Shown piece after piece: positions 1 to 33,154 of a DNA stretch of 33,154 bases (position 1 is its first letter; each line of letters starts with the position of its first letter). This DNA comes from a bacterium (GTDB taxonomy: Bacteria > Lernaellota > Lernaellaia > JACKCT01). A model generated the notes under the pieces. That model had not been told where the DNA came from. It saw only the letters and a list, made by a program, of their open reading frames with translations, and searched no databases. Made by a program: the position numbers and the translations under genes. The stretch lies in NCBI GenBank assembly GCA_019912885.1, contig JAIOHV010000109.1:1-33154 (forward strand). The letters run 5' to 3'.

Positions 1-1
1 G

Positions 2-67
2 GGCGGCGGTGGCGGCGGCGGCGGATGTGGCGGCGGCGGATGCGGCGGCGGCCGCGCGTCGAAATAA
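2..67 (+). CDS. 3' end of an unidentified protein with a Gly/Cys-rich tail (5' truncated by window edge)
   Basis: Only the last 21 codons plus TAA are inside the window. The readable frame is a run of glycines broken by two cysteines (pattern GCGGGGCGGG) ending in RASK. Such GGGGC tails occur at the C terminus of some bacterial membrane proteins, for example those carrying the TIGR04222 domain, but the informative part lies outside. The frame is chosen because it is open from base 2, ends in a stop, and is followed by a normal 104-bp gap before the next gene. It could also be plain GGC-repeat DNA read as protein, so confidence is limited. A Cys-rich tail also ends the secreted protein at 10205-11800. 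Confidence 0.45.
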   Translation, partial: GGGGGGGGCGGGGCGGGRASK

Positions 68-171
68 TCGGCCGATCACGTTTACGCCCCGCGTTTCCGT
101 CCGACCCATGACATACGCATGGTCATCATGGAGCCGATGGACGTGATGGACCCCAGCGGTGCGACGCCTCG

Positions 172-1722
172 ATGATTTTCCGCCTTGATCACCAATCGGA
201 CGCGCGCGATCGCGTGCGCGGCACGTTGCGCGCGCCGGGCGCGGTCCTTCTTGTCTCGTGTTACGAGCTTGGCCATCAGCCGATGGCCGTCGCGTCGCCG
301 CTCGCTTTCCTGCGCCGCGCGGGGTTCGCGCCGGCGGTCGTCGATCTGGCCGTGGCGCGCCTTGACCTCGATGCGGTCGCGCACGCGTCGCTTGTCGCGA
401 TCAGTGCGCCGATGCTGACCGCGACGCGCCTTGGCATCCGCGTCGCCGAGCGTGTTCGCGAACGGCATCCGTGGGCCCGCATCGCGTTCTATGGCCTGTA
501 CGCGCATCTGAACGCGGACCACTTGTTGGAAAAAGGGCTCGCCGATTTCGTCATCGGCGGTGAGTTCGAGGAGCCGCTCGTCAAGCTCGCGCGCGCGCTC
601 GATGCGACGGGCGAAGGAGAGGGCATCGAGGGCGTTCGCACGATCACGACGCCCGCCGCGCCGTACATCAAGAAGTTTCCGCTCGTTGCCGCCCAGCGCG
701 ACGCGCTCGCGCCGCTTGCGTCGTACGCCAAGCTGCTCGTTGACGGCGAGGAGCGCCTGACCGGGTACGTCGAAGCCAGCCGCGGGTGCAAGCACGTCTG
801 CACACATTGTCCGATCACGCCGCTTTACGGCGGGCGATTTTTCGCGGTGCCCGTCGATGTCGTGATGGCCGAGATCCGCCAGCTCGTCGCCGAGGGCGCG
901 CGGCACATAACGTTTGGCGACCCCGACTTTTTCAACGGCCCGACGCACGCGATGCGCGTCGCCGACACGCTGCACGCCGAGTTTCCGGGCGTCACGTTTG
1001 ACGCGACGATCAAGATCGAGCACATCATCAACCATCGCGAATTGATCCCGCGGCTTGCGTCGCGCGGATGCCTATTTGTTGTTGCCGCGGTCGAGTCGCT
1101 TTCCGACGAGGTGCTCGATCATCTGAAAAAGCGGCACACGGGCGCCGACGTGCGCGAGGCGGTGGCGATCGTACGCGAGGCCGGGCTGTGGCTACGTCCG
1201 TCGCTCGTGCCGTTTTCGCCGTGGGAGACGCTTTGCGGCTATCTCGACATTCTGGATTTTATCGACACGGACGACATGGGCGACGCGATCGACCCGGTGC
1301 AGCTATCGATCCGCCTGCTCGTGCCGCCGGGCTCGGCGTTGCTTAACGACCCGGAAATGAAATCGCGCCTCGGCGCGTTCAACGAAAATTCGCTCAGCTA
1401 CACCTGGACGCACCCCGATCCGCGCATGGACGCGTTGCAACGGCACGTCGCGGCGATCGTCTCCGACGCGGCGGATCGCGGCGAAGACCCCGCGGCGACG
1501 TATCGCCGCATCCGCCTTTGCGCGCGCGCGATAGCCGAAGGGCGAAACGTCGATGTGCGGAAAAACGGAGACGGAGCGACGCTCGTCGTCGACGGCACGC
1601 CGGCGAGCGCCGACGAGGAGGCGGGCTTCGATCTTCCCGCCGGCCGCGCCCGCCCGCCGCGATTGTCCGAGGCGTGGTTCTGCTGCGCCGAACCGACGGA
1701 CGGGCAGCTCGAGCCGATTTGA
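172..1722 (+). CDS. B12-binding-type radical SAM protein of the CUAEP/CCAEP-tail family
   Basis: A 516-residue radical SAM enzyme. Residues about 26-150 look like a Rossmann/cobalamin-binding-type domain. The [4Fe-4S] cluster motif CxxxCxxC is C206, C210, C213 (CKHVCTHC), followed by a typical radical SAM barrel. The C terminus carries Cys-Cys-Ala-Glu-Pro at residues 504-508, the signature of a family whose members end in either CUAEP (selenocysteine) or CCAEP. Both cysteines here are TGC codons, so this is the Cys form and no UGA recoding is involved. The reaction and substrate of the family are not known to me. ATG 172 is chosen because an in-frame stop lies at 109-111 and the N-terminal domain begins soon after; no strong Shine-Dalgarno is visible. 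It stands alone, with its stop codon abutting a dispersed repeat. Confidence 0.85.
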   Translation: MIFRLDHQSDARDRVRGTLRAPGAVLLVSCYELGHQPMAVASPLAFLRRAGFAPAVVDLAVARLDLDAVAHASLVAISAPMLTATRLGIRVAERVRERHPWARIAFYGLYAHLNADHLLEKGLADFVIGGEFEEPLVKLARALDATGEGEGIEGVRTITTPAAPYIKKFPLVAAQRDALAPLASYAKLLVDGEERLTGYVEASRGCKHVCTHCPITPLYGGRFFAVPVDVVMAEIRQLVAEGARHITFGDPDFFNGPTHAMRVADTLHAEFPGVTFDATIKIEHIINHRELIPRLASRGCLFVVAAVESLSDEVLDHLKKRHTGADVREAVAIVREAGLWLRPSLVPFSPWETLCGYLDILDFIDTDDMGDAIDPVQLSIRLLVPPGSALLNDPEMKSRLGAFNENSLSYTWTHPDPRMDALQRHVAAIVSDAADRGEDPAATYRRIRLCARAIAEGRNVDVRKNGDGATLVVDGTPASADEEAGFDLPAGRARPPRLSEAWFCCAEPTDGQLEPI

Positions 1723-1750
1723 ATTGGGAATTGGGAATGTTCGTCGCAAG
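1721..1750. repeat. Dispersed repeat GAATTGGGAATTGGGAATG plus CGTCGCAAG, copy 1
   Basis: Bases 1721-1739 are identical over 19 bp to 30641-30659. Both copies continue after 1-3 variable bases into CGTCGCAAG. The repeat begins inside the TGA stop codon (1720-1722) of the radical SAM gene. An inverted relative lies at 30746-30782. Confidence 0.85.
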
Positions 1751-1770
1751 TGACGAGTAACGAGTGACGA

Positions 1771-1878
1771 CGTCATCCTGAGGCGAGCGCAGCGAGCCGA
1801 AGGATCTGGCTACGCCCTGGCTGACGGCCACGCTGCAACAAGGACGGGGCCAGATCCTTCGCTTCGCTCAGGATGACG
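1771..1878. repeat. Inverted repeat built on CGTCATCCTGAG / CTCAGGATGACG
   Basis: The left arm (1771-1810) starts CGTCATCCTGAGGCGAGCG and runs to AAGGATCTGGC. The right arm (1849-1878) reads GCCAGATCC through CTCAGGATGACG, its imperfect reverse complement. The arms enclose about 38 bp. The word CGTCATCCTGAG...AAGGATCT is a repeat I recognise from intergenic DNA of many environmental bacteria. It could act as a bidirectional transcription end between the radical SAM gene (+) and the crotonase gene (-), but no T-tract is seen. Confidence 0.8.
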
Positions 1879-1944
1879 AGCGCTTTGCTCAGGATGACGA
1901 GCGCTTCGCTCAGAATGACGAGCGCATTGCTCAGGATGACGAGC
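1861..1944. repeat. Four tandem 21-bp units (GCTTCGCTCAGGATGACGAGC type)
   Basis: Units at 1861-1881, 1882-1902, 1903-1923 and 1924-1944 share GCTCAGGATGACGAGC with one or two substitutions each. The array continues from the right arm of the adjacent inverted repeat. The last unit runs into the 3' end of the minus-strand crotonase gene, encoding its final Ser-Ser and TGA stop. Confidence 0.9.
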
Positions 1945-2758
1945 CGCCATCCCTTTCCTTCACCGCCTGCTGAAAGCCGACCTCCTCGCAGCGTTGTTTG
2001 AACGCGACGCCTTCGGGCGTGTGGCGCGCGATGCCGTCAAAAAACGTGGCGAGGATCTGCGTTGAGGCAAGGCCCATGTTTTCGTAGGCCTGATTGACGA
2101 CAAGCTTTTGCATCATCAGTTGATTGACCGGCACGCTCGCGATGCGCGCGGCAAGCGCGTCCACGCGCGCGTCGAGACCGGCTTCCGGCACGGCTTCGCC
2201 GACAAGCCCCATCGACGCGGCCTCGGCGCCGGTGACGAGATCGCCCGTCAGCAAAAGGCGCTTGGCGCGTTCGGCGCCGACGCGATACACCCACATCGCC
2301 GTCGTCGGGCATCCCCACAGCCGCGCGGGCGGATAGCCGATGCGCGCGTCGTCGGCCATGACGACAAGATCGCAGCAAAGCGCGATGTCCGACCCGCCGC
2401 CCACGGCGAATCCGCGCACCGTCGCGATCGTCGGCTTGGCCGAGCGCCACAGGCTCATGAAGGAAAGCGTGTTGGCGTGCATCATCCGGAAATCTTTCGT
2501 CGGATCCCACGGCATCGCCTGAAAGCCCTCGTGCGTTCCCGGCGTTTCCGCCCAGATCTTCAGATCGTAGCCCGCGCAGAACGCGCGGCCGGCGCCGGTC
2601 AATACGACGACGTGCACGGCGTCGTCGGCGTTCGCGCGTGCGACGGCGTCGGCGAGCATGCGCGGCATGTCGCGGTCGATGGCGTTAAGTTGAGCGGGGC
2701 GATTGAGCGTGATGCGCGCGATGCGATCGTCGCTCTCGTACAAAACGGAATCGCTCAT
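1931..2758 (-). CDS. Enoyl-CoA hydratase/isomerase (crotonase) family protein, atypical active site
   Basis: A 275-residue crotonase-fold protein, last gene of the 7885-to-1931 cluster. The CoA/oxyanion-hole motifs are AFCAGYDLK (residues 59-67) and FAVGGGSDIAL (117-127). At the two positions that hold catalytic glutamates in rat mitochondrial hydratase, this protein has Asp124 and a YPP stretch (142-144). The exact reaction may therefore differ from classical hydration; isomerase or other crotonase chemistry is possible. ATG 2758 is favoured because GAGGAG sits 5 nt upstream; a GTG at 2764 overlapping the upstream TGA (GTGA) is the alternative and would add two residues. The C terminus SSS and the stop codon come from a 21-bp intergenic repeat, so the native end was probably altered. 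Confidence 0.85.
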   Translation of the reverse strand: MSDSVLYESDDRIARITLNRPAQLNAIDRDMPRMLADAVARANADDAVHVVVLTGAGRAFCAGYDLKIWAETPGTHEGFQAMPWDPTKDFRMMHANTLSFMSLWRSAKPTIATVRGFAVGGGSDIALCCDLVVMADDARIGYPPARLWGCPTTAMWVYRVGAERAKRLLLTGDLVTGAEAASMGLVGEAVPEAGLDARVDALAARIASVPVNQLMMQKLVVNQAYENMGLASTQILATFFDGIARHTPEGVAFKQRCEEVGFQQAVKERDGGSSS

Positions 2759-2760
2759 CG

Positions 2761-3618
2761 TCACTCCTCGAAGGCGCCGCCGCGGCCGCGCCCCGCGCGA
2801 AACGCGTCGAGACCCTGTCCGATCTCGTCGGTCGCGAGCGATTCGGCGCCGTGGCGGAATTCGTTTTTCGTCGCGCGGTCAAACGGCAGATCCCATTGCT
2901 CGATCGCGGACATGCGATCGCCGCGCATGCAGGTTTGGGGAAACGCCGCGATCCGCCGCGCCAGATTCTCGGCCTCGGCGCGCGCCGTGCCGTCCGCGAC
3001 GACGCGGTTGGCGAGCCCGAACGCGAGCGCCTCGCGCGCGGGCACGCCGCGCCCGGGGAGGATCATGTCCATCGCGCGCGAGTGACCGATCAAACGTGGC
3101 AGGCGGACGGTGCCGCCGTCGATGAGCGGCACGCCCCATCTACGGCAGAACACACCGAACACGGCGGATTCTTCCGCGACGCGCAGATCGCACCAGAGCG
3201 CCAGCTCCAGTCCGCCGGCGACGGCAAACCCGGCGACCGCGGCGATCACGGGCTTGCCGAGCACCAGGCGCGTCGGGCCGAGCGGGCCGTCGCCCTCGAT
3301 GTCCGCGACGTTGCCGGTGTCCGATCCCATCGCCTTCAGGTCCGCGCCCGCGCAAAAGTTTCCGCCCTCGCCGTACAGCACCGCGACGCGCGCTGCGTCG
3401 TCCGCTTCGAACGCGCGAAACGCCAGCGTCAGCTCGCGGGCCGTTGGGCCGTCCACGGCGTTACGCCGGTCGGCGCGATCGATGATGACGGTGTAGACAG
3501 GGCCGTCGCGTTCGACGCGGACGGATGAAGTCGACCCGCTCCCTGACGGTCGCGGTTCGTCGTGGAGAGACCCGCTCCCTGACGGTCGCGGTTCCAATTT
3601 TTGGGACTCGTCCGTCAT
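2761..3618 (-). CDS. Enoyl-CoA hydratase (crotonase) family protein with repeat-derived N-terminal insert
   Basis: 285 residues. The crotonase core runs from about residue 32 to the end, with oxyanion-hole motif NFCAGADLK (87-95) and FAVAGGLELAL (131-141). The first catalytic Glu is kept (E138), but the second position falls in VFCRRWGVPLIDG, typical of a broad 'crotonase' subgroup rather than classical hydratase. ATG 3618 overlaps the TGA of the upstream kinase gene as ATGA, indicating translational coupling. Residues 9-29 are two copies of EPRPSGSGS, encoded by two 36-bp-spaced copies of a dispersed DNA element also found in glnE. Expected role: hydration (or isomerisation) of the enoyl-CoA made by the ACAD encoded upstream; this is inferred from context. 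Confidence 0.87.
   Translation of the reverse strand: MTDESQKLEPRPSGSGSLHDEPRPSGSGSTSSVRVERDGPVYTVIIDRADRRNAVDGPTARELTLAFRAFEADDAARVAVLYGEGGNFCAGADLKAMGSDTGNVADIEGDGPLGPTRLVLGKPVIAAVAGFAVAGGLELALWCDLRVAEESAVFGVFCRRWGVPLIDGGTVRLPRLIGHSRAMDMILPGRGVPAREALAFGLANRVVADGTARAEAENLARRIAAFPQTCMRGDRMSAIEQWDLPFDRATKNEFRHGAESLATDEIGQGLDAFRAGRGRGGAFEE
3533..3594 (-). repeat. Two intragenic copies of a 25/26-bp dispersed element (EPRPSGSG coding)
   Basis: Copies at 3533-3558 and 3569-3594, 36 bp apart, have the minus-strand sequence GAACCGCGACCGTCAGG continuing to AGCGGGTC. A third, identical over 25 bp, is at 16951-16975 in glnE. Here the element is read as Glu-Pro-Arg-Pro-Ser-Gly-Ser-Gly. The insertion sits in a flexible N-terminal linker before the crotonase fold and preserves frame. 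Confidence 0.9.
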
Positions 3619-4685
3619 ACGCCGCCTCCCGCAATGACGCGGCGCGCGGCGTCGTCGAGCATCTTGACGACGTGAACGAGCATCGCGAAGCGCGCATCCT
3701 TCGTCTGGCCGTGGAAGAATCGGTAATAAATCTGCTGGGCAATGACGCCCAGGCGAAACAGGCCGAACACGTAATAGAACTCCAGGTCGTGCAGTGCGCG
3801 CCCGGTGCGCGCGGACCACGCCTCGCAAAGCTCGCGCCGCGTAAACATGCCGGGCAGGTGCGTGGGGAGCCAGCGCGTCATGAGTTGTTCGTCCGGATCG
3901 TCGGCCTGCACCCAGTACGCGAGGCTCGATCCGAGATCCATCATCGGGTCGCCGATCGTCGCCATCTCCCAGTCCAGCACGCCGATCACGTCGAGCGTTT
4001 GCGGATCGAGCACGACGTTGTCGAACTTGTAATCGTTATGAATGAGGCAGGGATGCGTCGTGTCCGGCGGCTGATTGGCGCCGATCCACGCCATCACCTC
4101 CTCGCAGCCGGGCGCGTCGGGGGTGCGCGCATCGCGGTAGCGCCGACTCCATCCCTCCACCTGCCGGCGCACGTAGCCTTGCGGCTTGCCGAAATCGCCA
4201 AGGCCGATCGCGGCGTAATCCACCTCGTGAAGCTTCGCCCACACCTCGACGAAGCGCTCGCAAAGCCGCCGCGCGGAATCGGCCGACAGCTCGAAACCCT
4301 TCGGCGGATTGGCGCGAAGGATGATGCCCTCCACGCGCTCCATCACGTAGAACGGCGCGCCGATCAGCGTCTCGTCGTCCGTGTAGGCAACGGGCCGCGG
4401 CGCTTGCGGAAATACGGGATGCAGCGCGGCGAGCACGCGGTACTCGCGGCTCATGTCGTGCGCCGTCTTTGCCTTTTTGCCGAATGGCGGGCGCCGCAAC
4501 ACGAACGTTCGGTCATCGAACGTAAGCAGGTACGTCAGGTTCGAGAACCCGCTGGGGTACTGCGTTACGCGAAGCTCGCCCGCAAGATGCGGCAGGTGAT
4601 CGCGCAGGAACGACGCGACACCCGCGGTAACAAGCTCCTCGCCGGCGCGCACGGGTTTGGCGCGATCGACAAACGGCGCGCTCAT
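3615..4685 (-). CDS. APH/choline-kinase-like phosphotransferase (ACAD10/11 kinase-domain type)
   Basis: A 356-residue protein-kinase-fold small-molecule kinase. It has the nucleotide loop SGFSNLTY (residues 46-53), the catalytic-loop motif HNDYKFDN (216-223; D218 catalytic, N223 metal) and the metal-binding DWE (238-240) in VIGVLDWEMATIGDP. This subgroup matches the kinase domain fused to the dehydrogenase in ACAD10/ACAD11, and LvaA of Pseudomonas levulinate catabolism, which phosphorylate the 4-hydroxyl of 4-hydroxyacyl-CoA. ATG 4685 overlaps the ACAD stop as ATGA, and its own stop overlaps the next start as ATGA, so three genes are translationally coupled. The assignment to 4-hydroxyacyl-CoA is inferred from this tight pairing. 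An aminoglycoside-resistance role is unlikely. Confidence 0.88.
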   Translation of the reverse strand: MSAPFVDRAKPVRAGEELVTAGVASFLRDHLPHLAGELRVTQYPSGFSNLTYLLTFDDRTFVLRRPPFGKKAKTAHDMSREYRVLAALHPVFPQAPRPVAYTDDETLIGAPFYVMERVEGIILRANPPKGFELSADSARRLCERFVEVWAKLHEVDYAAIGLGDFGKPQGYVRRQVEGWSRRYRDARTPDAPGCEEVMAWIGANQPPDTTHPCLIHNDYKFDNVVLDPQTLDVIGVLDWEMATIGDPMMDLGSSLAYWVQADDPDEQLMTRWLPTHLPGMFTRRELCEAWSARTGRALHDLEFYYVFGLFRLGVIAQQIYYRFFHGQTKDARFAMLVHVVKMLDDAARRVIAGGGV

Positions 4686-5881
4686 TTCGCCATCCCGTAC
4701 CGGCGCAGCGTGCGGCGCGCGAACGATTCCTTGTGCACCTCGTCGGCGCCGTCGTAGATGCGCGCGGCGCGCTCGTGGCGATACCAGTGCGCGAGGATCG
4801 TGTCATCCGTGACGCCAAGCCCGCCGTGCACCTGGATCGCGCGATCGACGACGCGCTGCAGCACGTTCGCGACGTGGAACTTGATGAGCGATACCTCGTC
4901 GCGCGCCTCCTTCTGGCCGATCTGCTCGATCTTCCACGCCGCGTGCAGCACCATCCAGCGCGCGGCTTCGATCTCGGCGGCGGATTCGGCGATCCATCCC
5001 TGCACCATGCCCTTGGTGCCGAGTGGACGGCCATCCGGATGGATCGGGCGCTTTGCCGCGTAGGCGCACATCATTTCGTACGCGCGTTTGCAGATGCCAA
5101 GCCAGCGCATGCAGTGGTGGATGCGGCCGGGCCCCAGGCGTTCCTGCGCGATGGCAAAACCGAACGCCTCTCCGCCGAGTGTGTTCGTGCGCGGTACGCG
5201 GCAGTTTTCGAATTCGACTTCTCCGTGCGAAAACGGCCCGCCGCCCGCGTGGCCCATCACCGGAATGTTGCGCACCAGGCGATAGCCGCGCGTGTCCGTG
5301 GGCACGAGGATCATCGACGCGCGCGTGTAGATCGGCGCGTCGGGGTGCGTGATCGCCATGACGACGCAGAACGCGGAGCCGTCCGCGCCGGTGGTGAACC
5401 ACTTGCGCCCGTTGATGACCCAATCGTCGCCGTCGGCGACGGCGGTCGTGCTCAGCATCGTGGGATTCGAGCCGGGGTTCTCCGGCTCGGTCATGCCGAA
5501 GCTGGAGCGAATCTCGCCGGCGACGAGCGGTCCAAGCCACCGCGCCTTCTGTTCGTCGGTGCCGAACGTGTGGAGGATCTCGACGTTCGCCGCGTCCGGC
5601 GCCTGGCAGCCGAAGACGTAGTGCCCGAGCGGTGTGCGGCCAAGCTCCTCGGAGACGAGGCCGTGCGTCACGAGGCCAAGGCCCATGCCGCCATGCTCTT
5701 TCGGATGCGGCGGCGCCCACAGGCCAAGCTCCTTTACGCGCTCGCGTTTTTCGTCCAGCAGGCGCAAGGGATTTTCCGTCCCTGCGAACGCGCGCGTCTC
5801 GAACGGAATCAAATCCTCGTCCACGAACGCGCGGACGCGGGCGAGCAGGTCGCGCGTCTGGCTGTCGATCGAAAAATCCAT
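4682..5881 (-). CDS. Acyl-CoA dehydrogenase family protein, ACAD10/11-like
   Basis: 399 residues, full-length for the family. Visible motifs are FGMTEP (128-133, flavin/substrate region), WVINGRKWFTTGA (154-166), and VHGGLGVTDD (351-360). The position of the catalytic base in medium-chain dehydrogenase (IYEGT) reads IYDGADEVH here, placing Asp377 there; ACAD11-type proteins also have a DG..DEVH motif at this site. In mammalian ACAD10/11 and in LvaC the domain removes phosphate from 4-phosphoacyl-CoA rather than performing simple dehydrogenation. The gene begins 10 bp downstream of the histidine phosphatase gene and overlaps the kinase gene by 4 bp. A conventional alpha,beta-dehydrogenation role cannot be excluded from sequence. 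Confidence 0.9.
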   Translation of the reverse strand: MDFSIDSQTRDLLARVRAFVDEDLIPFETRAFAGTENPLRLLDEKRERVKELGLWAPPHPKEHGGMGLGLVTHGLVSEELGRTPLGHYVFGCQAPDAANVEILHTFGTDEQKARWLGPLVAGEIRSSFGMTEPENPGSNPTMLSTTAVADGDDWVINGRKWFTTGADGSAFCVVMAITHPDAPIYTRASMILVPTDTRGYRLVRNIPVMGHAGGGPFSHGEVEFENCRVPRTNTLGGEAFGFAIAQERLGPGRIHHCMRWLGICKRAYEMMCAYAAKRPIHPDGRPLGTKGMVQGWIAESAAEIEAARWMVLHAAWKIEQIGQKEARDEVSLIKFHVANVLQRVVDRAIQVHGGLGVTDDTILAHWYRHERAARIYDGADEVHKESFARRTLRRYGMAK

Positions 5882-5891
5882 CGCCGTCCCC

Positions 5892-6590
5892 CTAGAGAAA
5901 GGTCACCAGCCGCGGGTCGCGCGCGTCCTCGAGATGCGCGACGTTGTTGAACTCAAGCAGCGTCATCGAATCCTCGCGGAAACGATAGGTCGTGACCGAC
6001 ATGTTGCGCACGTTGGTGCCAAGCAGGATCGCCGCGGTATCGGAAAGTCCGAGCGCCATCTGCATCGACAGCCCGACGGGCCCGCCGGAGGTGACGATCG
6101 CGATGCGCCGCCCGCGTCCCTCGGCCTGCATCACCGCGTGGATCGCCCCGGCGACGCGGTCGCGGTATTCCGCAAAACGTTCGACGCCCGCGATTTCGTG
6201 ATCGCCGGATGCCCAGCGTGAAAGGCCCGTTTGGAGCACGCGGGCCAGGGCGCGGCGGTCGGCGAACATGTTCTCGATCGCCTCGGCGTAAAGGGGATCT
6301 TCCGCGACGATCGCCTCGGCCTGCGCGCGGATGATCGTAAACGTGTCGTGCTCGTTGAAGCGCGGATCGGTGAGAAGCGGCGTCGCGTGCGATTCCTCCA
6401 TGGCGATTTCGGCGGAACGCATCTGGCGGTCGAGCGTGCCGGAGAGCCACACGTCGATGGCGACGTTACGCTCGCGAAAACGTGCGCCGAGAAGGCGCGC
6501 CTGCTCCTGGCCGATCGGCGAGAGCACGTCGTAGCTGCCTTGGCCGGCGAAGCTCGCCTGTCCGTGGCGGATGATGAGGAGTTCGGACAT
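5892..6590 (-). CDS. Histidine phosphatase family protein (branch 1, phosphoglycerate-mutase-like), second His absent
   Basis: 232 residues. The N-terminal LIIRHGQAS contains the R8-H9-G10 phosphohistidine motif, followed by QMRSAE (Arg58) and FNEHDTF (Glu80 region). Where most members have a second core histidine in a SHGG motif, this protein reads IVTSGGPVG (165-173), so that His is replaced. Some bacterial paralogues share SGGP, so this may be a subgroup trait. It is the first gene of the compact block, 10 bp before the ACAD. By position it might act on a phosphorylated acyl-CoA or acid intermediate, as the HAD phosphatase domain fused to ACAD10 might; that is inference only. Confidence 0.85.
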   Translation of the reverse strand: MSELLIIRHGQASFAGQGSYDVLSPIGQEQARLLGARFRERNVAIDVWLSGTLDRQMRSAEIAMEESHATPLLTDPRFNEHDTFTIIRAQAEAIVAEDPLYAEAIENMFADRRALARVLQTGLSRWASGDHEIAGVERFAEYRDRVAGAIHAVMQAEGRGRRIAIVTSGGPVGLSMQMALGLSDTAAILLGTNVRNMSVTTYRFREDSMTLLEFNNVAHLEDARDPRLVTFL

Positions 6591-6633
6591 GGGTTAGGCC
6601 TGATCCCGTGCGCGTGCCCGTGTCCGATGGCGA

Positions 6634-7032
6634 ATGCGCGAATGCTGGGGCGTGGCCGACCGCGCACTCCGCTTCGCTCCGTTTGCGGCCCTGACATCGC
6701 AAGCGGCCCTGACATCGCGAATGCGCCAATGCCGGGTCGTGGCCGACCGCGCACTCCGCCTCGCTCCGTTTGCGGCCCTGACATCGCAAATGCGCCAATG
6801 CCGGGGCGTGGCCGACCGCGCACTCCGCTGCGCTTCGTTTGCGGCCCTGACATCGCGAATGCGCCAATTCCGGGGCGGTATCGACCGCGCACTCCGCTTC
6901 GCTCCGTTTGCGGCCCTGACATCGCGAATGCGCCAATGCCGGGTCGTGGCCGACCGCGCACTCCGCTTCGCTCCGTTTGCGGCCCTGACATCGCAAGCGG
7001 CACTGACATCGCAAACGGCACTGACATTGCGA
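6634..7032. repeat. Composite tandem array: five 69-bp units plus three 18-bp units
   Basis: 69-bp units start at 6634, 6721, 6790, 6859 and 6928, each beginning ATGCGC(C/G)AAT and ending GCGGCCCTGACATCGC(A/G)A. Unit 1 is followed by one extra 18-bp piece (6703-6720), and unit 5 by two (6997-7014 and 7015-7032). The 18-bp piece, GCGGCCCTGACATCGCGA with variants, is the same as the 3' end of the 69-bp unit. Both lengths are multiples of three, so long spurious reading frames run through the array on both strands. It fills the 452-bp gap between the SDR and phosphatase genes and contains no gene I can support. Confidence 0.9.
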
Positions 7033-7042
7033 ATCCTCGACA

Positions 7043-7885
7043 TCACAATCCCACCAGCTTCGCGCTTTCGTCCCACAGGCGCGCGTCGTCGGCGTCGTCA
7101 CGCGCGGTGGGGTAGAGCGTCGCCTCGCGGCACTTTGCGAAATATTTTCCCGTCACCCCCTCCGCTTCCGGCGAGCTTGCCAGGTAGATCTGCGTCTTCG
7201 CGCCTTCTTCCGGCGAGATGAGAAAGACGCGATCCGCCACCGCGGTCAGGGCGTCCATCCACCAGCTCTTGCCGCGCGTGATGTTCGTGGAGATGCCGCC
7301 CGGGTGCAGGCTGTTCGAGGTCAGCACGTCCGGCGAGTTTCTCCGCGCCAGCTCGCGCGAGAACATGATGTTCGCGATCTTGCTGCGCCCGTAGGCGACG
7401 GGGCTCTTGTAGCCATTGTGAAATTGCAGGTCGTCGAAGTCGATGCGCGAGAGGCGGTGCAGGCGCGAGGCGACGTTGACGACGCGCGCCGGCGCGCCCG
7501 CGCGGATGTTATCGAGCAGGAGGTTCGCCAGCAGAAACGGCGCGAGGTGGTTGACGCCGAAGTGCTTCTCGAAGCCATCGCGCGTCTCCTCGCGTTTTGG
7601 CGACCACAGGCCCGCGTTGTTGACGAGCACGTGGATTTTCGGAAAGCGCGCCTTGATATCCGCCGCCATGCGTCGCACGTCGTCGAGCGATTCGAAATCG
7701 CCCGCGGCCGCGTGAAGGCGAGCGGCGTCGCGCGCGATGTCGTTGATCGCGCGCCGGGCTTTTTCTTCGGTGCGGCCGTGCACGATGACCGACGCGCCCA
7801 TGCTGTGCAATTCGCGCGCGGTGACAAATCCGATTCCGCTTGTCGCGCCGGTCACCAGAACGACGCGCCCCGTCATGTCCGACAT
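7043..7885 (-). CDS. Short-chain dehydrogenase/reductase (retinol-dehydrogenase-like SDR)
   Basis: 280 residues. Classical SDR features: cofactor motif TGATSGIG (12-19), NNAG (89-92), catalytic Ser140 in VNVAS, and Y165xxxK169 (YGRSK). An Arg at position 38 (VHGRTEEK) after strand 2 suggests NADP(H). ATG 7885 is chosen over the upstream ATG 7915 because AGGGG lies 5 nt before it. The gene reads toward the histidine phosphatase/ACAD cluster but is separated from it by the tandem-repeat array. In Pseudomonas levulinate catabolism an SDR (LvaD) interconverts 4-oxo- and 4-hydroxyacyl-CoA, so a related redox role is plausible here; the retinol-dehydrogenase-like subgroup makes the substrate uncertain. 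Confidence 0.88.
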   Translation of the reverse strand: MSDMTGRVVLVTGATSGIGFVTARELHSMGASVIVHGRTEEKARRAINDIARDAARLHAAAGDFESLDDVRRMAADIKARFPKIHVLVNNAGLWSPKREETRDGFEKHFGVNHLAPFLLANLLLDNIRAGAPARVVNVASRLHRLSRIDFDDLQFHNGYKSPVAYGRSKIANIMFSRELARRNSPDVLTSNSLHPGGISTNITRGKSWWMDALTAVADRVFLISPEEGAKTQIYLASSPEAEGVTGKYFAKCREATLYPTARDDADDARLWDESAKLVGL

Positions 7886-7975
7886 GCGTTCCCCTGACGA
7901 ATGGATGACGGACAAAGCTTGCGGGCGCGGCTTGGCATCGTCAAGCTGAGAGGCGCCGAAACGTGCCGCGCCGCG

Positions 7976-7987
7976 GGAATTCCCGTG
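7976..7987. other. Palindrome CGGGAATTCCCG in the divergent gap
   Basis: A perfect 12-bp palindrome inside a larger imperfect GC-rich hairpin (about 7965-7996), between the SDR gene (-) and the metal ATPase gene (+). No T-tract follows on either strand, so it is not a clear terminator. Confidence 0.5.
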
Positions 7988-8064
7988 TGGCGGCGCATCG
8001 TGCGCGTGTCGTTCAGGCGATCTGGCTCATCCCGATAGAATTGGTACGAACGCGGCCGCGCGGC

Positions 8065-8078
8065 TTGACGCGCGTCAA
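8065..8078. promoter_or_regulatory. Perfect palindrome TTGACGCGCGTCAA upstream of the metal ATPase
   Basis: A perfect 14-bp palindrome 40 bp upstream of the ATPase start. Its left end, TTGACG, resembles a -35 hexamer, but the nearest A/T-rich -10-like word (CATAAA, 8092-8097) is too far away. It is a candidate operator for a metal-sensing repressor. No regulator gene is adjacent. In GC-rich DNA such palindromes arise by chance fairly often. Confidence 0.35.
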
Positions 8079-8117
8079 GTTGTCTTGCCGGACATAAAGG
8101 CGCGAGAGGACTAGCGT

Positions 8118-10106
8118 ATGAGTGGGTTGAATGACGATTCTCTTTGGCAAGACACAGGTTGCGTGGACGCGGTGGTAAATGCCGGCCGGGAGAGAATCCA
8201 AAGCTCTCCCATGTTCGACTTCCGCGGCGTTTCTCGGTCGGCGGCCATCGCCGCGTTCACGCTTGTTTCCCTCGCCGCGCATCTTCTCCTCCGCTTCGTT
8301 TTCGATTCTCCCCACGCGAACCTTCCGCTTTATGCCGCGCTTGCGCTCGGCGGCGTGCCGCTCCTCTACGAGCTGACGCGCGATCTTCTGCGCGCGGATT
8401 TCGGTTCCGATGTTCTCGCCGGCGTCGCGATCGTCACGTCGGTCATTCTCGGCGAGTACCTGGCGGGCGCGCTTGTGGTGCTGATGCTCTCGGGCGGGCA
8501 GGCGCTCGAGAGCTTTGCCGTGCGCCGCGCCTCCAGCGCACTTGCGGCGCTTGCCGCGCGCATGCCGAGCGTCGCGCATCGCAAAGACGGCGAGCGATTC
8601 GTCGACATCGCGATCGACGCCATCGCGGTGGGCGATCTTCTTGTCGTGCTGCCGCACGAGGCGTGCCCCGCGGACGGCGAGGTGATCGAGGGGCACGGTA
8701 CGATGAACGAGGCGTACCTCACCGGCGAGCCGTACGACATGAGCAAGGCGCCGGGTTCCGCGGTGATCTCCGGCGCGGTGAACGGCGAAAGCGCGCTGAC
8801 GATCCGCGCGACGCGGCGCGCCGTCGATTCGCGCTACGCGAAGATCATGGAGGTGATGCGCCAATCCGAGATGACGCGCCCGCGCATCCGGCGCCTGGCC
8901 GATCGGCTGGGCGCGCTTTATACGCCGATCGCCGTTGGCATCGGCGTCGCCGCCTGGGCCGCGACCGGCGAACCGATCCGTTTTCTCGCGGTGATGGTCG
9001 TCGCCACGCCGTGCCCGCTTCTGATCGCGATCCCCGTCGCGCTCATCGCGTCGATCTCGCTGTCGGCCCGGCGCGGCATCATCATCAAGGATCCGACGGT
9101 GCTCGAGCGCATCGACCGCTGCCGCACCGCGATCATCGACAAGACGGGCACGCTCACCTTCGGCCGTCCCGTGCTGACCGAAGTCATGGCCGCGCCGGGA
9201 ATCGACGCAAACGAGGCGCTGCGCCTGGCGGCCGCGCTCGAGGCGTATTCCAAGCACCCGCTCGCCGTGGCGGTCGTCGAGGCGGCGAAATCGCGCGGCC
9301 TTGCGGACGCGAAGGTCGCCGACGTGAGCGAGCAGCCCGGCCGCGGCCTGACCGGCCACGTCGACGGGCGCGAGGTGTATCTGACGAGCCGGCGCAAACT
9401 CGCGGACGCCGGCGAGATGCCGGAGCACGCCATCCCCGGCCGGGACGCGGGGCTCGAGGCGGTCGTGATGATTGACGGCGCGTGGGCCGCGACGCTCGCG
9501 TTCCGCGATGAGCCGCGCGACGAGGCGCATTCGTTCGTCAGCCATCTCGGGCCGCGTCACACGATAAGGCGCGTGCTTCTGGTTTCGGGCGACCGGCGCT
9601 CGGAGGTGGAGCACCTCGCCGGCCGCGTCGGCATCACGGAGATCCACGCGGAGGCAAGCCCCGAGGACAAGGTGCGTATCGTGAAGGAGGAAACGCGCCT
9701 CGCGCAGACGCTGATGATCGGCGACGGCATTAACGACGCGCCCGCGCTCGCCATGGCGACGGTGGGCGTCGCGTTCGGTACATCGAACGACCCCGCGTCG
9801 CAGGCCGCGGGCGCGGTGATCCTGAACCCCACGCTCGACAAGGTGGACGAGCTTTTGCACATCTCGCGGCGCTTTTTGTCGATCGCGCTGCAAAGTGCCG
9901 TGGGCGGCATGGCGCTTTCCGTCGTGGGGATGGGATTCGCGGCGTTCGGCCTTCTCCCCCCCGTGGCCGGCGCGCTCACGCAGGAGGCGATCGACGTTGT
10001 CTCCATCGCGAACGCGCTTCGCGCCGCCCGCGCCGCGGGGCCGCTGACGGATTTGCCGGCGCAAGCCTCGCGCGCCGAGGCCGCGACTGTATCCGCCCCC
10101 GCCTGA
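8118..10106 (+). CDS. Heavy-metal-translocating P1B-type ATPase with TPCP motif, no N-terminal metal-binding domain
   Basis: 662 residues. P-type ATPase signatures: TGEP (actuator domain), membrane metal-site motif TPCP (T297-C299-P300) in ATPCPLLIAIP, phosphorylation site DKTGT (D341), the P1B-specific SKHPLA histidine-proline motif, and GDGINDAP (from residue 535). There is no GMxCxxC or ferredoxin-like domain at the N terminus, only about 40 residues before the first membrane helix. The TPC motif differs from the CPC of Cu/Zn pumps and resembles what is reported for P1B-5, linked to Ni/Fe. The metal cannot be fixed from sequence. ATG 8118 follows AGAGG with 8-nt spacing. An internal ATG at 8212 is possible. 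Confidence 0.9.
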   Translation: MSGLNDDSLWQDTGCVDAVVNAGRERIQSSPMFDFRGVSRSAAIAAFTLVSLAAHLLLRFVFDSPHANLPLYAALALGGVPLLYELTRDLLRADFGSDVLAGVAIVTSVILGEYLAGALVVLMLSGGQALESFAVRRASSALAALAARMPSVAHRKDGERFVDIAIDAIAVGDLLVVLPHEACPADGEVIEGHGTMNEAYLTGEPYDMSKAPGSAVISGAVNGESALTIRATRRAVDSRYAKIMEVMRQSEMTRPRIRRLADRLGALYTPIAVGIGVAAWAATGEPIRFLAVMVVATPCPLLIAIPVALIASISLSARRGIIIKDPTVLERIDRCRTAIIDKTGTLTFGRPVLTEVMAAPGIDANEALRLAAALEAYSKHPLAVAVVEAAKSRGLADAKVADVSEQPGRGLTGHVDGREVYLTSRRKLADAGEMPEHAIPGRDAGLEAVVMIDGAWAATLAFRDEPRDEAHSFVSHLGPRHTIRRVLLVSGDRRSEVEHLAGRVGITEIHAEASPEDKVRIVKEETRLAQTLMIGDGINDAPALAMATVGVAFGTSNDPASQAAGAVILNPTLDKVDELLHISRRFLSIALQSAVGGMALSVVGMGFAAFGLLPPVAGALTQEAIDVVSIANALRAARAAGPLTDLPAQASRAEAATVSAPA

Positions 10107-10204
10107 CGCGAATTTTTTCGATCCGCCTCCCGCGAATTCGAGTATATTCGCCCCTCAACATTTCGATCGGACAGGCGGGCTTGCGGCCCGAATGGAGGTG
10201 CGAT

Positions 10205-11800
10205 GTGAGGCGTTTTCGATTTCTGGTGGCCGGACTGTTGCTTTTCGCCGCGAGCGGCGCTGCGGCTGACGACGACGCGGGCGACTTCGATTTCGAGGGA
10301 TCGCTGTATCTATCGAAATTGAACCCCGAACTCGCGGCCGCTTTCGAGAATTTCCACGCAACAAGCATCAGTAACGGCCCCGCCCGCAACCCCTTGTGGG
10401 TCGGCTTTTATGGCTACGGGCAGGGCGGCTACGCCGCGGGCGCCTTCGGCGTCGACGATGCGACGAACTTCGACGGCGGCGAGGTTTCCGATCTGATTAC
10501 TTTTGTCGATCCGGCCTGGGCCGGGCTTTTTTCCGTCACCGGAATCGCCGGCGGCGGGGTCGGATTCACGGGATCGTTTGGCGGCGACTTTTTCACCGGC
10601 GTCGATCCGGGCGAGTCCGCGCTCGAAGGCTTCACCGTGAATTTCAACCTAAACGATCAATTCGGATGCGGGCTCCGGGTTCTGGCCGTGAACAATACCC
10701 TGTGGGCCACCGGTTATGCCGTCGACGACGCCTTTGGCGAAAACGCCTTCCTGGGCCGCATCGCGGTCGACAGCCCGTCGTTGACCGCCCAGTGGGACTG
10801 GACGAAGACCTGGAAGGCCTCGGACGGCGGCCACACGCGCGGATTGCACCTTCTGCCCAACGGATCCGGGGCGATCGTCGCCGGTTCCGTCCTGACGCCG
10901 GGCCTCCAGGCGGGCGGCTTCGTGAAAGGATTTGACGAGTTCGGCGGCACGACGTTCAGCGTCGAATACCTTCCCGACGGAACCGAGAACGAAATTCTCG
11001 TCGATTTCTTTCCCGGGCCGGAAGGCGAGGCGCACCTTCTCTACAACGAATTCGATCTCGGCTCGTTTCAGACGTCGAAGGTCTATATCGTCGATCCGCA
11101 GAATCCGGGCGATCCCGTTTCCGGCTGGCCGGCGTGGGATGACGAGTCGTCCGACCGGCTCCTCGGCGGCGACTATTCCCCCGGGTTCGATTTTGTGGAA
11201 CCGCGACGGTATTTCCTGGGCGCGCGGCTTGCGTTCAAGTCCGCCGGCGAGGAAATCGTCCTGCGCGCGTACGATGAGGACGGCGACGAGGCGGGCTCGT
11301 TTACGAAGCTCGCGGCGCAGGGAGACGACGCCGTACTCGCCGATGTCACGGCGTATCGCAACCTGGTCGCGGTCTCGAATCTTGTGACGCCCGCGGACGA
11401 CCAACTCGACGTAGAAGTTTACGTCGCCGACATGGCCGTCGCGTCAGGTGATGCGAAGGAGGAAATCGTGCCGCGTACGCTCGAGGTCTCGAAGGATATC
11501 TTCGGAGACGACACCGACGTGGGCGAGTCAAGCGCCATGATGGCGTTTTCGGATACCGGGCTCCTGTACGTGGTGATCGGTTACGACGACGGCGACGGCG
11601 CCGCGATCGTCACGGCGCGATACACGGTTCCGCTTCTTACGGGCGGCGACGACGACGACGACGCGGACGACGACGACGCGGATGACGACGACTCTGACGA
11701 CGACGGCGCGGGCGACGACGATGACGACGATGACGACGCCACCCACGACGACGACGGTGGTGATGATGACGACGACGACGACGGCTGTTGCGGGTGTTGA
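10205..11800 (+). CDS. Secreted protein with Asp-rich, Cys-terminated tail (function unknown)
   Basis: 531 residues. The GTG start at 10205 is set by GGAGGTG four bases upstream. The signal peptide is MRRFRFLVAGLLLFAASGAAA, with cleavage expected before DDDAGD. The body (about 30-480) is rich in Gly, Asp and aromatic residues in a repetitive beta pattern, suggesting a beta-propeller-like fold, but I recognise no family. The last 50 or so residues (from about 481) are almost pure Asp with a few Ala, Ser, Gly and His, ending GCCGC. The tail may bind Ca2+ or act as a surface spacer, with the terminal cysteines a possible attachment site; this is inference. A TATATT word at 10143-10148 could be a -10 element, but no good -35 is visible. 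Confidence 0.8.
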   Translation: MRRFRFLVAGLLLFAASGAAADDDAGDFDFEGSLYLSKLNPELAAAFENFHATSISNGPARNPLWVGFYGYGQGGYAAGAFGVDDATNFDGGEVSDLITFVDPAWAGLFSVTGIAGGGVGFTGSFGGDFFTGVDPGESALEGFTVNFNLNDQFGCGLRVLAVNNTLWATGYAVDDAFGENAFLGRIAVDSPSLTAQWDWTKTWKASDGGHTRGLHLLPNGSGAIVAGSVLTPGLQAGGFVKGFDEFGGTTFSVEYLPDGTENEILVDFFPGPEGEAHLLYNEFDLGSFQTSKVYIVDPQNPGDPVSGWPAWDDESSDRLLGGDYSPGFDFVEPRRYFLGARLAFKSAGEEIVLRAYDEDGDEAGSFTKLAAQGDDAVLADVTAYRNLVAVSNLVTPADDQLDVEVYVADMAVASGDAKEEIVPRTLEVSKDIFGDDTDVGESSAMMAFSDTGLLYVVIGYDDGDGAAIVTARYTVPLLTGGDDDDDADDDDADDDDSDDDGAGDDDDDDDDATHDDDGGDDDDDDDGCCGC

Positions 11801-11924
11801 CGGAGCGTTTTTGCCGGCGCCGTGCAAACGCCGTCGGGTTGCGGCGCACGTTTCCGGAAGCACGTTGCGCTTAGACGGGCGTGCCGCGCCGTGGCGCGCG
11901 TCCGGAGTTCGCTGAGGTCGCGCC

Positions 11925-12986
11925 ATGCCGATTCGGCCCATCCCGTGGTACGCGCACAACCTCGTCCGTAACACAACCCGGATCCGGTTTGCGGGTATCG
12001 TAGTGATCGCGATTCTGGTCTCGCTCGAAGCGCTGTTGCGCGTGTCCGGAATCGCTCGCGCGAATGTCGACAAGGTCTATTCCGACATCTATGACATCGA
12101 ATATGTGATGTTGCCCGGCACCGTGTACCCGTACTCCAAGGACGGCGAACACCTCAATGAGCATGGATTTCGCGGCAAACCCCTCCCACGCGAGCGGACA
12201 CCCGGCCTCCGCCGCGTCATCTGCATGGGCGACTCCACGACCGCCGGTTACGGTCCTCTCGAAGACTCGTATCCCTATCGTCTGCAAGTCGAGTTGGAGA
12301 AGGATTTTGGCGAAGGGCGTGTGGAGGTTTTCAACGCGGGGCTGCCCGGAACGTGCCTCCTCCAACAGCTTCTGCTATTCCAGCGCCTATTGCGAAAATG
12401 GCGACCGGACGTGTTGGTTGTAGGTGGACAAGGGGACGGGCGGCGGGATGTCTACCTCTATCGGCGCGAACTGGAGAGGGAGCGGTTCAAGCGGCTCTAC
12501 ACGGCGCGGCGATATTTGGCCAAGAGCGAAATTTATCGAACGATGCGACGTCTGATCAAAGGACCGCCCGTGGGGCTCGTCCTTGATCCGATGAATGCCG
12601 GATCGGACACGTTCACAAATTATCACGCGCAGATGGATTTGTGGGCCGATCTCGAGCGGTTTGACGCGATGGGCCGGGAGGACGGATTTAAACTCATCTT
12701 TTTTCATCCACCTGATCGATCGCAGATCGAGGCGCTGCGGGCTCAGGGCCTGCAGCCCGGCACGCCGGGATACCGCGCGAGCACCTACCGGGGAATTCCC
12801 GAACAGTTTGCGCGGCGCCACGGACACCCCTTCGTCGACGTCATTCCCGGATTTCTCGCCGAGCCCATGAACCAGGAGCTTTTCTACGATCCCGTCCATC
12901 CCGGCGGCCGCGGAAACCGTGTCCTGGCCCGGCAGATCGCGAATGTCGTCCGCGAGAAGCTCGCAGATGCGGTCGTGGCGGATTGA
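11925..12986 (+). CDS. Membrane-anchored SGNH/GDSL hydrolase family protein
   Basis: 353 residues. One N-terminal membrane segment (about 20-38, IRFAGIVVIAILVSLEALL) is followed by an SGNH domain. Block I is VICMGDSTTAGYG with nucleophile Ser104. Block II is VFNAGLPGT (Gly139). Block V is YDPVHPGG with Asp322 and His325. Block III, normally GxND, reads GGQGD (167-171), so the oxyanion-hole Asn is missing. Substrates of this group are usually acyl or acetyl esters on polysaccharides or lipids; nothing here specifies one. GAGG lies 8 nt before the start. It is 124 bp downstream of the Asp-tailed protein and 45 bp upstream of a PIG-L deacetylase, which may indicate a shared envelope-modification role. 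Confidence 0.8.
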   Translation: MPIRPIPWYAHNLVRNTTRIRFAGIVVIAILVSLEALLRVSGIARANVDKVYSDIYDIEYVMLPGTVYPYSKDGEHLNEHGFRGKPLPRERTPGLRRVICMGDSTTAGYGPLEDSYPYRLQVELEKDFGEGRVEVFNAGLPGTCLLQQLLLFQRLLRKWRPDVLVVGGQGDGRRDVYLYRRELERERFKRLYTARRYLAKSEIYRTMRRLIKGPPVGLVLDPMNAGSDTFTNYHAQMDLWADLERFDAMGREDGFKLIFFHPPDRSQIEALRAQGLQPGTPGYRASTYRGIPEQFARRHGHPFVDVIPGFLAEPMNQELFYDPVHPGGRGNRVLARQIANVVREKLADAVVAD

Positions 12987-13031
12987 GAGGCGGCATGGAC
13001 ACATAACCGTCCGCGTCGTAAAAACACCGCC

Positions 13032-13928
13032 ATGAAATACCGAATGATCGCGGCGTTCGTCGCGTTGACTTTCGCCTCCGCCTGCGGCGCGCGGATCGTG
13101 CCGAAGGACGGCGTCGAAAAGACGCTCGACGAAATTCTCGACGGTCCCGTGCGCGTCATGTGGGTGGCCGCGCATCCGGACGACGAGGGGTTCGCCGGGG
13201 GCGTGCTGTCGAAGGCGGCCGCGAACGGCGAGGTGTATCTTCTCGTCCTCACGCACGGTGACGGCGGCGCGTGTCACGTGCCGACCGGCTGCGGCGACAA
13301 CCTGGGCGACTGGCGGCATCGCGAGCTGATGGAGGTCGCGTACGAGTACGACGCGATCCTTCAGCACGAGCGCTACTTCAACGCGCCGCTTCCGGTGGAG
13401 AGCTTTCCGCCGCGCCACGAGTTGGCGCGGATGTGGATCGACAAGGGCGACCCGACGCTGAAGATCGCGGCGGCGATCCGCCGCTTCCGCCCCGACGTAA
13501 TTTTCGCCCTCGGCCCGACGCAGGGCGGCACGGGGCACCCGGAACATCAGCTCGCCAGCCGGTTCGCCATGGCGGGTGTGCGGATGGCGGCCGATCCCAA
13601 GGCCGACGTGCCCGGCGATCCGTGGCGCGTGCCGAACACGTATTATTTGCTTTCCAAGTGGTGGCTCGCGCGCGTGATCGGTATCGCCGATCCCGAGACG
13701 CCGAGCGAAAAATTCGACCTGCTGCAATATTGTTCGGACGGCATGTCGTGTGCCGAGCAAATGGCCGAACACACGCGGCCGCACAAGTCGCAGGCGGCCG
13801 ACGCGGCGGGGCTGCGCTTCATCGCCAACAGCACCTGGTCGACCTACCTCTACCGCGTCGATCCGTTCACGGAGATCGCCGATCCGCTCGAACCCGTGGA
13901 GCACGGCGGGATGAACCTCGCCGACTGA
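13032..13928 (+). CDS. PIG-L (LmbE-like) family deacetylase, probable lipoprotein
   Basis: 298 residues. The N terminus MKYRMIAAFVALTFASAC is a lipoprotein-type signal with Cys18 as the probable lipidated residue, although -3 is Ala rather than Leu. The zinc site of the PIG-L fold is visible as AHPDDE (H48, D51, with D50 as catalytic base) and GHPEH (H169 and H172). Family members remove N-acetyl groups from GlcNAc-type sugars such as GlcNAc-PI, mycothiol precursors and antibiotics. The lipoprotein signal places this one outside the cytoplasm, where glycan deacetylation is likely. It follows the SGNH hydrolase by 45 bp and may be cotranscribed. No clear Shine-Dalgarno precedes ATG 13032. Confidence 0.85.
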   Translation: MKYRMIAAFVALTFASACGARIVPKDGVEKTLDEILDGPVRVMWVAAHPDDEGFAGGVLSKAAANGEVYLLVLTHGDGGACHVPTGCGDNLGDWRHRELMEVAYEYDAILQHERYFNAPLPVESFPPRHELARMWIDKGDPTLKIAAAIRRFRPDVIFALGPTQGGTGHPEHQLASRFAMAGVRMAADPKADVPGDPWRVPNTYYLLSKWWLARVIGIADPETPSEKFDLLQYCSDGMSCAEQMAEHTRPHKSQAADAAGLRFIANSTWSTYLYRVDPFTEIADPLEPVEHGGMNLAD

Positions 13929-13990
13929 TTCGTTCGCGCGCCGGTAGGATTCGGCCCCGCGTTGCGTTATCCTTTTCGAAGGAGGTCGAT

Positions 13991-14296
13991 ATGGCCGCGA
14001 CGGAAAAAATTGAAGTGGAGTTGCCGAAGGAACTGCTGCGTCATCTGGAAATGTCCGGAAAAGATCGAAGCGATTTCATCCGGCTGGCGATTGAACACGA
14101 ACTTGCCCGACAGCTCCATGAGGGTCTTCGATTATCTTACGAAAATCCGCATCCGGAATCGGAAGAATTTGCCGAACTAGGATTGGCCGACTGGGCCGCG
14201 GGGCTACCCGAAGGCGACGAGGGTCTCGTTGACCCCAGTGCGGGAACGCCAATCCGATGGGTCGAAGGCAAGGGTTGGGTCGAGGAAACCGAGTGA
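13991..14296 (+). CDS. Antitoxin of a MazF/PemK-type toxin-antitoxin pair
   Basis: A 101-residue acidic protein whose start is set by GGAGGT four bases before ATG 13991. Residues 1-45 (KIEVELPKELLRHLEMSGKDRSDFIRLAIEHEL) have the strand-helix-helix spacing of a ribbon-helix-helix DNA-binding domain. The acidic, proline-containing C-terminal half would be the toxin-neutralising segment. Its TGA stop overlaps the toxin GTG start as GTGA (14293-14296), as expected for a coupled antitoxin-toxin operon. Typical regulation would be autorepression by the complex at its own promoter. No clear promoter hexamers were found. Confidence 0.8.
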   Translation: MAATEKIEVELPKELLRHLEMSGKDRSDFIRLAIEHELARQLHEGLRLSYENPHPESEEFAELGLADWAAGLPEGDEGLVDPSAGTPIRWVEGKGWVEETE

Positions 14297-14673
14297 TTCT
14301 TGAGCGCGGCACGATTGTTTTCGCAAACCTCAGCCCGACGATCGGTCATGAACAACGCGGTTTTCGCCCGTGCGTTGTCGTCAGCAGTCCCGATACTTCT
14401 GATGCGCAACGTTTCGGCATCGTTGCGATCATTCCGGTTACGCGCACAGCAGGCATCGGTATTCTCTATCCGCGAATTTCACCAGGAAAAGGCAGCCGTT
14501 TGACGCATGATTCGTATGCGCTGATCGATCAGATCCGCGCGATCGATCATCGGCGAATCCAGCGTCGGCTGGGACGAATCACGGACAGCGAACTCGCCGC
14601 AATCGATCGCGGACTGATCGCTTATCTCGGCCTCGTCAGTGCTCCGCCTGCGTCGGAGGAGACAGGCGAGTGA
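14293..14673 (+). CDS. MazF/PemK-type endoribonuclease toxin
   Basis: 126 residues from GTG 14293. The N terminus ERGTIVFANLSPTIGHEQRGFRPCVVVSS carries the family hallmarks: RG-x-(I/V) in strand 1, P-T-x-G-x-E-Q-x-G-x-RP in the S1-S2 loop, and VVVSS. Later ALIDQIRAID matches the family's D-Q-[IV]-[RK] motif. Members cleave mRNA at short specific sequences and are held inactive by the cognate antitoxin, here the gene immediately upstream with a 4-bp overlap. Its last 38 bp overlap tail-to-tail with the PilZ gene on the other strand (14636-14673). Confidence 0.9.
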   Translation: MILERGTIVFANLSPTIGHEQRGFRPCVVVSSPDTSDAQRFGIVAIIPVTRTAGIGILYPRISPGKGSRLTHDSYALIDQIRAIDHRRIQRRLGRITDSELAAIDRGLIAYLGLVSAPPASEETGE

Positions 14674-15085
14674 GCGCCCGCATTTCCCGCAGCGCCTCGG
14701 CCGAGCGCTCCGCGGCGCTTTCGTCGCGCCCGAGGACGGTGCCTTCGATCTCGTTCCACGTGCTGCCGTCCAGGTCCAGCCATTGCACGCCCATGCCGGC
14801 CAGCGGATCGTAAACGTCTCCGCGCGCGCGGCGGATATGGCGCACCTGGCCGTGGATCGCCACGCGCCGCGGCGGCGACTCCGGCTCCTTTTGATTGAAC
14901 AGCGAAACGATGACATCGAGCTCGTCGCCGACCTTCAGCGGGTTTTTGGTGCGGATGAAGATTCCGCCCTCGCTGATATTGACGCTCAGATGATGCTTAT
15001 GCAGTCTGTTCCGGTCGACGTAATAATCGACCGGAAGGAGGGCGTCCCGGCGCTCCGACGTGCGTTTTTCGACGTTAGGATCCAT
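14636..15085 (-). CDS. PilZ domain protein (putative c-di-GMP receptor)
   Basis: 149 residues from ATG 15085, essentially a single PilZ domain. Expected c-di-GMP-binding features are an N-terminal arginine region (KRTSERRDALLPVDY, in place of the classical RxxxR) and NISEGGIF, matching (D/N)xSxxG. The C-terminal half, with GVQWLDLDG, fits the PilZ barrel. Longer starts at ATG 15139 or upstream are possible, but the domain begins at ERR and the extra residues look unrelated. No convincing Shine-Dalgarno precedes either start. No cyclase, phosphodiesterase or pilus gene is nearby, so the output is unknown. Its 3' end overlaps the mazF-like gene by 38 bp in convergent orientation. Confidence 0.85.
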   Translation of the reverse strand: MDPNVEKRTSERRDALLPVDYYVDRNRLHKHHLSVNISEGGIFIRTKNPLKVGDELDVIVSLFNQKEPESPPRRVAIHGQVRHIRRARGDVYDPLAGMGVQWLDLDGSTWNEIEGTVLGRDESAAERSAEALREMRALTRLSPPTQAEH

Positions 15086-15210
15086 GCCGCGACGAATGCC
15101 TTGCACCCAACCCCGATTCCCCAAGAGGAATCGGATCATAGCCGAGCCGGCGGCGCGTGTCAAAGAGGCGCATACTTGAAAAGGCCGAAAAAACAAGGGT
15201 CTTCGCCAAA

Positions 15211-16323
15211 ATGTTAAGAAATCGCTTTATGGATACCGCCCCGTGCTTTCGCCGCCTGTGTGTCATCGCCGTTCTGGTGGCCGGTTGCGCCCTTTTCGCG
15301 GCCGGCTGTGAGGACGAGGACGAGCCGTTCGGGAAAGGCGTCTCGCTGGATTGGCCGTCGACCGACCCCGACCGCTATCACTGGGACGGCCTGCGCGATC
15401 CGTATTTCGAGGTCTGGAGCTGGCATGTCGCGATGCCCGCTCAAGGGCACGCGTTCACCGTCACGATGGGCGTCGCAAACCCAGGGTCGGACGATCCCGA
15501 GACGCGCGCCGCGATCGTCGAGGTCACCGGCACCATGTTCAACGCGCCTCGGCGCGCGCTGGCCTCGACGCGCGAGTTTTCGGCGAGCCGGCAGATCGGC
15601 GACGTCGCGGTGGCCGATATCCGCGGCACGCAGTCCGTTGTGCGCGGGGCGTTTACCCACGGCGACGCGGTGGAGTTCGAGTTCACCGTCGATGTCGGCG
15701 CCGACTGGCCGGACACCATGGGACTTCTGACCAACATTCCGGGCTTTCCGATCAACTGGCATGTCAACGCCGTGACCGCGGCGGCCACCGGCGCGATCGT
15801 CGTGGACGGGCAGCGCATCGCGTTCGCCAACGCGCCCGCCCTCGAGGATCATTTCTGGGGCGAAAAATTTCCGGGTGCGACATTCGCGGTGCTCGCGCCG
15901 CATTTCGACGGCGACGGCGCATCCCTGGCGTTGTTTGGCGGCGAATTGCTGCTGGGCCCGTTCCCGATACCGGCGATCATGCTCGTGCTTTCGATCGACG
16001 GACAGATCTTTGAGATGCGCACGCAGGACCTCGATGTCATCGCCAAGGAGATGGAGAAGGGCGACGCCGATTTCGCGCTGCGCGCGACCAAGGGTGATCT
16101 GCGCTTCGATGTCACCGTGCTGGCCGATCCCGCGCACGCCGCGAGCGGCCTTGTGATCGACGATCGGGGGGCTCTGGTCGGCGGCGCCATCTGGCACGAC
16201 GCGCTTGTCACCGTCGCGATTCAGCGCCGCGACGAAAACGACGCCTGGATCCTTGAAACGACGCTCGAAACGGCGAACGGCCTGTATCGACAGGGCGTCC
16301 CGAACGCGTACCAGAATTTCTGA
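15211..16323 (+). CDS. Lipoprotein, tocopherol-cyclase/lipocalin-like
   Basis: 370 residues from ATG 15211 (ATG 15229, 364 residues, is an alternative). The signal peptide ends in LFAAGC, a good lipobox, so the mature protein is probably an outer- or inner-membrane-anchored lipoprotein. The mature part contains YHWDGLRDPYFEVWSWHV near the start and DHFWGEKFPG in the middle. Both resemble the paired aromatic, Trp-rich motifs of tocopherol-cyclase and AttH/CrtC-type double-lipocalin proteins. I see no quinone or tocopherol pathway nearby, so enzymatic function is not claimed. It lies 4 bp upstream of glnE and 125 bp from the divergently oriented PilZ gene. Confidence 0.6.
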   Translation: MLRNRFMDTAPCFRRLCVIAVLVAGCALFAAGCEDEDEPFGKGVSLDWPSTDPDRYHWDGLRDPYFEVWSWHVAMPAQGHAFTVTMGVANPGSDDPETRAAIVEVTGTMFNAPRRALASTREFSASRQIGDVAVADIRGTQSVVRGAFTHGDAVEFEFTVDVGADWPDTMGLLTNIPGFPINWHVNAVTAAATGAIVVDGQRIAFANAPALEDHFWGEKFPGATFAVLAPHFDGDGASLALFGGELLLGPFPIPAIMLVLSIDGQIFEMRTQDLDVIAKEMEKGDADFALRATKGDLRFDVTVLADPAHAASGLVIDDRGALVGGAIWHDALVTVAIQRRDENDAWILETTLETANGLYRQGVPNAYQNF

Positions 16324-16327
16324 CACC

Positions 16328-19300
16328 ATGACCGACATCGCCGAGATCGCGCGCCGACTGCTTGCCGGCGAGCCGACCGGCGATCGCGTATTTGCGGCGC
16401 GCACGCGCGACGATCTGGCGCGCATCCGCGCGACGGGGCGCGACGTGGAGGCGGCTCTCGCGGCCGCGCTCGCCTCGTTCGATCCGCCGCGCGCGCTGAC
16501 GGGGCTCGCCGAGCTTGTCGATCATCCGCGCGTGGAGGATCTTTTTGCCCCGGCGCGCCTATCGCGCCTCGCGATCCTCGCGGGATCGAGCCCCTGGGCG
16601 ACGCACCTCGCGCGCGACCAGCTTCTCGACGTGCTCGACGGGCCGCCGCCGTCGGCATTCGTCGCGCATGCGACGCATCTTGGCGATGCCGAAAAGCTCG
16701 GCGAGGCGTCGGGGCTTTCGCCGCGGACGATCAAGGAATGGCGTGCCCTGGCACAGGCGCGCGCGGCCCTATTCGATCTGGCGGACGAGGGCGACGCGTG
16801 GGCCGCGCTTATCGAGCACACCGCGCCGGCGGAGATCGCTTGCGCGCTGGCGCTGGCGCAAGCCGCGCACGAGGCGAACGAGAGGTTCGGTGCACCGGCA
16901 GCAAGCGCCGATACCGGTTTCGCCGCCGATACTGGTCTCACCCGCGATACGAACCGCGACCGTCAGGGAGCGGGTTTCACCCGGCCCGTCGTCATCCTGG
17001 GGATGGGCAAGCTTGGCGGACGCGAGCTGAACGCGTCGTCCGACATCGACATCGTTTTCCTGTTCGGCGACGACGAAACGGAAACCGGCCACGGCACGTC
17101 GATGGTCGAGTGGGCCGGTTTCGTCGCACGCCGCACGTCCGACCTGCTCGGCCCGGACGGCGCGGGGCTTCGCGTCGATCTTCGACTTCGGCCCGGCGGG
17201 CAATTCGGCCCCGTCGCGTGCTCGCAGGCTCACGCCGAGACGCACTACGAACTCTTCGGCCAGGCGTGGGAGCGGCAGATGCTCGTGCGCACGCGGCCGG
17301 TCGCGGGAAATCTTTCGATCGGGCGCGGTTTCGTCGACGGCATCCGGCCGTTTGTCTATCGCCGTCACATGGACCCGCGCGCGCTCGCGGAACTGCGGCG
17401 GATCAAGCGGCGCATCGACGCGGAGGTGCTCGTCGCGGCGGGCGGGGACGAGAACGTCAAGCTTTCGCGCGGCGGCATCCGCGAGTTGGAGTACGTCGTG
17501 CAGACGTATCAGCTTCTCTACGGCGGACGCCTGCCGGCGCTACGCACGCCCGGTACGCGCGAGGCGCTCGCGCAGCTAGCGGCCAACGAACTTTTGCCCG
17601 CGGACGATCTTGCGACGCTGACGGACGCGTATCTCTTTTTGCGCCGCCTCGAAAACCGCATTCAGATGCTCGACGGCCGGCAGAATCACCGCATACCCGC
17701 CGGCGAATCGACACGCGACGCCCTCGCGCGAAGCCTTGGGCTCTCGAACGGCAAGGAGCTGATGCTGGCCTACGACGGCTGGCGTCGCCGCGTCGGCGAG
17801 ATATTCGATGCGCTTTTTGCACAGGCCGATGGCGCTTCCGAGGACGCACCGGCGCCGATGGCCGAGGCGCCCGTTTTGCTGGTGACGGCCGCGCGCCGTC
17901 GCGCCGAGCAGGAGTTCGCGGCTGTCGGGATTCCCGACCCCGCCGAGGCGTTCGAGATTCTGGCGAAGATTCACGACGAGCCGGCCACGCGCCCGTTGCC
18001 GGGCCTTGGCGCGTTGATCGAACGACTGGCGCCGAAGATCGCCCGCCTGGCGGCCTCCGCGCCGGATCCGATGGGCGCGCTGCGCGGTTTTGCGCGGTTC
18101 GTCACGAGCCACCAAGCGCCGATGACCACCCTCGCGATGCTCGCGGACGACGACAAGATGGCCGAGGTGCTGATCCGCCTGCTCGGCCGCGGCTCGTATC
18201 TGTCCGATCTCATGCTCGATCACCCGGAGGCGTTCGTGCCGCTGTTCGTCGCGCAGGACGTCTCCGGCGGGCCGGTCGAGGTGGAGCGCTCCGTCGTCGA
18301 CGGGGCGGGGGATGGCGACGAGGCCGCGCGCCTGTCCGCGATCCGCCGACAAAAGACGATCCTCGAACTGCAAATCGCGCTCGAGGAGATGTATCGCCCC
18401 GATGAGCCCGAAGCCGCCTGGACGCTCATCGCCGCGATGGCGCGCGGCGTGCTTCGCGCGCTCGCGCCGCTCGCCGCGGCGCACGCGGGCATCGACGCCG
18501 GTGCGCTTGGCGTTCTGCTTTTGGGCAGCGCCGGCGGCGGCGAGCCGGTCATGAACTCCGACATCGACCTCGTGTTTTTGTGCGGCGACGCCCAGGCGGT
18601 CGGCGAGACGACCAGGGTTGCGCGCCGCTTGTTACGCGAGCTCGAATCCAGATCCGGCGGCGGGCGCCTGTTTCGTACGGACGTGCGACTGCGTCCGCAT
18701 GGCGATCAGGGAACGCTCGTGTCCACGGTCGCGGCCGCTCGCGCCTTTTATCGCGATGCCGCGCCGGTCACCACGCGCCTCGCGCTGCTGCGCGCGACGG
18801 CGGTGTGCGGCGGGCCCGCGCGCGATCTCGTCGCGTCGTTCGACGACGTGCTTTTCGCGCCCGGCCTTCCCGGCGCGCGGGCGGCGGACCTTGCGCACAT
18901 CCGTGGCCGCGTCGTCGCCGAGACACCGGCGGGGCGGCTCGACGCGAAGACCTCTCCGGGCGGCCTGTCGGACATCGAGTTTCTGATCGGCGGCTTGCAG
19001 CTACGTCACGGCCGCGATTTCCCCGCGATGCGCGGAACGTTCGCCGGGAGCGCAGGCGTCCCGCCTGCTTCAAACGCCACGCGCCACGCGATCGCCGCGG
19101 CGGCCGAATGCGGTTTATTATCAAAAGCCGATGGCGAAACGCTCACGACGGCGGTACGCACGCTCAAGCGCATCGAAAGCGCCCTGCGTGCGCTTTATCC
19201 GCGGCCGGTGAGCCTCCTGCCCGCGCCGGGACACGAACTCGACATGCTCGCACGCATGGTCGGCGAAAAGAACGGCGCCGCGCTTGTGGCAATGTTCACC

Positions 19301-19351
19301 GCAACGACGGAGCGCGTGAGGGAAATCTGCGAGCCGAGGCTGGTGAGTTAG
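16328..19351 (+). CDS. glnE: Bifunctional glutamine synthetase adenylyltransferase/deadenylylase
   Basis: 1007 residues (E. coli GlnE is about 946). N-terminal nucleotidyltransferase core: GMGKLGGRELNASSDIDIVFLFG, with K228 and D239/D241. It is followed by GGIRELEYVVQTYQLLYG and RRLENRIQMLDGRQNHRIP, both highly typical of GlnE. C-terminal core: GSAGGGEPVMNSDIDLVFLCGD with D745/D747, then GGLSDIEFLIGGLQLRHG. GlnE adds or removes AMP on glutamine synthetase in response to PII. The second core lacks the usual GKLGG lysine. The excess length is partly repeat DNA: residues about 191-219 and GSAGVPPAS near residues 907-915. ATG 16328 starts 4 bp after the lipoprotein stop. Neither glnA nor glnB is in the window. 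Confidence 0.93.
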   Translation: MTDIAEIARRLLAGEPTGDRVFAARTRDDLARIRATGRDVEAALAAALASFDPPRALTGLAELVDHPRVEDLFAPARLSRLAILAGSSPWATHLARDQLLDVLDGPPPSAFVAHATHLGDAEKLGEASGLSPRTIKEWRALAQARAALFDLADEGDAWAALIEHTAPAEIACALALAQAAHEANERFGAPAASADTGFAADTGLTRDTNRDRQGAGFTRPVVILGMGKLGGRELNASSDIDIVFLFGDDETETGHGTSMVEWAGFVARRTSDLLGPDGAGLRVDLRLRPGGQFGPVACSQAHAETHYELFGQAWERQMLVRTRPVAGNLSIGRGFVDGIRPFVYRRHMDPRALAELRRIKRRIDAEVLVAAGGDENVKLSRGGIRELEYVVQTYQLLYGGRLPALRTPGTREALAQLAANELLPADDLATLTDAYLFLRRLENRIQMLDGRQNHRIPAGESTRDALARSLGLSNGKELMLAYDGWRRRVGEIFDALFAQADGASEDAPAPMAEAPVLLVTAARRRAEQEFAAVGIPDPAEAFEILAKIHDEPATRPLPGLGALIERLAPKIARLAASAPDPMGALRGFARFVTSHQAPMTTLAMLADDDKMAEVLIRLLGRGSYLSDLMLDHPEAFVPLFVAQDVSGGPVEVERSVVDGAGDGDEAARLSAIRRQKTILELQIALEEMYRPDEPEAAWTLIAAMARGVLRALAPLAAAHAGIDAGALGVLLLGSAGGGEPVMNSDIDLVFLCGDAQAVGETTRVARRLLRELESRSGGGRLFRTDVRLRPHGDQGTLVSTVAAARAFYRDAAPVTTRLALLRATAVCGGPARDLVASFDDVLFAPGLPGARAADLAHIRGRVVAETPAGRLDAKTSPGGLSDIEFLIGGLQLRHGRDFPAMRGTFAGSAGVPPASNATRHAIAAAAECGLLSKADGETLTTAVRTLKRIESALRALYPRPVSLLPAPGHELDMLARMVGEKNGAALVAMFTATTERVREICEPRLVS
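16905..16980 (+). repeat. Repeat-derived insert in glnE (three short elements in series)
   Basis: 16908-16924 (CCGATACCGGTTTCGCC) is the exact reverse complement of 30684-30700. It is followed by a diverged relative, CCGATACTGGTCTCACCC (16926-16943), and then by the 25-bp element at 16951-16975 that also occurs twice at 3533-3594. Here the 25-bp element is read one frame over, as Asn-Arg-Asp-Arg-Gln-Gly-Ala-Gly. The insert lies just before the first nucleotidyltransferase core and keeps the frame. Confidence 0.85.
19046..19071 (+). repeat. Intragenic hairpin element GCAGGCGTCCCGCCTGC in glnE
   Basis: Bases 19052-19068 form a perfect hairpin (GCAGGC / GCCTGC, 5-nt loop) within GGGAGC...TTC. 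It encodes GSAGVPPAS. I recognise AGCGCAGGCGTCCCGCCTGC as a dispersed repeat of many environmental bacterial genomes, often read as SAGVPPA. It lies between two conserved GlnE segments. Confidence 0.75.
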
Positions 19352-19364
19352 AGGTTTGTCCCGA

Positions 19365-19823
19365 TTATCCGAAAAGCCGCGGATCCCAAGGTAAATCCAC
19401 GGTCGGATCCCAAAGGAGCCTCGTATAGTCGGGGTGATCGACGTTCAGGACGATGTTACGTTCAAACGGTCGCCCCGGCACCGACGGTACGAGGAGGCAC
19501 GCGCTTGTGCCGCTTGCCAGCCATGCGGCGCCGATATTTCGTGACACGCTCTTATCTTTGATGTGGTCCCATCCCGGAAACAGGTTGTTCAGTTCAGCGA
19601 TTTTCCGTTCTTCGACGTGAACGCCATCGGGTATCGTGACCCATTTCGCATGCGCCGGAGTTGGCGTCCTCTTGGTATAAACGAGGTTTTCGAGAACCGC
19701 CGTCGCAAAGTGTTCGGCGAGATACAACACATGCTGGCCCCTGGCGTTCCATCGATTTTCGAGGCCGGACGTTTGTCGCGGATCAAACGTTCGCGCGCAG
19801 ACGCGAACCGCACGAAGCGACAT
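19365..19823 (-). CDS. RES-domain toxin (putative NAD+ phosphorylase)
   Basis: 152 residues. RES-family features: RVCARTF near the N terminus, RWNARG (Arg24), YLAEHFATAVLENLVY with Glu45, and a C-terminal LLVPSVPG with Ser114. These are the Arg-Glu-Ser residues that name the family. Characterised members degrade NAD+ and are neutralised by a Xre/ParS/MbcA-type antitoxin. ATG 19823 overlaps the antitoxin TGA by one base (TGATG), so the pair is coupled. The gene ends 13 bp from the convergent glnE stop. GC content is visibly lower than in glnE, consistent with acquisition as a mobile module. Confidence 0.87.
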   Translation of the reverse strand: MSLRAVRVCARTFDPRQTSGLENRWNARGQHVLYLAEHFATAVLENLVYTKRTPTPAHAKWVTIPDGVHVEERKIAELNNLFPGWDHIKDKSVSRNIGAAWLASGTSACLLVPSVPGRPFERNIVLNVDHPDYTRLLWDPTVDLPWDPRLFG

Positions 19824-20467
19824 CAGACAGGCGCGCCTTCTTCGATGCGGGCGATCAGATCCAAAACGACCTGCAAACCGCCTTCCGACACCGCGACATT
19901 CACGGGCGATTGGCCATCCAATAGCGGGTGCGGCGACGTCAGGAATTTTTCGGCGAACGGCCGTCCGGGTTCCGTCCAAATGTGAAAAGCTCTGCGCGCG
20001 ACAAGACCGACATTGGTCATCCTTTCGACTTCGGTATTCGAAAGCGGCGTCTTTTCCTTTCGGCGTCGCTTCCACGAACTGTCGGAGACGAGATACGGGC
20101 GAAACGACGCGCGCGTCGTCTCGTCCAGGAACGCCTGTTCGAGAAACGACTCGACGGTTGCGGCGTTGAACGCCTTTTTTGCAATCCCTTCCTGGATGTC
20201 GGCGTAAACGGCGCTCCAATCCTTGTTGCCGAACAGATCCGCAAGAAATTTCTTCGAAATCTCGCTTTCCCGGCCGCGCAGCGAACGTTCGCGCGTGGAC
20301 GATTTCGCCGCGTGACGGGCGTCGGTCTTTCCTTCGGGCGCATGTTTTCTGATTTCGCGACGAACCTCGGAAATTTGCTGATCGAGCTCGGTTTGCCGCG
20401 TTTCCAGTTCGCGAACGCGGTCATCGATTTCGTTGATTTCGCGTTTTGGCGCGTGAGCTTTTTGCAC
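19823..20467 (-). CDS. Antitoxin of the RES pair: coiled coil plus MbcA/ParS/Xre-type toxin-binding C-terminal domain
   Basis: 214 residues from a GTG at 20467, preceded by GGAGG 5 nt upstream. Residues about 150-213 (ARRAFHIWTEPGRPFAEKFLTSPHPLLDGQSPVNVAVSEGG...) match the MbcA/ParS/Xre antitoxin C-terminal domain, which caps the RES active site. Instead of a recognisable Xre helix-turn-helix, the N terminus has a charged heptad-like coiled coil (10-42), a basic linker (43-66) and a helical region (67-125) I cannot name. It is longer than usual for this family. The -10 element and inverted repeats just upstream suggest autoregulation, so one of these N-terminal parts should bind DNA. Confidence 0.75.
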   Translation of the reverse strand: MQKAHAPKREINEIDDRVRELETRQTELDQQISEVRREIRKHAPEGKTDARHAAKSSTRERSLRGRESEISKKFLADLFGNKDWSAVYADIQEGIAKKAFNAATVESFLEQAFLDETTRASFRPYLVSDSSWKRRRKEKTPLSNTEVERMTNVGLVARRAFHIWTEPGRPFAEKFLTSPHPLLDGQSPVNVAVSEGGLQVVLDLIARIEEGAPV

Positions 20468-20491
20468 GTCGACCTCCGCTGTCGGGCCACT

Positions 20492-20528
20492 TGGCCTTGA
20501 TTATAGGCCAGTTGGCCCCAAGGGGCCA
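20492..20528 (-). promoter_or_regulatory. Toxin-antitoxin promoter -10 box with two inverted repeats
   Basis: On the minus strand TATAAT (20505-20500) is a perfect -10 box 32 bp before the antitoxin GTG. It sits in the middle of the inverted repeat TGGCC-N9-GGCCA (20492-20510). A second inverted repeat, TGGCCCC-AA-GGGGCCA (20513-20528), covers the -10/-35 spacer region. TTGGCC also recurs at 20491 and 20512, 21 bp or two helical turns apart. No good -35 hexamer is visible. The arrangement is what an autorepressed toxin-antitoxin promoter would look like. Confidence 0.65.
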
Positions 20529-20532
20529 CGGC

Positions 20533-20563
20533 AAAAAACAAGGGGCGCGACGGATCGCGCCCC
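20533..20563 (-). terminator. Rho-independent terminator of the kamA-family gene
   Basis: The minus-strand order is a 9-bp perfect stem (GGGGCGCGA / TCGCGCCCC, 20542-20550 and 20555-20563) with a 4-nt loop, then TTGTTTTTTG. It lies 67 bp past the stop of the gene at 20631-21830. Confidence 0.85.
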
Positions 20564-20591
20564 GAAGAATCCCATTAGTTTCTTGCGACGA

Positions 20592-20627
20592 CCTTCCAGC
20601 CTTCCAGCCTTTCAGCCTTCCAGCCTT
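20592..20627. repeat. Tandem 9-bp repeat of CTTCCAGCC type
   Basis: Four imperfect copies of CTTCCAGCC/CTTTCAGCC lie between the kamA-family stop and its terminator. It is low-complexity DNA with no coding signal. Confidence 0.75.
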
Positions 20628-20630
20628 CAT

Positions 20631-21830
20631 TCACGCGATCGGCACATCCGCGACCGCGTCGCCCGCGCGGCGGCCGTAGCCGGTCCGCTTGGCCGGTCCG
20701 TCGTCCGCGGCGACGGTGACGGGCTTGAGCTGGTCGAGCCAGTAGGCGTTATCGTCGCGCTCAAAGATCATGAAACGGCCGCGGTCGCTTTTGTGTTTCG
20801 CGCGGTGGTAACGCATGTAGATGTGCGCCGCGTCGATCGCGAGAATCTCGATCTTGCCCGTCTCGTGGCTCATCGCCATGCGGGCGCGTGCGGCGAGGCC
20901 CGAGACATGGCGCCGCGCGGCGTCGAAGATCCGGAAGCCTTCGACGATCGGTACCTCGTAGGGCTCGTTGCCCTCGGTGGGGCGGCCCTGGAACAGGTAA
21001 TATGGCGGGCAACCCGCGAACGACAGCTTGCGGAACAGCTCCGCGAGCGTTTCGACCTTGTCATTCACGCCGCGGATCATCGGACATTGGTTCACGGTGA
21101 TGACGCCCGCCTTGATGACGCGGTCGAGCGCCTGGCCGACCGGCTCGGTCAGCTCGCGCGGGTGATCGAAGTGCGCCATCAGATAGATGCGCCGGCCGGG
21201 GCGCGAATACTTCGACAGACCTTCGAGAAGCTCGGGCCGGTCGAGGATGACCCACGGATTGAACGCGGGCATCTTCGAGCCGATGCGGATGATCTTCACG
21301 TGCGGAATGGCGCGCAGCTTCGCGATGATCTCGATGAGCTTCTTGGGCGCCATCAGCAGCGGATCGCCGCCCGTGAGCAGCACGTTGGTGATCTCCGGAT
21401 GACCGGCGATGTATTTGACGCCCTCGGACACGTCGAGCGAGGCGTCGTGGTTGTCGGGCATGAATAGCCGCTTGCGGAAGCAGTATCGGCAATACGCCCC
21501 GCACACTTCGTTGCAAAGCAGCAGCGCGGTGTCGGTGTACTTGTGCTGGCAGCCGCGCGCGACGGTCACCGAAGCCTCATTCGAGGCATCAAGGCGCCCC
21601 CACGGGCGAAGCTCGGCCTCGCGCGGGATGATCAGGTGGCGGATCGGATCGTCGGGATCGTTCCAGTCGATCAGGTCCAGGTAGTAGTCCGTGATCCGGA
21701 AGGCGAACTTCTCCGCGACGGGTTTGAGCCGTTCGCGTTCAGCCTCCGGGATCTGCTCGATCTGGTCGATGTGGGTGATGTAACGGATCTTGCGTTTCAG
21801 GTCGGTCTTCGCCGGTTGCTCTGCGTACAT
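20631..21830 (-). CDS. KamA-family radical SAM protein (lysine 2,3-aminomutase-like)
   Basis: 399 residues from ATG 21830, which follows AGGGGG by 8 nt; an upstream in-frame start would add 13 residues. The cluster motif CxxxCxxC is C110, C114, C117 (CGAYCRYCFRK), followed by LLTGGDPLL, the SAM-binding GGDP. PLP-dependent aminomutase features are present (HFDHPRELTEP, GVND). Family members move an amino group from C2 to C3 of lysine, glutamate or EF-P lysine. Where clostridial lysine 2,3-aminomutase has an Asp (YQCD) contacting the lysine side chain, this protein reads YLFQGRPTEGN, and the C-terminal zinc cysteines are not seen. Lysine is therefore not assured as substrate. It is transcribed alone from its own promoter with its own terminator. 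Confidence 0.85.
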   Translation of the reverse strand: MYAEQPAKTDLKRKIRYITHIDQIEQIPEAERERLKPVAEKFAFRITDYYLDLIDWNDPDDPIRHLIIPREAELRPWGRLDASNEASVTVARGCQHKYTDTALLLCNEVCGAYCRYCFRKRLFMPDNHDASLDVSEGVKYIAGHPEITNVLLTGGDPLLMAPKKLIEIIAKLRAIPHVKIIRIGSKMPAFNPWVILDRPELLEGLSKYSRPGRRIYLMAHFDHPRELTEPVGQALDRVIKAGVITVNQCPMIRGVNDKVETLAELFRKLSFAGCPPYYLFQGRPTEGNEPYEVPIVEGFRIFDAARRHVSGLAARARMAMSHETGKIEILAIDAAHIYMRYHRAKHKSDRGRFMIFERDDNAYWLDQLKPVTVAADDGPAKRTGYGRRAGDAVADVPIA

Positions 21831-22011
21831 GGCACATTCCCCCTGTTCGAATGCGGGCGGACGGGCCACGTTTTGCGCACCGAAAACCTTACGAACCCGG
21901 CGTGCTGTCTTCCTTCAAAAGTAGGCGTCCGTTTTCGCCCGTTGCGGTAGCGGCCATGGTCGACCGCGCGTCATCGGCATCCCCCAAGGGAGCCATGCGA
22001 ACCACCTTTTC

Positions 22012-22041
22012 ATCATAGGCAATCGGATTAAAGGGGGTCAA
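22012..22041 (-). promoter_or_regulatory. Sigma-70-type promoter for the kamA-family gene
   Basis: On the minus strand TTGACC (22041-22036) and TATGAT (22017-22012) are separated by 18 bp. Transcription should start near 22005, leaving a leader of about 175 nt before the ATG at 21830. I see no known riboswitch in that leader. Confidence 0.65.
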
Positions 22042-22314
22042 GGAAAAATGGCGGGAAACGCGCCCGCGACCCGAAAATTTTCGTTTGTTTTCATCTATTC
22101 CGCATGAATTTCAATACGTTTTCAGCCGGTGGACCGGTGCGCCCGCGTGCGCCGGATACAGGCGAATTTCTCCCGATCAAAGCCAGGAATCGTCCAAAAC
22201 GCCTGACCCGCACACCCGCCGCGGCGCTGTCGCCGAAACAACCTCCATCCGGCCTCCACCCCGTCCGCGCGCGCGCCACGACTTGCGCCATAGCGCATGG
22301 CGCTCGCAAATGCC

Positions 22315-22343
22315 TTGACAGCCGCAAATGGAAAGGAGCAAAT
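22315..22343 (+). promoter_or_regulatory. Possible promoter for the secreted-protein pair
   Basis: A consensus -35 TTGACA (22315-22320) is followed at 17-18 bp by only a weak -10 (GCAAAT or CAAATT). The inverted repeat at 22285-22303 ends 11 bp upstream of the -35 and could be an activator site. The gene starts at 22401. Confidence 0.35.
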
Positions 22344-22400
22344 TTCTTTTGGAACTCCAACGATGCCGTCTCGTAAAATCCAATCGGGGGGAGGTGTCCG

Positions 22401-23681
22401 ATGTTTCGACGGTCGGCACTGGCAATTCTCGTCGTGGCGTTCGTTTGTTCCGTCGACGTTGTTTTTGCGGCTGCGCATTTCCGCGTCGGTCGCGGCGGGT
22501 TGTTCAACCAAGCGATGCGAGACATGACGAACGGCATCCGCTTTAACGGCTCGACGCGGGACCATCTCATGGGCACGGAGCAGATGACAGAAATTTTCAT
22601 CGACCACTACGACTTCTATCATCAAGGCGATCAGAGCACTGGCCCCATTCGGCGTTACAACATCGCCGACGCAGCGGGCTGCGATCCAAAGTTCACGTAC
22701 TTTGACTACTGGATCATGACGCAGGAGGCGCAAGAAATACCGCTGCTCGCCTACGTCTATCACCCGGCGATGGCCGTGCATACGAGCCGCTCGCTCGTGT
22801 CGGGCGGCGAGGATTCAGCCCACGACATCGGCGAAATATTTTATTGGCAGGCAGCCCTCGAGTACTTGGTGTTCGGCGGGATGATCGAGCTTGGCTATGA
22901 CAACGTGCCCATTGACATCCTGGCGTACGCCGATCCATCGATACCGCTACCAGATATGGACGAAGATGGGAAATCGTATCAACTTGGATGGGCACGCTGC
23001 TACGATGATTCCGAACACGATCAGGCCCCAAATTCCAATCCCAATTGTGACGGTGTTGGGAAGCACACAGCCGCTAACAGCACCGAGCGGACTTTCGGAG
23101 ATCCGGAGAAGGAAAAATTCCTGCGCATGCTCGCCGCGACAAGGAGCTATCGAATTTGGGATTTTCTCGCTTTCGGAGACGTGCGCAAGCCGGGAACGTT
23201 TTCCTTCGGCGGCTCACCACCGATATATACACCGTTCGACTACAATCACTATAATGAACGTCCGCGACCGCTAATGGTTGCGTGCGACGGTTCATATTGT
23301 CTGGACGATCTATGCATTGAACCGTGCTCAGACGGTGACTGTTCGTTTAACGGCGGTGCTTTCGCGGGTGATCGGATCATTCACGCGTCGTGGAAAGTCC
23401 ATCCCAAACCGTTATTCCAAAAGCCGCAAGTGCTCTACGCAATAGCCAATATCTACGACCAAGCCGTCAGTCTAAACTACAACGTGAATATCAGCACAGA
23501 ATATGGGGCGACGACCGGTTACGCCTGCGCGATTACGTTGAACCCAAATTCCGCGACATATGCCGATTGGCCCGGGACTTCACTCGGGACTGTCGTCTCG
23601 TCGCGGACGTTTAGCAACCTGTCGGTTCCGAGTCACAACGTGTTGCTAATTCGAATCGCGCCGACAAACCTTTGCCCATAA
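22401..23681 (+). CDS. Secreted protein of unknown function
   Basis: 426 residues with a clear signal peptide (1-23, ending VVFAAA). ATG 22401 is preceded by GGGAGGTG at 5 nt. The mature protein is rich in Tyr, Trp, His and Asp. It has segments such as DHYDFYHQGDQ, HDIGEIFYWQAALEYLVFGG and RMLAATRSYRIWDFLAFGD, reminiscent of the end of a carbohydrate-active (beta/alpha) barrel followed by a C-terminal beta-sandwich. It also has several Cys likely to form disulfides (ACDGSYCLDDLCIEPCSDGDC). I cannot assign a family. GC content and codon choice are clearly less GC-rich than in glnE or metG. Its TAA overlaps the next ATG by one base (TAATG), so the two are coupled. Confidence 0.75.
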   Translation: MFRRSALAILVVAFVCSVDVVFAAAHFRVGRGGLFNQAMRDMTNGIRFNGSTRDHLMGTEQMTEIFIDHYDFYHQGDQSTGPIRRYNIADAAGCDPKFTYFDYWIMTQEAQEIPLLAYVYHPAMAVHTSRSLVSGGEDSAHDIGEIFYWQAALEYLVFGGMIELGYDNVPIDILAYADPSIPLPDMDEDGKSYQLGWARCYDDSEHDQAPNSNPNCDGVGKHTAANSTERTFGDPEKEKFLRMLAATRSYRIWDFLAFGDVRKPGTFSFGGSPPIYTPFDYNHYNERPRPLMVACDGSYCLDDLCIEPCSDGDCSFNGGAFAGDRIIHASWKVHPKPLFQKPQVLYAIANIYDQAVSLNYNVNISTEYGATTGYACAITLNPNSATYADWPGTSLGTVVSSRTFSNLSVPSHNVLLIRIAPTNLCP

Positions 23682-25072
23682 TGGACCTTGAGCGCCTGCT
23701 CCGAATCGTTTGTATGACAGCGCTCTGCTGCGTGGCTGCTTTGCCCTTTGCTTCGTGCGACTGCGGATCGACAGACGGGAACGGCGGGGGTGATGACGAT
23801 ACGGCAGCAGTGGACGATGATACACATGGCGATCAAGACGACGATGACGACGCGAATGATGATTTGGACGACGACACTTGGCCGGACGACGATTTCGATG
23901 ACGACACCATCGACGATGACACCGATGACGGCGAGAACGACGACGATTCGGGCGATGACGACACGTGGCCCCATTCCGACCTTTGCTACTGGAACACCGA
24001 TCTGCCGCCTGACGACGCCTACGAGTGGAAGGTCACGGAGATCAGCGATAAAGACGACGTACTCGGCAGCCGGGCGCTCGCATTTGATAACCAAGGCCCT
24101 GTCGTTTTCTTCGTTAAATGGGACGTTCAGCTTGAAACGACGATCGGCTACTTCTCTCGTCTGAAGCAAGGTGGCTCGTGGGAACTGACACGTTTTTCCA
24201 ATCCTGATTACCAGGGAATAGCATCGATGGGCGTTGCGAAATCGCCTACAGGAGAGATTGCCTTGACGATTGCCGGACTCGGATGGAGTCCAGACGGGTT
24301 GTCGGTATGTCGCTTTGAAGGCGAAACTGTGGGCAACTGCATCGGGGTGTGGGACGGTGTACGTTGGCCTATTTTCAGTGGTTTCACCCCAGACGGCCGC
24401 TACACCGCGCTCGCGCGAGATCCATCGGATATCGTCGCAGTGTACCTGGAACAGCTTCCGAGCGGCATATGGGCCTGGTCGATGGTCCCAACGCTGCCTT
24501 TTACCGTCATGCACTCTTTCGCCATGGGTTCCGATGGAATTGGGCACACAACTTATCCCGACGGGGCATGGGAGCAACGTGGCATCACCCATGCCTTCGG
24601 TGGCCCGTGGCAGGTATGGCAGACGGAGGTCGTGTACGTCGCCGGTGATTCTGTCGGCTCCTCGTTCGCGGTGTCCAGGCAAAACGACATGATTGCCGAG
24701 GTCAATCACAATAACGCGATACTCTTCATCGCCCGCGACGACCTCGGTCAATGGGTTTCGGAACCGCTTACGGGTCCCGGGCCACAAAGCAGCTACTGGG
24801 TCGGTCGAGTGGCTTTCGATTCGGAAACTCGCCCCATGGCCACGTACCAGGTTAAAGGATGGAGCGACCCGAATAACTGGAGTTACCTCTGCTGGGCACG
24901 GAAGGAAGCAGGGGGATGGCGTAAGGAGGAAGTCTTCGGTGTGCGTGTGGGTTACGTCTACGATATGGCCACGGACACAGACGGAAATATTGGAATTCTT
25001 TTTTACTTTTGGGACGATACTGAAGAAAAGAGTAAACTTGCATTTGCCTTCCGAACCGCTCTGACTCGTTGA
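23681..25072 (+). CDS. Lipoprotein with Asp-rich linker and beta-propeller-like domain
   Basis: 463 residues. The signal peptide MDLERLLRIVCMTALCCVAALPFASC ends in a lipobox-like FASC, with lipidated Cys26. It is followed at once by a linker of about 65 residues of Asp-Asp-Asp/Thr blocks (DDDTWPDDDFDDDT type). The rest (about 100-463) has recurring motifs such as ALAFDNQGPVVFF, GVAKSPTGEIALT and VAFDSETRPMATY with the spacing of a six- or seven-bladed beta-propeller. No catalytic signature is recognised. The Asp linker probably spaces the domain from the membrane, perhaps with Ca2+. ATG 23681 overlaps the upstream TAA. Base composition is lower in GC, like its partner. Confidence 0.75.
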   Translation: MDLERLLRIVCMTALCCVAALPFASCDCGSTDGNGGGDDDTAAVDDDTHGDQDDDDDANDDLDDDTWPDDDFDDDTIDDDTDDGENDDDSGDDDTWPHSDLCYWNTDLPPDDAYEWKVTEISDKDDVLGSRALAFDNQGPVVFFVKWDVQLETTIGYFSRLKQGGSWELTRFSNPDYQGIASMGVAKSPTGEIALTIAGLGWSPDGLSVCRFEGETVGNCIGVWDGVRWPIFSGFTPDGRYTALARDPSDIVAVYLEQLPSGIWAWSMVPTLPFTVMHSFAMGSDGIGHTTYPDGAWEQRGITHAFGGPWQVWQTEVVYVAGDSVGSSFAVSRQNDMIAEVNHNNAILFIARDDLGQWVSEPLTGPGPQSSYWVGRVAFDSETRPMATYQVKGWSDPNNWSYLCWARKEAGGWRKEEVFGVRVGYVYDMATDTDGNIGILFYFWDDTEEKSKLAFAFRTALTR

Positions 25073-25506
25073 ATTCAAAAAACGATCAGTTCATTTGCGC
25101 GAAGGTTTTCGGTGGCGCGGATCGTTCGGATCTGTCTGCGTGATGGCGCCAATTTGGATGGGTCTGTTGGGCTCCGGCCGCTAGGCCCGCGCCCGAATCG
25201 CTTCGGCTCTCCCACGAAACGCAGCCTGCCGATCGGGGAGCGTGATACGGGCGACGGCGGTGAGCGGAACTGTGTGGACGAGGCGTCGAGGCGGGGGAGA
25301 ACGCTTTCCTTTTCCGCGCTTGCGGTCGGGACAGGCTTATTTCGTCGCGGGGTAATCGTCGCGGCCCGCGATGAAAAGCGGCCCCTTTTCCGGGGGCTCC
25401 GTTTGTTTATGATGGCACGCCGCGCGTCACGGCGTGAACCGGCGCTACACGCCGGTCACGGGGTGATGCGCGGCACACGCCTTTCCGGCGTCTTCCGGAG
25501 TTTTCG
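25073..25506. other. 434-bp intergenic region with hairpins upstream of metG
   Basis: No gene is supported here. It contains an imperfect GC-rich stem followed by TTTGTTT (about 25377-25410, possible weak plus-strand terminator). Two adjacent hairpins follow: CACGCCG / CGGCGTG (25416-25436) and ACCGGCG / CGCCGGT (25438-25456). They end 50 bp before the metG start. No T-box or other known metG leader element is recognised. A frame open from 25112 overlaps metG and looks non-coding. Confidence 0.5.
25416..25456 (+). promoter_or_regulatory. Tandem hairpins in the metG leader
   Basis: Two perfect 7-bp stems lie one base apart: 25416-25422 with 25430-25436, and 25438-25444 with 25450-25456 (5-nt loop CTACA). 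They may be the end of an upstream transcript or a structured 5' leader of metG. Function is not known. Confidence 0.4.
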
Positions 25507-27657
25507 ATGTCCCGCGAAAAAATCCTCGTCACGAGCGCGCTGCCGTACGCGAACGGCGCGATCCATTTCGGCCACATCGCCGGGGCGTACCTGCCGGCGG
25601 ACATCTTCGTGCGTCACAAGCGGATGTGCGGGGCGGACGTCGTCTACATCTGCGGCACGGACGACCACGGCGTGGCGATCACCGTCAGCGCCCGGCAGGC
25701 GGGGGTAAGCCCCGCGGATCACGTCGCGAAGTACCATGAGGTCATCCGGCGTACGTTTGACCGTGCAAACATCCGCTTCGACAACTTCTCGGCGACGAGC
25801 CGCCCGATCCACCACGACGTTTCGCGCGAGTTTTTCCTCGATATCGAAAAGGCCGGATACATCGAGCCGCGCACGACGCGGCAGCTTTATTGCGAGACGG
25901 ACGACATGTTCCTGGCCGACCGCTACGTCACCGGCACGTGCCCGCACTGCGGGTTCGCAAACGCGCGCGGCGACGAATGCGGAAGCTGCGGGCGCTGGCT
26001 CGATCCGCTGGAGCTTGCCGACCCGCGCTGCAAGATCTGCGGCACGGCGCCGGTCGTCCGCGAAACGAAGAACTGGTATCTGCTGCTCGACAAGATTCAG
26101 CCCAAGCTCGATGCGTGGCTCTCGGAAAAGACGGCGTGGAAGGACAACGTCGTCAACTTCGTGCGCGGCTGGCTCGACAAGGGCCTGGAGGCGCGGGCGA
26201 TCACGCGCGACATGGACTGGGGCATCCCCGTGCCGCTTCCGGGGGCGGAGGGGAAGGTGCTCTACGTGTGGTTCGACGCGCCGATCGGCTACATCTCGAG
26301 CACGATGGAGTGGGCGCAAAACCTCGGCGCGCCCGAACGCTGGAAAGACTACTGGCACGCGCCCGACACGCGGCTCGTGCACTTTATCGGCAAGGACAAC
26401 ATCCCGTTCCACTGCATCGTCTTTCCGGCGATGTGCATGGCGAAAAACGTGGTGCGAAAGGAGCCGATCGTGCTCGCCGCGGACGTGCCCGCCAACGAAT
26501 TCTACAACCTGGAAGGCCGGCAGTTCTCCAAGAGCGACGGCTGGTATATCGACCTGGACGATTTCTTCTCGAAATATTCGGCGGACGCGCTTCGCTACAC
26601 GTTGTGCGCCAACATGCCGGAGCGGCGCGACGCCGAGTTCACGTGGCACGATTTCCTTTTGCGCAACAACTCGGAGCTGGCGGACATCTTCGGCAATCTC
26701 GCCAACCGCGTGGCGCGATTTCTGGAGCGGAACTTCGACGGGCGCATCCCCGACGCAGGCGGACTCGACGACGACGACGCACGCATCATCGGCCTGTCCG
26801 AGACGCTACCCGACCGCGTGGCGAATTTCATCGACACGTTCGAGTTCCGCAAGGCGCTGTTCGAATGGATCGAGCTGGCGCGCGAAGGCAACCGCTATTT
26901 CGACGCGCGCGCTCCGTGGACGACGGTGAAGACCGACAAGGCCGCCTGCGGACGGCATCTGCACGTGTGCCTGCGCCTGCTCCGGTCGCTGGCCGTGTGC
27001 GGGTTCCCGTTCTTGCCCGATCTCGCGGCGCGCCTGTGGACGATGCTCGGCGAGATGACCGAGCTTGAAAAGGCGAACTGGTTCGAGGCGCCGCGCGAGG
27101 CGCTCGAAGCGGGCAAAAAGCTCGGGGAGCCGGTCATTCTGGTCGCCAAGATCGAGCCCGCGCAGATCGAGGGGGAGGTCGAAAAGCTCAAGGCGTTCGC
27201 CGCGGACGCCGCGAAGAAAGCGAAGCCGCCGGCCGATACCGGTAAGCAGCAGCCGAAACCGCGTGACGAAAAAAAGGAGGCGAGGGTGGATTCGGAGAAA
27301 CCCGAAGATACCGGCGCGGTCGAATACGCGCCGCTGAAAGAGCGCGTCAAATACGAGGACTTCGCGAAGCTCGATTTCCGCACGGCGCGGATTTTGACGG
27401 CCGAGCGCGTGCAAAAGAGCAAGAAGCTCGTGCGCCTGTCAATCGATCTGGGATTCGAGACGCGGCAGATCGTCGCGGGCATCGCGCAGCACTTCGAGCC
27501 GGACGAACTTGTCGGGCGGTCGATCGTCGTCGTCGCGAACCTCGAACCGGCGACGATCATGGGCGTGGAGTCAAACGGCATGCTGCTCGCCGCGCGGATG
27601 GGCGACGGGCTGGTGTTGTTGACGGCGGATTCGGCGCCGGGGGCGGCGATTTCCTGA
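25507..27657 (+). CDS. metG: Methionine--tRNA ligase with C-terminal tRNA-binding domain
   Basis: 716 residues. Class I signature HFGH (20-23), zinc-knuckle cysteines C145/C148, C158/C161 and C175/C178, and the KMSKS-type loop QFSKSDGW (339-346) with K342. An anticodon-binding helical domain runs to about 560. Then comes a charged Lys/Ala/Pro-rich linker (about 575-610), and from 615 an EMAP/Trbp-like OB domain (KYEDFAKLDFRTARIL) that improves tRNA binding and dimerisation. It charges initiator and elongator tRNA-Met with methionine. The linker carries CCGATACCGGT (27233-27243), a short match to repeats in glnE and at 30684. It stands alone, convergent with trkH, and is chromosomal housekeeping. 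Confidence 0.96.
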   Translation: MSREKILVTSALPYANGAIHFGHIAGAYLPADIFVRHKRMCGADVVYICGTDDHGVAITVSARQAGVSPADHVAKYHEVIRRTFDRANIRFDNFSATSRPIHHDVSREFFLDIEKAGYIEPRTTRQLYCETDDMFLADRYVTGTCPHCGFANARGDECGSCGRWLDPLELADPRCKICGTAPVVRETKNWYLLLDKIQPKLDAWLSEKTAWKDNVVNFVRGWLDKGLEARAITRDMDWGIPVPLPGAEGKVLYVWFDAPIGYISSTMEWAQNLGAPERWKDYWHAPDTRLVHFIGKDNIPFHCIVFPAMCMAKNVVRKEPIVLAADVPANEFYNLEGRQFSKSDGWYIDLDDFFSKYSADALRYTLCANMPERRDAEFTWHDFLLRNNSELADIFGNLANRVARFLERNFDGRIPDAGGLDDDDARIIGLSETLPDRVANFIDTFEFRKALFEWIELAREGNRYFDARAPWTTVKTDKAACGRHLHVCLRLLRSLAVCGFPFLPDLAARLWTMLGEMTELEKANWFEAPREALEAGKKLGEPVILVAKIEPAQIEGEVEKLKAFAADAAKKAKPPADTGKQQPKPRDEKKEARVDSEKPEDTGAVEYAPLKERVKYEDFAKLDFRTARILTAERVQKSKKLVRLSIDLGFETRQIVAGIAQHFEPDELVGRSIVVVANLEPATIMGVESNGMLLAARMGDGLVLLTADSAPGAAIS

Positions 27658-27659
27658 TA

Positions 27660-27750
27660 TTCACCGCAAAGGCGCGAAGAAATCGCAAAGACGCAAAGTC
27701 ATTCAAATATCTTTGCGTTCTTTGCGCGTCCTTGGCGCCTTTGCGGTGAA
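27660..27750. repeat. Nested inverted repeat between convergent metG and trkH
   Basis: Outer arms TTCACCGCAAAGGCGC (27660-27675) and its exact reverse complement (27735-27750). Inside are CGCAAAG at 27684 and 27692 facing CTTTGCG at 27711 and 27720. The whole 91-bp element fills the gap between the two genes and could end transcription from both sides. The CGCAAAG(G/A)CGC wording is a repeat I recognise from other genomes. Confidence 0.9.
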
Positions 27751-27751
27751 A

Positions 27752-29194
27752 TCATCGCTTCCAGAACTCCGGCGAAAACAGCACGAGCACGGTGTAGATC
27801 TCGAGGCGTCCGAGCAGCATGCAAAGACAGAGCACCCATTTGCCGAACGCGGGGATGTGACCGAAGTTGTCGGTCGCTCCGACCGTACCGAACCCCGGGC
27901 CGATGTTGCCCATGCTGGCGAGCACGCTTGTCAGCGCCGAGACGATATCGAGGCCAAGAATGCCCATCACGATCGTCGCGCCGAACGTCACCAACAGGTA
28001 GAGAAACGCGTAGCTCCAGATCGAACGAAGAATGCCGCCGGGTATCGCCGTTCCCCCGTATTTCGGCGGGCGCAGCGCGTGCGGGTGCAAAAGGAAAAAC
28101 ATCTCGTTGTAGATCATTTTCACCATCATCAGATGGCGCATGACCTTGATGCCGCCGGCGGTCGAACCCGTGCTACCGCCGACGAACATCAACACGAAAA
28201 GGACGACGACCGCGGCCGCGGGCCACAACTCGAAGTCTGCTGTCGCGAAGCCCGTGCAGGTCAGGATCGTCGTGACCTGAAACGCGGCATCGCGAAGGGC
28301 GATCCCGATCGTGGACGTACCCGAGAAAAACAGCGCGATCGCGACCGCCAGCGTCGCGACGGCGAAGATGCCGAAATAGACGCGAAGCTCCTCGTCCTTG
28401 ATGGCCTTACGGAAACGTCTGGCCAGTATTGCGTAGTGCAGCGCGAAGTTCATGCCGCCAAGCAACATGAAGACGGTTATGACGATGTGAATGTAGCTGC
28501 TGTCGTACGCCCCGACGCTCGCGTTGCGCGTCGAGAATCCGCCGGTGGATAGCGTTGCGAACGCATGGCAGGTCGCGTCAAACCAGTCCATGCCGCCGAA
28601 CATGAGCAGAACCGTTTCGACCGCCGTCAGGCCGACGTAAACCAGCCATAGCGTTCGCGCGGTTTCCGCGACCCGGGGACGGACTTTCGTCTCCGGCGTC
28701 TTCGCCTCCGCGCGGAAAAGCTGCAAACCTCCGACGCCGACCAGCGGCAGGATCGCGACGGACAAAACGATGATGCCCATGCCTCCGATCCAGTGGGAGA
28801 ACGCTCGCCAGAAAAGAATGCTGCGCGGCAACGCTTCGATGTCCGCGAAGATCGTCGAACCGGTCGTGGTGAATCCGGAGACCGATTCAAAAAACGCGTC
28901 GTGAACGTTGTCGACCACGCCGGTGGCCACGAACGGCGCGGCGCCGATGATGCCCGCGAGAAACCACGCGCCGGCGACGATGAACAGCGCCTCGCGGATG
29001 TTGATCTCCTCGTGCATCGATCGAGTCGGAAACCATGCGAGAAAACCGAGGATCGAAAATACGGAGACGCACAGCAGGAACGCGGGCGCGGCGCCGTCGT
29101 CGTACCCGAGTGCGACGGCCGCGGGGACGAGCATCGTCAGCGCGATCGCGAGGGTGAAGATGCCGAGGATGCCGGTGACGAAACGCCAGCGCAT
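27752..29194 (-). CDS. trkH: Trk-type potassium uptake membrane subunit
   Basis: 480 residues, about ten to twelve membrane segments. The four pore-loop selectivity segments of the TrkH/KtrB superfamily are visible in order: SGFTTTGST, LSTGGFST, TCTGFAT and GNIGPGFGTVG. It mediates K+ entry across the inner membrane, gated by the cytoplasmic RCK protein TrkA, encoded immediately upstream. ATG 29194 shares one base with the trkA stop (TGATG), so the two are coupled and made in step. Length and motifs are normal and nothing is missing. The gene ends at the nested inverted repeat shared with metG. Confidence 0.95.
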   Translation of the reverse strand: MRWRFVTGILGIFTLAIALTMLVPAAVALGYDDGAAPAFLLCVSVFSILGFLAWFPTRSMHEEINIREALFIVAGAWFLAGIIGAAPFVATGVVDNVHDAFFESVSGFTTTGSTIFADIEALPRSILFWRAFSHWIGGMGIIVLSVAILPLVGVGGLQLFRAEAKTPETKVRPRVAETARTLWLVYVGLTAVETVLLMFGGMDWFDATCHAFATLSTGGFSTRNASVGAYDSSYIHIVITVFMLLGGMNFALHYAILARRFRKAIKDEELRVYFGIFAVATLAVAIALFFSGTSTIGIALRDAAFQVTTILTCTGFATADFELWPAAAVVVLFVLMFVGGSTGSTAGGIKVMRHLMMVKMIYNEMFFLLHPHALRPPKYGGTAIPGGILRSIWSYAFLYLLVTFGATIVMGILGLDIVSALTSVLASMGNIGPGFGTVGATDNFGHIPAFGKWVLCLCMLLGRLEIYTVLVLFSPEFWKR

Positions 29195-30555
29195 CAGAAG
29201 AACGCGACTCCGACGGCGAACAGCTTTTCGACCTTCTTCATCGCCTTTTTCGTCGTGAAGACAAGAAGCTGATCGCCCGGGCGCACCTGATCCTCGCCGG
29301 AGGGAATGATGACCTCGCCTTCGCGAACCAGCGCGCCGAGGATCGCGCCCTTGGGGAATTCGAGGTCGCGAATGCGCGCCATCGTGACCGGCGCGGTTTC
29401 CATCGCCAGAAATTCCAGCACCTCGGCGTCGGGACCGAGCACCGCCGCACCGAGGATTTTTCCCTTGCGCACCATGCCGAGCACGGTGTTGACCGCCGCG
29501 ACGTTCTTGGAGACGAGAGCGGTGATGCCGATCGAACCGACCACACTCGCGTACCCGCGCCGCTCGATCAGCGCGATCACGCGCGGCACGCCTTCGCGCG
29601 AAGCGATCATCGCCGCGAGGATGTTGTCCTCGTCCTGCGGCGTCGCGGCGATGAACGCGGAGGAGTCCTCGACGTTCTCCTCGCGCAGAAGCGCGATGTC
29701 GATGCCGTGCCCGTGGATGACCATCGTCCGCGAAAGCTCCTGCGCCAGGGTCTCGGCCGTCGCGCGATCCTCCTCGATGAGCTTGCAGGGGATGTCCCGC
29801 GTCTCGAGCATCTTCGCCAGGTGATAGCCGACCGACGTTCCGCCGACGATCATGACGCGCCTCAGGCGGCTGAACGCCTTGCCGACGAGCTGCGTCATCT
29901 TTTCCATGTTCTCGTCGTCGACGATCAGCCAGATGAAATCGCCCTCGCGGATCGCGTCGTCGCCGCGCGGGATCACGACGTGCGTTCCCCGGTCGATCGC
30001 CACGATCAGCGCCCGGCGCAGCTCGAAATCCTGCGCGAGCGAGGAGAGCGTACGGTTCATGATCGGCGCGCCCGGCTGCACGCGAAAGCCGGTCAGGCGC
30101 ACCTTGCGGTCGGCGAAATAGCGCACGGCGTCCGCCGTCGGCGCGTCGAGCAGATCCATCACGCCGCGCGCCGCCTCGACATCCAGGTTGATGACGAGAT
30201 CCACGCCGAGCCGTCCGGCGCCGGTCTTTTCGAGGTGCGCGATATACTCCTCGTTACGCAGCCGCGCGAGGCGCTCCACGGACGGATTCAGCGCGGCGGC
30301 GATGGCGCACGCAACGAGGTTCGTTTCGTCGGAGTTCGTGACGGAGACGAATATCGTGGCGTCGTCAATGCCGGCCTCGGTCAGAAGCCGCGGCGAGGCG
30401 CCGTGGCCGGTCAGCACGGAGATGTCGAGCTCGTCGCGCGCCTTCTGGCTGCGCGCTTCGTCCTGCTCGATCATGACGACATCGATTTTTTCCTCGGCGA
30501 GATGCCGCGCGATGGTGAATCCCACCTCGCCGCCGCCGATGACGATCACGCGCAT
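29194..30555 (-). CDS. trkA: Trk system potassium uptake regulator (double RCK domain)
   Basis: 453 residues, the usual length for a tandem TrkA. Two repeats each hold an RCK_N Rossmann fold and an RCK_C domain. The first nucleotide-binding loop is VIGGGEVG (residues 5-12), with an acidic residue after strand 2 (MIEQDEARS). The second is MIVGGTSVGYHLAKML near residues 234-249, with LIEEDRA. These bind NAD(H)/ATP/ADP and gate TrkH. It is the first gene of the trkA-trkH pair. Upstream, on the minus strand, TTGATT (30623-30618) and TACGCT (30600-30595) with 17-bp spacing make a weak promoter candidate. A GGGG before the ATG serves as a poor Shine-Dalgarno. Confidence 0.95.
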   Translation of the reverse strand: MRVIVIGGGEVGFTIARHLAEEKIDVVMIEQDEARSQKARDELDISVLTGHGASPRLLTEAGIDDATIFVSVTNSDETNLVACAIAAALNPSVERLARLRNEEYIAHLEKTGAGRLGVDLVINLDVEAARGVMDLLDAPTADAVRYFADRKVRLTGFRVQPGAPIMNRTLSSLAQDFELRRALIVAIDRGTHVVIPRGDDAIREGDFIWLIVDDENMEKMTQLVGKAFSRLRRVMIVGGTSVGYHLAKMLETRDIPCKLIEEDRATAETLAQELSRTMVIHGHGIDIALLREENVEDSSAFIAATPQDEDNILAAMIASREGVPRVIALIERRGYASVVGSIGITALVSKNVAAVNTVLGMVRKGKILGAAVLGPDAEVLEFLAMETAPVTMARIRDLEFPKGAILGALVREGEVIIPSGEDQVRPGDQLLVFTTKKAMKKVEKLFAVGVAFF

Positions 30556-30640
30556 GCCGGCCCCAGTTCATTCGTGCGGGGTTTGTGCGCGTGGAGCGTA
30601 CAACTCCGCGCGCGGTCAATCAACGTTAATAGGGAATCGC

Positions 30641-30782
30641 GAATTGGGAATTGGGAATGCCGTCGCAAGCTCGCCGGCGCCTCGGCGAAACCGGTATCGG
30701 GTGAGTTTTTTTAAGCGCGAATACGCGTCGCCGTGTTTCGGTCTTGCATTCCCATTTCGCAATTCCCCATTCCCAATTCCCC
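30641..30782. repeat. Dispersed repeat pair (GGGAATTGGGAATG and inverted copy) flanking an ACCGGT element
   Basis: 30641-30659 matches 1721-1739 exactly and also shares the following GTCGCAAG. 30746-30782 carries CATTCCC and CCCATTCCCAATTCCC in inverse orientation. Between them lies GGCGAAACCGGTATCGG (30684-30700). The layout resembles a small element with inverted ends, but no gene is inside. Confidence 0.75.
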
Positions 30783-30793
30783 GTTGTTCTTGC

Positions 30794-30822
30794 TTGATTT
30801 TTGGCCGACCGGGTACTATAAA
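30794..30822 (+). promoter_or_regulatory. Sigma-70-type promoter for ribBA-ribH-nusB
   Basis: TTGATT (30794-30799), a 17-bp spacer, and TATAAA (30817-30822). Transcription should start near 30829, leaving a leader of about 109 nt. No FMN-riboswitch consensus is seen in the leader. Confidence 0.7.
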
Positions 30823-30937
30823 CCGACAGCCTTCTCGGGCCCGTATCGCGCCCGGAACGGCATTGGGGAAAAGCCCGCAATGGGCGCCGCCGCAAGTTCC
30901 CACAAGGTCCGCAACGCGTCGAAAGGGTGCGTTTGAC

Positions 30938-32140
30938 ATGCCGTTTTGCACGATCCCCGAAGCGATCGAAGCCGTTCGCGCCGGCCGGATGATCATTCTG
31001 GTCGACGACGAGGATCGCGAGAACGAAGGCGATCTGTGCCTGGCCGCCGAGAAGACGACCCCCGAAGCCATCAACTTCATGACGCGTTACGGGCGCGGCC
31101 TCGTGTGCCTGCCGTTGCCCGACGAGATCGCCGACCGGCTGCATCTGCCGCCGATGGTCGCGCGCAACACGAGCCGGCTCGGCACGAACTTCACGGTCAG
31201 CATCGAGGCGCGCACGGGCGTGACGACGGGCATCAGCGCGCACGACCGCGCGCGGACGATCCAGGTCGCGGTGGCCGACGGCGCCACGGCGGACGACCTT
31301 GTGCGTCCGGGCCACATCTTCCCGCTGCGCGCGCGCGACGGCGGCGTCATGGTCCGCCCCGGGCAAACGGAGGGATCCGTCGATCTCATGCGCATGGCGG
31401 GCCTAAAGCCGATGGCCGTCATTTGCGAGGTGATGAACGACGATGGCACCATGTCGCGCCTGCCGCAGCTCGAGGCGCTCTCGCGCGAGCACGACATGCC
31501 GATCTGCTCCATCGCGGATATCGTCGCGTACCGCCTGGCGACCGAGCGGTTTGTCGATCCCGTCGCCGAGGCCCGGCTGCCGACGGAGTTCGGCGAATAT
31601 CGCGCGGTGATCTTCCAGAGCCGGCTCGACGGCCAGGAGCACGCCGCGCTCATCAAGGGCGACGTCACGGGCGGCGAGCCGATCCTCGCGCGCATCCATT
31701 CCTCGTGCCTGACGGGGGACGTGTTCCACAGCCGGCGTTGCGACTGCGGCGGGCAGCTTCAGCAGGCGATGGCGCTCATCGAGGAAGAAGGCAAGGGCGT
31801 CATCGTGTATCTGAATCAGGAAGGGCGCGGGATCGGCCTCACGGCGAAAATCCGCGCCTACGCGCTTCAGGACGAGGGCCTGGACACGGTGGAGGCCAAC
31901 GAACGGCTGGGTTACAAAGCCGACCTTCGCGACTACGGTGTCGGCGCGCAGATTTTACGCTACCTTGGCGTGCACCGCGTGCGGCTTCTGACGAACAATC
32001 CCCACAAGGTGCGGGGACTGGCGACGGCCGGCATCGAGCTGGCCGAGCGCGTGCCGCTCGAGGTGGATCCGACGGAGATGAACCGCGGCTACCTCGCGGT
32101 CAAGGCAAAAAAGCTCGGGCACATCCTGAGCAAGATCTGA
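30938..32140 (+). CDS. ribBA: Bifunctional 3,4-dihydroxy-2-butanone-4-phosphate synthase / GTP cyclohydrolase II
   Basis: 400 residues. The RibB half (1 to about 205) has the acidic loop [10 protein letters not shown] (23-32), [11 protein letters not shown] (97-107) and RPGHIFPL (123-130). The RibA half has zinc cysteines C257, C268 and C270 (CDCGGQL), NQEGRGIGL (293-301) and [13 protein letters not shown]. The protein makes both riboflavin precursors: DHBP from ribulose 5-phosphate and the pyrimidine from GTP. All key residues of both halves appear present, so a fully bifunctional enzyme is expected. ATG 30938 follows AAGGGTG at about 8 nt; a much longer upstream frame is non-coding. It is the first gene of ribBA-ribH-nusB. 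The other rib genes are not in the window. Confidence 0.96.
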
Positions 32141-32159
32141 CAAGGGCAAGGGGCATTTC

Positions 32160-32636
32160 ATGGCGAGCGTCTTCGAGGGACAACTGACGGCCGGCGGGCT
32201 TGCGTTCGGCATCGTCGTTTCCCGGTTCAACGCCTTCATCACGCAGCGCCTCCTGGAAGGCGCGCTCGACACGATCCGCCGCCACGGCGGCAGCGACAAG
32301 AATGTCGACGTCGCGTGGGCGCCGGGCGCGTTCGAGATCCCCGCGGTCGCGCGATTGATGGTGGAATCGAAAAAGTACGACGCGGTCATCACGCTCGGCG
32401 CGGTGATCCGCGGCGGCACCCCGCACTTTGACTACGTGTGCGCGGAGGCGGCCAAGGGCATCGGGCATCTCGCGTATGACGCGCCGATTCCCGTCGCGTT
32501 CGGCATCCTCACGTGTGATACCGTGGAGCAGGCGATCGAGCGCGCGGGTTCAAAGGCGGGCAACAAGGGCGCGGAGGCGGCGCTCGCGGCGATCGAGATG
32601 GCCAACCTCTACAAGAACCTGAAGGGCGCGAAATAA
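32160..32636 (+). CDS. ribH: 6,7-dimethyl-8-ribityllumazine synthase
   Basis: 158 residues, normal length. Family motifs: IVVSRFN (18-24), the WAPGAFEIP substrate loop (53-61), and [14 protein letters not shown] (80-93) with the general-acid His89. It condenses DHBP with 5-amino-6-ribitylamino-uracil to give lumazine, the direct riboflavin precursor, usually in a 60-mer or pentamer shell. ATG 32160 is preceded by AAGGGG and starts 19 bp after the ribBA stop. Its TAA overlaps the nusB ATG by one base (TAATG, 32634-32638). The ribBA-ribH-nusB order is common across bacteria. Confidence 0.96.
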
Positions 32637-33154
32637 TGGGCAACCGGCACAAAGCCCGCGAATTCGCGCTACAGATGCTCTACGCGATCGACGTCTCGGA
32701 GAGCGCGCCCGATCTTGTCGTGCCGCTGTTCTGGGAAACGCTGACGTGCCCGGACGAGGTTCGCCGGTTTGCCAACGAGCTCGTCAACGGCGTGGATCAC
32801 AACCTCGACCGCATCGACGAGATCATCGCGCGCTACTCGGAGCACTGGGCGATCGACCGCATGACGAGCGTCGATCGCAACATCCTGCGCATGGCGGTGT
32901 TCGAGCTTTTGCACCTGACGGAAATCCCGCACAGCGTGACGATCAACGAGGCGGTGGAGATCGGAAAGAAGTTCGGCTCCGAGGACTCGGGCGCGTTCGT
33001 CAACGGCATCCTCGACAAGATCGCGCGCGAGATCCGAAACGGCGGCGGCGTCGCGAACGGCCACGCCAACGGCGAAGCGGACCCCGGCGCAACGAAGCCC
33101 AACGGCGGATTCCGCGCGCGCTTCGCCCGCGGGCGCCGGGCGTCGGCCTCGGAA
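32636..33154 (+). CDS. nusB: Transcription antitermination factor NusB (3' end beyond window) with low-complexity C-terminal extension
   Basis: 173 codons are readable with no stop before the window ends. Residues 1 to about 142 are a complete NusB helical domain: RHKAREFALQMLYAID at the N terminus, VDHNLDRIDEIIARYSEHWAIDRMTSVDRNILRMAVFELL, then IPHSVTINEAVEIGKKFGSEDSGAFVNGILDKIAREI. NusB binds boxA RNA with NusE/S10 for rRNA antitermination. After residue 142 comes a Gly/Asn/Ala-rich and then Arg-rich tail (GHANGEAD..., FRARFARGRRASASE) that is not part of the canonical 130-150 residue protein and continues out of the window. ATG 32636 shares a base with the ribH stop. Confidence 0.93.
   Translation, partial: MGNRHKAREFALQMLYAIDVSESAPDLVVPLFWETLTCPDEVRRFANELVNGVDHNLDRIDEIIARYSEHWAIDRMTSVDRNILRMAVFELLHLTEIPHSVTINEAVEIGKKFGSEDSGAFVNGILDKIAREIRNGGGVANGHANGEADPGATKPNGGFRARFARGRRASASE

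Follow-up and report, generated by a model that had tools for sequence, protein, structure and literature searches.

A candidate 4-hydroxyacyl-CoA catabolic unit in a Lernaellota bacterium with a histidine-phosphatase-like protein lacking the second catalytic histidine

Described systems and layout of the locus

In Pseudomonas putida, the kinase and acyl-CoA dehydrogenase (ACAD) of the levulinic acid (lva) operon convert 4-hydroxyacyl-CoA to 4-phosphoacyl-CoA and then to enoyl-CoA. The kinase LvaA and the ACAD LvaC are encoded by separate genes, the 12-kDa protein LvaB is required, and the described operon contains no histidine phosphatase. In Pseudomonas citronellolis LA18T, the LA-induced cluster PCLA_07f0390-0396 places a histidine phosphatase gene beside homologues of LvaA, LvaC and LvaD (Habe et al. 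2019, PMC6692424). The mammalian proteins ACAD10 and ACAD11 have the ACAD and kinase domains fused. ACAD10 carries an extra HAD-fold domain that has lost one catalytic Asp, shows hardly any phosphatase activity and keeps the kinase in check (PMC11342911).

The window analyzed here, a stretch of 33,154 nucleotides from a Lernaellota bacterium, contains six genes on the minus strand, encoding a short-chain dehydrogenase (SDR), a histidine-phosphatase-like protein (HP), an ACAD, a kinase and two crotonases (ECH1 and ECH2). The families, the common strand and the overlapping joints listed in the earlier note were all borne out by domain searches and direct reading of the sequence. HP (5892..6590, minus strand, 232 aa) matched PF00300 with 72.5 bits, and its assignment was further based on family alignments, a background control and an AlphaFold2 model. 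Its TAG stop codon is followed by 10 nt and the ATG of the ACAD gene (4682..5881, minus strand, 399 aa), whose product was classified as ACAD10/11-LvaC-type by Pfam and PDB matches and by alignment. The ACAD gene overlaps the kinase gene by ATGA at 4682-4685 (...AAATGAGC). The kinase (3615..4685, minus strand, 356 aa) is an APH-fold protein of the LvaA/ACAD10-11 type according to its PF01636 match (192 bits), PDB matches, alignment and tree. A second ATGA overlap, at 3615-3618, joins it to ECH1 (...GTATGACG). At the joint between ECH1 (2761..3618, minus strand) and ECH2 (1931..2764, minus strand), reading GAGTGACGATGAGC, the downstream gene has either a GTG start with a GTGA overlap or an ATG start 2 nt past the stop codon.

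The separate kinase and ACAD genes of the window thus resemble the P. putida arrangement and differ from the mammalian fusions. The presence of HP distinguishes the locus from the P. putida operon; judging by gene description, it adjoins the kinase and ACAD genes much as the gene for the 218-aa histidine phosphatase family protein (WP_074983800) adjoins the lvaA and lvaC homologues in P. citronellolis. The pairing, which the earlier note had considered undescribed, was therefore already on record in 2019 (PMC6692424). Gene and domain calls, made without LvaB as a query sequence, identified no LvaB-, LvaD- or LvaE-type gene between or beside the core genes in the window. When Pseudomonas genomes were searched with ACAD11, LvaC-like ACADs were found, none of them beside a kinase and HP like those of the window.

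Active-site residues of the kinase and ACAD, and the flanking genes

Alignment of the window kinase with ACAD11 placed D218, N223, R80 and R174 at the positions of D220, N225, R86 and R176, so that the PKL catalytic Asp and Asn (D218/N223) and the CoA-contact Arg are kept. PDB matches of the kinase included 9o56, 3dxp and the ACAD11 kinase domain. In a tree built without the LvaA sequence, it was related to the ACAD11/3dxp branch but fell outside it, adjoining 9o56; since this branch differs from that of ACAD11, substrate specificity may differ as well.

The window ACAD, which had ACAD11 among its best PDB matches, carries R248, R253, H256-C257-M258-R259 and D377 in the alignment with ACAD11. 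Residues R626, H634, R637 and D753, shown to matter by mutagenesis of mouse ACAD11, correspond to R248, H256, R259 and D377, and the ACAD and kinase catalytic residues are the same as in mammalian ACAD10/ACAD11. D377 of the D-G..DEVH motif, already pointed out in the earlier note, aligns with ACAD11 D753 and replaces the Glu of those same-genome ACADs in which the motif was matched. The HCMR-type motif was seen in none of the seven further ACADs identified in this genome; among ACADs of related loci it was present in 58 of 63, with the matched Asp in 55 of those 58. A split LvaA/LvaC-like pair, as proposed earlier from the ACAD11/LvaC-type signature, is well supported by these residues of the two proteins.

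The two crotonases are accessory. ECH1 is PRK08259/EchA5-like (NF006108, 403 bits, cut-off 273), with EchA5 homologues as PDB matches, and ECH2 is PRK08272-like (NF006128, 403 bits, cut-off 257), with 3njb as PDB match. The exact start of ECH1 is uncertain because of a direct-repeat insert at its N-terminus (two 26-bp copies, 3533-3594). Canonical enoyl-CoA hydratases use two catalytic Glu (Glu144 and Glu164 of the rat enzyme), located here by motif position. ECH1 keeps the first (GGLELAL) and reads VFCRRWG at the second site, and ECH2 reads GGSDIAL and GYPPARLWG, so the canonical pair is absent from both. Neither gene is conserved alongside the HP, kinase and ACAD core in related loci, and on both counts a feeding of beta-oxidation through the crotonases is not supported.

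The SDR (7043..7885, minus strand; PF00106, retinol-dehydrogenase-like) is also a doubtful member. Between it and HP lie about 450 bp of 69-bp-period tandem repeat (array at 6627..7027, no strand assigned), consisting of copies of a repeat dispersed through the genome with 88 matches, and no SDR counterpart was found at the related kinase loci compared. The SDR, counted as an operon member in the earlier note, therefore probably does not belong to the unit.

Linkage across genomes and the altered HP active site

Of 386 genomes searched, 16 carried HP, 23 carried the kinase and 11 had both (Fisher's test, p = 8e-12). The two genes were adjacent in all 11, which represent nine family groups, with starts 0.7-4.7 kb apart. 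Named examples of HP-kinase pairs came from seven phyla: Thermodesulfobacteriota, Myxococcota, Pseudomonadota, Spirochaetota, Bacillota, Deinococcota and Actinomycetota. Kinase and HP distances were correlated (Mantel r = 0.46, p = 2e-4). Because the trio recurs in other lineages, the linkage of HP, kinase and ACAD exceeds chance. The check on conservation in relatives, set in the earlier note as a possible refutation, spoke for its reading as regards HP, kinase and ACAD, although order is shuffled among related loci and HP is optional, being absent from 12 of the 23 kinase-bearing genomes and from many kinase-ACAD loci. EtfBA genes lie beside the cluster in about a dozen relatives, and EtfBA or a 3-hydroxyacyl-CoA dehydrogenase is added at many related loci; Pseudomonas loci have an additional SCP2 sterol-carrier-like gene. 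Candidate natural kinase-HP fusions were rejected, as the long open reading frames in loci L051, L080, L023 and L031 each contained one Pfam domain.

HP shares its fold, the RHG nucleophile motif (R8, H9, G10), Arg (R55) and Glu (E80) with branch 1 histidine phosphatases such as PspP, PhoE, PGAM5 and CobC, and these residues are invariant in the family alignments. The AlphaFold2 model (mean pLDDT 94) matched active phosphatases, with a Foldseek E-value of 3e-11 to PspP (4ij5). However, the second catalytic His, described as canonical for the histidine phosphatase superfamily, is replaced by S168 (TSGGP). Ser occupies this position in 65 of 65 HP family members, compared with His in all 24 real background histidine phosphatases; an apparent His variant (AHAG) at L088 was a false regular-expression match in a protein that has FTSGG. 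Each of 25 genomes from the P. aeruginosa group carried just one Ser-variant HP. The His-to-Ser change across this partner family is new here. A literature search, thin on subscription journals and preprints, returned no paper on a bacterial histidine pseudophosphatase or on HP with ACAD10/11 beyond the P. citronellolis one.

Proposed function and alternative explanations

The cluster very likely encodes the known phosphorylate-then-expel-phosphate route for 4-hydroxy fatty acids. From homology, we infer that the kinase would phosphorylate the 4-hydroxyl of 4-hydroxyacyl-CoA, the candidate substrate. The FAD-containing ACAD would then oxidize 4-phosphoacyl-CoA transiently, expel the phosphate and reduce the intermediate again to 2-enoyl-CoA, which would enter beta-oxidation. 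We lean, with moderate confidence, toward a 4-hydroxyacyl-CoA catabolism unit made up of HP, ACAD and kinase (3615-6590, minus strand), in which HP is a kinase partner without the second catalytic His. As a dedicated partner that keeps its phosphate-binding pocket, HP would most likely sense or hold 4-phosphoacyl-CoA and either keep the kinase in check or pass the intermediate along, with slow hydrolysis at most. Several observations count against such a unit: the redox-neutral reaction should not need the EtfBA found beside it in relatives, the kinase branch differs from that of ACAD11, and HP is missing from 12 of 23 kinase genomes.

The earlier note had proposed that the phosphatase could recycle or clear phosphorylated intermediates. 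HP did prove to be a conserved neighbour, but the absence of the canonical His from all 65 members makes plain recycling uncertain. An HP active by an altered mechanism, clearing dead-end or excess 4-phosphoacyl-CoA as metabolite repair in the same pathway, is a possibility we hold doubtful. The invariant nucleophile His, both Arg and Glu, and the fold like that of active phosphatases speak for it; the conserved Thr-Ser of the active site could contribute to catalysis, and clearing would be useful as ordinary beta-oxidation needs no 4-phospho intermediate. The comparable HAD domain of ACAD10, however, proved not to be a phosphatase (PMC11342911). Loss of one His is, by itself, no proof that catalysis is lost; the role of HP may lie in binding or regulation instead of cleavage, a phosphate-pocket regulator or carrier being no less plausible than a phosphatase. 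That HP, in place of the ACAD, removes phosphate in the forward pathway was suggested for P. citronellolis, where the gene lies beside lvaA and lvaC homologues and no lvaB was found (Habe et al. 2019, PMC6692424). This is very improbable: hydrolysis would only regenerate hydroxyacyl-CoA, the phosphate-elimination residues are complete in the ACAD, and many kinase-ACAD loci do without HP.

In place of simple 4-hydroxy fatty acids, the kinase and ACAD could process a different acyl-CoA, hydroxylated or ring-containing, such as a sterol side-chain or aromatic-derived one, by the same phosphorylate-and-eliminate chemistry. The separate kinase branch, the SCP2-like gene in Pseudomonas loci, the EtfBA or 3-hydroxyacyl-CoA dehydrogenase genes at many loci and the non-canonical window crotonases fit this; with the HCMR/Asp signature fully kept, we regard it as unlikely. 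Given how large and common the three families are, it is conceivable that the ACAD belongs to an ordinary dehydrogenase operon and that an APH kinase and a phosphatase unrelated to it lie beside it incidentally, but the diagnostic residues and the recurrence of the adjacency across phyla already disfavour it, leaving it the least probable explanation.

Returning to the 4-hydroxyacyl-CoA unit, ACAD10 also pairs its kinase with a degenerate phosphatase-fold domain, of HAD rather than histidine phosphatase fold, a parallel to the lost His of HP. We tentatively suggest that the widespread degenerate HP family may be dedicated to 4-hydroxyacyl-CoA kinases as their regulator or carrier, convergent with the ACAD10 HAD domain. 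In mammals, the assignment of kinase and ACAD to the breakdown of 4-hydroxy acids dates only from 2024-2025; the HP family offers a tractable system in which cellular control of the phosphorylated acyl-CoA intermediate could be addressed. Annotating HP-type genes simply as phosphatases calls for caution. If the suggestion is true, two unrelated phosphatase folds would have independently become partners of the same kinase.

Gene cluster and its limits

The SDR gene (7885-7043, minus strand) comes first in transcription order, followed on the same strand by genes for a histidine-phosphatase-like protein, HP (6590-5892), a putative ACAD10/11-LvaC-type acyl-CoA dehydrogenase, ACAD (5881-4682), an APH-fold kinase (4685-3615) and the crotonase-fold proteins ECH1 (3618-2761) and ECH2 (2764-1931). 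Direct reading of the sequence confirmed the gene overlaps described in an earlier note: the ACAD/kinase and kinase/ECH1 joints are ATGA overlaps, and ECH1 and ECH2 meet in a GTGA overlap or a 2-nt gap. HP and ACAD are spaced 10 nt apart by the same reading. The SDR, previously counted as an operon member, was excluded from the unit because about 450 bp of a 69-bp tandem repeat (array at 6627-7027) separates it from HP and no similar SDR was found adjoining related kinases when their neighbours were examined. This repeat family has 88 matches across the genome, on many contigs.

A beta-oxidation step through the two crotonases is unsupported, since the canonical hydratase Glu pair is missing from both (ECH1 retains the first Glu only) and neither is conserved alongside the core of HP, ACAD and kinase. 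Within the ECH1 N-terminus, two exact copies of a 26-bp sequence (3533-3594) encode EPRPSGSGS; a further copy, with one mismatch, occupies 16951-16976. The pattern resembles in-frame insertion of a dispersed repeat at the start of the gene. Elsewhere in the window, a long CGA triplet run (11647-11783) produces the Asp-rich C-terminus (DDDDADDDD...) of the ORF at 10181-11800.

Dehydrogenase, kinase and candidate substrate

In the proposed pathway, the kinase would make 4-phosphoacyl-CoA, from which ACAD would expel phosphate. In ACAD11, R626, H634 and R637 encircle this intermediate together with catalytic D753, and substitution of the first three abolishes the ACAD step (PMC12440821). The aligned positions in the window ACAD, whose best PDB matches include ACAD11 structures, are R248, H256, R259 and D377, within ERLGPGRIHHCMR and YDGADEVH. 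The seven other ACAD matches in the genome score at most 197 bits versus 780, have no HHCMR motif and show Glu, not Asp, wherever the motif was matched (e.g., YEGTSEIQ). Among ACADs from the collected kinase loci, 58 of 63 contain HCMR, 55 of these 58 with the matched Asp.

ACAD11 D220 and N225 align with D218 and N223 of the window kinase, and we read the CoA-contact residues R86 and R176 as R80 and R174, R80 adjoining the canonical Glu. By its residues the kinase resembles LvaA and ACAD10/11; in a tree built without the LvaA sequence, it groups with PDB 9o56, and the kinase of ACAD11, PDB 3dxp and three plasmid kinases lie off that branch. These residues suggest that the window enzymes would catalyse the proposed steps.

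EtfBA genes (families F14 and F15, 11 loci each) stand divergently beside the cluster in many relatives. This arrangement, in which EtfB/EtfA-like genes diverge from an adjoining HP-ACAD-(TetR)-kinase group at about a dozen loci (L013, L025, L029, L030, L048, L061, L075 and others), is odd because the known reaction of such an ACAD involves no net redox change. In many Pseudomonas loci (L043-L098), HP, kinase and SDR are grouped with a sterol-carrier-like SCP2 protein of about 104 aa, and an ACAD11-like ACAD (58-60% identity) lies elsewhere in the genome. Both EtfBA and the SCP2-like gene would also be compatible with another acyl-CoA as substrate or with net oxidation.

Recurrence of HP beside the kinase

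The co-occurrence suggested earlier was borne out in 386 genomes, sampled first for relatedness to the window and afterwards from the whole domain. The HP subfamily was present in 16 genomes and a window-like kinase (match of at least 360 bits) in 23; both occurred in 11, falling into nine family groups, and were neighbours in all 11, with starts 0.7 to 4.7 kb apart (Fisher's exact p = 8e-12, a guide only, the genomes being related). Five genomes had HP without a window-like kinase; in two (G054, G319) HP lies at the extreme contig end. Two genomes of one genus (G267, locus L119, and G133, locus L121) carry a Ser-variant HP (FTSAGT), with no window-like kinase detectable.

About half of the kinase genomes in the sample lack HP, which is therefore optional; along the kinase tree it switches between present and absent no fewer than 17 times. 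The pair occurs in named Thermodesulfobacteriota, Myxococcota, Spirochaetota, Bacillota and Pseudomonadota genomes. Content is the same and gene order shuffled: annotated plasmids carry HP-kinase-SDR-ACAD (Caballeronia), ACAD-kinase-HP-SDR (Azospirillum) and ACAD-SDR-SDR-kinase-HP (Streptomyces, and Deinococcus with kinase and HP overlapping), and Sulfitobacter has HP-kinase. Across 34 loci, the distance matrix of the kinases agrees with that of the HPs (Mantel r = 0.46, p = 2e-4).

Active site and possible role of HP

The catalytic cluster of the histidine phosphatase superfamily comprises two His and two Arg (H105, H230, R104 and R152 in PGAM5; PMC5501728). Members of the HP family all retain the RHG nucleophile, R55 and E80, but have TSGG or a variant at the second-His site, vSHGG in ordinary relatives. 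Ser occupied this site in 65/65 members with the region present, versus His in 24/24 ordinary branch-1 proteins, which came from these genomes as well as from others, spurious reading frames left out. In a confident AlphaFold2 model (mean pLDDT 94), S168, assigned to the second-His position by sequence alignment and secondary structure, is predicted to follow a strand directly, like the His of relatives. The best structural matches of the model are the active phosphatases PspP (4ij5), PGAM5 and PhoE.

The partner is not undescribed, as had been thought: in P. citronellolis LA18T, a histidine phosphatase gene was reported to adjoin lvaA and lvaC homologues within the levulinic-acid cluster, and the authors noted that lvaB is absent and suggested that the enzyme may take phosphate off 4-phosphovaleryl-CoA (PMC6692424). 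It shares with HP the gene family and these neighbours. Our search of open-access papers found none on the wide conservation of HP or its lost histidine.

The earlier likening of HP to the ACAD10 HAD domain proved apt, but in an unexpected way, as both look degenerate. The HAD domain lacks the second Asp of DxD and has negligible phosphatase activity; its mutation raises kinase output, and it has been proposed to limit build-up of the phospho-intermediate (PMC11342911). In flea saliva, histidine-phosphatase-like proteins have turned into binding proteins after loss of their catalytic histidines (PMC10728186), although they lost both, whereas HP lost the second only. Given these two precedents, we somewhat favour a role for HP in regulating or holding 4-phosphoacyl-CoA over its true hydrolysis.
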